A DNA stretch of 64,000 nt, taken from Salinispira pacifica. Its GTDB lineage: Bacteria > Spirochaetota > Spirochaetia > DSM-27196 > Salinispiraceae. Positions within the stretch are counted from its first letter, which is position 1. Each line of letters opens with the position of its first letter. The stretch lies in assembly GCF_000507245.1 (NCBI RefSeq), contig NC_023035.1, positions 2,523,570 to 2,587,569 on the forward strand. The letters run 5' to 3'. Below are positions 1 to 64,000 of the stretch, one piece after another. A model generated the notes under the pieces. That model made no database searches. It was not told the origin of the DNA and saw only the letters and a program-made list of their open reading frames with translations. The position numbers were made by a program, and so were the translations under genes.

Positions 1-2
1 TA

Positions 3-1076
3 AAAAGCTTTTTAAACAATGAGTTTTGTCCCAGATTTATTGTGGATGAAGAGAGCTGGCAGGATGTTGGAAATAAGCTTGAGGGGCGAACGGTCCTCAT
101 CGTTTCCACCACCCAGAGCATGCACCCCCGGGATGAGCTGGCCATGCGGAATTTCCTCATTGCACGGGCTGCCAAGGATAATGGAGCTCACCGCGTTATT
201 TTACTTGAACCCGACCTGTTTTACAGCGCTCAGGATCGGGGTCCGCGGAAAGAGCATGGTTTTGTGGATTTTCAGCGAAGCGAGAAGGATTATAAAAAAT
301 TTGATGGTCAGCCCTTCTCTTCCAGATTATATGCCGATCTTCTGAAGGAATCGGGAGTGGATGAGGTCATTACTGTACATAACCATTCCAACTCTGTGAA
401 GCGGCTTTTCATGGAACGGTTTTCCGGGCATTTTCACAACATGCAGCCCAGTGATGTATACGCCAATTACATCCAGGAATCTGATATCGTAAATCGGGAA
501 AAGCTGATCCTCTGCGCCCCCGATAAGGGAGCTTTTCCCTTTGTGAAGGAGGTTCACTCCCATTTTCAGGATAGCAGTGTGCCCATGATTGTTCTGGAGA
601 AGGAACGGCTGGGTGAACGGAAGATCAGAATGGATGTGAATCCTGAATCGGATCTTACTTTCAAAGATGTGAAGGGCAAACAGGTGGTGGTAATCGACGA
701 TATGGTGCGCACCGGGAGCACGATTATTGAAGCATGCAGCCGTTTGAAAGAAGCGGGTGCGGAGCGGGTCGTGTTTATGGTTACTCATTTTTATTCATCT
801 CAGGAAGGCCGTATCAAATTGAATCACAAGGCCATAGATGAAATCGTCACCACCAGCACCATTCCCCAGATACTGAATCGGGATATGCAGGGAAGGCTGA
901 GGCATAAAATGGTAGTGTTGCGTATCGCAAGATGGATATCAAATTATATTCATCAGCAGATGGAGCCTGAGAGCGAATCCCTCACCCGCCCCTACTACAC
1001 CGAGGATATGTCCAGCAAAAATCCACGCTGGAAGGATCCTTTAGGGCCTTTGTTTAACGGGAAGGCCGGCGAATAA
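3..1076 (+). CDS. prs: Ribose-phosphate pyrophosphokinase, 5' end cut by window
   Basis: Makes PRPP from ribose 5-phosphate and ATP, the precursor of nucleotides and histidine. The phosphoribosyl-binding loop VVVIDDMVRTGSTI lies near the middle of the last third of the protein, about residue 215-228 counted from the GTG at 42, and the N-terminal half has the usual Prs fold pattern (VLIVSTTQSMHPRDELAMRN). The frame is open right to the window edge (residues KSFLNNEFCPRF precede the GTG), so the GTG at 42 is probably internal and the true start lies outside. At more than 344 residues it belongs to the longer Prs type rather than the 315-residue E. coli type. Its 3' end overlaps hisI, on the other strand, by 23 bp. 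Confidence 0.85.
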   Translation, partial: KSFLNNEFCPRFIVDEESWQDVGNKLEGRTVLIVSTTQSMHPRDELAMRNFLIARAAKDNGAHRVILLEPDLFYSAQDRGPRKEHGFVDFQRSEKDYKKFDGQPFSSRLYADLLKESGVDEVITVHNHSNSVKRLFMERFSGHFHNMQPSDVYANYIQESDIVNREKLILCAPDKGAFPFVKEVHSHFQDSSVPMIVLEKERLGERKIRMDVNPESDLTFKDVKGKQVVVIDDMVRTGSTIIEACSRLKEAGAERVVFMVTHFYSSQEGRIKLNHKAIDEIVTTSTIPQILNRDMQGRLRHKMVVLRIARWISNYIHQQMEPESESLTRPYYTEDMSSKNPRWKDPLGPLFNGKAGE

Positions 1077-1632
1077 ACTCCAGTTTCACGGCAGGCCGGT
1101 CTTCCAGGGATTTTCTATTTTCTCCGGGGCGCAGATCCCGGGTCTCCATACCGCCTTTTTCAGTGTTGTCGGAGCGGCCGGTGTTATCTATGTTATCTGT
1201 GTTGTCGGCGTCGCTGAGGCGGCGGTAAAAACACGAATATCGGTGTTTTCCGCTTTGGGGATCCCGGGTATGGCATGCGCCGTCTCCGTCAGGTTCCACA
1301 AGATAGATCAGAGCGTCCTGATCGCAATCTGTACGGATTTCCCCAACCTTCATGATGTTTCCCGATTCTTCACCCTTGGTCCACAGTTTCTTTCTTGATG
1401 TGCTGTAGAATGTAGCCAGACCGGTTGATATGGTTTTCTCCAGAGCCTCGGGGGTGACGTAACCGAGCATCAGCACTTCCCTGCTGCCGGCATCCTGTAC
1501 AATGCAGGGCAGAAGACCTCCCCGCTTGGGAAAATCCGGATGGAATTCCCTGCCTTCTTCCAGATCGGAAGGCTTTGGGTCCGAGGGGGTCGGGCGTGAT
1601 GCTTGGGGTGATTTGAGCTGATCTTCTTTCAT
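1054..1632 (-). CDS. hisI: Phosphoribosyl-AMP cyclohydrolase
   Basis: Opens the purine ring of phosphoribosyl-AMP in histidine synthesis. From the chosen start, KLWTKGEESGN (82-92), DCDQDAL (102-108), ACH (119-121) and SCF (133-135) carry the zinc and magnesium ligands of the family. It is a stand-alone cyclohydrolase; no HisE pyrophosphohydrolase domain follows. The ATG at 1632 has GGAAGG at good spacing; an upstream in-frame start at 1656 adds eight residues and lacks such a site. The last 50 residues are an unusual hydrophilic tail with repeated D-N-T units, and its coding end runs into the 3' end of prs. The N-terminal 30 residues are also low complexity. Confidence 0.9.
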   Translation of the reverse strand: MKEDQLKSPQASRPTPSDPKPSDLEEGREFHPDFPKRGGLLPCIVQDAGSREVLMLGYVTPEALEKTISTGLATFYSTSRKKLWTKGEESGNIMKVGEIRTDCDQDALIYLVEPDGDGACHTRDPQSGKHRYSCFYRRLSDADNTDNIDNTGRSDNTEKGGMETRDLRPGENRKSLEDRPAVKLEFIRRPSR

Positions 1633-1683
1633 ACGGGTTCCTTCCCAGACCGGCATGCGGGCTGTGGTGGTTTCTCTTTGAGC

Positions 1684-2379
1684 CTATTCAATCCCTGCTT
1701 GCTGAAGTGCGTTCAGCTGGGCCTCATAAATCCGGGAGATCCCTTCTTCGGCTGAGTCCAGCAGCGTATTGAGCTGTTCCCGTGAAAAGGAGTCCTGTTC
1801 GCCGGTTCCCTGCACTTCAATAAGAGCCTCATCTCTCATTACAACATTCATATCCACATCCGCATTGCTGTCCAGCTCATAGTCAAGATCGCAGTGAATT
1901 TGCTGATTGACGATTCCCACACTTACTGCGGCCACCTGTCCCTGACGGTACTGAATCGGATCTGTACCGTTTTCACCTGCCAGTTTCTGAAGGGCCATGA
2001 TGAGGGCAACCCAGCCTCCGCTGATGGCTGCAGTGCGTGTCCCGCCGTCAGCCTGGAGGACATCACAGTCCACTACAATGCTCACTTCACCCAGAGCATC
2101 AAGGTCAATGGCTGCGCGAAGACTGCGGCCGATGAGCCGCTGAATTTCCACGCTTCTCCCGTCACGCTTCCGTATTTCTCTGCGTTTCCGGCCGCCGCTG
2201 GTACTCCCGGGAAGCATGGCGTATTCGGCGGTGATCCAGCCGCTGCCGCTGTCCCTGAGAAACGGAGGTACGCTTTTTTCAATGCTGGCAGTACACAGCA
2301 CTTTGGTTCTCCCGAAACGGACAAGACAGGACGCATCGGCAGTATCAATAAACCCGGGTGAAAATTCAATTTCCCTCAT
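1684..2379 (-). CDS. rph: Ribonuclease PH
   Basis: Phosphorolytic 3'-5' exoribonuclease that trims tRNA 3' ends. The body is typical: RFGRTKVLCTAS, GWITAEYAMLPGST, RDGRSVEIQRLIGRSLRA and DCDVLQADGGTRTA. The protein has 231 residues against about 238-245 in the family. It starts at MREIEF, which aligns with the internal LREIEF-type segment of other RNase PH proteins, so the usual N-terminal R-x-DGR stretch is missing. An in-frame TGA lies five codons upstream, so no longer start exists in this frame. The gene begins 2 bp after the stop of the membrane protein gene and is probably co-transcribed with it. Confidence 0.92.
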   Translation of the reverse strand: MREIEFSPGFIDTADASCLVRFGRTKVLCTASIEKSVPPFLRDSGSGWITAEYAMLPGSTSGGRKRREIRKRDGRSVEIQRLIGRSLRAAIDLDALGEVSIVVDCDVLQADGGTRTAAISGGWVALIMALQKLAGENGTDPIQYRQGQVAAVSVGIVNQQIHCDLDYELDSNADVDMNVVMRDEALIEVQGTGEQDSFSREQLNTLLDSAEEGISRIYEAQLNALQQAGIE

Positions 2380-2381
2380 GT

Positions 2382-2759
2382 TCAGGCAGCTCCCTCACCC
2401 AGGCGGGCACCGAAAAGAGCAACGGCATACGCGACTATTGCCGAGAGTATGAGACTGAAAAGCATTCCCGGTCCGAAAATTCCCCGCTCGAGAAGCACTC
2501 CGCCCACTGCGATAATCACCGCTCCAACGGCAGGTTCACGGATGGTAATTCCGGGACTGAGGCGGCCGGTAATGTAACCGCCGATAAAATATGCCAGAGG
2601 TTTCACGAGAAAAAACAGGAAAAATCCTATTCCAAGGGTAAGTATTCCAAATATCTTAAACACTGCTGTCACCGCTACCTGAGCTACCAGTAATACTGCA
2701 AGGCTGATGAGCATCCATTTCAGATCAAAAGATCCGTTTGTTTCATGATAATCTGACAT
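2382..2759 (-). CDS. Small membrane protein of unknown function
   Basis: A 125-residue protein with a short hydrophilic N-terminus (MSDYHETNGSFDLKW) and about four hydrophobic segments (near residues 16-38, 41-62, 77-92 and 98-117), ending in a short polar tail. I do not recognise a family with confidence. The ATG at 2759 follows GGAGG with five bases between, which beats the upstream in-frame ATG at 2783. It is the promoter-proximal partner of rph, separated from it by 2 bp, so translation of the two is probably coupled. The conserved-looking glycine pairs (FIGGYITG) suggest a packed helix bundle, but no function can be claimed. Confidence 0.75.
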   Translation of the reverse strand: MSDYHETNGSFDLKWMLISLAVLLVAQVAVTAVFKIFGILTLGIGFFLFFLVKPLAYFIGGYITGRLSPGITIREPAVGAVIIAVGGVLLERGIFGPGMLFSLILSAIVAYAVALFGARLGEGAA

Positions 2760-2898
2760 TTTTTCCTCCAATTCAAAGAGCATGCTGACGAGTCATCCGG
2801 CGTCGGTTCATTCCGTTATCCCGTTTCGTAAATATATCCGGGTAGTGAGATATCCATTCATGATTCCGAAACCGGACTTGAGCTTGTAAAGAACCAAT

Positions 2899-4566
2899 TT
2901 AACACTCAGGGATACTAACTTCAATCGGCAGTCCTCCGGCTCCGGGCTGTTTGAAGTTGTGCTTCAGCTCTTCACCTCTCCGGCGGAACTCGAAAACAAT
3001 ATCACATACATTTTCCAAGGAATAATAGGAGGCATCGGATTTGCTGACTGCAGGAATGTTGTTGTACTCCCCGCTATCCGGACCCTGCTGGTGGGCAGAT
3101 TCGCTGCCCCGGCCTTTTCTTGCCCCGGCAGTGTTCTGAGAGAAGCCCTGGGGTGAACCGGCTGCGGTTCTTTCACAGACAGTGAGGGCAGCGGCGGCGG
3201 CCACCGCACTGCGGATTCCGCAGGGGTGAGTAATTGTTTCTCCCTGTACGGGACACCCCAAACCCAGACTGTGCTCCAGCACAGCTGCGGCGGATGACAG
3301 TATATCAAGGGAGGAACCTCCTCTGACGGCAGTCAATGCCCCTGCGGCCATGGCAGCTGCGGCTCCTGTTTCTCCCTGACAACCGTTCACCCCTTCCGGT
3401 GAGCCTTTTCCAAGTAAGCGGGCGATGGCTGCAGCGGTACATATGTACGTGGTAAGCCGGTCCTTATCAGCCCGGTGCATAGCGGATTCCCCGGTCTCCG
3501 CTATGCCGAAGCTGAGATAATATACCACCGGCATGATTCCCCATGCTCCGGTGCCGGCGAAATGAATCCCAGGCTCCCCACGGTAGGTAAGTTCCTGGAT
3601 ATACGATATCAGGCGGGTAACGGTTCCTGGCTGTTCTCCGGCATCAGTGCCCCCGGAGTTCTCAAGGCTGCGGCTCATCTTTTGCATGAGCCTGACAAAG
3701 TATTGATGATAGGTATCCAGAATTTTTCTCAGCCTGAGCTCACCGTGAATTGCGGTTTCCTGTTCCAGCATCAGACCGGGGATATCAGTATTGTATTCCC
3801 GGCACAGGCCGATGAGTGCCCTGGGGTCAAAAGAGAAGGAGAGACGGTCACCTGGAGGCGGAAAATGACGTTCGGGTTCGTTTGTTCCAACAAAGCGAAG
3901 AAGTGCGAATGCGTCGTCGCAGATCACTCCGCCGCCTATGCTGTACCAGCGCCGGGACAGTATGAGGTGCTCACCGCTCTCCTCACTCCTGCTGAACAGC
4001 TGGAATTCCACCCCCCGGCTGAAGCCGGGCACACTGATGCTTCCTCCGCTGATAATGGAACGGGAGGGATGAAATTCCACATCTGTGTCCCCACCCGGAT
4101 CTGGTATTTTACCGATTTTCTCAAGCTGCCGGGCATCTGATATCATCATGTCACGCCAGGTGGTTTCTTCAGGGGAGACCTCAGAGAGGGGATCTACTTC
4201 ATTGAGGGGATCCACTACATTGAGTGGATCAACCTCGTTGCGGGGATGTACCTCAGCGCTGGAATGGACCCCGGGGATTTCCCGGCCGGATAACCCCGAG
4301 CATAAGGCTTCATACATCAGGTAGTCATGCTGCCTTGCCGACATGGTTCCCAGTAGAAGCACTCTGATATAGTACTTCCCGGCCGGATGATGAAATGCTT
4401 CTTCAGAAATGTTGTGTTTTAATTCGGCTACGGAGGATTGGTGCTGCAGAAAATATTCCCGTATAAGTCCTCTGAACGCAGCTGCAGCACGCAGGGCGGC
4501 AAGAGTGTAACCGCTTGATGGACCGGGGCCGATTAGAAAAAGATCTGTAAAGCTCATGTATTCCAT
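2899..4566 (-). CDS. L-serine dehydratase-like, single-chain iron-sulfur type
   Basis: Probable L-serine ammonia-lyase giving pyruvate and ammonia. The N-terminal segment DLFLIGPGPSSGYTLAA corresponds to the beta-type serine dehydratase motif (IGPSSSHT). The C-terminal half has GCQGETGAAAAMAAGAL and a downstream Cys pair; the three cysteines are spaced 42 and 11 residues apart, as I recall for the 4Fe-4S ligands of the Legionella enzyme. The final residue is Cys, matching the tail-in-mouth fourth ligand. A linker between the halves has tandem E-V-D-P-L repeats encoded by 18-bp DNA repeats, and a second polar insert lies before the C-terminus. The ATG at 4566 follows AGGGGA; ATG 4611 is the alternative. 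Divergent from E. coli SdaA, so substrate is inferred. Confidence 0.75.
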   Translation of the reverse strand: MEYMSFTDLFLIGPGPSSGYTLAALRAAAAFRGLIREYFLQHQSSVAELKHNISEEAFHHPAGKYYIRVLLLGTMSARQHDYLMYEALCSGLSGREIPGVHSSAEVHPRNEVDPLNVVDPLNEVDPLSEVSPEETTWRDMMISDARQLEKIGKIPDPGGDTDVEFHPSRSIISGGSISVPGFSRGVEFQLFSRSEESGEHLILSRRWYSIGGGVICDDAFALLRFVGTNEPERHFPPPGDRLSFSFDPRALIGLCREYNTDIPGLMLEQETAIHGELRLRKILDTYHQYFVRLMQKMSRSLENSGGTDAGEQPGTVTRLISYIQELTYRGEPGIHFAGTGAWGIMPVVYYLSFGIAETGESAMHRADKDRLTTYICTAAAIARLLGKGSPEGVNGCQGETGAAAAMAAGALTAVRGGSSLDILSSAAAVLEHSLGLGCPVQGETITHPCGIRSAVAAAAALTVCERTAAGSPQGFSQNTAGARKGRGSESAHQQGPDSGEYNNIPAVSKSDASYYSLENVCDIVFEFRRRGEELKHNFKQPGAGGLPIEVSIPEC

Positions 4567-4639
4567 ATGTTCCCCTGTATTCCATGATTCACCCGCACTT
4601 GGTGTATTCACCCGTATTCAATGTTTGCCCTGAGGCTGC

Positions 4640-6373
4640 TCAACCGTTCTGTTCGGCCCCATCATCAAGGGGATATTTTTGTTTCAGACGGGTAATTTGC
4701 TCGGGAGTACTGATGCGGTAACTCATAGTCAGAAGATCCTGAATTTTTTTTCGAAGGTTGCTTTCCTCTTCCAGTTCTGCGAGCACCGAACCTTCCTGCA
4801 TTTCATACAGATAGAGGTTTATGAGAACCAGTGCAGAGCGCAGGGCTTCCTGTACGGTTTTTCCACCGGTCCAATTATCATCCCGGATTAATTCCTGTCG
4901 ATGCCTAAGGGCTTCACGGTTTCCGGTGGCCTGACCTCTCACATCCTCCGCAGAATCTTCCAGACTTTCTGCCAGTCCGTTTCCGTCAATATCAGAAGCA
5001 TTTGGCCCCGCTCCGGTATTTTCCCCGCCGGTAACCGCCCCGGGAGAGTCCGGATTTCCGTCCTCTGCCTGATTCTGTACCGGACCGCGAAGATCCGCAA
5101 ATACATGGATGATGGAAAAGAGCCGGTCTTTCATCCCGCTGAAGATATTCAGATTTTCTGCGATCAGGTTCAGAAGCTGAGTTTCATTGCTGCCCGCCGG
5201 TTCAACATAGGAACTGATGCGCCGTCTGCTGTTTGTGAGTTCCATATACCGGAGTATCTGAAAAAACGGTACCTGTGTCCGAATGCGTTCAAGCTGATCG
5301 ATGTTGTATCGCAGTCGGCTGAAAAAATCGGAAAACACCAGTTCGCTGAAGATCCGGCGCTTCCGGGATTCAGAGGTGATCACATCACGGCAGAGCAGAG
5401 CTTCAAAATTCTGCTGAAAGAGATTCGAAAAATCCAATACGTATGAGGGAATATTTGAGTAGGTATCGCTGTAACGCCCCTTTCGCTCAGGACCTATAAT
5501 GCCGGTTATGAAGCGCTGCAATTGGGACAGATCGGGTGTCTGGGGATCCAGGCGGGGAAGAAAGTATCGCATCCGGTACATGCTGCGATAGCCGGCATAC
5601 ACGGAGGCAAGGCTTTTATCCAGCCCGTCAATATAGGATTTGATGGCTGCACTTCTGACTTCATCCACGTCAAACTCCCATTCACTCACCAGGGGTTCAT
5701 CCAGGGGATTGATCAGGTCCTTCATGCTTAAATATCTTCTGCTGGAAACCATATTTGCAGCCAGGACCAGTTGTGAAAGCGACGGATGGATTCGATTGAA
5801 CATGATGAGCTGTTCCACCAACGCCCGTGTTTCCCTCTGGGAGAACTTAACCTCTTCCATCCGATCATGCAGATAGGAGAGAACATCCAGGGTTTTCCGC
5901 ACCAGCTGGGGCGAATGGTAATATACCAGGAGGTGAGGCTCCAGATGCTTCAGCCCCTCCAGGCTGTGGCGGCTTGCGGTGTTCATATTCAGGAAGCGGA
6001 TTTTCTCGGTTTCACGGCAGAGGTTTTGCAGCAGAACAATCAGATTGTAATCATATTTATTCACGTATTTCCACGCAGAATCCAGGATGACCCCCAGGCG
6101 GGCTGTCAGGGGGATGGTGAGCTGCTGGATGATGCTCTGTTCCATGTTCTGAGCAGGCTTTGCAGCTATGCGCAGCCTGAAGAGGGGAAGAGAAACGATC
6201 AATCCGGTGCTTGCGGCGAATTTCCGTATTTTCCAGTAGTCGAACAGGATATAATTGAGAAGTGAATTATCCCCCGGGCGGTGCTTCAGGCGGCGGCGGT
6301 TCCTGATAATATCCTGAAGTCCGTGGGGGCGTCTTCTTTGAGAATGTGAAGCGATCTGATTGTCTTCGCTCAT
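4640..6373 (-). CDS. Conserved hypothetical, spirochaete-type cytoplasmic protein
   Basis: A 577-residue protein, basic at the N-terminus (SQRRRPHGLQDIIRNRRRLKHR), then mostly alpha-helical by composition, with many amphipathic Leu/Arg-rich segments and no clear membrane span or signal peptide. Residues 430-500 form an acidic, Gly/Asp/Asn-rich linker before a helical C-terminal region ending LKQKYPLDDG. It resembles in style a group of long spirochaete-specific proteins (possibly DUF5312), but I cannot confirm this by eye. It is followed 52 bp upstream on the same strand by the HEAT-repeat gene and by the cyclase gene, so these three may form one operon. No catalytic motif was found. Confidence 0.7.
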   Translation of the reverse strand: MSEDNQIASHSQRRRPHGLQDIIRNRRRLKHRPGDNSLLNYILFDYWKIRKFAASTGLIVSLPLFRLRIAAKPAQNMEQSIIQQLTIPLTARLGVILDSAWKYVNKYDYNLIVLLQNLCRETEKIRFLNMNTASRHSLEGLKHLEPHLLVYYHSPQLVRKTLDVLSYLHDRMEEVKFSQRETRALVEQLIMFNRIHPSLSQLVLAANMVSSRRYLSMKDLINPLDEPLVSEWEFDVDEVRSAAIKSYIDGLDKSLASVYAGYRSMYRMRYFLPRLDPQTPDLSQLQRFITGIIGPERKGRYSDTYSNIPSYVLDFSNLFQQNFEALLCRDVITSESRKRRIFSELVFSDFFSRLRYNIDQLERIRTQVPFFQILRYMELTNSRRRISSYVEPAGSNETQLLNLIAENLNIFSGMKDRLFSIIHVFADLRGPVQNQAEDGNPDSPGAVTGGENTGAGPNASDIDGNGLAESLEDSAEDVRGQATGNREALRHRQELIRDDNWTGGKTVQEALRSALVLINLYLYEMQEGSVLAELEEESNLRKKIQDLLTMSYRISTPEQITRLKQKYPLDDGAEQNG

Positions 6374-6425
6374 ATACTAATACAGTATAGCGGATATTTA
6401 TGATTTATGATGCAGCAGGATCGAT

Positions 6426-9005
6426 TCACGATCCTGATTCATCATCAACATCCTTGGCGTGGAGCCGCTGCAGCGCCCATTCGGTGTACTTGCGCACTCT
6501 CTTCTGCGGATCCTCCCTGAGCTGAGACAGGATTTCATGCCCTTCCTTACCCGCCAGGTATTCCAGGGCCTTGGTAACCATTACCCGGACATCTTCATCA
6601 GGATCCCGTGCAGCCAGCACAATTCCCCGGTAACTGGATACGCTTCCCACTTTGGCAAGAAACTTCGCCGCATCCCTGCGCACCTGGGGATCCCGGTCAC
6701 CCAGCAGCCTTATGTGTTTTTCCACGTACCCGGTCTGTTCCAGAATTTCCACAAGCTGGGGTTTCAGGCTTGCCAGGTCCTGTTCCAGAAGATCTCTGAC
6801 GGCATCCTCGGCATCGTTTCCCATCCTGGCGAAACAGTTTACCAGACGATCCCGGAGTTCCGGTTCCGCGTCTTTCATATGCTCAAGAAGAGACTCAATG
6901 CGCCGGGAATCGCTTCGTCTGGATATTGCCTGGATAACCGGCTCATACAATTCATCATCCGCCTGAAATTCACTGAGAAGATGTACCAGAGTGCTCAGTG
7001 CGGTTTTGGATTCTGAAGCACCCAGCCCCCGTATTCCGGCTTCTTTCACCGTGCTTACTTCATGAGGGTCATCTATTACCCCTTTCAGTTCATCAATGGT
7101 TGAATCACTGCCGTGAACCCCCATGGCATCCCCCGCAGCTGCCCGGACCCGTTCAACGGGATCCCGAAGGAGATCGGTTGTGAGATTGATGGTGCGGGTG
7201 TCTCCCAGGTCTACCAGAGCCCGAAGGGCGGAAATCCTCACATCAGGCTCGGCATCCTTCAATGCTGCCCGGATTTCTTTGGAAATTCGTTTCTTTTCCT
7301 CAACAGGGATGCTGGCAATTACCGCTGCACGGATTTTCCCATCTGGCTGGGCAAGCAGTTCATCCACTCTGGAAGAAAATTCCTTGCCGGCATAATGATG
7401 GAGTACTCTGGTGAATTCACCAGCCTGTTCCGGAGGAATAGTGGGGAGCTGTTCAAGGATCATCTGAACCAGATATGGATGTCCGTAATCTGCAATGATC
7501 TTCAATGCGGTAATTCTGATGGAATGGGAGTACTCTCCCCTTTCGGATCTGAGTATCTCCTTGAGCCGGGGAAGAACCGTACCGGTCTTCAGTTGGGAAA
7601 AAGCTTTCCGCAGGGCTTCATGCTCGGTAAATGACGTATCCAGCAGGAGATTAAGCAGGATTTCCACCACCCTCTTATCATCCCTTATGTTCAGATGAGT
7701 CAGAATATAGGCCGCCTTTCCCGAATCGTAGCGGTGCCGGTCCAGTTCTTTCACCAGAAGAGCCGTTCCGCTGTCGCTGGGGCGCAGATTCAGGACCTTG
7801 ATGCCCTGTTCCCATACCCGGGAATCTTCCCCGTTAATATTATTGAATCCCCGTTCCGCCAGAGGTGGAATCAGCAGACGGTCTCCGCTGCGCTCAAGCA
7901 TTTTCAGGGCAAGGTAGAGACTTGCGGGTTTGGTCCCCGTCCGATACAGAAAATCCCAGACCTGAACCTCCGCCGCTTTACCCAGCAGCCGTTCCCTGCG
8001 CTCCAGGTCTTTTTTATCTGTCGGATCAGCTTCATTCAGCGTCTGCTTCAGCCATCCTATGCGATCCAGGAAGGCGGCTGCGGGGTGGCGCAGCTCCAGG
8101 TTCTTGCTGTCCAGCAGTTCGATTGCAAGATTGACATGATCTTCCCGCCGGGGATCAAGAAAATCCAGAACATGGAACGCTTCAACGGTGCCCAGATTTC
8201 CGGGGTCCACCGTGTACTGCCGGGGAAAATCCTTCTGGATCCTGTACCAGGCCGCCTCTCGTACTTCAAAGGCCGCATCATGGACCAGGGATGATTCCAG
8301 CCTGCCGTACAGATCTTCTATCCGATCGTTTTGGATCTCCTGGATGACCGTTTTTCTGACGAGGGGGTGGGAATCTCTGAGACTCTCTTCAAGAACCCTG
8401 GTGGATCGATCGGATCCATCGTGAAGTAACAGACTTACCGCAAAAAACCGGGCTTTCCATTCCGGATCCCCGCCGATTTCCCGGATCTGATCAACCGAAT
8501 CCCTGAAAAGTTCCAGCACCTCTGCTGCAGGGAATGGCTCGCCGCTGCAGGAGAGGGCAAGCATCCGCATCCCCGCATCGTCCACCCGTTCCTTGATCAG
8601 CTGTTGATGCTGATTTTTCTGATTCTCCACGGCTGTTATCAGCACAGAAAACAGATTTTCCTCGGGTACAAACTCGAGTATGTATTTCAGCTGCTTCTCT
8701 TTCCGACGGCTGCGGTAATCCTTCATCCATATCCGGTCCAGACCGGAAAACCGGATAACAGCGGGGTTATTCTCTTCACGGGCCATCTGTACCAGGACCT
8801 TGGATTTCACCTTAAGGTAATGTGTACTGAATTTGCGGACAAAAGGGGTCCGGTTATTCAACGCTCGTTGGACTTCCGCTTTAAACCGCCGCCTTCTCAC
8901 TATCCGATGTATAAAAAAAACGGTTAAGACAAGCACTAGACCCGCCGCAATGGCTATCCACAGCCACAGCGGCAACCGGTCTATTAAATCTGTAAGGACG
9001 GACAT
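6426..9005 (-). CDS. Membrane-anchored HEAT-repeat protein
   Basis: An 859-residue protein with one N-terminal membrane helix (about residues 13-33, LWLWIAIAAGLVLVLTVFFI) followed by a basic stop-transfer RRRRFK, placing the remainder in the cytoplasm. Almost the whole soluble part is built of 30-35-residue helix pairs of HEAT/PBS-lyase type, with recurring units such as DAEPDVRISALRALVDLGD, DPVERVRAAAGDAMG, DRDPQVRRDAAKFLAKVG and DPDEDVRVMVTKALEYLAG. Such solenoids bind other proteins. The gene lies between the 577-residue hypothetical and the adenylate cyclase on the same strand with short gaps, so a scaffold role for one of these partners is possible but unproven. Confidence 0.88.
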   Translation of the reverse strand: MSVLTDLIDRLPLWLWIAIAAGLVLVLTVFFIHRIVRRRRFKAEVQRALNNRTPFVRKFSTHYLKVKSKVLVQMAREENNPAVIRFSGLDRIWMKDYRSRRKEKQLKYILEFVPEENLFSVLITAVENQKNQHQQLIKERVDDAGMRMLALSCSGEPFPAAEVLELFRDSVDQIREIGGDPEWKARFFAVSLLLHDGSDRSTRVLEESLRDSHPLVRKTVIQEIQNDRIEDLYGRLESSLVHDAAFEVREAAWYRIQKDFPRQYTVDPGNLGTVEAFHVLDFLDPRREDHVNLAIELLDSKNLELRHPAAAFLDRIGWLKQTLNEADPTDKKDLERRERLLGKAAEVQVWDFLYRTGTKPASLYLALKMLERSGDRLLIPPLAERGFNNINGEDSRVWEQGIKVLNLRPSDSGTALLVKELDRHRYDSGKAAYILTHLNIRDDKRVVEILLNLLLDTSFTEHEALRKAFSQLKTGTVLPRLKEILRSERGEYSHSIRITALKIIADYGHPYLVQMILEQLPTIPPEQAGEFTRVLHHYAGKEFSSRVDELLAQPDGKIRAAVIASIPVEEKKRISKEIRAALKDAEPDVRISALRALVDLGDTRTINLTTDLLRDPVERVRAAAGDAMGVHGSDSTIDELKGVIDDPHEVSTVKEAGIRGLGASESKTALSTLVHLLSEFQADDELYEPVIQAISRRSDSRRIESLLEHMKDAEPELRDRLVNCFARMGNDAEDAVRDLLEQDLASLKPQLVEILEQTGYVEKHIRLLGDRDPQVRRDAAKFLAKVGSVSSYRGIVLAARDPDEDVRVMVTKALEYLAGKEGHEILSQLREDPQKRVRKYTEWALQRLHAKDVDDESGS

Positions 9006-9060
9006 TCTCTTCCCCCTAATATGTTCTCAAACAACATTTCCTGCTTCGCAATATTCTGTA

Positions 9061-10629
9061 TCAACGCTTAATACCCAGCACATTAAAGATGGGTATGGGT
9101 TCTTTCTTTCCTTTCACAGACACCGGTTTCAGCTCCTTCAGATGAAACCGGTCCCCCACAATGTCCCGGGTATGTGAGGAGATGATAATATCATTGGCGG
9201 TTGCAACACCCTCAAGCCGGGCCGCAACATTTACCGTATCGCTGATCACCGAATAATCCATGCGTCTGCTGCTTCCCAGGTTTCCAACCACCACAGGACC
9301 TGAGTTCATACCGATACTCACCCTGAGATGACTTGCTTCGCCGGTAAAAAACTTCCGGTTTTTATCCTGGATCAGATCCTGGATTTCCACGGCACAGGAC
9401 ACCGCATTTATGGCATCGTGATCGCCTTTGCCCATTGGCACGCCGAATGCTGCCATAATGCAGTCTCCGATCAGCTTATCAATGTATCCGCCGTACTTAA
9501 TCACCACTTCCAGACTTACCGAGAAAAAGTCATTGAGCACTTCAACAACGTATTCCGGATCTTTGCCCTCGGAGAAGGATGTGTAACCGGTAATATCCGC
9601 AAAAAAGATTGTGGCGTCTTTTTTTTCACCGCCGAGGCGGACGTTATCCGGATGCTCCATCAGCTGATGAACAATGTCCGTGGATAAATACCGGCTGAAC
9701 ATATCTTTCACCACCCGGCGCTCTTCGACGGCACTCTCCATCCGGGATTTCAGCTCCTGCTCCTGGGTTTGATCGGTGAACAGATAGGTGAGGCCCTCGA
9801 TTGATCCCCGGCTGGTCTTCAGGGGTGCAATATTCAGGGAATAGTCCATCTCCCGGCCGTCCGCTTCATACACGCCTTCCAGACCCAGTACGGGCCGACC
9901 GTTCTCGCTGACCTTCTTCACCTGGTTACGTACCTTGCGGCTCAGATCTTTGAGGAAGAGTTCTTCCATGGGTTTGCCCACATCCTCATCCCGGATTCCG
10001 AAGCTCTTCCCCGCTGAAGGATTAAAATATTTCAGCTTTCCCTGGGAATCGCTGGTTACCAGCAGATTAGTCATAGATGTGAACACATTGGTCTGATAGC
10101 GGTGCAGGCCCTCTATCTCTTTCAGCCGATCCTTCAGCTCCTGGAAGAGATCGATATTCTGAAGCATGCCGCTGGCCATTTTATTGAAGGAGTCGATAAA
10201 TGATAATCTGGCAGCACCGTAATGATCAGGCTGCCGTGAGTTCAGGAAGAGAAGCCCCATAACCTGGTCTCTACTCACCAGGGGAGAAGCGATTGCCGAT
10301 TTCATTTCAGGATGAAGAAAAATATCCCCGAAAAACGGCCCCCCGGGATTGTTAATCACCAGGGTTTCCCTGCTGTCCAGCAGAAAATTCACGCTTTCTC
10401 CGGACAACGGGAGTTGTTTCGGCAGATCATACCGGCCGCGGCGATGCAGCAGAGGCAGTTCTTCCTGCTTTTTTTTATCAGGATCCAGAACATATAATGC
10501 GGCGGCGTCCGAGCGGGTGACATCCAGAGCCTGTTCAACAAGCCCCCGGCTGACAGACTTCCGGCTCATGTCCTCACTGAGAACGTTTGTGGTACGAACC
10601 AGATCATATAAGATTGAAGTTTGCTGCAT
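9061..10629 (-). CDS. Class III adenylate cyclase with GAF and PAS sensor domains
   Basis: Cytosolic nucleotide cyclase of 522 residues: GAF domain about 20-155, PAS about 170-285, short coiled coil, then the cyclase catalytic domain 330-515. Metal-binding Asp345 (FFADITGYT) and Asp389 (KLIGD) are present. Lys385 and Asp444 (in SDTVN) occupy the adenine-specifying positions, and Asn447 and Arg451 the transition-state positions, so ATP is the predicted substrate. No membrane segment is seen, so the signal is probably internal (small ligand or redox in GAF/PAS). It lies head-to-head with a PilZ protein gene and upstream of the HEAT-repeat gene on its own strand. Confidence 0.92.
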   Translation of the reverse strand: MQQTSILYDLVRTTNVLSEDMSRKSVSRGLVEQALDVTRSDAAALYVLDPDKKKQEELPLLHRRGRYDLPKQLPLSGESVNFLLDSRETLVINNPGGPFFGDIFLHPEMKSAIASPLVSRDQVMGLLFLNSRQPDHYGAARLSFIDSFNKMASGMLQNIDLFQELKDRLKEIEGLHRYQTNVFTSMTNLLVTSDSQGKLKYFNPSAGKSFGIRDEDVGKPMEELFLKDLSRKVRNQVKKVSENGRPVLGLEGVYEADGREMDYSLNIAPLKTSRGSIEGLTYLFTDQTQEQELKSRMESAVEERRVVKDMFSRYLSTDIVHQLMEHPDNVRLGGEKKDATIFFADITGYTSFSEGKDPEYVVEVLNDFFSVSLEVVIKYGGYIDKLIGDCIMAAFGVPMGKGDHDAINAVSCAVEIQDLIQDKNRKFFTGEASHLRVSIGMNSGPVVVGNLGSSRRMDYSVISDTVNVAARLEGVATANDIIISSHTRDIVGDRFHLKELKPVSVKGKKEPIPIFNVLGIKR

Positions 10630-10708
10630 TTCAGATTTCTCCCATTATATACCTTAGTGGAGCGGAGAGAATAAATAAAGTCTTTTTCGGGAAATACGCA
10701 CTGGCAAC

Positions 10709-11479
10709 ATGATTCAATCTGTTTCATACTCAGTATATATGCGAAATGTGGCGAAAAAAGTGTTCTTCCTGTATCCCCATTCGGTGGTGCAGGGACAGAT
10801 GATTGATCTGCTTATCCAGTCCGAATTTGAGGTGGCGGTTCTCAAAGATCATCAAAGGGCCCTCCGGCTACTGAGCAAATTCCCCTCCTCCATTCTCTTT
10901 GTGAATATCGAGGAACATCTGTCCCAGGATGACTGGGAAGTTTTTATCCGCAACATAGTCCAGGGAAATTCGGTACATGACAGCCGTGTCGGGGTGATGG
11001 TATACAATCCCAATAAAGAACTGGCTCAGAAATATCTTATTGATATAGGTGTTCAATGCGGTTTCATCCAGCTCAAGCTGGGACTCACCGAAAGTGCGAA
11101 GATTGTCCTGAAAGCCCTCACCGCAAACGAAGCCAAGGGCGACAGGAAGTTTGTGCGGGTCAGCTGTCAGCCCGGGAAGGCAACCTTGAATATCAGAAGT
11201 CATCAGGACAATTTCAGAGGTGAAATCATGGACATCAGCTCTGCAGGCTTTGCTTGCGTGCTGGACGGTAACCCTGAAACCGGCACCGAGTTTGACGATA
11301 TGCAGCTGTCTCTCAGAGGGGCAATTATTCATGCCTCGGGCAAACTAATGGGAAAGCGCAGCGAGGAAGGCCAGGAGGTGATCTCGGTTATTATGTTCAG
11401 CGAGATCGACCGGGAAGTGAAGGGCAAAATCTATCAGTTTATTAGAAAAACTCTTCAGGCTGAGATTGACAGCATCTGA
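10709..11479 (+). CDS. PilZ-domain protein with receiver-like N-terminal domain
   Basis: The C-terminal half is a PilZ c-di-GMP-binding domain: RKFVR (146-150) is the RxxxR ligand loop and DISSAGF (175-181) the D/N-x-S-x-x-G strand. The first 130 residues form an alpha/beta domain with receiver-like layout (VFFLYPHS, SILFVNIEEH, GVMVYNP) but without the acidic pocket or phospho-acceptor Asp in the normal place, so it is probably a protein-interaction module. Divergent from the adenylate cyclase gene. The ATG at 10709 lacks a strong ribosome site; ATG 10739 is possible. Its output target is unknown; motility or secretion are the common roles of such proteins in spirochaetes. Confidence 0.85.
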   Translation: MIQSVSYSVYMRNVAKKVFFLYPHSVVQGQMIDLLIQSEFEVAVLKDHQRALRLLSKFPSSILFVNIEEHLSQDDWEVFIRNIVQGNSVHDSRVGVMVYNPNKELAQKYLIDIGVQCGFIQLKLGLTESAKIVLKALTANEAKGDRKFVRVSCQPGKATLNIRSHQDNFRGEIMDISSAGFACVLDGNPETGTEFDDMQLSLRGAIIHASGKLMGKRSEEGQEVISVIMFSEIDREVKGKIYQFIRKTLQAEIDSI

Positions 11480-11560
11480 ATATTTCAGTTTTACTTCAGG
11501 CTTCTCTGTGTATACGTTGGGACAAGGGGATTGAGCTGAACTTATCTGAGGCGGCAAGCT

Positions 11561-13477
11561 ATGGCAAAGGATCTACTATCTAAATGGACAAGCAATGACT
11601 CGGCAAACCTGTACGGCATTAAGGAATGGGGAGCCGGGTATTTCGATATTAACCCCGACGGGGAAGTAATAGTCAAAACCACAGTCAGCGGGAAAAAGGT
11701 CGAGGTAAGCCTCATGGACATCGTGTCCGGTTTAACCCAGCGGGGTACCCAGATGCCGGTACTTCTGAGACTGGAAAATCTCCTTGATAACCAGATCAGC
11801 CTGCTGAACAACCAGTTTGCAAAAGCAATTAAGGACGGCGGATATCAGGGCAATTATCGGGGGGTATTTCCCATTAAGGTGAACCAGCAGCAGCAGGTGA
11901 TCGAGGAAATAGCCCGTTTCGGGGAAAAATACCACCACGGCCTGGAGGCTGGAAGCAAGGCCGAGCTGATGGTGGCTCTGGCCATGATTCCATCCACAGA
12001 AAGCCTGATCATCTGCAACGGCTACAAGGATGCGGAGTTTTTTGATATGGGTCTGTATGCCACAGAGATGGGATATAAGTGCTTTTTTGTGATAGAGACC
12101 CCCAGCGAACTGCCCATTCTCATGGAACGGAGCAAGGCCCTGGGCATAGCCCCCCGTATCGGCGTGCGCCTGAAACTTTCCAGCCGGGCCGGAGGCCACT
12201 GGCAGGACAGCGGAGGAGACAACAGTCTCTTCGGGCTGACCACCTCGGAGATTATCGATATTATCGATCAGCTAAAGGCCGAGGATATGCTTTCATCCCT
12301 CCAGCTTCTTCACTATCACCTGGGAAGCCAGATCCCCAACATCCGTGATATCCGGAACGCGGTTCAGGAAACCGCCAGATTCTACACCGAGCTGGTACAG
12401 GAAGGAGCTCAAATGGGCTACCTTGATCTGGGGGGCGGCCTGGCGGTTGACTATGACGGCAGCCAGACCAATTACGTTCACAGCAAAAACTACACCCTGG
12501 GTGAGTACTGTACGGATATTGTGGAAGGTTTGCGTACCGTACTGGATGAACATGAAGTGGCCCATCCGAATATTGTCACCGAATCCGGCCGGGCTACGGT
12601 GGCCTATGCCTCGGTATTGCTGTTCAATGTGCTGGATGTCACCCGCCTGGAATCCCGCCCCCTGCCTGAAACCCTTCCGGAAGATGCGGATGAGATGCTG
12701 GTAAATCTGTGGGAAATTCTCGGCTATATGAATCTGAAAAACATGCAGGAGTGCTACAACGACGCTCTCTATTACCGCAGTGAGATCCGGGAACGGTTCA
12801 AGCATGGGCAGGTGAGCCTTCGTCACCGTGCTCTGGGGGAAAACATTTTTCTTCAGGTGATCGAGGAGATCTCCGCCAATCTGGGCAGACTGAAGCGGGT
12901 GCCCAAGGAGCTGGAAGGTTTGGATCAGGCTCTCTACGACATTTACTACTGCAATTTCAGCGTGTTTCAGAGTCTCCCCGATGCCTGGGCCATCGACCAG
13001 ATTTTCCCCATTATCCCCATACACCGCCACCGGGAGAAACCCGAACGTCAGGCGATCATCGGGGATATAACCTGCGATTCCGATGGGAAGATCGATAAAT
13101 TTGCAGACCTCCACGATGTGAAGCACACCATCTCCCTTCATGAACTGAAAGCCCATGAAGAGTATTATCTGGGAATCTTTCTGGTGGGAGCCTATCAGGA
13201 GACTCTGGGCGATCTTCATAACCTTCTGGGAGACACCAACATTGTATCCATTAGAATACAGGAAGACGGCAGTTTCGATATTCTCAGAGAAATTGAGGGG
13301 GACAGCGTGGCAGAAGTGATCAGCTACGTGGAGTACGACCCCAAGGATGTACAGAATCAGTTCCGGAAAAAGGCCGAACAGGCGGTTCGGTCGGGCAAAA
13401 TCAGCGTGCAGCGGCGGAAAACCATTGTGGAAAGTTATGAATCCAGTATGCGCGGGTACACCTATTTCGAACGATAA
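11561..13477 (+). CDS. speA: Biosynthetic arginine decarboxylase
   Basis: PLP-dependent decarboxylation of arginine to agmatine, the entry step to putrescine. At 638 residues it matches the SpeA family (fold III). The PLP lysine is Lys106 in GVFPIKVNQQ; further family blocks are LEAGSKAELM, LHYHLGSQIPNIRDIR, YLDLGGGLAVDYDGS and TESGRATVAYASVLLFNVL. GAGG lies ahead of the ATG. It is the first gene of a plus-strand operon with carboxyspermidine dehydrogenase, nspC and speB, spaced by 28 bp, overlap and 18 bp, so the whole route to putrescine and carboxyspermidine is encoded together. Confidence 0.97.
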   Translation: MAKDLLSKWTSNDSANLYGIKEWGAGYFDINPDGEVIVKTTVSGKKVEVSLMDIVSGLTQRGTQMPVLLRLENLLDNQISLLNNQFAKAIKDGGYQGNYRGVFPIKVNQQQQVIEEIARFGEKYHHGLEAGSKAELMVALAMIPSTESLIICNGYKDAEFFDMGLYATEMGYKCFFVIETPSELPILMERSKALGIAPRIGVRLKLSSRAGGHWQDSGGDNSLFGLTTSEIIDIIDQLKAEDMLSSLQLLHYHLGSQIPNIRDIRNAVQETARFYTELVQEGAQMGYLDLGGGLAVDYDGSQTNYVHSKNYTLGEYCTDIVEGLRTVLDEHEVAHPNIVTESGRATVAYASVLLFNVLDVTRLESRPLPETLPEDADEMLVNLWEILGYMNLKNMQECYNDALYYRSEIRERFKHGQVSLRHRALGENIFLQVIEEISANLGRLKRVPKELEGLDQALYDIYYCNFSVFQSLPDAWAIDQIFPIIPIHRHREKPERQAIIGDITCDSDGKIDKFADLHDVKHTISLHELKAHEEYYLGIFLVGAYQETLGDLHNLLGDTNIVSIRIQEDGSFDILREIEGDSVAEVISYVEYDPKDVQNQFRKKAEQAVRSGKISVQRRKTIVESYESSMRGYTYFER

Positions 13478-13505
13478 AATCAGGATAATGTAGAGGAGAC
13501 CGAAC

Positions 13506-14696
13506 ATGAGCAAGAGAGTACTGATAATCGGCGCAGGAGGCGTGGGACAGGTAGTGGCCCATAAATGTGCAATGAACTCCCATATTTTCGGAGAGATTAC
13601 CCTGGCTAGCCGAACCAAGTCCAAATGCGATGCCATCGCCCGGCAAATCGAACAGATGCACGGAAGAACCATCCGGACAGCGGCGCTGGATGCGGATGAT
13701 GTGTCTCAAACCGTGAAGCTGATCAATGAGGTTCAGCCGGACCTGGTGATGAATATCGCCCTCCCCTATCAGGATCTTCCCATTATGGATGCCTGTCTGG
13801 AAACCGGGGTTGATTATATGGACACCGCAAACTATGAACCCAAAGATACGGCAAAATTCGAATACAGCTGGCAGTGGAACTATGCCGAGCGCTTTGAGCA
13901 AAAGGGAATTATGGCCCTGCTGGGCAGCGGTTTCGATCCCGGTGTCACCAATGTGTTCACCGCATACGGTGCGAAACACTATTTTGATCAGCTCACTCAG
14001 CTGGATATTATCGATGTGAACGGCGGTGATCACGGAAAGCCCTTCGCCACAAACTTCAATCCGGAAATCAATATCCGCGAAGTGACCGCCCCCTGCAGGC
14101 ATTACGAAAACGGTTCGGTGGTGGAAACCCCCGCAATGACCATGTCCCGGGAGTTCACCTGCCCGGAAAATGTGGGGCGCTATACCATTTACCGCATGTA
14201 TCATGAAGAACTGGAATCCCTCACCCGGCATTATCCCCAGCTGCAGAAGGCCCAGTTCTGGATGAGCTTTTCCGACAACTACCTGAAGCATCTTGAGGTT
14301 CTCCAGAATGTGGGGATGACCAGAATTGATGAGGTGGATTTCAACGGCCAGAAGATTGTGCCTCTTCAGTTTCTGAAAGCAGTTCTCCCGGAACCTTCAA
14401 GTCTGGGACCGGACACCAAAGGAAAAACCTGCATCGGTACGGTGCTCAAAGGCCTGAAGGACGGAAAGGAACGGGAAGTGTATATTTACAATCTCTGCGA
14501 TCATCAGGACGCCTACCGGGAAGTGCGCAGCCAGGCCATCAGCTACACCACCGGCGTACCGGCGATGATCGGCGCAAAAATGATGCTGGAAAAGCACTGG
14601 CACAAGCCGGGCGTATGGAACATGGAACAGTTCGATCCCGATCCCTTCATGGATGAGCTGATGGTTCACGGACTTCCCTGGAAGGTGAGGGAATGA
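13506..14696 (+). CDS. Carboxynorspermidine/carboxyspermidine dehydrogenase
   Basis: Saccharopine-dehydrogenase-like NAD(P)H enzyme that condenses a diamine (putrescine here) with aspartate semialdehyde to carboxyspermidine. The N-terminal Rossmann loop is VLIIGAGGVGQVVAHKC; further family marks are LASRTKSKC, MNIALPYQDLPIMDAC, GVDYMDTANYE and LGSGFDPGVTNVF. At 396 residues it has the normal length. GAGGAG precedes the ATG, and its stop overlaps the nspC start (ATGA), so the two subunits of the pathway are translationally coupled. The function is set more by the speA-nspC-speB context than by sequence alone, because lysine-type saccharopine enzymes look similar. Confidence 0.92.
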   Translation: MSKRVLIIGAGGVGQVVAHKCAMNSHIFGEITLASRTKSKCDAIARQIEQMHGRTIRTAALDADDVSQTVKLINEVQPDLVMNIALPYQDLPIMDACLETGVDYMDTANYEPKDTAKFEYSWQWNYAERFEQKGIMALLGSGFDPGVTNVFTAYGAKHYFDQLTQLDIIDVNGGDHGKPFATNFNPEINIREVTAPCRHYENGSVVETPAMTMSREFTCPENVGRYTIYRMYHEELESLTRHYPQLQKAQFWMSFSDNYLKHLEVLQNVGMTRIDEVDFNGQKIVPLQFLKAVLPEPSSLGPDTKGKTCIGTVLKGLKDGKEREVYIYNLCDHQDAYREVRSQAISYTTGVPAMIGAKMMLEKHWHKPGVWNMEQFDPDPFMDELMVHGLPWKVRE

Positions 14697-15871
14697 TACG
14701 GGGAAACGGGTACGAACCCTTCCGGGGCTTTGATCCGGAGCGGGTGCCATCCCCGGCATACGTGGTGGACCGGGCGGCAATACGCCACAACCTGGGAATA
14801 CTGGACTCGGTAATGACCGAAAGCGGGGCAAAAATCCTTTTAGCCCTGAAGGGTTTCAGTATGTTCAGCCTTGCACCGGAAATTTCACGGGTTTTGAAGG
14901 GCACCACGGCGAGTTCCGTGCACGAAGCCCGTTTGGGCAGGGAGGAATTCGGCGGAGAGGTGCATGTGTATGCTCCGGCGTTCAAGGACGAGGAGATGCG
15001 GGTTCTCCTTGAAACCGCAGATCATATCGTATTCAACTCCTTCAGCGAATGGGAGCATCACCGGGAAAGCTGCCTGAAGGCTGCAGAAAACCGACCCGGA
15101 CTGGAATTCGGCATCAGGATCAACCCCCAGCACAGCGAAGGCAGCGTGGAACTGTATGATCCCTGCGCCCCCTACAGCCGCATGGGTGTGGTGAAATCCG
15201 AGTTCCGGCGAGATCTTCTTCAGGGGATCAGCGGGCTTCATTTCCACAGCCTCTGTGAACAGGGCTCTGAGCCTCTTGAGCGCACCCTGGAAGCGGTTAC
15301 CGCCAATTACGGGGATGTTCTGAAAACACTCAAATGGATCAACCTGGGAGGCGGACACCACATCAGCAAAGAAGACTACAACCGCCCCCTTCTGATCCGG
15401 CTCATTCGTGAACTGAAAGAGACCTACGATCTGGAAGTGTATCTTGAGCCCGGGGAGGCCATCGCCATTCACAGCGGCGTCCTGGTAACCACCGTACTGG
15501 ATACCCCGGTGAACGCAATGAACCTGGCGATTCTGGATACCTCAGCCACCTGCCACATGCCGGATGTGCTTGAGATGCCATACCGCCCCGACATTCTGGG
15601 CGCCGGACTCCCGGGAATGCAGCCCCACCTCTACCGGCTGGGCGGGCAGACCTGCCTTGCAGGGGATGTGATCGGCGATTACAGTTTTCCCCGTCCCCTT
15701 TCCCGGGGGCAGCGGCTGATATTCGATGATATGGCCCACTACACCATGGTAAAAAACACCACATTCAACGGTATTCCCCTTCCCTCAATATGTACGTACG
15801 ACAGCGACAGCGGTGAATATGAAGTGATCAGGGAATTCGGTTATGGTGATTTCCGTTCCAGACTCTCATAG
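14693..15871 (+). CDS. nspC: Carboxynorspermidine/carboxyspermidine decarboxylase
   Basis: PLP enzyme of the alanine-racemase-like fold that removes CO2 from carboxyspermidine or carboxynorspermidine. Lys53 in LLALKGFSMFSL is the cofactor lysine; HFHSLCEQG, WINLGGGHHIS, LEPGEAIAI and DTSATCHMPDVLE are family blocks, the last carrying the active-site Asp/Cys region. Length 392 is typical. It starts inside the last codons of the dehydrogenase gene (4-bp overlap) and is followed by speB after 18 bp. With agmatine-derived putrescine as substrate the end product would be spermidine, so no S-adenosylmethionine decarboxylase is needed. Confidence 0.95.
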   Translation: MIRGNGYEPFRGFDPERVPSPAYVVDRAAIRHNLGILDSVMTESGAKILLALKGFSMFSLAPEISRVLKGTTASSVHEARLGREEFGGEVHVYAPAFKDEEMRVLLETADHIVFNSFSEWEHHRESCLKAAENRPGLEFGIRINPQHSEGSVELYDPCAPYSRMGVVKSEFRRDLLQGISGLHFHSLCEQGSEPLERTLEAVTANYGDVLKTLKWINLGGGHHISKEDYNRPLLIRLIRELKETYDLEVYLEPGEAIAIHSGVLVTTVLDTPVNAMNLAILDTSATCHMPDVLEMPYRPDILGAGLPGMQPHLYRLGGQTCLAGDVIGDYSFPRPLSRGQRLIFDDMAHYTMVKNTTFNGIPLPSICTYDSDSGEYEVIREFGYGDFRSRLS

Positions 15872-15889
15872 CCGGGAACAGGAGGAGAT

Positions 15890-16876
15890 ATGAATCGGAA
15901 GCAGCCGAAGATTCAAAAAGACGGCAGGGAAACAGCCGGCAAATCATCTGATGGAAGCTTTCCCGGGTATGACGGGGAAGTATTCCTGGAGAGCGAAACC
16001 GGCAGACCCGATTCCCGGAAGTGCCGCTTTCATATTCTGCCCTTCCCGTTCGAAGCCTCGGTATCTTACGGCGGCGGCACCCGAAGAGGGCCGGAGGCAA
16101 TTATTGAGGCCAGCCAGCAGCTGGAACTCTACGACGGAATCAGTTTTCCCGGCGAGGCGGGGATATTCACCCATCCAAGCGTGAGGGTGCCGGAACAGGA
16201 GCACCCCGGTGACGGGGACGTTCAGCACTGCTTTGAAGATGCCGGCAACCGTGTGGAACAAATCCTGCAGTCGTCGGCAATCCCGGTGACCCTGGGTGGA
16301 GAGCACAGCATCAGCTATGCCCCTCTTCAGGCCCTGAAACGTCACTATTCCCCCCGAAACATCGGAATTGTGCAAATCGACGCTCATGCAGACCTCCGCC
16401 TTGCCTATGAGGGGCGGGTCTGGTCCCACGCATCGGTGATGCGGAGGCTGGCAGACCAGGGGTTTCCGATTCTCCAGCTGGGAGTACGGGCTCTCTGCAG
16501 GGAGGAAAGGGACTACCGGGATTCTGCAGAGAATATCGTCTATTACGACGCCCGGGAACTCATCGAACAGGATATCAGAAATATCCGTTTGCCCGAGGAG
16601 TTTCCCGAGCTGCTGTATCTGAGCATAGATCTGGATGGTTTGGATCCGTCAATCATGCCGGCAACCGGCACTCCTGTTCCCGGCGGTCTGGGCTGGTATC
16701 AGACCCTCGATCTCCTTGCTTCGATCATCGCTCAGCGCCATGTGGCGGGGCTGGACATGGTTGAGCTGGCTCCCATGGATCAGGGTCATGCATGGAATTA
16801 TACGGCTGCACAGCTGCTGTACTCGGTACTTGGTCTGATACAACGGCTGAACCCCGGGAAAAGCGAAGGCCTATGA
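15890..16876 (+). CDS. speB: Agmatinase
   Basis: Ureohydrolase converting agmatine to putrescine and urea. The binuclear manganese site is present: GGEHS (136-140), IDAHADLR (163-170) and SIDLDGLDPSIMP near residue 244. The N-terminal 40 residues (MNRKQPKIQKDGRETAG onward) are an extra polar extension compared with most agmatinases of about 300 residues. GGAGGAG lies ahead of the ATG. Its position directly behind speA and nspC argues for agmatinase rather than arginase or formimidoglutamase. Its stop overlaps the start of the HDOD gene by 4 bp (ATGA). Confidence 0.94.
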   Translation: MNRKQPKIQKDGRETAGKSSDGSFPGYDGEVFLESETGRPDSRKCRFHILPFPFEASVSYGGGTRRGPEAIIEASQQLELYDGISFPGEAGIFTHPSVRVPEQEHPGDGDVQHCFEDAGNRVEQILQSSAIPVTLGGEHSISYAPLQALKRHYSPRNIGIVQIDAHADLRLAYEGRVWSHASVMRRLADQGFPILQLGVRALCREERDYRDSAENIVYYDARELIEQDIRNIRLPEEFPELLYLSIDLDGLDPSIMPATGTPVPGGLGWYQTLDLLASIIAQRHVAGLDMVELAPMDQGHAWNYTAAQLLYSVLGLIQRLNPGKSEGL

Positions 16877-17727
16877 GCAGCTATTCTGCGATCATGAAAA
16901 GTCTGCCCATCATGCCGGATACCGCTGTGAGAGTTATCAACTTGGCAAATGATGAATCGGATATCGATTTCAGAGATCTGGAAGATATCATCAAGGTGGA
17001 CTCAGGATTGACCAGCAAAGTTCTCAGAGTGGCAAACTCAAGTCTGTATGCCCGGGAAGGGCTGATCGCCGATCTGCACACGGCAATTTCCATGCTCGGT
17101 TTCAAAAACATCCGCAATCTGGTGGTACTTGTCACCGCCTCATCGGTTTTTCATCGTAACACCGTCAGTACATTCTTCCGGAAGTATTGGAAACACGGCA
17201 TTATCTCTGCCTTCGCAGCCCGGGAGGTGGCCCGGAAGGTGAACCGTGTAGATCTTGCCGAGGAAGCATTTCTTGCAGCCCTTTTGAGCAATATCGGACA
17301 GGCCGCCCTCTTCTACCACAACCGTGAGGAATATGAGGAGATCTACAGGAGATGGATCTCGGAAGGTGAATCGCTTGTGGAGCTGGAGGAGCTGAGTTTC
17401 GGTACAAATCATCGCCTGGTGGGGTCAGAAATTCTGAAAAACTGGAATTTCCCGGATCTCTACGCCCATGCTGCCCGGGAGCATCTCCGGGAAAATATCA
17501 CCAGCCCTCATAAGATGCTGATCATCATCGTAAGCACAGGGAATTTCCTGGCTGAGAATTATCTGTTCCGCCTGACCCATCCAAGATCCCTTGGGGAGCT
17601 GAAGCATTACTTTCCGCTCATGGGGCTCACCCCGGCCGGAATCCAGGGGCTTCAGCAGCAGGTGCAAAACGGTATGGAAAACGACAGCTTGTACGCTGGG
17701 GTGAAGGATCTGTTCGGATTAGGGTAA
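16873..17727 (+). CDS. HDOD-domain signalling protein
   Basis: A 284-residue protein that is almost entirely a HDOD domain: LPIMPDTAVRVINLAND, DIIKVDSGLTSKVLRVANS, AISMLGFKNIRNLVVLV, and the helical second half with AFLAALLSNIGQAALFYHN. HDOD proteins lack the metal-binding HD pair of true phosphohydrolases and act as regulatory scaffolds. The start is taken at 16873, where the ATG overlaps the speB stop, rather than an upstream in-frame ATG at 16792 inside speB. Co-translation with polyamine enzymes is unusual and may simply reflect read-through, since no second signalling domain is attached. Confidence 0.87.
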   Translation: MSSYSAIMKSLPIMPDTAVRVINLANDESDIDFRDLEDIIKVDSGLTSKVLRVANSSLYAREGLIADLHTAISMLGFKNIRNLVVLVTASSVFHRNTVSTFFRKYWKHGIISAFAAREVARKVNRVDLAEEAFLAALLSNIGQAALFYHNREEYEEIYRRWISEGESLVELEELSFGTNHRLVGSEILKNWNFPDLYAHAAREHLRENITSPHKMLIIIVSTGNFLAENYLFRLTHPRSLGELKHYFPLMGLTPAGIQGLQQQVQNGMENDSLYAGVKDLFGLG

Positions 17728-17740
17728 CTCTCGCCCCCCT

Positions 17741-17780
17741 TTCCGATCCGACCCGTTCCGAGGCGTTCCGATCCGACCCG
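17741..17780. repeat. Two 15-bp direct repeats, period 25 bp
   Basis: TTCCGATCCGACCCG occurs at 17741-17755 and again at 17766-17780, in the short gap between the convergent HDOD and MATE genes. A further partial unit (ATCCGA) follows. The DNA strand has no start or terminator signature, so this looks like a small tandem duplication rather than a functional site. Confidence 0.8.
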
Positions 17781-17801
17781 ATCCGATACTTTCCCCGGCT
17801 T

Positions 17802-19202
17802 TCAACCGCTTTCAACCTGCACGTCCAGCCACCTACCTTTAAGAAAACCTGCAATCATGATCCCCGCATGGAATATCTGGTACAGCCCGAAGCTCAGCCA
17901 TGCCAGCTGGATGGTGTCGGGAAAGAGATGCCGCATGAGCAGAGTTAACCCCAGGATGAACAGAACGTTGGTAGTGAACTCGCTGGCAAGCACATAGCGT
18001 CCGTATCCGTTGGAAATAAACACCATCTCGAAAGAATACCCAAGTGACTCCATGAAATAAAACGGAAGAAAGAAGGTCAGGGCTGTGGTTATCACCGCCA
18101 CCGTGGATGGATCTGAAGAAAAGATTCCCGCAATCCGGTAGCGCAGGAGAAATGTGAACAGCGCCACCAGCACGGCAATTCCTGCGGCCACAGCCCCGGA
18201 AGCTGCGATATATTTCCCGGCGCTTTGTTTTTCGCCGCGGCCCAGGGCATTCCCTGCAAGAATTCCGGCGCTCCGGGCGAATCCTCCGATGATTGTTTTA
18301 TTCAGCCGGTAGAATGAAAATACTGCATGGGTTGCCGCAAGAAAAAGTGGTGAATAATCCTCAATAATCGTCTGATATGTCATAAAAATGCCCAGAGCAA
18401 TGATATTCTGTACTGCCGGAGGCAAAGCCACCCGCACAATATCTTTCTGCAGCCTGGTGCTGAGATGCCTGAAGCTGAACAGCCGGTACTCTGTTCGGTA
18501 TCCCCGGGTAAGAACCACAACTATCAGAAATACTGCTGCGAAACTGAATGCCAGCACGGTTCCCAGGGCAGCCCCCCGGATTCCCATGGCCGGCAGACCG
18601 AACTTCCCGAAAATAAAAATATAGTTGAGGATGATATTCAGGACGTTGCTGAGAATACCTGACCACATCACATAGGAGGTTTTGTTGATGGCCGAGAAGA
18701 AGCCCTGAACCGCAAAGAATATCCCGGTGGGGATGAGGGCAAAGCGCATCATTGAAATATACTGAATGGTTAACTCCAGGATTTCGGGGGTTTCAATCAT
18801 CCCCGAAAGGACCGGCCGGGCGAGAAAACTGGCGGAGATGGCCAAGGTTCCCGCAACAAGAGCTGCTACCATTCCGTTGTCCAATGCTTCGCCGGTAATA
18901 TGCCGGGACTCCAGGCTGTTAATGTCCTGACGGCCGAATCTTCGTGCGGTTATCGCCTGAATTCCGTTTGAAAGAGGCCAGAGAAAAGTATTGAGCATCC
19001 AGGTGAAAAGTCCCGCTATGCCGATTGCCGCCAGCTCAAAACTGTTTTCCCCGAAGTGTCCAAGCATTGCGCTGTCCACTATCTGATGGAGATAGTGGGT
19101 CAGTCTGCCGAATAAAAGGGGTATTCCCAGGGCCACAACCTGACCGACCGGATGTCCGCCGGAGCGGAAGAACTCCCCGGCCTGTCCTCTTGAAAGCTTC
19201 AC
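17802..19202 (-). CDS. MATE-family multidrug/cation exporter
   Basis: An inner-membrane protein of about 466 residues with twelve hydrophobic segments in two related halves, characteristic of MATE antiporters that export drugs or metabolites against sodium or protons. Seen features: GIPLLFGRLTHYLHQIVDSAMLG in helix 1, PLSNGIQAITARRFGRQD in the loop between helices 2 and 3, and AGILAGNALGRGEKQSAGKY in the second half. The start is taken as GTG at 19202, which has AGGAG seven bases upstream; an in-frame ATG at 19289 would add 29 polar residues not expected in the family. Substrate cannot be told from sequence. Confidence 0.87.
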   Translation of the reverse strand: MKLSRGQAGEFFRSGGHPVGQVVALGIPLLFGRLTHYLHQIVDSAMLGHFGENSFELAAIGIAGLFTWMLNTFLWPLSNGIQAITARRFGRQDINSLESRHITGEALDNGMVAALVAGTLAISASFLARPVLSGMIETPEILELTIQYISMMRFALIPTGIFFAVQGFFSAINKTSYVMWSGILSNVLNIILNYIFIFGKFGLPAMGIRGAALGTVLAFSFAAVFLIVVVLTRGYRTEYRLFSFRHLSTRLQKDIVRVALPPAVQNIIALGIFMTYQTIIEDYSPLFLAATHAVFSFYRLNKTIIGGFARSAGILAGNALGRGEKQSAGKYIAASGAVAAGIAVLVALFTFLLRYRIAGIFSSDPSTVAVITTALTFFLPFYFMESLGYSFEMVFISNGYGRYVLASEFTTNVLFILGLTLLMRHLFPDTIQLAWLSFGLYQIFHAGIMIAGFLKGRWLDVQVESG

Positions 19203-19365
19203 ATTCTCTCCTGAAATTCTCTTCTGAAATTTTGATGTATGCCCGTGGCAGGTCGGTATGCGGCCTGCGGGCCCCGTGGGGGGCTGCAAAGAGTTTTACT
19301 CTACATCAATTCACCGGTGAGGGGAAGCTGCCCCGGGATTTTAGAGGAAGTGTCTGAACAGGATT

Positions 19366-21420
19366 TCAGCCGTTCCTTCGTTCAAAATGGACGGTATTCC
19401 AATGCTTCATCCAAACCTGCAATGCAGTACGATCCATGGGACGGGCATGCAGAAACCCCTGGATGTGAGTTACTTCAAGTTCCCGAAGCATCCGGTCCTG
19501 TTCTTCATATTCCACCCCTTCGGCAACCGTTTCCATGCCCAAACTCAGGGCCATAGCCTGAATAGCCCGGATAATTTCCCTTGAGTGGGTGCTTTCCTGC
19601 ATGGATGCAATAAAGCTACGGTCAATTTTAAGAGTATCGATGTTGAAGCGATGCAGATAGCTCAAACTGCTGTATCCTGTACCGAAATCGTCAAGGGAAA
19701 GACGAATGCCCATATTTTTCAGAAGGGTGAGATTTTGCTTCACCATCTCATTGTCTTCAATGAGCATGGATTCGGTGATTTCCAGCTCAAGCTGGGACAT
19801 GTCGGCGGCGGTCTTTGCAAGAATATTACTGATTACGGGAATGAAATTCTGACTATGAAGGTTTACCGGACTGATATTGAATGAGAGGGCAAGACGATTT
19901 TCATTGCCGTGATTCAGTTCTCTCAGTTCCTGGATATCCGAGGCGGCAATATGAAAAAGATATTCTGACAGTTCTGCGATAATTCCGATTTCTTCGGCAA
20001 GAGGAATAAATTCCTCGGGAGAGACTTCCCCGAATTCCGGAGAGAACCAACGGGCCAGGGCTTCAACCTTTGTGACTTTTCTGCTGTCTGCCCTGATAAT
20101 GGGCTGAAAATGCAGGGTCAGTTCCTGCCGTGAAACTGCAGATCGCAACTCCTCGGCCAGTCTGTAGCGTTTCCTGATATCTTCATGTCCCTGTTTATCG
20201 TAGCGGATGGTGGTTCCTCCGCCCCGGCTCTTACTTACCGATAGAGCAAGCTCCAGATTGCGGATAATTGACTCCGCCGGATCTGTACCAACCCGCGAGC
20301 CCGAAAACCGGCTCCGGCTTTTTCTCCCCCTTCCAGGTCCTTCATGATCAGATGTTTGGGACAGTTCGTTGGGTAAATGGGAAAGATAGGCGGTGTAACT
20401 GATGTTCAGGCTCAATCGGATCAACTGATTCATGAGAATAAACCCTTTCAGAGCACTCTGATGAAGCATTTCCGCCACGGCTTTGGGATCGGGGTCGTCG
20501 GAAGGAAAGGATAGAATAAAGTCCGTGCCCCCGAACCGGCCCAGGAACCCGTCTTTGGGAATGAGGGTCTCACAGCGCCGGGCAAACAGCCGCAGCATTT
20601 CATCCCCTGCCGTATAGCCGTAATTATCATTAATCTGCCTGAATCGGTGGATGGAAATAAAGAGGGTAAAGAAGGGCGTCCCTTTCTTCCGGCTTCGTCG
20701 TGCAGTCTCATTCAAAAGGGTTCGAATGTAATGGCGGTTAGGCAGTCCGGTGAGATCATCATAATAGGCCACAGCCTCCAGCCTGGATGTGGTTTGTTTG
20801 AAACCGAACACCACGGAACCGGTGAGAGAGCTGATGAGAATATAAAGAACAAATACTCTCAGGAGAAAATCCGCTTCAAGATGTGCGCGAATGGGTGCCG
20901 TGGGGAATGCAATGGCAAAAACAAACAGCAGAGCAAACAGTGTCTGGGTAAACAGTGCCCAACGGATATTCAGAAAATAAAACAGGATGATGGGGCCGAG
21001 AAAAATATAGAGAATGCCGTACCCGTTATATCCGCCGGTTATCATGGCATAGGTGAGAGCCAGAATCACACTCAGAGCGGATATCTGGATGCTTGCATCC
21101 AGCCGGTTACCCCGGTGATATATGATCATTGCAGCTATTTGACCAGTTGTGGCAAAAATCAGCACCGCAGAGGCCAGGTATGAACCGGCCGCTGCAACTG
21201 ATATGGCAAGGGGCAGGAAGATCACCAGCCCCAGGAAGGCCATGATATGAATAAGCAGGATTTTGCCCCGAATAAACAATGGAAGGGCGCTGGAAAGACC
21301 CTGATACCTGAGGAAACGCTGAACTGAGAATGCAAATCGCTGGAACAAATTCATGGGCACACTTCCAATCATAGTACAGGTGATGAAGAAAAAGAAGGGA
21401 AATTTTGCCGTATTCTCCAT
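19366..21420 (-). CDS. Membrane EAL phosphodiesterase with degenerate GGDEF domain
   Basis: Probable c-di-GMP phosphodiesterase. About six membrane helices span residues 45-205, then a GGDEF domain (220-400) and an EAL domain (420-670). The GGDEF signature reads GGTDF (297-301), so cyclase activity is unlikely and the domain may only bind GTP. The EAL site looks complete: EAL 453-455, then SFNIS, ELEITES, SLDDFGTGYSS, LKIDRSFI, AEGVE and HIQGF. A basic, Arg/Ser-rich insert (about 355-378) lies inside the GGDEF domain. Start 21420 is the longest; ATG 21354 (MNLFQRF) has GGAAG upstream and is an equally good choice. The promoter region is shared with the divergent fatty-acid operon. Confidence 0.9.
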   Translation of the reverse strand: MENTAKFPFFFFITCTMIGSVPMNLFQRFAFSVQRFLRYQGLSSALPLFIRGKILLIHIMAFLGLVIFLPLAISVAAAGSYLASAVLIFATTGQIAAMIIYHRGNRLDASIQISALSVILALTYAMITGGYNGYGILYIFLGPIILFYFLNIRWALFTQTLFALLFVFAIAFPTAPIRAHLEADFLLRVFVLYILISSLTGSVVFGFKQTTSRLEAVAYYDDLTGLPNRHYIRTLLNETARRSRKKGTPFFTLFISIHRFRQINDNYGYTAGDEMLRLFARRCETLIPKDGFLGRFGGTDFILSFPSDDPDPKAVAEMLHQSALKGFILMNQLIRLSLNISYTAYLSHLPNELSQTSDHEGPGRGRKSRSRFSGSRVGTDPAESIIRNLELALSVSKSRGGGTTIRYDKQGHEDIRKRYRLAEELRSAVSRQELTLHFQPIIRADSRKVTKVEALARWFSPEFGEVSPEEFIPLAEEIGIIAELSEYLFHIAASDIQELRELNHGNENRLALSFNISPVNLHSQNFIPVISNILAKTAADMSQLELEITESMLIEDNEMVKQNLTLLKNMGIRLSLDDFGTGYSSLSYLHRFNIDTLKIDRSFIASMQESTHSREIIRAIQAMALSLGMETVAEGVEYEEQDRMLRELEVTHIQGFLHARPMDRTALQVWMKHWNTVHFERRNG

Positions 21421-21435
21421 TACAGCCGTATTGCT

Positions 21436-21506
21436 GAATAGCTGTTCATTTTTTTCTTGCTAAATCCTGAGTGTGGTTGTAAGATTTAATTACTGAACAG
21501 CAATTC
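21436..21506 (+). promoter_or_regulatory. Promoter of the beta-oxidation operon with inverted operator-like pair
   Basis: A sigma-70-like promoter TTGCTA (21457-21462), 17-bp spacer, TAAGAT (21480-21485) points to the acyl-CoA ligase gene. It is flanked by two inverted copies of a 13-bp element: GAATAGCTGTTCA at 21436-21448, and its inverse TGAACAGCAATTC at 21494-21506 (12 of 13 positions identical after inversion). The downstream copy covers the expected transcription start, a common place for a repressor. The factor is unknown; fatty-acid regulators of FadR or TetR type are the usual candidates. Read by eye, not tested. Confidence 0.5.
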
Positions 21507-21523
21507 ATTATTCGGAGGATTTT

Positions 21524-23290
21524 ATGAATCAAACGTTTACCACCCTTCCAGAACTATTCAAGCATGCCACAACGTCCTTCAGCCTTGAAAAGGCCCTCAT
21601 GTATCCTGAAGGCGACTCATGGAGAACCTATTCAAGCGAACACTTCAGGAATCAGGTTCGATGGCTGGCGCTGGGTATGAGTGATATGGGGGTAAAAGAA
21701 GGAGACAGTGTGGGAATTCTTGCACCGTCCTCCCCGGAATGGATAATTCTGGACCTTGCCACAGTAAGTCTGGGGGCAGTAAGCGTTCCCCTCTTCAAAA
21801 AGATCAGTCTTGAAAGCCTCACCCATGAAATTTCCGACTCAAAAATGAAGTATCTTTTTATCGGAAACCTTGAAGAGCTGCCCCACATTAAAGCAACACA
21901 TAAGCATTTGAAAGAACAGATCACCTTCGGTAAGAGCTTCCCGAACGAGCGGTTCAATGCACTTATTGCCAAAGGGCGGGAAATGGATACCAAGAATCCT
22001 GAGCTCTTCGATTCATTTGCGTCAAAAATCAAAGAGGATCAGCTTGCCACAATTATATACACCAGCGGAAGCACCGGACTTCCCAAAGGAGTGAAGCTCA
22101 CTCATAGAAATATTGTCAGCCAGGTGCACGCCAGCTCCCAGCGGTTCAAGACAGTTCCGGGAGATCGGGTTCTTTCCGCCCTTCCCCTTGCCCATATTTT
22201 TGAGCGGATGGTGATGTATTTTTACATTTCATCGGGACTTCCCATTTATTTCGCCGATGATCCCCAAATGCTGGGGGTGTATGCCAAGACAGTGAGTCCC
22301 ACAATCATGACGGTTGTTCCCAGAATTCTGGAGAAGGTGTACATGAAAATGCGGGAAGGTGCGTTTGAAAAAACCGGTGTGGCCGGGGCAATAGCCAGAA
22401 CCGGATTCGTACGGGCTGAAAAGAAAAAACCCGGTACCGCCGCCAAAGGCCCTCTGGGTATGATATTCGACAAACTGCTATATAAAAAATTCCGGGCAGC
22501 CATGGGCGGAAAATTGCGAATAGCCATATCCGGATCGGCAAAACTGTCACCGGAGATTGCCTCCTTTTTCGTAAATTGCGATCTTCAGGTGTATGAAGGA
22601 TACGGGCTCACCGAGGCCAGCCCGGTAATTGCGGTGAATTATCCCGGCCATAGAAAAATCGGATCTGTGGGCCCCCTCTTTCCGGGGATAGAAGTGAAGG
22701 TTAGCGGAGAAGGTGAAGTTCTGGCCAGAGGCCCCAATATTATGCAGGGATATCACAACCGGCCGGATGCCACCGCAGAGGTGATCGACGAGGAAGGCTG
22801 GCTTCACACAGGAGACCTGGGCAGCTACGAGGACGGCTACCTGACCATCACCGGACGGAAAAAGGAACTGTTCAAGAAATCCACCGGCGAATATGTGCCT
22901 CCGGTACCTCTTGAACAGGAACTGGTGCAGATGCCCGGAATCGATACCGCCGTGGTTGTTGCGGATAACCGGACATTTGTTACGGCGCTCATATTTCCCG
23001 AGTATGAAAAGCTTCCGACGCTTAAATCGGAGGCGGGGATGGAAGATGTGAAGGATGATGAGTTTCTGGAAAGCGACTACTTCCGCCAGCAGATTCACGA
23101 ATATCTTCAGGAAATGAATAAGCATCATCACCATTGTGAACACATCGCCGATTTCCGGATTATCCATAGCCAGGCTAGCATTGAAGATGGCGAACTCACC
23201 CCCACTATGAAGGTGCGGCGCTTCGCCATTGAAAAGAAATACGGAGACCTTATTGAGGAAATGTACAAGACACCTCACTCCTGGAAATAA
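21524..23290 (+). CDS. fadD: Long-chain acyl-CoA synthetase (AMP-forming)
   Basis: Activates fatty acids to acyl-CoA through an acyl-adenylate. The ATP loop is TIIYTSGSTGLPKGVKLTHRN; further motifs are VYEGYGLTEASPVIAVN and the hinge-type GWLHTGDLGSYEDGYLTITGRKKELF. The 588-residue length and an insert around residues 280-325 fit the FAA1/FadD15-like group used by many spirochaetes and actinobacteria. The ribosome site CGGAGG is strong. First gene of an operon with thiolase, a hydratase/dehydrogenase fusion and an acyl-CoA dehydrogenase, so a role in fatty-acid uptake and degradation is likely; membrane lipid use of exogenous fatty acids is also possible. Confidence 0.93.
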   Translation: MNQTFTTLPELFKHATTSFSLEKALMYPEGDSWRTYSSEHFRNQVRWLALGMSDMGVKEGDSVGILAPSSPEWIILDLATVSLGAVSVPLFKKISLESLTHEISDSKMKYLFIGNLEELPHIKATHKHLKEQITFGKSFPNERFNALIAKGREMDTKNPELFDSFASKIKEDQLATIIYTSGSTGLPKGVKLTHRNIVSQVHASSQRFKTVPGDRVLSALPLAHIFERMVMYFYISSGLPIYFADDPQMLGVYAKTVSPTIMTVVPRILEKVYMKMREGAFEKTGVAGAIARTGFVRAEKKKPGTAAKGPLGMIFDKLLYKKFRAAMGGKLRIAISGSAKLSPEIASFFVNCDLQVYEGYGLTEASPVIAVNYPGHRKIGSVGPLFPGIEVKVSGEGEVLARGPNIMQGYHNRPDATAEVIDEEGWLHTGDLGSYEDGYLTITGRKKELFKKSTGEYVPPVPLEQELVQMPGIDTAVVVADNRTFVTALIFPEYEKLPTLKSEAGMEDVKDDEFLESDYFRQQIHEYLQEMNKHHHHCEHIADFRIIHSQASIEDGELTPTMKVRRFAIEKKYGDLIEEMYKTPHSWK

Positions 23291-23321
23291 CTTCTAAGAT
23301 CTGCAGAAAAAGGAGAATTCA

Positions 23322-24620
23322 ATGAATCAATCTCGAGAGCGAATTGCCATTGTGGATGGAATCAGAACGCCAATGGCAAAAGCAGGAACAGTTCTGAAAA
23401 ATACCCAGGCGGACGATATGGGAGCATTCATCGTCCGCCAGCTTCTGGAACGGAACAGCATCGAACCGGAAGAATTCGACGAGGTGATCATCGGCAACGT
23501 GGCCCAGCCGGCTCATGCGGCCAACATCGCCAGAGTAATTGCCCTGAAAGCGGGAATGCCCAATTCAACCCCGGCATACACGGTTCACCGGAATTGTGCC
23601 AGCGGTATGGAGAGCATTACTACGGCGGCAAGCAAACTGCTCACCGGAGAAGGTGATATCTATCTTGCCGGCGGAACTGAAAGCATGTCCAACATTCCAC
23701 TGATGTTCAACAAAGAGTTCACCTCATTTATAAACCGCCTTTCCGCTTCAAAAACGTTTTCACAGAAACTGAAAACCCTCTTTTCCTTCCGGATGAAAAT
23801 GCTCCGTCCGGAAATCGGGGTAATTCACGGACTCACCGATCCGGTAAGCGGTCTCATCATGGGGCTCACCGCCGAAAATCTGGCCAAGGAGTTCTCCATC
23901 AGCCGCAAGGAACAGGATGAGCTGGCCCTCCTGAGTCATCAGAGGGCAGTCCAGGCAGCCAAAGAGAACAAGCTGGAAGGGGAGATTATCCCCATGCCCC
24001 TCATGCCTGAGTACAGCACTATCGTGGAGCAGGATTCAGGCCCCCGGGAGAACCAGAGCATGAAGGCCCTGGGCAAACTCAGACCATACTTCGATAAGAA
24101 AAACGGCACGGTTACCGTTGGCAATTCCTGCCCGATTACCGATGGTGCTGCGGCGGTAATCCTGATGCGGGAAAGCGATGCCAAAAAACGGGGCCTCACC
24201 CCTCTGGGATACATCAAAGACTGGGCGTATGCGGGTCTTGAACCCGAACGGATGGGCCTCGGACCCACCTATGCAACGGCGAAACTCTTCAAGAAAACCG
24301 GAACCAAATTATCAGAAATTGATTACATCGAGATGAACGAGGCGTTTGCCGCTCAGATTATCGCCAATGAAAGAGCCTTTGCCAGCAAGGATTTCGCTTC
24401 AAAGTATCTTGGAATGGATGAAGCTTTGGGTGAAATTGACCGGAATAAGATGAACCTCCAGGGCGGAGCCATTGCCCTTGGCCATCCTGTGGGAACCACC
24501 GGAACAAGAATTACGGTTCACACCCTTCGGGAACTGCGGCGGCAGGGCAAACAGAAGGGGCTGGCCACGCTCTGTATCGGCGGAGGTCAGGGAGCATCCC
24601 TCCTTCTCGAGGTGGAATGA
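23322..24620 (+). CDS. fadI: Acetyl-CoA C-acyltransferase (thiolase)
   Basis: Last step of beta-oxidation: thiolytic cleavage of 3-ketoacyl-CoA to acetyl-CoA. Catalytic residues are visible: nucleophile Cys92 in HRNCASGMES, His388 in GGAIALGHPVGTTGTR and Cys418 in CIGGGQGAS. Length 432 is closer to FadI (long-chain) than to the 390-residue acetoacetyl-CoA thiolases, and a loop insert around 140-175 (RLSASKTFSQKLKTLFSF) resembles the FadI membrane/partner loop. AAGGAG lies ahead of the ATG, 31 bp after fadD. The next gene, the FadJ-like fusion, would be its partner. Confidence 0.92.
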   Translation: MNQSRERIAIVDGIRTPMAKAGTVLKNTQADDMGAFIVRQLLERNSIEPEEFDEVIIGNVAQPAHAANIARVIALKAGMPNSTPAYTVHRNCASGMESITTAASKLLTGEGDIYLAGGTESMSNIPLMFNKEFTSFINRLSASKTFSQKLKTLFSFRMKMLRPEIGVIHGLTDPVSGLIMGLTAENLAKEFSISRKEQDELALLSHQRAVQAAKENKLEGEIIPMPLMPEYSTIVEQDSGPRENQSMKALGKLRPYFDKKNGTVTVGNSCPITDGAAAVILMRESDAKKRGLTPLGYIKDWAYAGLEPERMGLGPTYATAKLFKKTGTKLSEIDYIEMNEAFAAQIIANERAFASKDFASKYLGMDEALGEIDRNKMNLQGGAIALGHPVGTTGTRITVHTLRELRRQGKQKGLATLCIGGGQGASLLLEVE

Positions 24621-24643
24621 TTGCACCGAAACGAATACACGAC

Positions 24644-24659
24644 TGTATTTCAAAATACA
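24644..24659. promoter_or_regulatory. 16-bp palindrome in thiolase-fadJ gap
   Basis: TGTATTT (24644-24650), two bases, then its exact inverse AAATACA (24653-24659), in the 79-bp gap before the fusion gene. It may be a binding site or a weak RNA hairpin; A/T richness makes a chance origin possible. Confidence 0.3.
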
Positions 24660-24699
24660 CTGCTCGGCCAAAACAATTTGAAAGAAAGAGGTTAGAACC

Positions 24700-26997
24700 A
24701 TGAAAGGCTATTTCAGCTATTCAGAACAGGACGGTGTCGCCCGCCTCACCCTCGATTTGGAGGGGAAACCGGTGAACTTGCTCAGCTCGGACGTGATGGC
24801 AGCTTTGGATGAAAAATTCAGGGAGCTGGAGAGCCGAACCGATCTGCATCTGCTGATCATCGACAGCAATAAAAAAGGTATTTTCATCGCAGGTGCAGAC
24901 ATCAAGGAAATTCAGGGCATTACCCGTGAAGAAGAGGCGTATGAAAAAGCAAAAGGAGGACAGGATGTTCTCAACCGGCTGGAGATGATGCCATTCCCCA
25001 GTATTGCGTATATTAACGGCGCATGCATGGGAGGGGGCACCGAACTGGCCCTTGCCTGCACCTTCCGTCTCACAAGTGATGATGCAAAAACCAAGATTGC
25101 CCTTCCTGAAGTGAACCTGGGAATCATGCCGGGATTCGGCGGCACCCAGCGCCTCCCCCGTTTGGTGGATATTTCCCAGGCTCTCCCCATGATCCTCACC
25201 GGGAAACCCCAGGACGGAAAAAAAGCGGAAAAAATCGGTCTTTCGGACCGGGTGATTCCCCACGGGTACAGCGAATTCTTTCTGAATGAATTTGCATCGA
25301 AAATTCGGGGGGTGGTGGAGAAACAGCGTTCATCCTTTCCTTCGGGGGGTACAACCAATCCTGCCGACGGATCAGGCTATTTGAAAACCTTGAACAGCCG
25401 GAGAAAGTGGCTGAATGAGATCCGAAAGCAGGCCTACGGTTTGATCCGGCCGGTAAAACGGGGAAAGATCCAGAGTCCCGCATACGGCTGGTTCCTGAAT
25501 AAAACGGCCCTGGGGCGGAGCATGGCCCTGAACAACGCAAAGAAGTCGGTACTGGCCAAAACCCAGGGCAATTACCCGGCTCCTCTGGAAGCGATTTCCA
25601 CCATCCACAACACCCTGGGAGGTAATTTCGCCAAGGGGCTGATTTATGAAGCCAGGAAGTTCGGAAAACTGGCCGCCTCGGATATCAGCAAAAATCTGAT
25701 TCAGATCTACTTTCTCACCGAAGAAAACAAGAAACTTCCCGATCCCGAACATGTTCCCGGCGCGGGAGCCAAAGCTGGAAGTGCCGATCTGCCGGAAACC
25801 ATCGGGAATACCGGAGTGCTTGGCGCGGGAGTTATGGGCGGAGGCATAGCCTGGCTGTTCAGCAAGGCCGGATATGATGTCGCCCTGAAAGATATTTCCT
25901 GGGATGCGGTGCAAAAAGGGTTTGACGCCGCAAAGAAAATCTACGGCCAGCTGAAAAAACGGCGAAAACTCAGCAGCCGAGAGGTAAACCTGGGCATGCA
26001 TCGAATCAGCGGAACCTTGGATTATGAGAGTTTTGTTCGCGCTGACATTGTTGTGGAAGCGGTGGTGGAAAAAATGTCGGTAAAGCAGGCGGTTCTCTCG
26101 GAGCTGGAGGAAAACGTTCCGGAGAATTCAATTATCGCCAGCAACACATCCAGTCTGTCCATCAATGAAATGGCCAAAGCCTTGAAGAAACCGGAACGGT
26201 TTGCGGGTATGCACTTTTTCAATCCGGTGAACCGGATGCCCCTGGTTGAGGTGATCAGCGGCGAGCAGACCGATCCCCGGGCGGCCATTGAAGTAGCCCG
26301 CTTTGCCCTGAAACTGAAGAAGACCCCGGTATTTGTGAAAGACGGACCGGGATTCCTGGTGAACCGCATCCTCATGCCCTACCTGAATGAGGCGGCGTAC
26401 CTTCTCTCCCAAGGCGCCGATGTTGAAGAAACCGACCGGCAGTGGAAAAAGTGGGGTATGCCCATGGGGCCCTACACGCTCATTGATGAGATCGGCATAG
26501 ATGTGGCCAGGAAAGTGGCAAAGATTCTGGAGGACGCGTATCCCGACAGGATGAAGGCCGCACCCATTCTTGAGGGCCTGAAGGATCACCCTCAGCTCCT
26601 TGGGAAAAAGAACAAGCAGGGATTCTATCTCTACAAAAACGGGAAAAAGACTCTCAACCCCGAGATGCAGAGCATCATCAAAAAGCATCAAACCGGCGGC
26701 GGCAGAGTCAGCAGCGAGGATCGAATCTACCGGCCTCTGGTGATGATGGTGAACGAAGCAGTCCGATGTCTGGATGAGGGGGTTGTAGGAACACCCGGTA
26801 TGCTTGACCTGGCCATGATCATGGGAACCGGCTTTCCTCCCTTCAGAGGGGGGGTACTGCGCACCGCCCAGCAGATCGGCCTGAGCACCATGTCGGACAA
26901 GGCCCTTCAGTACAGCAGCAGCATTGACGGACGTTTCACAGCTCCTGAGGGACTGAGCAACAGGGCCAAGAGCAACTCGGCATTTTTCAATATGTAG
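24700..26997 (+). CDS. fadJ: Enoyl-CoA hydratase / 3-hydroxyacyl-CoA dehydrogenase fusion
   Basis: Bifunctional enzyme for the middle two steps of beta-oxidation. The N-terminal crotonase domain (about 1-190) has the oxyanion-hole segment FIAGADIKEI and NGACMGGGTELALAC with the acidic LPEVNLGIMPGFGGTQRLPR. After a basic linker, the dehydrogenase begins at GNTGVLGAGVMGGGIAWLF (NAD loop, near residue 367) with ASNTSSLSINEMA, MHFFNPVNRMPLVEVI and the C-terminal dehydrogenase domain FVKDGPGFLVNRIL. 765 residues is normal for FadJ/FadB. A ribosome site AAGAGG precedes the ATG. Placed between thiolase and acyl-CoA dehydrogenase genes. Confidence 0.93.
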   Translation: MKGYFSYSEQDGVARLTLDLEGKPVNLLSSDVMAALDEKFRELESRTDLHLLIIDSNKKGIFIAGADIKEIQGITREEEAYEKAKGGQDVLNRLEMMPFPSIAYINGACMGGGTELALACTFRLTSDDAKTKIALPEVNLGIMPGFGGTQRLPRLVDISQALPMILTGKPQDGKKAEKIGLSDRVIPHGYSEFFLNEFASKIRGVVEKQRSSFPSGGTTNPADGSGYLKTLNSRRKWLNEIRKQAYGLIRPVKRGKIQSPAYGWFLNKTALGRSMALNNAKKSVLAKTQGNYPAPLEAISTIHNTLGGNFAKGLIYEARKFGKLAASDISKNLIQIYFLTEENKKLPDPEHVPGAGAKAGSADLPETIGNTGVLGAGVMGGGIAWLFSKAGYDVALKDISWDAVQKGFDAAKKIYGQLKKRRKLSSREVNLGMHRISGTLDYESFVRADIVVEAVVEKMSVKQAVLSELEENVPENSIIASNTSSLSINEMAKALKKPERFAGMHFFNPVNRMPLVEVISGEQTDPRAAIEVARFALKLKKTPVFVKDGPGFLVNRILMPYLNEAAYLLSQGADVEETDRQWKKWGMPMGPYTLIDEIGIDVARKVAKILEDAYPDRMKAAPILEGLKDHPQLLGKKNKQGFYLYKNGKKTLNPEMQSIIKKHQTGGGRVSSEDRIYRPLVMMVNEAVRCLDEGVVGTPGMLDLAMIMGTGFPPFRGGVLRTAQQIGLSTMSDKALQYSSSIDGRFTAPEGLSNRAKSNSAFFNM

Positions 26998-27027
26998 CAA
27001 AACGCCGGATTATCCGGCACTGAAATA

Positions 27028-27061
27028 GATCCGGCAGGGGAGAACCCCCTTGCCGGGGATC
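27028..27061 (+). other. Intercistronic hairpin between fadJ and acyl-CoA dehydrogenase
   Basis: GATCC-GGCA-GGGG can pair with CCCC-TTGCC-GGGATC with two small bulges, giving a strong stem of about 13 pairs. A second small hairpin (GCCGGA-TTA-TCCGGC, 27003-27017) lies just upstream. There is no T-run, so transcript processing or stability control is more likely than termination. Confidence 0.45.
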
Positions 27062-27097
27062 TAAAGAAAACATGACAATCAGTAAGGAGTACAGAGC

Positions 27098-28744
27098 ATG
27101 GACGTACAGTACGGTTTTTTTGAAAAGCTTTACAGCGGTGAATACGATTCATCGATGCTGGTCCGCAACTATGATGAATCCATAGACGAGGCCAAGGTAC
27201 AGAAGTTTATGGAGTCATACGACGCCCTGATTAAAGATTTTCCTGCGCGGGAGATCGAGGCTCAGGGAGTGGTGCCCGATGCATTAATGAAGGGCTTGAA
27301 GGAGATCGGAATATTCGGGCTTCTGATCGATAAAAAATACGGAGGACTGGGTTTCACCTTAAGCGAGTATCTCCGGGTGGTTGAGGAAATGGCCCGGCAC
27401 GATATGGCACTGGTACTGGTGCCCCTGGCCCATCTTTCCATCGGTCTGAAAGGAATTCTGCTGTATGGCAGTGAAGAGCAAAAGAAGCAGTATCTCACTC
27501 CTGCAGCTTCCGGAGAGATGGTATTCGGATACGCACTTACCGAACCCAAGCAGGGAAGCGATGCCCAGAATGTGGATACCAAGGCGATCCTTTCCGATGA
27601 CGGCAGCCATTATGTGCTCAACGGTACCAAAACCTATATAACCAACGCCAATTACGCAGGAGCCTACACGGTGTTTGCCCAGTTGGATCCGGAGAACCGG
27701 CCGGGTTATATGGGAGCATTCATCGTTGAGCGGAAATGGGATGGCGTAAGCACCGGCCCTGATATGCCGAAAATGGGACTGAAGGTGAGCTCCACCGCAG
27801 CACTGAAATTCAAGGATGTGAAAGTCCCCAAAGAAAACCTCATTGCAGCTGAAGGAGACGGCTTCAAAATCGCCATGAACGTGCTGAACTACGGACGCCT
27901 GGGGCTGGGAGCTGCCTCCGCCGGATTGATGAACCAGAGCGTCCAGGACATGATCAAACGGGCAACCAGCCGGAAGCAGTTTTCCATGCCCATTTCCGAA
28001 TTTGAGCTGATTCAGGAAAAGATTGTACGCTCCGACGCCCACGCCATGGCCGCCAGAAGCATGACCTACTTTACTGCGAAGATGCTGGAAGACGATCATC
28101 TGATGAACGTGGCCATGGAAAGTTCTCACACCAAACTATACGGTACCAACCGCTGTTGGGACACCCTCTATGATGCCCTCCAGGCTGCCGGCGGATCCGG
28201 CTATATCTCAACCCAGCCCTACGAAAAACGGATGAGGGATTTCAGGGTAACCACCATATTTGAGGGAACCACGGAAATTCATTCCATTTACCCTCCCCTC
28301 ACCGTGTTCCGCAGCTGGGGAAAGCTGCTGAAGTCCGGTGAGAAATCCAAACTGTCGGTTTTCACCGATCTGCCCCGGCCCCGTCTGGGATCACCCGTGT
28401 ACAGCGATCCTCTGCTGAACCAGGGATTCAAACTGGCCAAAAAGCTGGAAAAGCGCTTCAGAAAACTGGCATCTCTTGGACTGAGAACATACGGGAAAAA
28501 GATTGCCGGAAAGGAATATTTTCTGCGGAGCATGACTCATCTGAATGTGGCTGCCTTTGCCCTCCTCTCTTCGGCATCGGTGCTGGAATCAAACAAGACC
28601 AACGGAAGAGCCCTTGAAGCCGCAGACCGCAGAAGATACGAATATCTGATGACGGAGGCGCGACAGCTTCTGGAGGATACTCCAAAGCAGGGAATCAGCA
28701 GCCTGGAAGAAGCCGGCTCTGCCCTGTGGAAGGAATTGAAGTAA
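27098..28744 (+). CDS. Acyl-CoA dehydrogenase
   Basis: FAD enzyme that introduces the 2,3-double bond into acyl-CoA, the first step after activation. Motifs: GYALTEPKQGSDA (substrate/FAD strand), NGTKTYITNANYA, LNYGRLGLGAASAGL, and TTIFEGTTEIHSIY, whose Glu is the catalytic base in this family. At 548 residues it is much longer than the 380-residue medium-chain enzymes, with an extra C-terminal helical domain (about 410-548) as in very-long-chain or FadE-like enzymes. No electron-transfer flavoprotein gene is nearby, so its redox partner must be elsewhere. AAGGAG precedes the ATG after the 100-bp gap behind fadJ. Confidence 0.92.
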   Translation: MDVQYGFFEKLYSGEYDSSMLVRNYDESIDEAKVQKFMESYDALIKDFPAREIEAQGVVPDALMKGLKEIGIFGLLIDKKYGGLGFTLSEYLRVVEEMARHDMALVLVPLAHLSIGLKGILLYGSEEQKKQYLTPAASGEMVFGYALTEPKQGSDAQNVDTKAILSDDGSHYVLNGTKTYITNANYAGAYTVFAQLDPENRPGYMGAFIVERKWDGVSTGPDMPKMGLKVSSTAALKFKDVKVPKENLIAAEGDGFKIAMNVLNYGRLGLGAASAGLMNQSVQDMIKRATSRKQFSMPISEFELIQEKIVRSDAHAMAARSMTYFTAKMLEDDHLMNVAMESSHTKLYGTNRCWDTLYDALQAAGGSGYISTQPYEKRMRDFRVTTIFEGTTEIHSIYPPLTVFRSWGKLLKSGEKSKLSVFTDLPRPRLGSPVYSDPLLNQGFKLAKKLEKRFRKLASLGLRTYGKKIAGKEYFLRSMTHLNVAAFALLSSASVLESNKTNGRALEAADRRRYEYLMTEARQLLEDTPKQGISSLEEAGSALWKELK

Positions 28745-28762
28745 AGCATAAACGGATCATCA

Positions 28763-28795
28763 GCCCGTACACTGCCCGTACTCTGCCCGTACTCT
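28763..28795. repeat. Three tandem 11-bp repeats
   Basis: GCCCGTACACT, GCCCGTACTCT and GCCCGTACTCT follow each other without gap between the convergent acyl-CoA dehydrogenase and reductase genes. A hairpin AACCCCGGG / CCCGGGGTT (28814-28838) follows and runs into the reductase stop region; neither strand has a T-run after it. Confidence 0.75.
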
Positions 28796-28823
28796 GAAAG
28801 ACGGGCGGCAGGTAACCCCGGGA

Positions 28824-29822
28824 TTATTCCCCGGGGTTTACCACTATCCTGCCGCTTACCCCGCCTGCCAGAATCTGCTCCACCGCAGAGGGCAGCTCAT
28901 CCAGGCGTATAAGTTTTGCATCTTCTTGAAGCCAGTCCACAGACCATTCATCTGCCAGTTTACTCCAGATCGCTTTTTTCCTCTCACGGCTTGAATCTGC
29001 GCTGGCAATCCCGATAAGTGCCACATCCCTGAGAATAAAGGGGAAAATATTGGTCTCCAGCTCCGTCCCGCCGACCATTCCGCAGGCTGCCACGGTGCCG
29101 GAAAATTTCAGGCTGCGGAGAATTCTGTGGAGCATGGAGGATCCAACTGTATCTACGGCTCCGATATATTCAGGGCGCATGAGAGGACGATCCTTCTTTA
29201 CCAGAAACTCATCCCGGGGAATCACCTGTGCGGCCCCTATTGATTTGAGCCAGGCATGCTTATCGTCCTTGCCGGTAACTCCGTGCACTTCAAATCCCAT
29301 TCCCGCCAGAATACTCACTGCAATGCTTCCGACTCCTCCGGTTGCTCCGCTGACAAGTACGGGGCCGTGGTCAGGTTTGACTCCCCTGTCCAGAAGTGCC
29401 TGTACGCACAACCCTGCAGTGACTCCGGCGGTTCCATAGGTCATGGCCCGGTAGCTGTCCAGTGAAGAAGGCAGGGGAATAAGCCAGGCTTCAGGTACCC
29501 TGGCATAGGCGGCAAGGCCCCCGGGACTGCCCATACCCAAATCAAAGCCGGTAATTACAACCTTCTCCCCGCTATCCATCCGGATTCCGGAGGCATCTAT
29601 TCCGGGAATATGAGGATAATTGGGGCTTACGCCCTTATTGCCTATGGCCGAAAGTGCATCCTTGTAATTGAGGCAGCTGTACTCCACCTGAATGTCCACA
29701 CCCTGGGGAGGAAGGTCTTTTTCCTGCCATGTTCCCGCTGCGGCCTTCACATTGCCGTCAGCTTCCTCCCGGGCAATAAAGGCCGGGAAGGCCTGGGGGA
29801 TTGATTGTCTGGACTCGCTCAT
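28824..29822 (-). CDS. acuI: NADPH-dependent acrylyl-CoA reductase-like (YhdH/AcuI)
   Basis: Medium-chain dehydrogenase/reductase of the YhdH/AcuI type that reduces acrylyl-CoA or related enoyl compounds with NADPH. Seen: YSCLNYKDALSAIGNKGVS, YPHIPGIDASGIRM, TYGTAGVTAGLCVQALLDRG, nucleotide-binding VLVSGATGGVGSIAVSILAGMG and GAVDTVGSSMLHRILRSL. Length 332 is normal and no zinc-binding motif is present, as expected. Lying tail-to-tail with the fatty-acid operon; it may handle three-carbon or toxic enoyl-CoA by-products, but the exact substrate is inferred. Confidence 0.85.
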   Translation of the reverse strand: MSESRQSIPQAFPAFIAREEADGNVKAAAGTWQEKDLPPQGVDIQVEYSCLNYKDALSAIGNKGVSPNYPHIPGIDASGIRMDSGEKVVITGFDLGMGSPGGLAAYARVPEAWLIPLPSSLDSYRAMTYGTAGVTAGLCVQALLDRGVKPDHGPVLVSGATGGVGSIAVSILAGMGFEVHGVTGKDDKHAWLKSIGAAQVIPRDEFLVKKDRPLMRPEYIGAVDTVGSSMLHRILRSLKFSGTVAACGMVGGTELETNIFPFILRDVALIGIASADSSRERKKAIWSKLADEWSVDWLQEDAKLIRLDELPSAVEQILAGGVSGRIVVNPGE

Positions 29823-29933
29823 ACTGTTTCCTCCTGAATGGTATTTTGAATTCTGCCTGATATTTTCTTACGGCTTATTGATATTGCCCAGGGCGGAACC
29901 GTTCTGCTGCGGCACATTTCCGTCATATCCGGG

Positions 29934-30683
29934 TCAGATGCCAGCCCGCCGGCCGAACTCGGCCCACAGTTCAAGGTACCGCTTTGAGGCTTTCGAAGCT
30001 CTGTTAAATGACAGAAGGGGGGCCTGACGAAAACCCATCTGCTCAACAATGCTTGCATTTGGAATGAAACTTGATAAAAACCTCGGATCCTGGGCATAAA
30101 TTTCCAGAATTTCCCGATGCATCTTTTTCCGGAGATCCACCAGATTGAAAAATGGAATAATCTGGTTTTGCTCAAGTTCCAGAGAAGCATATTGCTCATC
30201 AAGAGTTTCCAGGGTCCTGATGGAAAGGGTGCTGGGAATGGTTGGAACCATCAGAACATCAGCAGCGTAAAATATACTTTCTGAGAGAACACTCATCCCC
30301 GGAGGGGAATCCAAGAAGATCAAATCAAATTCCTGCTTCAGATCTTTGAGAACCCTCTTCAACGCCTTTTTTGAATTTTTCATTTCATTGACAAAGAGAT
30401 CCAGTTTCCGCACCGAAGTATCGGATGGAATCATTGAAAGATTGTCATATGCTGTACCCTTCACTACTTTGGAAATATCTGTTTTCTTGTGAATGAGTTT
30501 TTTTACCCCGCCCTTCACCTTCGCCCGCTGCTGACAGTAAAAGGTGGCGCTTCCCTGGGTATCCAGGTCCCACAGCAACGTACTGTATCCCTCCCGTGCC
30601 GCGAGAAACGCCAGATTCACAGCCGAAGTGGTTTTTCCCACCCCGCCTTTGGTGCTGTACACTCCCACTGTTCTGCACTTCAT
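29934..30683 (-). CDS. ParA/MinD-family ATPase, orphan
   Basis: Deviant Walker A ATPase of the chromosome/protein-positioning family: YSTKGGVGKTTSAVN near the N-terminus, LWDLDTQGSATF (Walker A' region) and IFLDSPPGMSVLSES (Walker B). 249 residues. No ParB gene or parS-like palindrome is seen next to it, so a role in positioning a protein cluster rather than a plasmid is more likely. The start is set at 30683, where ATG overlaps the stop of the oxidoreductase gene upstream (ATGA); an in-frame ATG at 30716 would lie inside that gene. Co-translation with a sugar-type dehydrogenase has no obvious functional logic. Confidence 0.85.
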   Translation of the reverse strand: MKCRTVGVYSTKGGVGKTTSAVNLAFLAAREGYSTLLWDLDTQGSATFYCQQRAKVKGGVKKLIHKKTDISKVVKGTAYDNLSMIPSDTSVRKLDLFVNEMKNSKKALKRVLKDLKQEFDLIFLDSPPGMSVLSESIFYAADVLMVPTIPSTLSIRTLETLDEQYASLELEQNQIIPFFNLVDLRKKMHREILEIYAQDPRFLSSFIPNASIVEQMGFRQAPLLSFNRASKASKRYLELWAEFGRRAGI

Positions 30684-31759
30684 ATGCTTGTTTCTCCGGG
30701 ATACACCAGATTCCAATCTTTCCGAAGAGCATCCAAAACTCCAAGCACCTCAAGGCTGCGGTCCACTCCATACATGTATTCTTCGGGAGCCTGCCCGCCG
30801 TTGAGTTCCAGTAGGCAGCGTGAGACGGCTTCTATTTCAAATTGATAGCCCTGTCCCTGAAAGGAGTGGGAAAAATGCACTCCGTCGTATGGGCTGTTTT
30901 CGTTCACATGATCAATTTTATGCATTTCCACGGCATCGGGAACTTCCATTGAATCTATATCGGCGTTGGACTCGGGATACAGAATCATGTCCCGGGGATG
31001 AAAAAAGTCCGGAAGGTAGACGCTGCCATGACGGAAAATAATTCTGGCAACGTGTGGATGGTCAAACCGGAAGCTTGAGGTGAGAGCAGCCGTCCCCCCG
31101 GAGGGAAAGGACAAGGATATTTGTTCGTGTATATCAACCCCGGTGGATCCGGGAATCATCATGCTTCTCACAGTCCCGGGGGTATCAGCAAAGAGATGCA
31201 TACTGAATGCCAGCGGATATATCCCGATGTCCAGAAGACTTCCGCCTCCCAGGTCGGGGTTCAGCCAGCGCTGTTCCGGCATGTCCGGAAGTTTGGAACA
31301 GAAACTGGCATCAATATGAAGCAGCTCGCCAAGCAAAGAAGCCTCGCTGAGTTCCTTGAGCATCTTGACGAGGGGAAAGTATGCAGTCCAATACGCCTCT
31401 CCCAGGAAAACCCCGGCTTTCTCCGCCTCGGCCATAAGGGTGTTCAACTGGGCTGTATTCATGCAAACCGGCTTCTCGCAGAACACGTGTTTTCCGGCCT
31501 GAATCACCATCCGTGCCTGACTGAAATGAAACGGATGGGGGGTGGCTATATACACCGCATCCACATCCGGATTATCCAGCAATCCCTCATAGCTGGAGTG
31601 GTAAGACTCCGCCCCGTATGTTTCACTGAACTTCCTGGCCCGCTTTGCGTCTCTGCTGGCAACGGCTTTCAGAACTGCGGAGCTGCTATGCTGAAGATCC
31701 GAGGCGAATGACGAGGCAATGCCCCCGCATCCCAGAATTCCCCATCGTATTTGGTCCAT
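30680..31759 (-). CDS. Gfo/Idh/MocA-family oxidoreductase
   Basis: NAD(P)-dependent dehydrogenase of sugars or sugar derivatives. N-terminal Rossmann domain WGILGCGGIASSFASDL, catalytic-region motif FCEKPVCMNTAQL (the family E-K-P), then DIGIYPLAFSMHLF with the usual substrate-domain signature. 359 residues from ATG 31759, which has GAGGGGG ahead; an in-frame ATG at 31831 would add a peptide encoded by tandem repeats. It precedes the ParA gene, whose start it overlaps. Downstream of the terminated xylose locus on the same strand, so it has its own promoter. Confidence 0.88.
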   Translation of the reverse strand: MDQIRWGILGCGGIASSFASDLQHSSSAVLKAVASRDAKRARKFSETYGAESYHSSYEGLLDNPDVDAVYIATPHPFHFSQARMVIQAGKHVFCEKPVCMNTAQLNTLMAEAEKAGVFLGEAYWTAYFPLVKMLKELSEASLLGELLHIDASFCSKLPDMPEQRWLNPDLGGGSLLDIGIYPLAFSMHLFADTPGTVRSMMIPGSTGVDIHEQISLSFPSGGTAALTSSFRFDHPHVARIIFRHGSVYLPDFFHPRDMILYPESNADIDSMEVPDAVEMHKIDHVNENSPYDGVHFSHSFQGQGYQFEIEAVSRCLLELNGGQAPEEYMYGVDRSLEVLGVLDALRKDWNLVYPGETSI

Positions 31760-31809
31760 GTTCCGCCCCCTCTTCAGCTGCTCCGTCATCCGCATCTCAC
31801 GCACCACTG

Positions 31810-31865
31810 TACAGCAACCGTTTTGCAACAACCGTTATGCAGTAACCAGTATACAGCAAACAGAG
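31810..31865. repeat. Four degenerate 14-bp tandem repeats upstream of the oxidoreductase gene
   Basis: Units TACAGCAACCGTTT, TGCAACAACCGTTA, TGCAGTAACCAGTA and TACAGCAAACAGAG follow each other head to tail (consensus TRCARYAACCRTWW). They lie in the promoter region of the Gfo/ParA pair, 50-100 bp ahead of its start. This may be a multi-site operator or a decayed tandem duplication. Confidence 0.6.
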
Positions 31866-31888
31866 GAGTTCAAAAACATCCATGCCGG

Positions 31889-31928
31889 AAAAAAAGCGAG
31901 GCCGCCTGCATATGCGGCAGGCGGCCTC
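31889..31928 (-). terminator. Rho-independent terminator of the xylFGH operon
   Basis: On the minus strand a perfect 12-bp GC-rich stem (31898-31909 with 31917-31928, loop of 7) is followed by CGC and seven consecutive T residues (complement of 31889-31895). It lies about 45 bp beyond the xylH stop. The plus strand has no T-run after the same stem, so it acts in one direction. Confidence 0.9.
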
Positions 31929-31973
31929 ATGGGGGTAGTAGCAGCAGGTAATTGGGGGATACCTGCAAACTAT

Positions 31974-33176
31974 TTATTTCTTGGTCCTCATGGACACATC
32001 ATACCAAACGGCAAGGAGGAGAACCAAACCACGAACGACCATCTGCCATTCAGTGGGTACATTCATTATTTGCATACCGTTTGTTATGCTCGACATTAAA
32101 AGCGCACCGATAATCGCACCGAATACCGTACCTTCACCGCCGAGGGTGGAAGTACCGCCGATAATTGTTGCGGCGATGGTATCCAGTTCGAAAAGGTTAC
32201 CGGCGCTTGCGGTGGCCGATTTCAGACGTGCGGTAAAAATCAGCCCCGACACGGCTGAAAGGAAACCCATGCTGACAAAAATCATCAGGGTTTTCTTGCG
32301 GATGTTGATACCCGAAAGCCGTGCGGCCTCCTTGTTTCCGCCCATGGCATACACGTGCCGTCCGAAAACCGTGTTATTGGTCAGGAAGGTGTATCCCAAT
32401 ACAAGGATCAGCAGAATAAGGATTGAGTAGGGAAGACCCCGGTAGGTCATTACCGGAAGTGCGAACAGGGTGATCAGAAGGCTTCCGCCCACCAGCTTGA
32501 GTATTTCAACACGCTGGGGCAGTACGCTGAAACCGTATTCGATTCTTCTTCGCCGTGTGCGGATGCTGGAAATCACAAAGGCAAGAATGGCCACCACCAC
32601 CAGTATTGCCGTTAAATCGTGAAACCCGTTTCGTTCACCCACATTCAGAAACAGCCTTGGCAGGTAGCCTCCGCCGATGGCTGCGAAGGTTTCATCTATA
32701 GGCGCAATTGTCTCACCCCTGGTGACCGCCAGAAGCAGCCCCCGGAATATGGTCATCCCCGCAAGGGTGACAATAAACGCCGGAATTCCCTGATACGCGA
32801 TCCAGTATCCCTGCCAGAGTCCGATGACAATTCCCAGCCCCAGGGCTACGACTATCACAATCAGGGCGTTCCATTCGTAGTGCACGTTCAGGATTGCGGC
32901 TACACCGCCGATAAATCCCGCAATCGAACCCACAGAAAGGTCGATATGCCCGGCTACGATTACCAGAACCATACCCACTGCCAGCGTGGCAATAAAGCTT
33001 GACTGAAGAAGCAGGTTGGTAAGGTTCCGTCCCTGAATGAACACGCCGCCGGTGGCTATGGTAAGAATACCCCAAATGGCCACCAGTACGAAGAACATGG
33101 CATACTGGCGAAAATTGTTTTTTAACTGGAATCTAAGTACCTGACCCAGCGTCTGCTCGTTAGTTTGAGCTGTCAT
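31974..33176 (-). CDS. xylH: Xylose-type ABC transporter permease
   Basis: Inner-membrane permease of 400 residues with about ten helices, belonging to the ribose/xylose BPD_transp_2 family. The family loop VIVAGHIDLSVGSIAGFIG (near residue 75) and IGGTSTLGGEGTVFGAIIGALLM near the C-terminus are clear. The long form (over 380 residues with an RRRRIEYGF loop in the middle) matches XylH/GguB rather than the 320-residue RbsC. Its ATG immediately follows the xylG stop. It forms the transport complex with XylG and XylF. Confidence 0.92.
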   Translation of the reverse strand: MTAQTNEQTLGQVLRFQLKNNFRQYAMFFVLVAIWGILTIATGGVFIQGRNLTNLLLQSSFIATLAVGMVLVIVAGHIDLSVGSIAGFIGGVAAILNVHYEWNALIVIVVALGLGIVIGLWQGYWIAYQGIPAFIVTLAGMTIFRGLLLAVTRGETIAPIDETFAAIGGGYLPRLFLNVGERNGFHDLTAILVVVAILAFVISSIRTRRRRIEYGFSVLPQRVEILKLVGGSLLITLFALPVMTYRGLPYSILILLILVLGYTFLTNNTVFGRHVYAMGGNKEAARLSGINIRKKTLMIFVSMGFLSAVSGLIFTARLKSATASAGNLFELDTIAATIIGGTSTLGGEGTVFGAIIGALLMSSITNGMQIMNVPTEWQMVVRGLVLLLAVWYDVSMRTKK

Positions 33177-34703
33177 TTATCTACCTCCTGTTGCAAGGTG
33201 CATCAGCCGTTCCTGGTCAGCATCCTGATATGAAAGCTCTCCGGTGAACTGTCCCTCATGCATTACAAGAATACGGTCGCTCATACCAAGGATTTCCGGC
33301 AGTTCGGAGGAAATCATCACAATTCCCACTCCCTGATCAACGAGCTCATTCATAATGTTGTAAATCTCAAATTTGGCTCCCACATCAATCCCCCTGGTGG
33401 GTTCATCCAGGATCAGAACCGTGGGCTGGGTCATAAGCCATTTCCCCAGAATTACCTTCTGCTGGTTACCTCCCGAGAGGTTTTTCACCAGCTGCTCGAG
33501 CCCTGGAGTTTTTACATTCAGCTGATTCACATACTTGGTGGTCAGCAGAATCTCCTCCAGCTTGTTTATTACATTCCCCTTGGACAGACGGTAATGACTG
33601 GCCAGGGTTGAGTTTTCGATGATGTTCATACCCATCACCAGTCCCCGGGATTTCCGGTCCTCGGTCACATAGCCCAATCCATTAAGAATTGCAGATTCAG
33701 GATTATGAATATGTACCGGTAACCCGTTGATCTTCACTTCTCCGGTGATATTGGAGCCGAATGCACCGAAGAGACTGGTGGCAAGCTCGGTTCTGCCTGC
33801 GCCCATAAGGCCGGCAACACCGAGAATCTCACCTTTTTTCACCTCAAAGGAAACATTTTCAATTATGTTCTTTCCGGGAATATCAGGATGGGGTACCGTC
33901 CAGTTTTTCACACTCATGATGGTTTCACCTGCAGTGTGTTCCACCCGGGGGAATCTCTGGGTAAGGGTTCGCCCCACCATCATTGAGATAATATCGTTTT
34001 CTGTAACATTCTCTTGTTCTGTATCCCGGGTTTCGATGGTACGGCCGTCCCGCAATACGGTAATTCTGTCCGCAATATCCAGAACTTCTTCAAGTTTATG
34101 GGAGATATAAATACAGGTAACTCCCTTCTTTTTCAACGTCCTGATAATATTCAAAAGGTTGGCGGATTCTGTCTCATTGAGGGCTGCAGTGGGCTCATCG
34201 AGAACAAGAATCCTGGTATTTTTTGATAATGCCTTGGCAATTTCTATCAACTGCTGAGCGCCGATACCAAGGTTCATAATCCGTGTTTCCGGAGGAATGT
34301 TCAGGGTTACCTCTTTCAGCAGGTCCCGTGATTTCGCATAGGTTTCATGCCAATCAATCGCCCCCCGGGCATCCCGGATTTCATTTCCAAGGAAAATATT
34401 TTCCGCCACGTTCATAAACTTAACCAGGGCCAGTTCCTGATAGATCACCGCAATACCGGCTGCTTCACTTTCCCGTATGCCGTCAAAAGATTGGGGCTGA
34501 TCGTCTATCAGAATCTCCCCCTGATAGGTCCCCGCAGGATGAACCCCGCTGAGTACCTTCATGAGCGTGGATTTTCCCGCACCGTTCTCTCCTACAAGTG
34601 CATGGATCTCACCTTCCTTGACCTGAAGGTTCACATCATCCAGGGCCCGGACTCCGGGAAATTCCTTGACAATGTTCTTCATTTCTAAAATATATTCGCC
34701 CAT
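33177..34703 (-). CDS. xylG: Xylose-type ABC transporter ATP-binding protein
   Basis: Tandem ATPase of 508 residues. First cassette: VGENGAGKSTLMKVLSG, LGIGAQQLIEIAKAL, ILVLDEPTAAL. Second cassette: degenerate Walker A GLMGAGRTELATSLFG, full signature LSGGNQQKVILGKWL and ILDEPTRGIDVGAK, the asymmetry typical of the sugar MglA/XylG group. The start at 34703 (MGEYILEMKN, short GGA site) gives normal length; the in-frame ATG at 34781 would add 26 unrelated residues. A strong hairpin lies between it and xylF. It powers import of the sugar bound by XylF. Confidence 0.93.
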   Translation of the reverse strand: MGEYILEMKNIVKEFPGVRALDDVNLQVKEGEIHALVGENGAGKSTLMKVLSGVHPAGTYQGEILIDDQPQSFDGIRESEAAGIAVIYQELALVKFMNVAENIFLGNEIRDARGAIDWHETYAKSRDLLKEVTLNIPPETRIMNLGIGAQQLIEIAKALSKNTRILVLDEPTAALNETESANLLNIIRTLKKKGVTCIYISHKLEEVLDIADRITVLRDGRTIETRDTEQENVTENDIISMMVGRTLTQRFPRVEHTAGETIMSVKNWTVPHPDIPGKNIIENVSFEVKKGEILGVAGLMGAGRTELATSLFGAFGSNITGEVKINGLPVHIHNPESAILNGLGYVTEDRKSRGLVMGMNIIENSTLASHYRLSKGNVINKLEEILLTTKYVNQLNVKTPGLEQLVKNLSGGNQQKVILGKWLMTQPTVLILDEPTRGIDVGAKFEIYNIMNELVDQGVGIVMISSELPEILGMSDRILVMHEGQFTGELSYQDADQERLMHLATGGR

Positions 34704-34785
34704 AATTTTTCCAGGTTTCCATTCTGTATGCCGCATATGGGAAAGAAAACTGTCCCATATTCTGTTTTTTGCAATCACCAATAAA

Positions 34786-34809
34786 GAACCGGGCCCTGAG
34801 GCCCGGTTC
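34786..34809 (-). other. Perfect hairpin between xylF and xylG
   Basis: GAACCGGGCC pairs perfectly with GGCCCGGTTC around a four-base loop (10 bp, 34786-34795 with 34800-34809). On the transcribed minus strand it is followed by TTTATT, a weak terminator tail. Such hairpins after binding-protein genes often cause partial termination or protect the upstream mRNA, giving more XylF than XylG/H. Confidence 0.7.
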
Positions 34810-34859
34810 CAGTCACTCCCCTCGGGAAAAATCCGCAGGGAAGCAGGTAATCAATCCGA

Positions 34860-35876
34860 TTACTGAATCTCGTCTTCGCTGAGGTAGCCGCTGTCCACAA
34901 GCAGTTCCTGAAGGTTGTCTTCAGTTACAACGTAGGGTACCAGCAGGATTGAAGGTACATCGAACACACCGTTGTCAACTGCACCGTTGGTTTCGGGGGT
35001 GTTTCCCTTTGCAAACTCAACAGCAGCGTCGATGGCAGCCTTGCCAAGATCACGGGTGTCTTTGAACACGGTCATGCTCTGAGTTCCTGCAAGAATCCGC
35101 TTGGCGGCTGCAGCTTCAGAGTCCTGTCCGGTTACCACAACGTCGCCTGCAAGGCCCTGTGCTTCAAGCGCTACAATTGCGCCGCCGGCAGTACCGTCAT
35201 TGGGAGCAAGAATACCCACAACATCGTTGTTTGCAGCGGTAAGTGCGTTCTCAACAATGCTCAGAGCATTGGTGGGCAGCCAGTTGTCAACACCCTGTTC
35301 GGCAACCACATTGTAGGTACCGTCATCAATTTTGGGCTGGATGAATTCCATTGCGCCCTGCTTGAACAGTTTGGCATTGTTGTCTGTGGGAGCACCGCTC
35401 ATGACGATGATATTTCCCGGAGGAGTATTGTTTACAAAATACTCACCCTGAAGACGTCCAACACCCACGTTGTCGAAGGAAATGTAAAGATCAACATCTG
35501 CGGAATTGGTGATAAGACGGTCGTAGGAAATTACAGGTACTCCTTCGTCCTCGGCTGCAGATACAAGAGCAGCAGAAGCGGAAGCATCGTGGGGTGCAAG
35601 AATCAGCACATCGATTCCCCGGGTCAGCAGAGTTTCAACCTGAGAAGCCTGCTGTGCCTGGTCGGCATCTGCAACCTGTACAAGCAGTTCCACACCGAGT
35701 TCTTCGGCATAGTTTTCCATGGTGATTTTATCACTTACCCAACGAGCTTCACGCTGTGTGGGGAGTGAAAGTCCAATTACCAGTTCATCGGATTCGGCAG
35801 AACCTTCTGCGAATGCGGTGAAAACTGATCCGAAAATGAACATAAGCGTCAGAGCTATAATAAGACTCTTCTTCAT
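34860..35876 (-). CDS. xylF: D-xylose-binding periplasmic protein
   Basis: Secreted substrate-binding protein of 338 residues: signal peptide of about 23 residues (MKKSLIIALTLMFIFGSVFTAFA), then a type I periplasmic fold. The ligand/hinge landmarks of XylF are present: ARWVSDKITMEN, VPVISYDRLITNSADVDLYISFDN, GAPTDNNAKLFKQGA and GQDSEAAAAKRILAGTQSMTVFK, all close in pattern to E. coli XylF. AAGGAGG precedes the ATG, with a small hairpin just upstream. The gene follows the sensory genes on the same strand, consistent with induction by the sugar it binds. Related multi-sugar ChvE-type specificity cannot be excluded. Confidence 0.92.
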   Translation of the reverse strand: MKKSLIIALTLMFIFGSVFTAFAEGSAESDELVIGLSLPTQREARWVSDKITMENYAEELGVELLVQVADADQAQQASQVETLLTRGIDVLILAPHDASASAALVSAAEDEGVPVISYDRLITNSADVDLYISFDNVGVGRLQGEYFVNNTPPGNIIVMSGAPTDNNAKLFKQGAMEFIQPKIDDGTYNVVAEQGVDNWLPTNALSIVENALTAANNDVVGILAPNDGTAGGAIVALEAQGLAGDVVVTGQDSEAAAAKRILAGTQSMTVFKDTRDLGKAAIDAAVEFAKGNTPETNGAVDNGVFDVPSILLVPYVVTEDNLQELLVDSGYLSEDEIQ

Positions 35877-35904
35877 AAAGACGCCCTCCTTAAAAGTGTC
35901 GTAC

Positions 35905-35919
35905 CGGGCGTACCGCCCG
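35905..35919 (-). other. Small hairpin in the xylF leader
   Basis: CGGGCG and CGCCCG flank a three-base loop, 12 bases upstream of the AAGGAGG ribosome site of xylF. It could modulate initiation or simply stabilise the 5' end. The 225-bp gap to the next gene shows no convincing promoter by eye. Confidence 0.35.
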
Positions 35920-36101
35920 AATTGATATCAGACTACAGCGGGTTCAGAATTCCGTCATGAAGAAATATTTGTGAATCATCTGCAATTTTTTCGGCAGAGG
36001 ACGGTCTCAAGGCAGGAAACAGGGAATTTTTTAACATATACTTGTGCTACCGACCTTCCGGCCGAATTGGACGGCAACCGCTGCCCAGACCTGAAGAGGG
36101 A

Positions 36102-37217
36102 CTACTCCCTGTTCCGGTACACCTCTTCCCGGGTGTGGAACCCGTCGGCGATTACCGTTTCTTCCAGATTGTCTTTTTCCACCGCCACCGGTTCTACAAT
36201 AACAGCGGGAATTCTGGCGTATCCGTTATCCACCGTTCGGCTGCTGTGAAGCTTTTCTCCCACGGCAAGGTTGAACGCAGTTTCCGCAGCCTGCCGTGCA
36301 AGCCGGTCAATGGGCTTATAGATGGTACGGTGCTGAATTCCTTCAACCAGACGCTGACATGCAATAAGGTCTGCATCCTGACCCACCACCACCACATCGC
36401 CGGCCTGACGGTAGCGGGCCAGAATCTGGATGGCGCTGTCGGCGAAAAGATCGTTGGCGGCGATGATCCCGTCCAGTTTCTCTTCCCGGATATATTCTTC
36501 CAGATCATCTTCAATGAGAGATGTGTACCAGTCATCGGGGGTGATCTCCCCCGCTATGCGGATCATTCCCCGGTTGATATAGGGACTGAGCACCTCGGCT
36601 ATGCCCCGGCGCAGAAGCCGGGAATTATTATCTTTGGCTCCACCGTTGATGATCAGCACCCTGCTGTCAAATCCGGCGTGTTTAATCATTCCCTCGGCCA
36701 TCAGTCTTCCCACCTCTACGTTGTCGAAACTCACGTAAGCTGACACAGGAGAATCAAGGATGAGTCTGTCATAGGAAATAACCGGCACATCCATGTTGGC
36801 AGCCCGTTTCAAAACTCCCTGGAGAGCCTGGGCATCATTGGGAACCACCACCAGAGCATCCACTCCGTCATCCAGGAGCTCGTTAATATCTTCCACCTGC
36901 TTCCGGGCATCGGCCACGGCAAAACGGTAATTCACCTCGGCTCCAAGACTTCTGGCATGGGTAATAAACTCCTCCCGGTCCCGCTCCCAGCGTTCCACCA
37001 CCACCGAATCCAGGGAAAAGCCGATCTTGATAAGTCGTCCATGACTTCTCTGGGAGTCGCCTCCTTCGCTGCAGGATCCAAAGAGCATCAGGACAGAGAG
37101 AATGAGCAGGGGAAACATTCTCCCGGTATTCGGGCGCAGATTCAGAGCCCGGAAGCCGGTGTCGGCAAACGGCGGTAATAGGAATACAGGTTGTTTCTGA
37201 TTTCTCAATTTCGTCAA
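36102..37217 (-). CDS. XylF-like sugar-binding lipoprotein
   Basis: A second XylF homologue of 371 residues. Shared landmarks: VERWERDREEFITHARSLGA, VPVISYDRLILDSPVSAYVSFDN, INGGAKDNNSRLLRRG and GQDADLIACQRLVEG. It carries a lipoprotein-type signal with hydrophobic PLLILSVLMLF followed by GSC (Cys49), so it is membrane-tethered. The start chosen is TTG at 37217: GGAG sits seven bases upstream and the codon overlaps the response-regulator stop (TTGA). An ATG at 37118 lacks proper spacing. It could be a transporter receptor variant or the periplasmic part of the sensory system it is co-translated with. Confidence 0.85.
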   Translation of the reverse strand: MTKLRNQKQPVFLLPPFADTGFRALNLRPNTGRMFPLLILSVLMLFGSCSEGGDSQRSHGRLIKIGFSLDSVVVERWERDREEFITHARSLGAEVNYRFAVADARKQVEDINELLDDGVDALVVVPNDAQALQGVLKRAANMDVPVISYDRLILDSPVSAYVSFDNVEVGRLMAEGMIKHAGFDSRVLIINGGAKDNNSRLLRRGIAEVLSPYINRGMIRIAGEITPDDWYTSLIEDDLEEYIREEKLDGIIAANDLFADSAIQILARYRQAGDVVVVGQDADLIACQRLVEGIQHRTIYKPIDRLARQAAETAFNLAVGEKLHSSRTVDNGYARIPAVIVEPVAVEKDNLEETVIADGFHTREEVYRNRE

Positions 37218-38833
37218 TGCGTTTCTCCTTGAAGAGACTGAATAAAAGCAGAGGGAGTGCTGCCATGGACCTTTTTGAAAATACGGGAAAAGTAATTGGG
37301 ATCGCTGTAGCCGCATAATCTTGCGACCTCCGAAATATTCTGCTTTCCCTGCTTCATAAGCCTGATTCCTTCCTGTACCCGCATCTGGGTGAGGTAATCA
37401 ACAAAAGAGATGCCCATATGGGAACTGAAACTCCGGCTGAGATGCTGAGGACTCACATTGCAATGGAGAGCCGCTTCCTCAAGACTGAACTGACGCTGAA
37501 AGTTCTCATCAATATAGAGGAGCACCTGTCGGATCAGGGGATTGCTGTCCATTTTCCGGGAATACATCCGGGCTATTCGCCGGAACTCCCGAATCACCGC
37601 ATCGTCCAGGGCCGCCACATCACCGGGGATATCCTCAATCTCCGTACCCAGCCATGCATCGGTCACCTCAGTCTCCTCCCGGGAATAGAGCAGTGCGAGA
37701 ATACGCTGTAAAAATATGAATGCACGCTCCACATCCTCAGAGCCGGCAGACAGGCATCTCTGTGAGACGCCCGTATAGGGCGAGGAGAAAATCAGGTCCC
37801 GGGCATCATACACGGCACCCCGTATGAGCAGCCTTTCCAGGGCGACTGCAAGCTCGCCGGCCGCCCATTGCCGGGACCGGGTATCTCCGGAGGAAGCATC
37901 CTTTCCAGCTACTGTCTTTGCGGCCGTTCCAACTTCAGTATTTCCGGCCTGCCCTTCTCCCTGTGTGATGCTGAAGACAGCGGTACGGGAGGATTCGGCG
38001 AGAAGCTCAGGAATATGGAAGGCATCTGCGGCGGGGTACACACTGCAGCTGATGCCCCGTGCCGCATCACCGGGAGCTTGAAAGGGGGATACCGTCAAGC
38101 GCTGCTCAGCTTTCTTCAGTGCGTTTCTCACCGAGGCGGTACTGTGCTCGCCCTTAATCAGAGTCCACAGCCTGCGGCGGTGGATCAGGCTGCCGCTGAG
38201 CAGAGGAAGCTGATAGCCCAGCTGGGTAATCAGTTCATGGGCGTTTCCGGAGAACGCTTCCGGGAAATCCAGAAGCAGGGGTACGAACCTGGTGCCGGCA
38301 TCTATCCCGAGCCTGGGGAGAAACTCCTCTATCATATCGTCCGAGAGCATCCCCCGGGTCAGCTGATTTACAAACGACCACTCCATGAGTTTACGGCTTT
38401 CCTGGAGGTCTTCCCTGGCCTGAAGTACAGAACGGTGATGGGACTGCCGTTTAACCACTTCTGTGCGGGCTTCATCCAGGGCGGTAATGAGTTTCTGGGG
38501 AGTCACCGGTTTCAGAAGATATGAAAAAATGCCCAGACCGAAGGCTTCTCTGGCAATATCAAAACGTTCATATGCAGTTATCAGTATGGATACGGCCTGA
38601 ACACCTGCGGCATTCAGCTGGCGGATCACCTCAAGGCCGTTGATCCCGGGCATATTTATATCCATGAGAATAATATCGGGTTTCACCCCCGGGATCTGGT
38701 CCAGGGCGGTGCTTCCGTTCAGTGCAGAGCCCACGAGACGGTAGGGTCCGCTGTTGTCCTCAAGAACCCGCTGTACACCCTCCAGGACCGGCTGTTCGTC
38801 ATCCACAATAAAAACTTTCACCGTTTCAGACAT
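37214..38833 (-). CDS. YesN-like response regulator, AraC-type output
   Basis: 539 residues: N-terminal receiver domain with FIVDDEQ (acidic pocket Asp11/12), phospho-acceptor Asp58 in LMDINMPG and Lys in LLKPVTP; a long middle region; C-terminal AraC helix-turn-helix pair (ENFQRQFSLEEAALHCNVSPQHLSRSF, EVARLCGYSDPNYFSRIFKK). AAGGAGG lies seven bases ahead of ATG 38833. The start overlaps the real 3' end of the kinase gene by eight bases when the kinase frameshift is repaired. It probably activates the xylF promoter downstream when the kinase senses a pentose. Confidence 0.93.
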   Translation of the reverse strand: MSETVKVFIVDDEQPVLEGVQRVLEDNSGPYRLVGSALNGSTALDQIPGVKPDIILMDINMPGINGLEVIRQLNAAGVQAVSILITAYERFDIAREAFGLGIFSYLLKPVTPQKLITALDEARTEVVKRQSHHRSVLQAREDLQESRKLMEWSFVNQLTRGMLSDDMIEEFLPRLGIDAGTRFVPLLLDFPEAFSGNAHELITQLGYQLPLLSGSLIHRRRLWTLIKGEHSTASVRNALKKAEQRLTVSPFQAPGDAARGISCSVYPAADAFHIPELLAESSRTAVFSITQGEGQAGNTEVGTAAKTVAGKDASSGDTRSRQWAAGELAVALERLLIRGAVYDARDLIFSSPYTGVSQRCLSAGSEDVERAFIFLQRILALLYSREETEVTDAWLGTEIEDIPGDVAALDDAVIREFRRIARMYSRKMDSNPLIRQVLLYIDENFQRQFSLEEAALHCNVSPQHLSRSFSSHMGISFVDYLTQMRVQEGIRLMKQGKQNISEVARLCGYSDPNYFSRIFKKVHGSTPSAFIQSLQGETH

Positions 38834-40363
38834 TGCCCGCCTCCTTGATGGGAAGTTTGAACAGAATCTCCGTTCCGCGGCCGGACTCTCCGTCCAGAAC
38901 GATCTCTCCCCGTTTCCCGAAAAAGAGCCGGATGCGCTGAAGCACATTCACCAACCCGATCCCGGGGTATCGGACATCATCATATCCAGAGGATCATCGG
39001 TTTCCACTGCCGCAAGCACCTCCGCGGCTTTTTCCTTACTCATTCCTTTTCCGTTATCTCCCACCGAGAGCACCAGCCTCTCCTGACCATTCAAGAATTT
39101 TCTTTCTCCTCTAATCCGCACTTCGCCGCCGTCGGTTATCTCGCTGAGACCGTGTCCGACGGAGTTTTCCACCAGAGGCTGGAGCACCAGGGGCGGAATA
39201 AGCAGGTTCAGGCAGTCCTCATCAACATGGGTTATAAAACTGATCCGATCACCAAATCTGATTTTCAGCACATATATGTAGCTTTCCAGAGAACTCAGCT
39301 CCTCCCGGAGACTCACCGGAGAGTCTGCTTTCCTGAGATTATACCGGTACACTTCCGCAAGATGTCCCAGATAATCCGATGTACGTTCCGCACCCTCAAC
39401 GACGGCTAATTGTACACCCGTATTGATGGTATTGAACAGAAAATGAGGCTGGATCTGATTCTGGAGGGCGATCAGTTCCGCACTCTTCAGCACATGTTTC
39501 ATATGAAGATTCTGAATATTCTGTTCCATCAGATCCTGTTTAATCTTGGCGGTTTCCTTCAGCTGTTCTATATAGCTGCTGATACGCTCTTTCATGGTGT
39601 TGAAGGTCCGGGTAAGCTGGATAACCTCCCGGCTGGCCCCCCGGGAATCAATCAGGGAAACGGTGAAATCCCCTTTCCCGAAATCTCTGGCAGCTTCACT
39701 GAGATGCACAATGGGGGTACTCAACCTGAAGGATAGGAATGAGATAAGCACCAGACTGAATGCTGCGGTTGCGGTAAGAATGATCAGGGACCAGAACTGG
39801 ATCTCGGTATACCACTGGGAGAAGGAGAGGTACTGCTGAAGATTTTGCTGAAAATCCAGCCAATTGATATTCAGCACCAGAAGATTGATATAATCGATAA
39901 TGGTCTGGCTTTCCTCATAATAGAGGCTGTACTGCTGGGTAAGACGTCCCCGGCGGGCCTGTACCGCGGCACGAACCTTGTTCTGATATTCTTCAAAGAG
40001 ATTTCTCAGCAGATGAAGATTCAGGATATCCTGGCTGGTTCCGGGTGCGGCGGGAAGCCGGGCAATCAGCTGGGCAAGCTGGGAATCAAGTTCAATAAAT
40101 TCCCGCAGCGCCTGATTGTCCCGGAGATTCAGGTACTGCCGGGTCTTGACGTCCAGGCTGGTGACCACATCGTTCACCTGTTCGAGATAAAGGTTCTGAT
40201 CGAACATGGCCTGGGCTGAACTCAGAAGCTGGTTGGAATACATAAACACCAGAATTGCAGCCAGGGCCATGGGGATAATGGTGAGAAGATACACAAGACT
40301 GATGCGTGATCTGATGGATGAAAATCGCCGGCTCAATCCCAGGGCTATTCGGTTCTGTTTCAC
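38826..40363 (-). CDS. LytS/YesM-like sensor histidine kinase, interrupted by a frameshift
   Basis: Membrane sensor kinase with helices near 20-42 and 189-212, HAMP 205-265, and the His_kinase motif NQIQPHFLFNT (His297) plus PLVENSVGHG. The open frame stops at 38948 after DNGKGMSKEK and the sequence TPGSGW. Reading one base earlier from about 38985 restores YPGIGLVNVLQRIRLFF and GRGTEILFKLP, the missing G2 box and C-terminal strand, ending at TGA 38826, which overlaps the regulator start. So one base is lost relative to the family: a mutation or a sequence error. Without the G2 box the kinase should be inactive. Its ATG overlaps the stop of the upstream sensor gene. Confidence 0.82.
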
Positions 40364-41348
40364 ATCCCCTCCAGCCTCACGTTGATCTCTTCATTGGTCC
40401 GGGGTTCCCTGCCGTTGAGTAGTTCAGACATTACCGAGAGTGTTTTCAGAGCGGCCTCGCCGGGAGAAATATTCATCAGCCCCTGAATGATGCCCGCGTC
40501 AATATAATCCTCCAGCTCCTCCGCCGAACCGCTGCCGATTACGTAGGCTGAGCCCACGATATTCTGTTCGATGATGGCCTGGGACAAATTCATGGTGATA
40601 TCAGGACTGTCGGTGATGATCAGATTATAGCCGGGTGATTCGTTCAGAATTTTCTCTATGGCCTGCCGGGCAAAAATATCGTCAGGGGAGAGCTCAATCA
40701 CCGAAATGGGCAGCCGCCTGTCGCCGGCAAACACTGCGGTTTTCAGGCCGTTTTGAAACTCTCCGAAATCGCTGATCAGCGCACGGTTACTGGAAAGCAG
40801 GGCCACGCCCTGAAGATCAACGGGAAGGTTCAAAATACTCTGCCCCAGTTCCGCACCCAGAGCAAAACTGTTAACCGCCACCACGCTGTCAGCTGCAGAG
40901 TCGCTGAGGTTTCCGTTCATGGACACTACTTTTACCCCCGTGCCCGGGCGGCACGCAGGGCTTCCTGCAGAGTGGAGGAAACCGGTGCGGCGATGATCAC
41001 TCCGTCAACCGCTGCAATCTGGGCTATCTCGCTGTGACGAAACATGGATTCCCGGGATGTCATGAAGGGAAACGGTTCGAGAAACTGCAGTCCGATATCC
41101 GCTCCCGGGGGGCCGTCCAGAAAACTGCCCAAGCCCTCCCGTATGCGCCGGTACAGGCTGTCCTCCGAATCGGGAAACAGCACGACCACGTGGAAATCCC
41201 GCTGTTCGTAATTGAGCCAGTCGTTTTCATCGGTATAGAGGGCCGATTCAAGGGCAAGCTGTGCAAGCATGTAAATAGAGAAAACAAGGATGACAATCAC
41301 GGGGATGGCAAGAAATAGTAAACGGAGGTTCTGACTGATCTGCTTCAT
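40360..41348 (-). CDS. Membrane-anchored sugar-binding sensor (XylFII-like), frameshifted
   Basis: Two adjoining open frames form one periplasmic-binding-protein-like gene. The first (41348-40932) has an N-terminal anchor helix (LLFLAIPVIVILVFSIYML) and FHVVVLFPDSEDSLYRRIREG through DGVIIAAPVSST; it stops after ALRAARARG. The second (to 40360) continues SMNGNLSDSAADSVVAVN, ELGQSILNL, NLIITDSPDITMNL and DAGIIQGLMNISP. The break falls in a run of five G residues on the coding strand (40935-40939); one more G gives ARGVKVVSMNG, a perfect join. No signal cleavage site, so it stays anchored. Followed by the kinase with a 4-bp overlap. Ligand is inferred to be a pentose. Confidence 0.75.
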
Positions 41349-41475
41349 TCAAATTTCCCTTCATCTATTGAGAAGCCACATTGTAGCACAAAGGTCTTCC
41401 CCCCGCATACGGGAAATTATTTTCAGCATTTTTTCCGGACTCGGATCATCGTCAAGGAGGAAGATACCGGGTGAA

Positions 41476-42783
41476 TTACCGATGATCCTTCAGCGGCAGA
41501 TGGGAGTTGATATGCTCAATCATTCCCTGTGCGCTTTCATTAAACTGATGAATATTGCCCCGAAACAGCTGATCCATGAGAGGATCAAAATAGAGATGCA
41601 TGCTGTACTGTTCCACCGCCTGGAACCCCCGGCGGGGTTTATGCTCCCCGCCCATTCCCGGATCAAAACTCACCAGGTTTTCCCGGATGGCATAATCGAT
41701 GGGCTCGTAATAGCATAAATTGAAATGCATGTCTTTCACGAATCGCCGGGTTCCCCAGTATCTTCCGAACAGCCTTCTCCGGTCTTTCAGAAGCATGGAA
41801 CGGGCCACCACCTCTCCACGGTCAACGGCATTCACAAGCACAATATTATCTGCGCATGTTCGAAACACCTCACGGAAAAACTCCCTGTTGAGAAACTTTG
41901 CCGCCCATGGTCCGAATTGATCGTTGGTCCGCTCGTAGAGATCAAACATATCGTCTGCTGTTTCCTGATCAAGCTGATCCGGGCTGCTCAACCTTACCTC
42001 AAGGCCGCTTTCCTGGAAACGTTTTCGTTCTTTCCGGATATTCTTCCGCTGATTTTTATTGAACAGAGCGAGATAGTCATCAAATGTATCCAGCCCCTCT
42101 CCCTTCCACTCAAAGCCCTGGTGCACCCAGCGGTGAAATCCCAAAGATTCCAGATCATCGGCAAACGGAGCCTGAGTGAACAGGAACGAAAGGCTCATCA
42201 CCCCCAGTCGGGGCAGTTCCTCCCGGAGAAAATCAACTGCCGAGGCGAGAAGCTCAGCATAATCTTCCCGGTCGCACAAAGGACTGTAGACCGTGGAAGG
42301 CGTGGCAGGGATCACCCCCACCGCCTTGGGGTAGTACGCCTTTCCCAGCTGCCGGGCCACATCCGCCCAAGCAAAATCGAAGACAAACTCCCCCCAGCTG
42401 TGGCTCTTGATATACAGGGGCAAAGCGAAACGCAGTCCCCGGTAGCGGCCCTGCTTCTCTGTCTGTGTTGAAGGCTGTTCTGCCGTCTGTTTTGACGGCC
42501 TCCCCTCCGGGGGATCTCCGTCCACCGTCGGGACTCCTCCGTCCACCGCCGGTACCCCGGGGGTATCAGGGTTGGGGGAAGACCCGTCATCTTCAATTCC
42601 AAGGAGATGGATGGGCTGCCATCCGGTTTCCGGGGTCATGGAACCGGATATCTCGTATGCCCGCATCCAGTGATAGCGGAGAAACGGCGGGGATTGGGAG
42701 CTGAGAAAGGAATTCCATTCATCCGGATCCACCTGATCCAGGGAGCTGCAAAGTACAAATTTCAATCCCCGCTTCTGCATCAT
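41476..42783 (-). CDS. GNAT-fold peptidogalycan-type protein (FemAB-like, COG3146)
   Basis: 435 residues with the pattern of the DUF482 / peptidogalycan biosynthesis group, an acyltransferase superfamily: PPFLRYHWMRAYEISGS at the N-terminus, YIKSHSWGEFVFDFAWADV, PATPSTVYSPLC, NKNQRKNIRKERKRF, and FDPGMGGEHKPRRGFQ with SMHLYFDP at the end. Between residues 65 and 110 there is an insert with repeated P-A/T-V-D-G units and Gln/Thr/Lys tracts. The ATG at 42783 overlaps the stop of the Nudix gene. The reaction is not known; members are thought to transfer acyl groups to peptides or cell-wall precursors. Confidence 0.85.
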   Translation of the reverse strand: MMQKRGLKFVLCSSLDQVDPDEWNSFLSSQSPPFLRYHWMRAYEISGSMTPETGWQPIHLLGIEDDGSSPNPDTPGVPAVDGGVPTVDGDPPEGRPSKQTAEQPSTQTEKQGRYRGLRFALPLYIKSHSWGEFVFDFAWADVARQLGKAYYPKAVGVIPATPSTVYSPLCDREDYAELLASAVDFLREELPRLGVMSLSFLFTQAPFADDLESLGFHRWVHQGFEWKGEGLDTFDDYLALFNKNQRKNIRKERKRFQESGLEVRLSSPDQLDQETADDMFDLYERTNDQFGPWAAKFLNREFFREVFRTCADNIVLVNAVDRGEVVARSMLLKDRRRLFGRYWGTRRFVKDMHFNLCYYEPIDYAIRENLVSFDPGMGGEHKPRRGFQAVEQYSMHLYFDPLMDQLFRGNIHQFNESAQGMIEHINSHLPLKDHR

Positions 42784-43409
42784 GGGTCTCTCTTCAGAGC
42801 ATCCAGCAGGTGCCGGCTTTTGTCTCTCATTCTCAGCATGCTTTCTTCCTGTGTGTAGGCTTCCAGCGCATCCAGCCCAACCCAGGACAGATCATGGGAT
42901 TCATCGCTTACCACCACCTCACGGCGGGAGTCCGAGGTGAACAGAAAGCGGATATCGAAATGGCTGTGAGCCGGTTCGTTCCTGCCCGGCGGAATGGCGT
43001 GTACGTCGATATCGAAGAGATCGTCGTAGCCCAGTTTCAGATGGGATTGGGGGATTCCCGATTCCTCCACCGCCTCTCTCAGGGCAATGCCGAGAATATC
43101 CAGTTCGCCCTCTCCGTGTCCTCCCAGCTGAAGCCACATATCCAGCCGGCGATGGTGGGTGAGTAATACCCTTTCTTCCAGGGGATCAATAACCCACGCC
43201 GATCCGGTGAAATGCCCTGGTGTGAAAAAGTTTCTGGAAAACGCATCATCTCCCGCATTCAACAGATCCAGCATCCGCCGGACCGTCCCATCCTCTTCGG
43301 AGTACCGCCGGGAGTAGCGCTGCAGAGCGGCGCCCAGCTCCCCGGGGAGAATTCCGGCTTGAGGACGTTTCTTCAGAGTCTGAGTCCCTTCCTTGGCTGA
43401 TTCGGGCAT
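42780..43409 (-). CDS. Nudix hydrolase
   Basis: A 209-residue Nudix-fold hydrolase of nucleoside-diphosphate-linked compounds. The Nudix helix core ALREAVEESGI is present, preceded by GGHGEGELD; the first Glu of the consensus is one position off, as in several family members. A helical N-terminal region precedes it, and YDDLFDIDVHAIP and SHDLSWVGLDAL follow. AAGGAG lies ahead of the ATG. Substrate cannot be predicted. The gene lies 39 bp behind sixA and overlaps the GNAT-like gene, suggesting one transcript. Confidence 0.88.
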   Translation of the reverse strand: MPESAKEGTQTLKKRPQAGILPGELGAALQRYSRRYSEEDGTVRRMLDLLNAGDDAFSRNFFTPGHFTGSAWVIDPLEERVLLTHHRRLDMWLQLGGHGEGELDILGIALREAVEESGIPQSHLKLGYDDLFDIDVHAIPPGRNEPAHSHFDIRFLFTSDSRREVVVSDESHDLSWVGLDALEAYTQEESMLRMRDKSRHLLDALKRDP

Positions 43410-43448
43410 GAAATTTCTCCTTGTAATCAGATTTGGTTCCCCACCGGC

Positions 43449-43940
43449 CTATTCCCGGAACGGGGTAAGAACCTTTCGGAAGCTGCCGTCATCCCAGTTC
43501 AGTGAACTCCAGTTTCCGCTGCCCGATTCCAGGGATATATGAACGGCAGAAAACGTGGGCAAATCTCCCAGATCCCTGTTGCAGAGACGGGATGCGGCAT
43601 GGCTCACACCGGGGTTATGTCCGCACAGATAAACACACTCTCCCTTTCCGTGGTTGCGAAGAGCAAGGAGAATGGTTTCCGCGTCGGCCAGATACAGCTC
43701 ATCAAGAAACAGAGGCGGCGGCAGATCTCTCCAGTAGGTGCTCAGGGCCTGTGCCGTTTCACGGGTCCGCTCGGCTGAACTGGCAAGAATAATATCCGGC
43801 GCAGGCAGACGCTGGGGATAATGCTCCTTCATGAGCTGGATGTCGTTTCTCCCGGTTTCGTTCAACGGTCGCTCAAAGTCTTCAAGATCCTGGAATTTCC
43901 AGCTTGATTTGGCATGTCTGACAATTACCAACTCTGCCAT
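43449..43940 (-). CDS. sixA: SixA-type phosphohistidine phosphatase
   Basis: 163-residue histidine phosphatase of branch 1: catalytic VIVRHAKSSWK at the N-terminus, FERPLNETGRNDIQ, ILASSAERTRETAQA and LCGHNPGVS with the second His. The short length and RHAKSSW form are typical of SixA, which removes phosphate from histidine-phosphotransfer domains such as those of hybrid kinases. Such a kinase lies at 51-54 kb, but no direct link can be shown. GGAGG precedes the ATG by nine bases. Confidence 0.9.
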   Translation of the reverse strand: MAELVIVRHAKSSWKFQDLEDFERPLNETGRNDIQLMKEHYPQRLPAPDIILASSAERTRETAQALSTYWRDLPPPLFLDELYLADAETILLALRNHGKGECVYLCGHNPGVSHAASRLCNRDLGDLPTFSAVHISLESGSGNWSSLNWDDGSFRKVLTPFRE

Positions 43941-44190
43941 CCCTGTCTCACCTCCGTTTTGTACAATTTACCCCCGCATATCAGGCCCTGAGACGGTTTC
44001 TGTCCGGAAACAGGGTTACGCGGGTACCCCGGGGCACATCAGTCCATGGGGCATGGTTCACATGCCCGCTGCCGTATGCCGAATTATCAGGTAATTAGTA
44101 AGGTATTGAGGGTGCTGAATGTATTCAAGGGAAATCTCGCATACAGCCCCTATACTCAACGGCACAGGGTATTGCCTGGATGCGGGATTT

Positions 44191-44541
44191 TCAGCCGGGC
44201 AGCAAATGTAGTTCGGTTCGACCGATTGTGATGGTGTCCGAAGGATGAAGTCTTACATAGGTGCCTTTTTCGATCACTTGGCCGTTCACCAGCACACCGT
44301 TGGTACTGTCTTCATCGGTGATGAAATACGCGTTCTTGATTTTTTGAATAAGGGCGTGATGCCTGGATGTAAGATTATCGGAAATGATGATATCGCAGTC
44401 GGAAGACCTTCCGATGGTGATTCGGTCCCGTATGAGAGTTTTTCTTTTACCATGATGCAGATAAACCGTTTCACTTCGCTTGATCTTGCCAAGCCGTTCC
44501 CCCAGACTGCTGCTTCCTGCAATGGTATCGCTGTTTCGCAT
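44191..44541 (-). CDS. Small FHA-domain protein
   Basis: 116 residues from ATG 44541, which has a strong GGAGGAGGG site; a longer in-frame start at 44691 lacks one. Nearly all of it is a forkhead-associated domain binding phosphothreonine peptides: ITIGRSSDCDIIISD, SRHHALIQ, DEDSTNGVLVNG and IGRTELHL, the conserved Gly-Arg, Ser-x-x-His and Asn-Gly residues being in place. No kinase or phosphatase gene adjoins it. It is divergent from the leuA leader; the 250-bp gap towards sixA holds no gene I can support. Confidence 0.88.
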   Translation of the reverse strand: MRNSDTIAGSSSLGERLGKIKRSETVYLHHGKRKTLIRDRITIGRSSDCDIIISDNLTSRHHALIQKIKNAYFITDEDSTNGVLVNGQVIEKGTYVRLHPSDTITIGRTELHLLPG

Positions 44542-44707
44542 AGTCCCTCCTCCCGGGTTAATTGTAGCCGTGAATACCCGGCCGGGCAAGTGAAAGGTCC
44601 CCAGAATCCCCTGTTCTCCGCTTACCGTCAGCTGCAGGGGCATTCTTGCCCCGGGGCTGAATTTCCCGTGAAAATCTGTATAAATTCCCATATTTCAGGA
44701 ATAAATA

Positions 44708-44736
44708 TTGACATATGCCCGGCATAACGGCATTAT
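44708..44736 (+). promoter_or_regulatory. Promoter of the leuA leader
   Basis: A consensus TTGACA (44708-44713), exactly 17 bp, then CATTAT (44731-44736). The predicted start of transcription is about 44742-44744, only two to four bases before the ATG of the leader peptide, so the leader mRNA would be nearly leaderless. Confidence 0.75.
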
Positions 44737-44745
44737 TAGGGTACT

Positions 44746-44844
44746 ATGAACAGAATCACAGGCACAGCAGACATTCCCACCCTACTCCTACTAGGTTTGA
44801 ACTCTTACTGCTGCAGTGCGTGTGTCTGTATCCAGAACCGGTAA
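44746..44844 (+). CDS. leuA leader peptide, 32 residues, Leu-rich
   Basis: ATG at 44746, TAA at 44842-44844. The product reads MNRITGTADIP, then T followed by four leucines encoded CTA CTC CTA CTA (44782-44793), GL, and a Cys-rich tail. Four consecutive Leu codons, three of them the usually rare CTA, in front of a leucine biosynthesis gene are the classic sign of a translation-sensing attenuator leader: ribosomes stall here when leucyl-tRNA is scarce. No ribosome site precedes it, and the nearby promoter suggests leaderless start. It is too short for ordinary gene finding. Confidence 0.8.
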   Translation: MNRITGTADIPTLLLLGLNSYCCSACVCIQNR

Positions 44845-44905
44845 TATCCGCTTCTGGAAACGACAACGGAAATCACACCCGCTGCATACACGCAGCGGGT
44901 TTTTT
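44817..44905 (+). terminator. leuA attenuator: antiterminator and terminator
   Basis: Terminator: CCCGCTGC (44878-44885) pairs with GCAGCGGG (44892-44899), extended by an A-T pair, followed by six T residues. Alternative: TGCGTGTGT (44817-44825), inside the leader peptide 24 bases after the Leu codons, pairs over nine positions (one G-U) with ATACACGCA (44886-44894), which uses up the terminator's 3' arm and loop. A small hairpin CCAGAA/TTCTGG (44832-44857) lies between. A ribosome stalled on the Leu codons leaves 44817-44825 free; one at the stop codon covers it. This predicts leuA expression at low leucine. Folding done by hand. Confidence 0.75.
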
Positions 44906-44961
44906 ATTGCCCGGACTCCGGGGATCGGAATTCCCGGAATCAGAAAACGATGGAGGATCGT

Positions 44962-46698
44962 ATGTCAAAGTATAAAGCCTACCCCCAGGTGAATCTGCAC
45001 GAAAGACAGTGGCCGAATAACCGGATAACCCGCCATCCCCTGTGGTGCACAGTTGATCTCAGGGACGGAAATCAGGCACTTGCCCAGCCCATGAATATTC
45101 AGGAGAAGGAAAGAATGTTCAACCTCCTGGTGGAAATGGGGTTCAAACAGATTGAAATAGGCTTTCCCAGCGCCAGTCAGATTGAATACGATTTTCTCAG
45201 AACTCTCATCGATAACAACATGGTACCTGATGATGTGGCCGTGCAGGTTCTCACCCAGAGCAGAAAACATCTTATCGAGAGAACGGTGCAAAGCCTGAAA
45301 GGCGTAAAGCGGGCGGTTCTTCACTTATATAATTCCACATCGGAACAGCAGCGGAGGATTACCTTCAGAAAAAACAAGGAAGAGATTAAACAGATCGCCC
45401 TGGAAGGGACTCAGAATGTCATCGATCTCCTGGATGAGCTGGAAAACACTGAACTGATTTTTCAATACAGCCCCGAGAGCTTTACCGGCACGGAACTTGA
45501 ATATGCAGTGGAGGTGTGTGATGCGGTAATTGATCTCTGGGATCCTGCAAAGCGGGGAAAGATGATCATTAATCTTCCCGCCACCGTGGAGTTAAGTACA
45601 CCCAATATTTTCGCAGACCAGATCGAATGGATGATCAGACATCTGAAACGCAGGGATGAAGTGATTATCTCCCTGCACACCCACAATGACAGAGGTACCG
45701 GGGTGGCTGCCACCGAGCTGGGACTGATGGCCGGCGCCGACCGTGTGGAAGGCACCCTCTTCGGGAACGGTGAACGAACCGGCAATGTGGATATAATCAC
45801 CCTTGCATTGAACATGTACAGCCAGGGTGTTGATCCGGGGCTGGATCTTCACAATATCCCCCGAATCAGGCGGATCTATGAAGAGACTACCAGAATGCAC
45901 GTGCACGAACGCCATCCCTACGGGGGAGATCTTGTTTTCACTGCATTCAGCGGAAGCCATCAGGATGCGATCAGCAAGGGCATGGCCCTGGTGGACAAGG
46001 ATCCCCAGAGCCGCTGGGACGTACCCTATCTGCCCATTGACCCCCAGGATATCGGCCGGAGCTACGAAGCAATTATCAGGATCAACAGCCAGAGCGGAAA
46101 AGGTGGCGTTGCGTATGTTCTGGAGAACGAATACGGATTGAAGATCCCCCGGAGCCTGCAGCCGGAAATCGGCACCCACATCAATTCAATTTCCGATCAG
46201 CTTGTACGGGAATTATCAAGTTCGGAAATTAAGCATGCCTTCGACAGGGAGTATGTAAACCGCCGGGATAAACTGGCTCTGGCAGAATATGCTCTCTCCA
46301 GGGGACATCACAGCGGAGATGTGAATTTTCACGGCAGCGTGGAACTTGAAGGTACAGAGTATCCGGTTGAGGGCACGGGGAACGGCCCCATCAGCGCCTT
46401 CATGAACGGCCTGAATGCCCTGTTCGATCTGCAGATGAGCGTAGCCGAGTATGAGGAGCAGGCCATCGGAGCAGGCTCGGCCACCGAAGCGGCAGCCTAT
46501 ATCCGGGTGGAAGCCCGGGACGGACACAGTATCTGGGGAGTCGGCAGAGACACGGATACTTCAGCGGCCCAGTTCACCGCCATCCTCAGCGCCATGAATC
46601 GCTGGAAGTCCATGGAGTTCCGGGTGCACCCCCATGCGGTTCCGGCCGGGGCGACAGCCGCCGGAAGCAGCAGTTCCGGGGAGGCCGGGAGAGAGTAG
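44962..46698 (+). CDS. leuA: 2-isopropylmalate synthase, long (type 2) form
   Basis: First committed step of leucine synthesis: acetyl-CoA plus 2-oxoisovalerate to 2-isopropylmalate. Catalytic barrel: WCTVDLRDGNQAL (metal Asp), FKQIEIGFPSASQIEYDF and IISLHTHNDRGTGVAATEL (metal-binding His pair), GTLFGNGERTGNVD. The C-terminal third is the LeuA regulatory domain (VELEGTEYPVEGTGNGPISAF, DTDTSAAQFTAILSAMNRW), the usual leucine feedback site. About 578 residues, the length of the yeast/actinobacterial type. ATG 44962 has GGAGG five bases upstream, better than ATG 44950. Expressed behind the attenuator. Citramalate synthase is excluded by the overall pattern but not by test. Confidence 0.93.
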   Translation: MSKYKAYPQVNLHERQWPNNRITRHPLWCTVDLRDGNQALAQPMNIQEKERMFNLLVEMGFKQIEIGFPSASQIEYDFLRTLIDNNMVPDDVAVQVLTQSRKHLIERTVQSLKGVKRAVLHLYNSTSEQQRRITFRKNKEEIKQIALEGTQNVIDLLDELENTELIFQYSPESFTGTELEYAVEVCDAVIDLWDPAKRGKMIINLPATVELSTPNIFADQIEWMIRHLKRRDEVIISLHTHNDRGTGVAATELGLMAGADRVEGTLFGNGERTGNVDIITLALNMYSQGVDPGLDLHNIPRIRRIYEETTRMHVHERHPYGGDLVFTAFSGSHQDAISKGMALVDKDPQSRWDVPYLPIDPQDIGRSYEAIIRINSQSGKGGVAYVLENEYGLKIPRSLQPEIGTHINSISDQLVRELSSSEIKHAFDREYVNRRDKLALAEYALSRGHHSGDVNFHGSVELEGTEYPVEGTGNGPISAFMNGLNALFDLQMSVAEYEEQAIGAGSATEAAAYIRVEARDGHSIWGVGRDTDTSAAQFTAILSAMNRWKSMEFRVHPHAVPAGATAAGSSSSGEAGRE

Positions 46699-46703
46699 AT
46701 CCT

Positions 46704-46988
46704 ATGGAAGAGCTTCATTGCAGAATATCGGGAATGGTACAGGGCGTTGGATTCCGATACTCCGCCCTCACCCGTGCCAGACGGCTGGGACTGACAGGCT
46801 GGGTGAGGAACCTTCCCGGGGGAGATGTGGAAACCCGGGCCTTCGGAGACGCCGGCGGGATACAGGCCTACCGTAGCTGGCTGGACGGCGGCCCGCCATC
46901 CGCCGTGGTCAGGGACGTGGAGGTGATAACCCTCAGACAGGTGGAACGCGGGACTGAAATTCCCCGGGACTTTATTATCGCAGGGTGA
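46704..46988 (+). CDS. acyP: Acylphosphatase
   Basis: A 94-residue enzyme hydrolysing acyl phosphates. The catalytic pair is seen: Arg18 in GMVQGVGFRYSA and Asn36 in GLTGWVRNLPGG. Length and order match the family exactly. It begins five bases after the leuA stop and is probably read from the same transcript, though no metabolic link to leucine synthesis is evident. Confidence 0.93.
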   Translation: MEELHCRISGMVQGVGFRYSALTRARRLGLTGWVRNLPGGDVETRAFGDAGGIQAYRSWLDGGPPSAVVRDVEVITLRQVERGTEIPRDFIIAG

Positions 46989-47007
46989 ACGGGTATACTC
47001 ACCCCAG

Positions 47008-47763
47008 ATGAAGCAAACCGAAAGCCCCTTGAGCAGGGTGAAAATTCTCAGTCAGAGAACATACGGAAAAAGCGCATATATACTTACCCTGGATTATTCA
47101 CCTGATTTTATCCCCGGACAAATGGTGGCCCTGAGCGATTCCGCCGATACGCCGCCCCGGCTGTACAGCATAGCAAGTCCTCCGGGAAATTCCGGACTGG
47201 AAATCCTTTATACGGTCACTCCGGAGGGTGAACTCACTCCCAGGCTTTCACAAATGGGACCGGGAGACACTCTGTTTGTGAGCCGACCCAGAGGGGAGTT
47301 TCTTCCGGGAACATCTCCCGACGGCGGAAAATCCGTTGCAAACCACGGCGGTATCCGCCGGGTGTGGATAGCCAACGGCACCGGAGTCGCCCCCTTTCTT
47401 TCGGCCTGGCGGGCCGGGTATCACTCCGGCGCAATGCTCATCCACGGGGCACGCTGGATAGAGGATTTTTACGGATCGGAATATGTCACATCCACTGCAG
47501 GCGGACTTGATGAGCCGGATAAATTTCCGTATATTGCCTGCCTGAGCAAGCCTGATAATCGGAACTCGGCGGAACCGGGGCTCATGCCGTTTATTTTTCC
47601 CGGCAGACTCACCTCCTGGATTGAAGAAACCGGCGCAGTACATCTGCCGAAGGACGCCGGCTATTATCTCTGCGGAAGCGAACAGATGATCATCCAAGTC
47701 CGACAATTGCTGTACCGCCTGGGTATTCCCTACTCTTCCGTGATTTCGGAGATCTATTTCTAA
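47008..47763 (+). CDS. Ferredoxin/flavin reductase-like NAD(P)H oxidoreductase
   Basis: 251 residues of the ferredoxin-NADP reductase superfamily: N-terminal FAD-binding barrel with PGQMVALSD and PPRLYSIAS (flavin R-x-Y-S motif), a loop LFVSRPRGEFLPG, then the nucleotide domain IANGTGVAPFLSAW and IHGARWIEDFYG and the C-terminal YYLCGSEQMIIQVRQLL. No iron-sulfur domain. It resembles stand-alone sulfite reductase- or CysJ-like reductase modules; partner unknown. Twenty bases behind acyP. The start codon lacks a strong ribosome site, so translation may depend on the upstream gene. Confidence 0.85.
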   Translation: MKQTESPLSRVKILSQRTYGKSAYILTLDYSPDFIPGQMVALSDSADTPPRLYSIASPPGNSGLEILYTVTPEGELTPRLSQMGPGDTLFVSRPRGEFLPGTSPDGGKSVANHGGIRRVWIANGTGVAPFLSAWRAGYHSGAMLIHGARWIEDFYGSEYVTSTAGGLDEPDKFPYIACLSKPDNRNSAEPGLMPFIFPGRLTSWIEETGAVHLPKDAGYYLCGSEQMIIQVRQLLYRLGIPYSSVISEIYF

Positions 47764-47859
47764 TCCCGCCGCCCGTTGAAAGCCCGGCGGAGTAATCGGA
47801 CCAGGCCGCTGCACCAGGCTGGGGAATCACATTCCCCCGGCCCCATAAGGACGGTTAAT

Positions 47860-48903
47860 ATGACAAATATATTCGGATATACCATGGAAGAGCTGGAAGC
47901 CCTCATGAAAGAACTGGGCGAACCTGCCTTCCGGGCCAAACAGCTGTTCAGCTGGATCTACGGTCACATGGTCTGGGATTTCAGCCTGATGACCAATCTT
48001 TCAAAATCGCTCCGGGAAAAATTGTCAGCTGAGTACAGCGCACAGCCGGTGCCCCACAGCCATGAAGATATCTCTTCCGACGGTACCAAAAAGTACCTGT
48101 ATCCTGCACCGGGAAGTAAATTTGTGGAGGCAGCCTATATTCCGGAGGAAACCCGGGCAACTCTGTGTCTGTCCACCCAGGTGGGCTGCAAGATGGGCTG
48201 TCTGTTCTGCATGACCGCCCGCCAGGGATTTCAGGGTCAGCTCAGCGTGGGAGAAATTCTCAGTCAGGTGTACACCCTTCCGGAACGCTCCAGCCTCACC
48301 AATATCGTGTACATGGGGATGGGGGAGCCCATGGACAATATCGACGCTGTGATCAAGAGCATCCGGATTCTCACCCACCCCGAAGGTCTTCATATGAGCG
48401 CAAAGAGGATCACCGTTTCCACCATCGGTGTAATTCCTCCCATGGAACGCTTTCTCCGTGAGACCAGGGCTCAGCTGGCAATCTCCATTCATAACCCCTT
48501 CGACGGACAGCGGAGGCAGCTCATGCCGGTACAGAACGTGTATCCCATAGAAGACGTTATCGAAAGCCTGAGGCAGTTCGACTTTTCCCAGAGGAAGCTC
48601 AGTTTTGAATACATCATGTTTGACGGGGAAAATGATACACCGGAACATGCCCGGAGGCTGGTGAAACTGCTGAACGGTCTGCGCTGCAAGGTAAACCTTA
48701 TCCATTTTCATCCCATACCCGACTCGCCGCTGAAGGGCAGCCCCCGGAAAAAAATGGAGGAGTTTCAGTCCTTTCTGAAATCCCGGGGCATCATGACCAC
48801 CATCCGCCGAAGCAGGGGGGAGGACATTCAGGCTGCCTGCGGACTTCTCTCCACCCTGAAACATGTAAAGCCGGCCATTCAGGCCGAAAGCACGGACTTT
48901 TAA
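47860..48903 (+). CDS. rlmN: 23S rRNA (adenine2503-C2)-methyltransferase
   Basis: Radical-SAM enzyme methylating A2503 of 23S rRNA (and A37 of some tRNAs). The cluster motif is CKMGCLFCMTA (Cys-x3-Cys-x2-Cys), preceded by LCLSTQVG; GMGEPMDN, RITVSTIGV, AISIHNPFDGQR and the C-terminal AACGLLS cysteine region follow. 347 residues from ATG 47860 with AAGGA upstream; an in-frame ATG at 47776 gives an unlikely basic leader. A second conserved Cys needed for catalysis lies near the C-terminus. Fits a housekeeping gene in the leuA operon. Confidence 0.95.
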   Translation: MTNIFGYTMEELEALMKELGEPAFRAKQLFSWIYGHMVWDFSLMTNLSKSLREKLSAEYSAQPVPHSHEDISSDGTKKYLYPAPGSKFVEAAYIPEETRATLCLSTQVGCKMGCLFCMTARQGFQGQLSVGEILSQVYTLPERSSLTNIVYMGMGEPMDNIDAVIKSIRILTHPEGLHMSAKRITVSTIGVIPPMERFLRETRAQLAISIHNPFDGQRRQLMPVQNVYPIEDVIESLRQFDFSQRKLSFEYIMFDGENDTPEHARRLVKLLNGLRCKVNLIHFHPIPDSPLKGSPRKKMEEFQSFLKSRGIMTTIRRSRGEDIQAACGLLSTLKHVKPAIQAESTDF

Positions 48904-48907
48904 CACA

Positions 48908-49996
48908 GTGGGCATTTCCCGGATTCGCATCGCCGGTCAGGGGATAGCCGGCACCATGCTTGCGTTTCATCTTATGAAACGGGGCTATACCGATCCGTCA
49001 ACACTCACCGTATATGATCCCGGCCCGGAATACGGCTGCTCTTCCGTGTCCCAGGGGGCAATTAATCCTCTGGTATTCAAACGGATGACCCTGGCAACCG
49101 GCACGGAGCTCATACCCGCTGCCTGGGAATCCTACCGTGAGCTGGAAAAGCTGCTTCTCAATCGGGGTTATTCCGGGGGATATGTTCATGAAGAGCCCGC
49201 AATCCGGATATTCCGAACAGAACAGGAGCGGGACCGTTGGGAGCAGGCTTCCCGCCGGGAGGGTACGGCAGGCTGGACATCCCCTCCACGGCCCCTGCCG
49301 AACTCCTTTCAGGGCGTTGCCGCCCCCTGGGGCTGCGGTGTCATACCCTCAAGCGGCTGGATCGAAGCAGACCGGCTGATCAGGGATTTCCGCAGCCTTC
49401 TGATTGAAGATGGACTTCTGATTGAACGGTTTCTGGAAGCTCCCGGCATTTTGCCGGATTCCGGAGAAATAATCATCCACGCCCGGGGTATCCAGAGCCG
49501 GTTCATGGAGAGATCGGCTTCCCCTCCCCTGCCCGGAGATCAGCTTCCCTATTACCCGGTCAAGGGAGAAGTTCTCACCCTGAGTCTGCCCGAACTTGAG
49601 AGCAGCTCCATGATCAGCGCCGGACTGATTATTCAGCCCGATGAACGGCCCGGCATATACCATGCCGGTGCAAGTTATCTGAGAGATTTCAATGATCCGG
49701 AATACCGGGAGGAAGGCCGTGACTGGCTGCTGCAGGTTCTTTCACAGATCCTGCCCCTGAGCTCCCGGGAACTGGAATCCAGAATCATCCACGCCCGGGC
49801 CGGGGTTCGCCCTTCCAGCAGGGACCGCATGGCATACGCAGGTCCCCTGCCGTCTTTCCCCAGGCAGTATGTACTCAACGGATTGGGCACCCGGGGGGTT
49901 ATGCTGGCTCCCGGCCTGGCCGGCCGACTGACCGATCATATCTTCGGGAACACCTCCCTTGATAACAGATTTCATCCCCGGCGGATTCAGGCATGA
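48908..49996 (+). CDS. FAD-dependent oxidoreductase (DAO family)
   Basis: 362-residue amine/amino-acid-oxidase-like flavoprotein: N-terminal IRIAGQGIAGTMLAFHLMKRG (FAD-binding Rossmann), YGCSSVSQGAINPLVFKRM, PYYPVKGEVLTL, and the C-terminal VLNGLGTRGVMLAPGLAG loop typical of the DAO family. The pattern is close to the oxidase half of MnmC, but no methyltransferase half is attached. The start is GTG at 48908, four bases behind rlmN, without an obvious ribosome site. A role in tRNA modification next to rlmN is an inference. Confidence 0.8.
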   Translation: MGISRIRIAGQGIAGTMLAFHLMKRGYTDPSTLTVYDPGPEYGCSSVSQGAINPLVFKRMTLATGTELIPAAWESYRELEKLLLNRGYSGGYVHEEPAIRIFRTEQERDRWEQASRREGTAGWTSPPRPLPNSFQGVAAPWGCGVIPSSGWIEADRLIRDFRSLLIEDGLLIERFLEAPGILPDSGEIIIHARGIQSRFMERSASPPLPGDQLPYYPVKGEVLTLSLPELESSSMISAGLIIQPDERPGIYHAGASYLRDFNDPEYREEGRDWLLQVLSQILPLSSRELESRIIHARAGVRPSSRDRMAYAGPLPSFPRQYVLNGLGTRGVMLAPGLAGRLTDHIFGNTSLDNRFHPRRIQA

Positions 49997-50060
49997 GTTC
50001 CTGTGGGGGCGTATCCCCCCCCTCCGGCGCTTCGGCAGCTGAATTGATTTTTTCCCTGAC

Positions 50061-51209
50061 ATGAACAAATATTATTTCTATATGAAAACCTGTAAAAACT
50101 ATGCACAACCCAGCAATATTCTTCACAGACTCACCCTGGTTATAGCAGCAATAATCGCAATATCGGGGGCGGGCTGCAGCAAACCCGACTCGGTCATGGA
50201 AATTTATGTTCTGTTCCCGGAGACCGGATTTGCCTCATATCTGGCCCCGGTACGATCGGGAATGGAAATGGCCGCAGATGACCTTGAAGCCCGGGGACAA
50301 CTGAAAAACCGGGAGCTGCGCCTCCTGTTTGCGGACAGTAAATCGGATCCGCACACCGCCAAAAAAAAACTTACGGAGTTTTTGAAAAACGGCGATCCCG
50401 ATGTAATCATCCCCGTTCTCAGCTCAGTTTCCCTGGAGACAGGTCCTGTATCGCTTCAGGAAGAGATCCCCATGGTCGCCCTGGTTGCCACCAATCCCGA
50501 AGTGCCCAGACAAAACCGGTATACCTACAGCTATTACCAGTCCGCCACGGATGAGATACGGGCGCTGGAACCCATGGTGAATTATCCCGAAGTAAAGAGC
50601 CTGGCGGTAATTCATCAGGATGATGCCTACGGTCAGGCCATCTACCACCAGGCCGGAGAAACCTTTTCCGGGAAAGGGATCCGGGTGCTCTCAGCCCCCT
50701 ACCCGGCTGCAACCCAGGACATTTCCAACCAGGTCCTATTGGCGGGCAACAGCGACGCAATCCTGATTGCAGGGTTTGAAGCCGGCTGTATTGCCGCACT
50801 GGAAGAGATCCGCAATCAGAATTTCCCGGGACTGATATTGGGCACGAGCACCATGTCCACAGAAATATTTCTGGAAATGGAAGAGGCACAGGGGATTATC
50901 GTCGCCAGTCCTTCGGTGTACAACCCGGGCTACAGCCTGGTGAAGGATCTCAAGCTTCGCTATGAGGAAGAATTCAATCAGGAATTTCATCATAATGCCG
51001 CAGCGGGCTATGATGTAATTACCATGCTGGGAAGTCTGGCAGAGGAACTTGATAAAGTCAGCCCGGAGAATATCCTGAGGCTGTTGGAACAGGAGTTCGT
51101 GTTCCCCGGTCTTTTCGGCGATGTATACAAATCCAGAGGACAGAGGAGTTTTAACCTGCCCCTCGTTCCGGTTCAGTTCCGGGAAGGAGAACGGATATTT
51201 CTTCAATAG
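50061..51209 (+). CDS. Substrate-binding lipoprotein of the amino-acid type (PBP fold I)
   Basis: 382 residues with a signal-peptide region ([16 protein letters not shown], lipid Cys39), then a leucine/amide-binding periplasmic fold: [68 protein letters not shown] and [11 protein letters not shown]. No ABC permease or ATPase genes adjoin; the next gene is a membrane hybrid kinase whose start overlaps its end. So it more likely delivers an amino acid or amide ligand to the kinase's periplasmic domain than to a transporter. Ligand not predicted. A G5/C5 stem (50013-50027) lies upstream. Confidence 0.85.
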
Positions 51210-53608
51210 CTTCCTTTTTTAATTCCATACGTGGAAAAATCCTGCTGCTTCTGTTTATTATCGGATTTTTATGGATTCTTACCGTGAGCCTGTTGAGTGT
51301 AACCGGAAGAAATCTGAGTGAAATATTTGCACGGAGAAATGCCGAACTGGCAGATCAGACCATGGGAGAAATCATCCGTATTATCAACGCACGCCGTTAT
51401 GAGTTGGATCTCCTGGAGGTGAATCCGCTGGTGATCTCAGCACTGGAACAATCGAATAATGAATTCGAAGCCTCGGAGTCCATACAAGAGCTGCTGTCCA
51501 AAAATGAAGCGATCTATTCCCGCTGGGAGGGAGGCGGCTCCACAGACGGCAACCTCTCCACCTACCTGAATGATTTATTTGTGGGCAAGAGCATGACCCA
51601 AAGGGGGTACAGCAGTTTTCCGGAAGTGTTTATAACCAACCGTTACGGAGCCCTGCTGGCCTATTCCAACCCGCCGTATCAGTATGACTGGAGCGAAAGC
51701 TCCTGGTTTCAGCGTTCAGATACCAGTGGATATGTGATCGAGGAAGTCTATTACAATGTGGGTGTGGACGGCTACGGGCTGGGAATTACCCTTCCCATTC
51801 ATGGGCAGGAGGGACAGCTCCTGGGGTACACCCACGGGTTTCTGGACATCAGCAACATCATTCAGGAAGCAAGAATCAACTCCGGCAGGTCAGGTCAGAT
51901 ATTCATCCGGCTGTTGACTTCGGACGGCAGAACTCTGTATTCCACCCGGCTGTTCACCTACCTGGAATATCTGGAGGATCCTGAACTTTTTCGAAAGCTG
52001 GAGGGCGGCCAGGAGTTCTGGATTAGTAAAGACACCAATACCATAACCGCCAGGGCAAGCAGCAGAGAAACTGATCCACGATCCGCGGTGGACTGGATCA
52101 TTCTTATCCAGCAGAACCTCTCAAGCCTGCTTCAACCGGTACAGGGACTTCAGTCGCTTCTGGTGCTCATCATGGGGATCGCTGCTGTGGTTTCGGCGGC
52201 TGCTGTTATACTCATCGTCAGATCCATAAATCGCCCCCTGGCAGCTCTGAAGGAGGGTGCGGAGATCATCGCAGACGGTAATCTTGACCATGAATTTCAT
52301 ATCCGCAGTAACCGCGAGCTGGTGGAGCTGGCATCCGTATTGAACGGCATGACGATTGAACTGAAATCCAGCTACGAACGGATCAGGCAGAGGGAAGAAC
52401 GGGCCCGTCTTCTGGCGGACCAGCTCAAAGAAGCCAAAAACGCCGCCGAAACAGCAAACAAGGCGAAAAGCAATTTTTTATCCACCATGAGCCATGAAAT
52501 CCGGACCCCCATGAACGCAATCATCGGTGTGTCCGAACTGCTTCTGGAAACCGAACTCAGTGAGAAGCAGACTGAATACGTGAATATATTTCACAGTGCA
52601 GGAGAGGAACTGCTGGCCCTGATCAACGATATTCTTGATTTTTCCAAGATCGAAGCAGATGAAATCCAACTGGAGACCATTCAATTCAGTCTTCAGGAAG
52701 AGATTCAGAAAATGGTGAATATGTTCACATACCGGGCACAGGAGAAGGGAATCGATCTGGACTGCAGTCTGGACCTCTTTGAGTCCCCTCTGGTGGTCTG
52801 TTCCGATCCCCTGAGACTGAGGCAGGTTCTTTTGAACCTTCTGAGCAACGCCATCAAGTTCACTCAGGAGGGCTATGTGCTGTTGAGGGTACAGGGAGTA
52901 AAATCCGGTACAGACCACACGCGCATCACATTCTCTGTGGAGGACACCGGGATCGGGATATCTGAAGATAAGAAAGAGAAAATTTTCGAACTGTTCACCC
53001 AGGCGGACAGCACCACAACCCGGAAATTCGGCGGGTCAGGCCTGGGATTAAGCATATCCCGAAATTTGGTGGAGCGACTGGGGGGAGAACTCACTGTTGA
53101 GAGTCGTGAAGGGAAAGGCAGTGTATTTTCCTTCACCCTCAACCTTCCCCTGGGACGTGAAACGGATGAACGTAGGGAAAACGACGGAAAAACCGCCCCT
53201 GCCTCCGAATCTGACGATGGGCTCATTCTGGTGGTTGAAGATTCACCCATGAATCAGGTAGTGGTTCAAGCCTACCTTGATAACGCGGGCCTTGAGTATC
53301 ATGTGGTGGAGAACGGTGAACAGGCCGTGGAATGGTTGAGCACACGGCGGCCGGCTCTTGTACTCATGGATATCCAGATGCCGGTGATGGACGGCTACCA
53401 GGCGACCAGGGAGATCAGGCGCAGGGAACATGAAGAGGGAAAGCCCCGGGACACGGTGATTGCCCTCACTGCCAACGCCTCGGGGGAGGATATTCAGCGC
53501 TGTTACGACGCAGGCTGCGACAATTATCTGGCAAAACCTTTCAAGAGAAAAACGTTCTACCGCATACTGGGCGAATATCTTTCATTTCAGCCCCCTTCAA
53601 CAGATTAA
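51197..53608 (+). CDS. Hybrid sensor histidine kinase with attached receiver domain
   Basis: Membrane kinase: helix 1, a periplasmic Cache-like domain of about 240 residues, helix 2 ([21 protein letters not shown]), HAMP, coiled coil, dimerisation domain with His433 in [13 protein letters not shown], ATPase boxes [20 protein letters not shown] and GSGLGLSIS, then a receiver with acceptor Asp725 ([11 protein letters not shown]). The first helix ([14 protein letters not shown]) is encoded upstream of the first ATG/GTG/TTG-type codon (GTG 51284). Between 51155 and 51284 only near-cognate codons occur; ATT 51197 has AAGGAG seven bases ahead and is chosen tentatively, CTG 51242 is the alternative. 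No output domain, so it needs a phosphotransfer partner. Confidence 0.88.
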
Positions 53609-53672
53609 CAGCAGGGTACGCGCCGGGGGAGGGTCACCATACCCCGGCGCAGTGCGTTGATCAGCCGCCGTA

Positions 53673-55892
53673 TTAGAATTCCGCAAGAATGCGGTTGAAG
53701 GTTTCGCTGGGCCGCATGGCCCGGGACGCCAGCTTTTGCTCCGGGTAAAAATAGCCTCCGATTTCAACCGGGGCACCCTGGGCGTCATCCAGTTCGCGGA
53801 GAATATCCTGTTCATGTTTCTCCAGCTTCCGGGCCAGCTCTGAGGCCCTGCGGGCAAGTTCGGGATCGTCGTTATTTTCCGCAAGAGCTTCCGCCCAGTA
53901 CATGGCCAGATAGTAGTGACTCCCCCGATTGTCCAGTTCATGAACTTTCCGCCTGGGACTCTTGTTATTGTCCAGCAGCTTTTCCGTGGCCGCGTCCAGG
54001 GCATCACCCAGAACAATTGCCCGGGGGTTATCAAATGAACGTCCCAGATGCTTCAGGCTCATCCCCAGGGCCAGAAATTCCCCCAGAGAATCCCAGCGCA
54101 GATGCCCTTCTTTCACAAACTGCTGTACATGCTTGGGTGCCGACCCCCCGGCTCCGGTTTCAAAAAGTCCTCCGTCATTCATCAGGGGAACGATTGAAAG
54201 CATCTTGGCGCTGGTTCCAAGTTCGAGAATGGGGAACAGGTCGGTGAGATAGTCTCTGAGCACATTTCCTGTAACGGCTATACAGTCTTTTCCGGCCCGG
54301 GCAACATCCAGGGAATAGCGGGCGGCCTCAACCGGAGGCATAATATAGATCTCCAGTCCATCGGTGTCGTGGTGGGGGAGCAGGTTCTCAACCCTTTTGA
54401 TCAGCTGACTGTCGTGGGCCCGCCGGCCGTCAAGCCAGAACACCACGGGTACTCCCGACTCCCGTCCCCTGTTCACAGCCAGTTTCACCCAGTCGCTGAC
54501 TGCGGCTTCCTTCACCTGGCACATCCGGAAAATATCACCCTCTTCAACATCATACCGGAAGATTTCCGCTTCATCCGACTCACGGCGGACAACCACGTTC
54601 CCGGATTCGGGAATTTCAAAGGTTTTATCGTGGGAACCGTATTCCTCGGCCTTTTGTGCCATCAGCCCCACATTGGATACGCTCCCCATGGTTCGGGGAT
54701 CGAACGCACCATGCTTTTTACAGTGTTCAATCGTTTCTGCGTACACTCCCGCATAGCTTCTGTCGGGGATCACCGCCTTCATATCTTTCTGGCTGCCGTC
54801 TGGAGCCCACATCTTCCCCCCGGCCCGGATGGCCGCCGGCATTGAAGCGTCGATAATCACATCGCTGGGTACATGAAGATTGGTGATTCCGTTATCCGAA
54901 TCCACCATGGCCAGTTCCGGACCCTGGTCAAGGGCATTTTCGATGGAGTCGAGAATTTCCTGCCGTTTGGATTCGGGCAGCTGATCCAGCCTGGCGAGAA
55001 GATCCCCCAGTCCGTTATTGGGGTTCACTCCCGCTTTGTGTAAATCCTCCCCGTACCGGGAAAAAACATCCTCAAAGAAGACGGAAACCCCATGACCGAA
55101 AATAATCGGGTCCGATACCTTCATCATGGTTGCCTTCAGATGGATGGAAAACAGCACTCCCGCCTCTTTTGCGTCCCGTATCTCTTTTTTCAGAAAATCT
55201 CTCAGAGCCTTCCGGCTCATCCGGGCCGCGTCGAGAATCTCCCCCTTCTCCATGGGAAACCAGGGTTTCAGGGTTTTTCGGCTGCCGTCGTTGCCATGAA
55301 ACTCAATCTGCACCGAATCAGCCTGCTGAAACCGTACAGATTCCTCGCTTCCGTAGAAATCCCCTTCGCTCATGCTTGCAACTACGGACCTGGATTCCGG
55401 AGTCCATTCTCCCATGCTGTGGGGATGCTTTTTTGCATAATTTTTCACCGCCCGGGGTGCTCTTCGGTCGGAATTTCCTTCCCGAAGCACGGGATTCACG
55501 GCGGATCCTTTCACCCTGTCGTAGCGCTTACGGATTTCCCGTTCCGTATCGGATTGGGGCTCATCGGGATAGTCCGGTACGGCAAACCCGGCTGCCTGAA
55601 GTTCTGAAACCGCCCGTTTAATCTGGGGGATGGAAGCGCTGATATTTGGAAGTTTGATAATATTCGCCTCGGGCCGCTGCACCAGTTCTCCCAGCTCGGC
55701 CAGAGCATCATGCACCTTCTGCTCGGTAGAAAGGTAATCCGGAAACTGGGAAAGAATCCGGGCTGCAAGGGAAATATCCCGGGTTTCAATATCAACTCCC
55801 GCAGTCCCGGCAAACTGCTGAATGACGGGAAGAAGGGAATATGTTGCCAGAGCCGGAGCTTCATCGGTACGTGTATAGATAATCTTGGACAT
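53673..55892 (-). CDS. icd: Isocitrate dehydrogenase, monomeric NADP type
   Basis: Oxidative decarboxylation of isocitrate to 2-oxoglutarate, forming NADPH. At 739 residues it is the monomeric form (about 740 residues) and not the 416-residue dimeric type. Seen: [19 protein letters not shown], the serine/Arg segment [54 protein letters not shown] and [14 protein letters not shown], all of which match this unusual enzyme. A promoter with long leader is found upstream (56057-56085). It is not tied to any neighbouring operon. Confidence 0.95.
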
Positions 55893-56056
55893 GAATGTGC
55901 ACCCTTGTGAATAGTGGATTGGTTTTGCCGGTTGGAAGGAGGCTGATACCTCTGCGCACCGGAAAACGTGAGCTCAGGAGGAACGGGGTGTTTCCGGAAA
56001 AAAGCCTGAGACAGGATTTTTGGAATCTCCCGACCCGCCGTTGCATCAATATTCAT

Positions 56057-56085
56057 ATAATAACATAAACCCCGTTCAGGGACAA
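56057..56085 (-). promoter_or_regulatory. Candidate icd promoter
   Basis: On the minus strand TTGTCC (complement of 56080-56085), 17 bp, then TATTAT (complement of 56057-56062). Transcription would begin near 56050, leaving a leader of about 155 bases before icd. Position and AT-rich surroundings fit. The 330-bp gap between icd and the HAD-like gene otherwise contains only the repeat described next. Confidence 0.55.
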
Positions 56086-56101
56086 ACTGCCCCCTCATCG
56101 C

Positions 56102-56156
56102 TAAGTGCTCCTCGTGCTCCTCATCGGGGAGCGCTTCACATCGGTAAGTGCTCCTC
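56102..56156. repeat. 12-bp direct repeats with hairpin, upstream of icd
   Basis: TAAGTGCTCCTC occurs at 56102-56113 and 56145-56156. Between them GTGCTCC (56114-56120) pairs with GGAGCGC (56128-56134) around seven bases, one pair being G-U. No T-run follows on either strand. It lies just behind the HAD-like gene stop and could end or process that transcript. Confidence 0.5.
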
Positions 56157-56222
56157 CCAGGCGGCACCATGGAGGCAGCAATACCCGCATCCGCCGGCGG
56201 AAATGCCCCTTCCCACCGACGT

Positions 56223-57107
56223 CTAAAAATCGAACAGCTGATAATTCAGGGCATCGCTTAAGCCGATCTTCCGGGAGGATTCAACATGGTCGGGGAATAT
56301 CTCGGTCTTCTGAACCCCTTCCCCGGAGGTGTCAATGACGAAAAATGCATTTTCGGGGTAGCGCTTTTTCACCTGGATCAGGGTGTTGGTGATCTCCCGG
56401 ATATTCGCCGGATCATCATCGCTGACGCCGAAGCGGTGGTAGGGATTTCGCCCGTACTTCCGGAAGGCGTCTTCAACGGCACGGAACAGGGCCAGGCTCT
56501 TCAATTCAGATACCGGTTTACGGTATTCCGGATCCTGGAAGATCCGCCGGCGCAAACGCGGATTGGTTACCGGATAGAGAGACAGAATATTGGGCCGGCG
56601 GTAGAGATGCTCCTGACGGGTGAGTTCATTCAGGGCGTTACGCAGCGTCCGTGGGCTGTGACCCCGGGCGGTAATGATGCTCACCGGCCTCCGGTTAAGC
56701 ACCGCATAGAAAAAATGATTCCAGCTGGGGCCGTGCCAATCCCACACCGGTTTCAAAAGAGCGGTTCGCAAGTCCTCCGTAAGGGTCTGGGGCGTGCGGC
56801 GTATGAGACGGCGGAAGTTCAGCGGCATATCCCGGAAATTTCTGAAGGATCCTGTGCGGTCATCGTTGTTGATATAGTAATCCCGAAAGGGTCCTTTTTT
56901 ACCGATACCTGCTCCGTGCCGTGAAAGGTCTTCCGAACTGATTTCCAGTTCGCTGTGGTCATCCCGGTGGAACAAGATAAGCCTGGTATCCAGATGGAGA
57001 ATATTGTCATCAAAATCGAAGAAGTAGAAACTCCGCCCCCCCTTGCCGGCATTCCGGTCCTCTTTGTAGGGCAGCCAGTCTCCCAGATGCAGCTGCTGTT
57101 CAGGCAT
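56223..57107 (-). CDS. HAD-like hydrolase domain protein, function unknown
   Basis: About 294 residues. Weak HAD-superfamily marks: FYFFDFDDNILHLDT (motif I, D-x-D), VSIITARGHS (motif II position) and FGVSDDDPANI (motif IV acidic pair). Between them a long basic helical region (FRRLIRRTPQ, YRRPNILSLYPVTNPRLRRR) forms a probable cap. ATG 57107 has AAGGAG upstream and overlaps the stop of the membrane-protein gene by eight bases; ATG 57140 is less likely. I know no named function; a phosphatase acting on a non-standard substrate is the simplest reading. Confidence 0.72.
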   Translation of the reverse strand: MPEQQLHLGDWLPYKEDRNAGKGGRSFYFFDFDDNILHLDTRLILFHRDDHSELEISSEDLSRHGAGIGKKGPFRDYYINNDDRTGSFRNFRDMPLNFRRLIRRTPQTLTEDLRTALLKPVWDWHGPSWNHFFYAVLNRRPVSIITARGHSPRTLRNALNELTRQEHLYRRPNILSLYPVTNPRLRRRIFQDPEYRKPVSELKSLALFRAVEDAFRKYGRNPYHRFGVSDDDPANIREITNTLIQVKKRYPENAFFVIDTSGEGVQKTEIFPDHVESSRKIGLSDALNYQLFDF

Positions 57108-57780
57108 GTGCGTGCTCTCCTTCCTTATCATCAGCTTCATCGGCCTTCACCCCCGCATAGAGGAACAGAAGGCCGGCCATCTGAATAATATGAAACACCC
57201 CGTTGTGATCAAATAGCCAGATAATCCGTATTTCCACACTTCCGGCAGCCTGTACCGCAGCTGCCAGGATGCTCAGGAAAATTCCTGCGGTCATGAGGAA
57301 AGGGGCTCTTCCGGGAGAACGAACGCTGAGAAATATGTATGCGCCAAGTGCAAAAATCATGGCAAGCGCTTCGTAGAGAATAAAAATCAGGAAACTCCCG
57401 GGAAACACAAGGGTAAGCAGGTAGAAGAGAGCTCCGGCGGCAAGAAATCCGGGCATTACCCCCCGGGGGACGGCCTTCTTCCGCAGATCAATGAGAACCG
57501 CTGCAGCGAACATGGAGATTGTGAGACCCAGACTGAGATACAGGGGCTGCCACAAAACATTCCGGAGCCCATCGCTCATCTCGAAGCCATGGGCGAAAAA
57601 CCCCAGGAAGCCCGCAAGGCTGAGCAGACCGAATGCAGCCGCCCAGAAGCGGGGCTTCTGGGGAATCCTGTAGCGGTTCACCCGGCGCATCAGACTGACC
57701 GCCGCCCAGGCCCCCGCAGCACCCAGCAGGAAATCGGTAACTGCAGTGGTAAGTTCTGTTTCAATGGATATGAATTCCAT
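57100..57780 (-). CDS. Seven-helix membrane protein of unknown function
   Basis: 226 residues from ATG 57780 (GGGAGG nearby) with about seven hydrophobic segments, acidic start (MEFISIETELTTAV) and an acidic/His tail (DEADDKEGEHAHA). The pattern HGFEMSDG in an early loop and WLFDHNGVFHIIQM near the end, with several His/Asp residues near helix ends, recalls the CREST family of membrane hydrolases, but the resemblance is weak. It is translationally coupled to the HAD-like gene downstream. Confidence 0.7.
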   Translation of the reverse strand: MEFISIETELTTAVTDFLLGAAGAWAAVSLMRRVNRYRIPQKPRFWAAAFGLLSLAGFLGFFAHGFEMSDGLRNVLWQPLYLSLGLTISMFAAAVLIDLRKKAVPRGVMPGFLAAGALFYLLTLVFPGSFLIFILYEALAMIFALGAYIFLSVRSPGRAPFLMTAGIFLSILAAAVQAAGSVEIRIIWLFDHNGVFHIIQMAGLLFLYAGVKADEADDKEGEHAHA

Positions 57781-57896
57781 GTGCCCTCCCGGCAAATCAG
57801 CCCTCCGCCCTGCTAGGGGGAGTTTCTGCTCACTCTCCTGTGTATTGTAACGGAATTCTCCGAAGTATGGAATTTTCGGCGGATTTACCCCGAAAA

Positions 57897-59873
57897 TTAC
57901 AGCATGGACTGGGGATCCACGTCCACTTCTGTGTAGAGGGAATAGTCTTTTTTCATGGAGGAAAGAAGCCGGGGAAGCATCTGCTGCAGAGGACCCAGGC
58001 GGGAGCTGAGAATCAGCATATGCACCCGGTAATTATTATTCAGCCTGGGGATGGGGCTCTCGGAGGGCCCCAGGATTTCCCAGCTGTCAAGGTTCAGCCC
58101 TTCCATTGTTTCCTGAACACCCGAATGAATGCGCCGGGCATACTCCCACACCCGTCCCGGCTCCCGTCCCCGCACCAGAATGCGGATGATCCGGCTGAAC
58201 GGCGGAAACCCCAGTTCCCGGCGGCTGTCAAGCTCCCTGCGGTAAAACCCTTCCAGATCCATGCCCGCCGCCTGGCGGATAATGTGGTGTGCAGGGTTCA
58301 GGGTCTGGAGAATCACCCTGCCGTCGGGAGAATAGCGCCCGGCCCTGCCTGCAACCTGGGTAATCAGTGAAAATGTTTTTTCGTAGCTTCTGAAATCCGG
58401 CAGATGGAGGGATGAATCGGCAAGAATGATCCCCACCAGGGAGACACCCGGAAAATTCAGTCCCTTGGCGACCATCTGGGTTCCCAGGAGAATATCGATC
58501 TTCCCCTGGCGGAAATCCGCAATTCCCTTTTCCAGCACCCCTTTTTTTCTGGTGCTGTCGGTATCCAGACGGAGAACCCGGGCGGAAGGCACCAGTTCTT
58601 CCACATCCTGAGCCACCTTCTCGGTGCCGAATCCGCTGTAGCCCAGCTCCAGACTTCCGCATTCCGGACAGACCTGGGGAACCGGACGCTGATATCCGCA
58701 GTGGTGACACACCAGTTTCTGTTTCGATTTGTGAAAGGTAAGGCTCACCGAACATCTGGTACAGCTGAAGTCGGCACCGCAGCTCCTGCAGTGGTAGAAG
58801 TAGCCGAACCCCCGTCGGTTGAGAAAGAGTATTACCTGCTTTCCCTCTTTCAGGGTCGCCCGTATCCCCTCTCTCAGCTCGCTTCCCAGGCTGGAATCAC
58901 TCCCTTTTACGTTCACCACCCGGATTTCCGGAACCGCCCCGCCTGAAAGCCTGCGGGTCAGATCCAGACGCCTGAGCGTACCCTTGTTCATATGATGCCA
59001 GGCCTCCACACTTGGAGTGGCACTGCCCATCACCACCCGTGCACCATGCACGCCTCCCCGATACAGAGCCAGCTGCCGGGCATGGTAGCGGGGCGTGGTG
59101 CCGGATTTGTAGCTGCTCTCATGTTCCTCGTCCAGAATGATCAGCCCGATATCCGGAAGGGGTGCAAAAATGGCGCTCCGGGCACCGATCACCAGCCGTG
59201 CTTCCCCGCTGAGAATCCGGCGCCACTGGGCAATCCGCTGGCTCTGGGTGAGGCTTGAGTGGAGCACCGCCGACTGTTCGCCGAAACGGCTGCGGATCAC
59301 CTGAACCACCTGGTGGGTCAGTGAGATCTCCGGCACCAGATAGATAATGCCCCGCCCTTCCTTCAGGGTCGCCTCAGCCGCCTGAAGGAACACCTCGGTC
59401 TTTCCCGAACCGGTAATTCCATAGAGATAGTACTGGCCCCGGGGGGCGGAAAGAATCTGCTGAACCGCATGCTCCTGCTCATCGCTCAGACTGATAGGTT
59501 CCTGTCTCAGACCTTCATCCTCACCGGGGAGAGCCGGGGCAAGTTCCTTGTCCCGTTTGCCTCCGGGAATCATGGCGGAGAGGGCCTCTCCCAGAGAGCA
59601 GATATAGCTTTTGGCCATCCACCGCGCCATGCCTATCAGCTCCGAGTCAAACACCGGCTGGGGATCCACAATACGCTCTATCTGTTTCAAAGTGATATCG
59701 GATTTCAGGGATGGAGGGGGCTCGGGAGAACATTCAATCACATATCCGGTGAGCTTCTGCCGTCCCAGAGTTGCGATAACCCTCCGCCCCTCCGCTTCCT
59801 CTGCACTGCCGTCGAAGAGATAGGTGTATGCACTGTCCAGGGGTCTGTTGAACACGATCTGGCAGTACATCAT
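57897..59873 (-). CDS. priA: Primosomal protein N', replication-restart helicase
   Basis: 3'-5' helicase that reloads the replisome at stalled forks. Walker A GITGSGKTEVF, DEEH box ILDEEHESSYK, motif III MGSATPSVE, zinc-binding CRSCGADFSCTRC and CHHCGYQRPVPQVCPECGS, then QMVAKGLNFPGVSLVGI and QVAGRAGRY. About 658 residues from ATG 59873, shorter than the 732 of E. coli PriA because of a reduced N-terminal 3'-binding domain. The start overlaps the uracil-DNA glycosylase stop. An in-frame ATG at 60248 lies inside that gene. A 9-bp inverted repeat (57871-57898) covers the stop region. Confidence 0.95.
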   Translation of the reverse strand: MMYCQIVFNRPLDSAYTYLFDGSAEEAEGRRVIATLGRQKLTGYVIECSPEPPPSLKSDITLKQIERIVDPQPVFDSELIGMARWMAKSYICSLGEALSAMIPGGKRDKELAPALPGEDEGLRQEPISLSDEQEHAVQQILSAPRGQYYLYGITGSGKTEVFLQAAEATLKEGRGIIYLVPEISLTHQVVQVIRSRFGEQSAVLHSSLTQSQRIAQWRRILSGEARLVIGARSAIFAPLPDIGLIILDEEHESSYKSGTTPRYHARQLALYRGGVHGARVVMGSATPSVEAWHHMNKGTLRRLDLTRRLSGGAVPEIRVVNVKGSDSSLGSELREGIRATLKEGKQVILFLNRRGFGYFYHCRSCGADFSCTRCSVSLTFHKSKQKLVCHHCGYQRPVPQVCPECGSLELGYSGFGTEKVAQDVEELVPSARVLRLDTDSTRKKGVLEKGIADFRQGKIDILLGTQMVAKGLNFPGVSLVGIILADSSLHLPDFRSYEKTFSLITQVAGRAGRYSPDGRVILQTLNPAHHIIRQAAGMDLEGFYRRELDSRRELGFPPFSRIIRILVRGREPGRVWEYARRIHSGVQETMEGLNLDSWEILGPSESPIPRLNNNYRVHMLILSSRLGPLQQMLPRLLSSMKKDYSLYTEVDVDPQSML

Positions 59874-60712
59874 GGCTGGTCGCTGAAATTTCCGCTGTCC
59901 AGTGCATGTTTCAGTTTTTTCATATCTTCCCACACAGGACGGCGGAGATCGGGATTTCTGAGAACTGCCGAGGGATGAAAGGTGGCCATCAGGGGAATAT
60001 CCATGAAACGAAACCATTTCCCCCGTTCTTTGGTGATTTTCACATCCCGATCCAGAAGAATGGATGCACTGATCCTTCCAACGCAGAGGATTGCCCGGGG
60101 TTTCAGCATTCTGATCTGGGAATAAAGATATGGCAGACAGGCGGATGTCTCTTCGGGCCGGGGATCGCGGTTTGCCGGAGGCCGGCATTTCACCGTATTG
60201 GTAATAAACACCCCGTCCTCCCTGCTCAGGTCTATTGCCGACAGCCATTTATCCAGATATTTCCCCGCCTTTCCCACGAACGGAAGCCCCCGGGCATCCT
60301 CCTCTGCGCCGGGGCCTTCCCCGATCACCATGAGACGGGTACCGTGGGTATCCCCTTCGCCGGGAACCGCATGGGTCCGCTCCCGGTGGAGTGAACAGGC
60401 CCGGCACTCCAGAATTTGCTGATGGAGGGCGTCCAGGGTGGGTGCCGGGCCCTCTATGACGCCCGGGCCCGGGTTATTCTCTGCCGGTCCGGTTCGCTCC
60501 GGTGAAGGCGCCGGGGGAAGGGGGCTGCGGTTTTCCGGGTTCGCCTCCCCGGTCTCCAGAAGCAGTTCAAGATCGGAAGCAATATTCCAGAGAGCGCTGC
60601 GGATGCTTATTGCCCTGTGTCCTTCATTGCCGGGTTCGTAGCCCGGGTCATGGCCGGGTTTCTGGCCCGGTTCAGGTCCCGGGGTGCCCGGATTCTGTTC
60701 TTCGTTCTGCAT
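59870..60712 (-). CDS. Uracil-DNA glycosylase, family 4 iron-sulfur type
   Basis: Removes uracil from DNA. The 4Fe-4S ligands are CRAC near residue 100 and KCRPP...SAC sixteen residues apart in the second half; catalytic motif A is GEGPGAEEDARGLPFVG and motif B AILCVGRISASILL with FHPSAVLRN. The N-terminal 90 residues hold tandem P-G-x-E/D-P-G repeats and a Pro/Ser-rich linker, so the 280-residue protein is about 70 residues longer than usual. Overlaps the truA stop by one base and the priA start by four. Confidence 0.93.
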   Translation of the reverse strand: MQNEEQNPGTPGPEPGQKPGHDPGYEPGNEGHRAISIRSALWNIASDLELLLETGEANPENRSPLPPAPSPERTGPAENNPGPGVIEGPAPTLDALHQQILECRACSLHRERTHAVPGEGDTHGTRLMVIGEGPGAEEDARGLPFVGKAGKYLDKWLSAIDLSREDGVFITNTVKCRPPANRDPRPEETSACLPYLYSQIRMLKPRAILCVGRISASILLDRDVKITKERGKWFRFMDIPLMATFHPSAVLRNPDLRRPVWEDMKKLKHALDSGNFSDQP

Positions 60713-61446
60713 CAGTAATCCACCCTGTCAAAAAACAGACCTCTGGCCTGAGCCGTCATGCCTGCATAACCCCGGTCCCTGGACTCAAGTGCATGCCGGA
60801 CATGATTTGCATCAAAACCCTTCTCATCATATTCCAAAAGGCTTCCCACAATGCTTCGCACCATCTTCCAGAGAAATGCGTTTCCGCTGATACGAAACAC
60901 AAGAAAATCACCCTGGGGATGAAAGGAGGCGGCATACACCCTGCGCATCCGGTTGGGAACCTGTTCATTGGGGGTTGAAAAGGTGGTGAAATCATGTTCT
61001 CCCACCAGCACCGATGCCATCCGATTCAAGTTGATCAGATCCGGCTGATGAACGGTTCGCAGACTGTACAGACGGTATTGGGGAACCCTCACTCTTGAAG
61101 GAAAAATATAATATTTGTAGTGGCGCATAACCGCCGAGTATCTTGCATGAAAGGATTCATCCACTTCTTCACTGCGGATAACCGAAATGTCCTTGGGAAA
61201 GAAGGAGCTCACGGCTCTGGTGTACTGGTCCGCCGGTATTTCAAGGTTCGACGGAAAATTAATCACCTGTCCGTTTGCATGCACCCCCGAATCGGTTCTT
61301 CCCGCACAATGGACTTTGATTTCCGACTTATGCATCCTGCTGAGGCCTTTCTGGATTTCGCCCTGAACGGTACGTCCGCTTTTTTGAATTTGCCAGCCCT
61401 GAAAATCGGTGCCGTCGTATGCTATTGTGAGTTTGATATTTCTCAT
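60712..61446 (-). CDS. truA: tRNA pseudouridine synthase A
   Basis: Makes pseudouridine at positions 38-40 of the tRNA anticodon stem. Catalytic Asp is in HCAGRTDSGVHANGQV; the N-terminus NIKLTIAYDGTDFQGWQIQ and C-terminal RISGNAFLWKMVRSIVGSLL are standard. 244 residues, typical length. Its start overlaps the stop of the DUF2225 gene by four bases and its stop the glycosylase start, indicating a tight operon. Confidence 0.96.
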   Translation of the reverse strand: MRNIKLTIAYDGTDFQGWQIQKSGRTVQGEIQKGLSRMHKSEIKVHCAGRTDSGVHANGQVINFPSNLEIPADQYTRAVSSFFPKDISVIRSEEVDESFHARYSAVMRHYKYYIFPSRVRVPQYRLYSLRTVHQPDLINLNRMASVLVGEHDFTTFSTPNEQVPNRMRRVYAASFHPQGDFLVFRISGNAFLWKMVRSIVGSLLEYDEKGFDANHVRHALESRDRGYAGMTAQARGLFFDRVDY

Positions 61447-62324
61447 TGATTATCGCTGTCTTTCTCCGGATCAAGATTTTCCAGCCCCAGGGCTTCGCCG
61501 ATTTCCGAGTAGAGATCTCTGGCATTGTCCAGAATGGCCTGGGGTTTGTTCTTGCTGGCCCTTCCCATGCCGAAAATTCTGGCGATGGTGCGCTTGGCCC
61601 GCTTCAGATTTTCCTCCCGTTTCACCGGATCTTTCCGGGGACCGTAATGAAATTCAAGATATCCGTAGATATAGAGGACCCCGTCGAACATGTAGTTTTT
61701 ATCCAGATCCGGTCCCGGGTTGGGGCAGCCGCCGATCCCCTGTTTTCCTGAGGATTCATATTCTATGGCAGTGAGATAAAAGAACCGGGCCTTACGGTAG
61801 AGCATTTTTGCAAGATAGTCAAAGTGATCTTCGGGATACTTCTTGTGCATGTCCAGGGCAAGCCATGCTCCCCGGAGGGAACTCACGCCCTGTTTCATTA
61901 CCGGAGACACTTCAGAGGGAAAATAATCGTAACAGAGAACCGCCAGCATGTAGCTTGCCAGACCTTCGCTCAGTCCCCGGCTGCCCCGGAAGTCCACCCC
62001 TTCCATCACCTCGGAAACCCACTGAATTCTCTGTGACGTTTCATCCGCCGCCCGTTCAAGCTGACTTTCGGATATTTTGAGAAAATCTTCCTTCCATGCG
62101 GCAAAATAGCAGGACGGGCATACCGTCACCGGATATGCCAGGGGGATAACCTCACCGAATTTTTTGCTGGGTTCGTACAGCCGGCGAAGTTCCTGGGTAA
62201 GATTCCCGGCAATCAGCCGTCCCCGGCCGGTCAATAGTTCTTCCCGGTAGAACTCCGTCTGACACACCGGACAGCTGATAGGTTTTTTCTGAAAATATGT
62301 GAGCGAAGGGGTCTTCTCTGCCAT
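61443..62324 (-). CDS. DUF2225 protein, tetrahelical zinc-ribbon-type
   Basis: 293 residues of the DUF2225 family: two cysteine pairs, CPVC near residue 18 and CPSC near residue 70, probably bind a metal; the rest is helical with many aromatic residues (YFAAWKEDF, YMLAVLCYDYF, FYLTAIEYE, MFDGVLYIYGYLEFHYG), like tetratricopeptide-type repeats. Function unknown; similar proteins in Clostridia and spirochaetes lie among housekeeping genes. Five bases behind acpS, overlapping truA. Confidence 0.85.
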   Translation of the reverse strand: MAEKTPSLTYFQKKPISCPVCQTEFYREELLTGRGRLIAGNLTQELRRLYEPSKKFGEVIPLAYPVTVCPSCYFAAWKEDFLKISESQLERAADETSQRIQWVSEVMEGVDFRGSRGLSEGLASYMLAVLCYDYFPSEVSPVMKQGVSSLRGAWLALDMHKKYPEDHFDYLAKMLYRKARFFYLTAIEYESSGKQGIGGCPNPGPDLDKNYMFDGVLYIYGYLEFHYGPRKDPVKREENLKRAKRTIARIFGMGRASKNKPQAILDNARDLYSEIGEALGLENLDPEKDSDNQ

Positions 62325-62329
62325 GACCG

Positions 62330-62698
62330 TTATTCTATCACAACCATGGCGACTGCGTAATCCCGTTCATGGCTGAGACTCACATGGACGCTGCTGATTC
62401 CCATGCTGTCCAGCTGATCTTGCGCCCGGGGTGCCGGGCAGAATGCCGGCTTTCCCTGATCGTCCCGGCAGATTTCCAGATCCTTCAGCCGCAGATCCCG
62501 CAAACCGGTTCCCAGAGCCTTTCCCAGGGCTTCCCGGGCGGCGAAACGGGCTGCCAGGGAGGCAGCGGCTCCCTCTCCCTGGGAGAGGACCCAGGAAATT
62601 TCCCGGGATGTGAAGAACCTTGCCATCATCTCCGGTCTCTCCAGCCAGCTTATCATCCGCTCAACCCGGACAATATCAACTCCTATGCCACGAATCAC
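62330..62698 (-). CDS. acpS: Holo-[acyl-carrier-protein] synthase
   Basis: Transfers phosphopantetheine from CoA to the acyl carrier protein. Magnesium-binding Asp8 in GIGVDIVRVERM, AARFAAREALGKALGTG with the metal Glu, and HVSLSHERDYAVAMVV at the C-terminus. 122 residues, normal. The start overlaps the cdaR stop (ATGA). Confidence 0.95.
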   Translation of the reverse strand: MIRGIGVDIVRVERMISWLERPEMMARFFTSREISWVLSQGEGAAASLAARFAAREALGKALGTGLRDLRLKDLEICRDDQGKPAFCPAPRAQDQLDSMGISSVHVSLSHERDYAVAMVVIE

Positions 62699-63690
62699 GG
62701 CCCACTCCCCGCATCCTGTGCTGAAGAACCGGCTTCATCCGCCCCTTCCACCTGAAGCACCAGCTCCAGAGGATCGAAGCGGAAGATCACAAAACCCCGT
62801 GGAACCACCGGCCGTACCGGGAGGGTGTACTCTCCCGGCTGGCTGATATCTCCGGCATCCACAACCAGACTGATTGCCTCGGGACTTGTGCGGTCTATAA
62901 GACTCTGACCTGCCTGGGCACGGATGCTTCCGGTCACCTCTTCAATCTCCACGGAAAAGCGGGAATCCAGTCCGATTACCGACACCGGCACATTTTCAAA
63001 GGTGTTCACCAGAATTGATTCACTGATATCCACCCGGAAATCAACAATGCTGGTGCTGTCGAAATGAACAAGAGGATGGGGTTTAATCAGGGGAATCCGG
63101 GCGGAGAAGCTGCTGTCCTGTCCGCTCAGCTCTATGGACTCGGTCTCCACCTCAACAATCTGTTCCAGGACCTGCTCCGGACCGTACACCCCCACGCTGG
63201 AGGGAAAGACGCTGTGACTGGCAAGTTCGTACCCCGATGCTGGGGAACCGCTGAAACGGGGGATCACGTCAACAACCTTCCGGGACTTGCTCTGGAGTTC
63301 TATGCTCAACAGCCCCGGTTCTATGCGAACCTCCAGGGGTTCCACGCTTTCGGCCATACCCAGACGGCGGTGCTCCAGGGCAACCCGGTACACGCCGGGG
63401 CTGGCATACTGGGTAAAGTCCGCGGTGACCTGAATCTCATCCTCGGAAATGCTGAAAATACTGTCGCCGTCACCCCGAAGATACACACGTGCAAAGCTGG
63501 GATACTCCTGGGCGGCCACAAGATCGTCGGGAAGCTGCACCCTGATGGGAACGGAGATATAGCGTTCCTCCATGCTGTTCAGCCCCACCAGCAAATACAT
63601 GATGATGGCTGCTCCCACGGAGATGGCCTTGGCGGGCCAGTTATTGGAAAGAGATCGGAGAAATCTGTTGGCCCGGGTGACAAATGTCAT
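62695..63690 (-). CDS. cdaR: YbbR-domain regulator of diadenylate cyclase (CdaR-like)
   Basis: Single N-terminal membrane helix (AISVGAAIIMYLLVGL) and an extracytoplasmic portion of about 290 residues made of YbbR repeats (RVQLPDDLVAAQEYPSFARVYLRGD, VDVIPRFSGSPASGYELASHSVFPSSVGVYGP, and a third unit). CdaR controls the adjacent CdaA in Firmicutes. The start ATG overlaps the cdaA stop by three bases within ATGA, so the partners are co-translated. 331 residues with a Ser/Gly/Ala tail. Confidence 0.88.
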   Translation of the reverse strand: MTFVTRANRFLRSLSNNWPAKAISVGAAIIMYLLVGLNSMEERYISVPIRVQLPDDLVAAQEYPSFARVYLRGDGDSIFSISEDEIQVTADFTQYASPGVYRVALEHRRLGMAESVEPLEVRIEPGLLSIELQSKSRKVVDVIPRFSGSPASGYELASHSVFPSSVGVYGPEQVLEQIVEVETESIELSGQDSSFSARIPLIKPHPLVHFDSTSIVDFRVDISESILVNTFENVPVSVIGLDSRFSVEIEEVTGSIRAQAGQSLIDRTSPEAISLVVDAGDISQPGEYTLPVRPVVPRGFVIFRFDPLELVLQVEGADEAGSSAQDAGSGP

Positions 63691-64000
63691 TGCTCAAAAT
63701 CCTCGTCATCAAGGTTCAGAAGCTCATGAAGTCTGCTTCTCACTTCCTCGGGTTCCAAATCATAATACAGGGTGGCATCATAGGCCAGGCTGATGGCTCC
63801 GGTCTCCTCTGAAACCACCAGAATAACCGCATCCGACTCCTCCGCAAGTCCAAGGGCGGCCCGGTGACGGGTCCCGAAGCTGCGGCGGATATCCTGCTGT
63901 TCCGACAGGGGAAGAAATGCGCCGGCGGCAATCAGTTTGCCGTCTTCGATAATTACGGCTCCGTCGTGAAGCGGGGTATCAGACCCGAAGATGGTGATCA
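63687..64000 (-). CDS. cdaA: Diadenylate cyclase CdaA, 3' part only
   Basis: Encodes the C-terminal 103 residues, running off the window; the DAC domain signatures TPLHDGAVIIEDG and FGTRHRAALGLAEES are intact, followed by VVSEETGAI. CdaA makes c-di-AMP from two ATP at the membrane. The usual DGA and RHR motifs are therefore both present. No start is in the window. It leads the operon with cdaR, acpS, DUF2225, truA, udg and priA. Confidence 0.9.
   Translation of the reverse strand, partial: ITIFGSDTPLHDGAVIIEDGKLIAAGAFLPLSEQQDIRRSFGTRHRAALGLAEESDAVILVVSEETGAISLAYDATLYYDLEPEEVRSRLHELLNLDDEDFEQ

Follow-up and report, generated by a model that had tools for sequence, protein, structure and literature searches.

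We propose that the region at positions 44708-44962 of the analysed DNA is a ribosome-mediated transcription attenuator for leuA, a reading to which we give a probability of about 0.92 on the basis of sequence comparison and computed folding. The window, i.e., the whole stretch of DNA that was analysed (64,000 nt), comes from Salinispira pacifica, and the preliminary description, which had suspected a spirochaete, was right about the host. Strain L21-RPul-D2 of this species is a halophilic spirochaete with a one-contig genome of 3,782,798 bp (PMC4511686). The attenuation model is supported by the presence of its parts, by their conservation, by computed folds that are gated by the ribosome, by a bias towards CTA codons and by synonymous-only change in the Leu run; the folds, the conserved Leu run, the CTA excess and the pattern of codon change likewise match the classical attenuation logic that had been suggested for this site. 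The parts are listed here in the coordinates of the window.

44708-44736, forward strand: sigma-70-type promoter TTGACA-N17-CATTAT (promoter scan; similar spacing to the leader start in most relatives)
44746-44844, forward strand: leader ORF of 32 codons with an ATG start, product MNRITGTADIPTLLLLGLNSYCCSACVCIQNR, predicted leaderless (ORF call; Leu-rich counterpart in 25/25 usable loci of the order)
44750-44829, forward strand: protector hairpin 1:2, long and imperfect, pairing 44750-44776 with 44799-44829, predicted for a leader without ribosome (computed folding)
44782-44799, forward strand: control codons CTA CTC CTA CTA GGT TTG, encoding LLLLGL (sequence; CTA enrichment)
44812-44886, forward strand: antiterminator 2:3, pairing 44812-44818 with 44880-44886, 44820-44824 with 44874-44878 and 44825-44829 with 44866-44870, predicted for a ribosome stalled on the Leu codons (computed)
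44831-44858, forward strand: hairpin across the leader stop codon, inside the antiterminator (computed folding)
44877-44905, forward strand: intrinsic terminator 3:4, a 9-bp stem (44877-44885 with 44892-44900), 6-nt loop and T run (terminator search and folding)
44962-46698, forward strand: leuA, 2-isopropylmalate synthase of the TIGR00970 (yeast) type (NCBIfam TIGR00970, 744.8 bits against a cut-off of 697.4)

The promoter that had been described as consensus-like was recovered, with TTGACA at 44708-44713 and CATTAT at 44731-44736 separated by 17 nt and 10 of 12 positions matching the consensus. The leader ATG lies 9 nt past the end of the -10 hexamer. Transcription usually begins 6-7 nt after the -10 box, so the 5' end of the leader RNA, as judged from the position of this box, is probably located about 2-4 nt ahead of the ATG, and the leuA leader transcript is predicted to be leaderless. 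The same arrangement recurs among the relatives: with at least 9 of 12 consensus matches required, a promoter ending 5-10 nt before the leader start was found at 19 of 27 loci, against 0.36 expected from shuffles, and 5-10 nt is the distance between the -10 box and the leader start codon in most loci of the order. Promoters in the f7 genera (L003-L009) were mostly missed by the automatic finder; by eye, L004, L007 and L009 have TTARCT as a -10-like element 7-8 nt ahead of a GTG start, and L003, L005 and L006 are ambiguous. Leaderless transcripts are common in Leptospira interrogans, another spirochaete (PMC5243855).

The 32-residue leader carrying CTA CTC CTA CTA was also found as described, in the ORF at 44746-44844 that encodes the LLLLGL run. 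When both strands of the 64-kb window were scanned for ORFs of 10-60 codons in which 5 or more of 8 residues are Leu and which are followed, at a distance of 15-110 nt, by a strong terminator, this site was the single case, and five dinucleotide-preserving shuffles gave 0. Across the order, a Leu- or Leu/Ile-rich leader followed by a terminator is present at 25/25 leuA loci with usable upstream sequence (the S. pacifica locus included); the Leu run, whose absence from relatives had been named beforehand as a refuting outcome, is thus conserved, and it is the only part of the peptide that is. CTA occurs one or more times in the Leu run of all 20 leaders examined. It accounts for 24% of the Leu codons in these runs, compared with 1.5% in the leuA genes of the genomes concerned. 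For the leu attenuator of Salmonella, replacement of CUA by CUG is known to desensitise the control, and in E. coli theory ranks CUA first among the leu control codons (PMC1183508). When the Leu runs of four leaders from a single genus (g8) were compared pair by pair, 13 codon differences were synonymous and 0 non-synonymous, which fits a translated peptide in which leucine is important. Separately, several families share the very same nucleotides, CTCGCTCTA, at the close of the Leu run (leaders L010, L011, L013-L017, L019 and L020), a degree of identity that the amino acids do not demand.

In the S. pacifica genome, trpE is preceded by a Trp leader, MNNYAASQNLIFSSWWWLG (G000:C1:218312-218371; locus L197:113-172), which has a strong terminator downstream and a start codon 10 nt past TATATT, and Trp-rich leaders stand ahead of trpE in five more genomes (G004, G006, G007, G008 and G010). 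Upstream of leuC (6 genomes), hisG and ilvB of relatives we found no convincing leader with terminator, so not all amino-acid genes are under attenuation of such kind. Five of the 25 leuA loci (L026-L030) carry another leuA type, about 25% identical to that of S. pacifica, and in most of their leaders Leu codons are mixed with Ile codons, e.g., MRGILNVTIILLPLLGLIIIGG; this composition suggests a two-amino-acid sensor.

These comparisons bear on a simpler account, in which the Leu-rich ORF is a genuine small protein, such as a membrane peptide, with its own terminator that merely separates two transcription units. We consider this very unlikely: short Leu-rich peptides do look like membrane segments and the position of the ORF is conserved, but conservation is limited to the Leu run, the rare CTA is present in every leader, and a Trp-rich counterpart is found ahead of trpE. 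Moreover, a promoter scan between the terminator and leuA returned no site, which under the small-protein account would leave leuA without a promoter.

Outside the order but within the same class, leader and terminator were found in family f9 (3/3) and family f13 (1/1), and the f10 group is mostly without them. Candidate leaders were also noticed at leuA loci of Chlorobi, some Verrucomicrobia and Desulfobulbaceae/Desulfocapsa. Among them, Leu-run leaders precede leuA at L047, L048, L053, L057, L066, L068, L081 and L083 (Chlorobi, Verrucomicrobia), and at several of these loci a hairpin and T run overlap the leader stop codon, with another terminator some 45-65 nt further on. In spirochaetes of family f32, short ORFs with a Leu-rich tail begin 6 nt past a good promoter (L181, L182, L183 and L187); no clear terminator was seen ahead of leuA at these four loci, and leuA in this family is possibly subject to a different form of control.

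Turning to the RNA, the Rho-independent terminator that had been claimed is present at 44877-44905, its 9-bp stem having an energy of -18.4 kcal/mol, and the 168-nt leader folds with -59.5 kcal/mol (z = -5.2). In the computed fold without ribosome, the leader pairs with itself (44750-44776 with 44799-44829), with the terminator left free. The stalled state was modelled by masking everything up to 12 nt past the stalled codon; here the tail of the leader pairs with the terminator 5' arm and its upstream flank through 7 + 5 + 5 bp around the hairpin at 44831-44858. Partition function calculations give this pairing a probability of 0.88 in the stalled versus 0.01 in the unstalled state, so the two-state folding that had been put forward as a check yields folds gated by ribosome position. 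Shuffled leader tails reach a mean of only 0.30 against the observed 0.88 (p = 0.015). Competition between a leader segment and the terminator had been part of the preliminary description and stands, with the correction that the partner is the 5' arm together with the bases just before it, and not mainly the 3' arm and loop. Pairing with the 3' arm and loop (44817-44825 with 44886-44894, 9 bp) is possible on paper and is not the favoured fold.

In the stalled state the pairing probability stays at or above 0.86 until the transcript reaches 44897, after which the terminator prevails at equilibrium. In the full-length transcript the terminator is the preferred equilibrium structure with or without a stalled ribosome (0.92-0.99 when stalled), and the two states can be told apart only during transcription; antitermination must therefore be a kinetic effect in which the antiterminator forms first. 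The leuL leader of E. coli was run through the same code as a positive control and gave 0.60 stalled and 0.005 free, and its terminator was also favoured at equilibrium. Across 26 leaders of related genomes, the pairing had a mean of 0.59 versus 0.41 for the null (combined p = 6e-4, a value overstated since the sequences are related). The competing pairing was not above the null in several relatives (L010, L015-L020), and the no-ribosome state was not distinct in L002, L008, L018 and L059. Could the S. pacifica strain carry an attenuator that formerly worked and is now degenerate? Activity cannot be proven from sequence alone, but the promoter, ORF, control codons, three helices and terminator are all intact here, and the contrast between the stalled and free states is the largest of the leaders tested; we regard degeneration as the least probable of the alternatives considered.

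For a working attenuator, our inferences on where transcription starts, whether the leader is translated, what is sensed and which way the response goes are as follows. Polymerase would initiate some 2-4 nt ahead of the leader ATG, with a ribosome loading on the nearly bare 5' end of the RNA. With leucyl-tRNA plentiful, the ribosome would cross CTA CTC CTA CTA, reach the stop codon and cover segment 2, upon which the 3:4 terminator would form and transcription would end at about 44905. With no ribosome loaded, the 1:2 hairpin would sequester segment 2, and the terminator would form as well. When charged tRNA-Leu is scarce, chiefly the CUA-reading isoacceptor, the ribosome would stall in the run, open 1:2 and release segment 2, which would then pair with the terminator 5' arm before the 3' arm has been made, allowing read-through into leuA. 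At somewhat less than even odds, we further suggest that leaderless ribosome-mediated attenuation extends across the order (leuA, Leu/Ile leuA and trpE), with 70S initiation on the bare 5' end replacing Shine-Dalgarno loading. Such a 70S start would be required for reasons of timing: segment 1 starts only 4 nt inside the ORF and would need to be covered before hairpin 1:2 can close.

The gene under control has an alternative in-frame ATG at 44950; the start at 44962 is more likely, given the GGAGG 5 nt upstream and the fact that the proteins of relatives begin there. Genes for an acylphosphatase, a reductase, RlmN (rlmN) and an FAD oxidoreductase follow 3' of leuA at short distances and are for this reason likely co-transcribed with it. 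In the S. pacifica genome leuC lies about 340 kb away from leuA, and no Leu leader with terminator was found upstream of it. The attenuator would thus gate the first committed step of leucine synthesis and not a whole leu operon. In a further change to the preliminary picture, which had referred to leucine operons, the controlled unit would be leuA plus apparently unrelated downstream genes.

Searches against known RNA families were conducted over the whole window, and no Rfam family reached its gathering score, including RF00512 (Leu_leader) and the T-box RF00230; within 44000-46000, RF00512 gave no match at E up to 1. Sub-threshold matches to isrK and anti-hemB at the terminator were dismissed as chance. 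A different RNA mechanism, be it a T-box, a riboswitch, a protein-bound attenuator or Rho-dependent control coupled to leader translation, is suggested by the fact that other phyla control leucine genes differently, as with the actinobacterial LEU element, a pseudoknot without terminator (PMC1262725). The lack of an Rfam family at gathering score, the clear intrinsic terminator, and the regulatory codons together with ribosome-gated folds all speak against such a mechanism, which we hold to be highly improbable. As in S. pacifica, the LEU element includes a Leu-run leader ORF ahead of leuA, but its Leu codons pair with the leuA Shine-Dalgarno box and other attenuator elements are missing (PMC1262725).

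One of the closest counterparts to the proposed attenuator is leuL of E. coli and Salmonella (RF00512), similar in its logic, with protector, antiterminator and a terminator ahead of leuA; E. coli leuL has four CTA codons and shows the same computed folding behaviour. Unlike leuL, the S. pacifica leader has no Rfam match and therefore no family-level sequence-structure similarity, its start is predicted to be leaderless, and its leuA is of the TIGR00970 type and followed by non-leucine genes. Streptomyces lividans (leuL1/leuL2, before leuA and leuS) likewise has a Leu-rich leader peptide ahead of leuA, there on a leaderless transcript such as is predicted for S. pacifica, whereas its leuA leader is without a typical intrinsic terminator and that of S. 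pacifica has a strong one (PMC8079986). In trpL of Sinorhizobium meliloti, the leader ORF of the attenuator begins right at the 5' end of the RNA, much as predicted for S. pacifica, but this system responds to Trp and not Leu, belongs to the Alphaproteobacteria, and has a leader RNA and peptide with reported trans functions (PMC7298713). Mycobacterial polycysteine leaders are cited as a further leaderless attenuator case.

A literature search for attenuation in spirochaetes, with most subscription journals lying outside it, returned nothing on point. The attenuation mechanism and leaderless leuA leaders (Streptomyces) are already known; what is of interest here is the phylum and the recurring, predicted leaderless design. 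A 2013 survey with Rfam models suggested a possible origin of such attenuators in gammaproteobacteria and very few transfers (PMC3766115). Because the spirochaete leader goes undetected by the Rfam model, our results suggest that this view partly reflects model coverage. The proposed attenuator would extend leader-peptide attenuation of leucine synthesis, of the classical type, to Spirochaetota, and the recurrent placement of the start codon beside the promoter opens a direct way to test whether leaderless initiation is a design element of attenuators.
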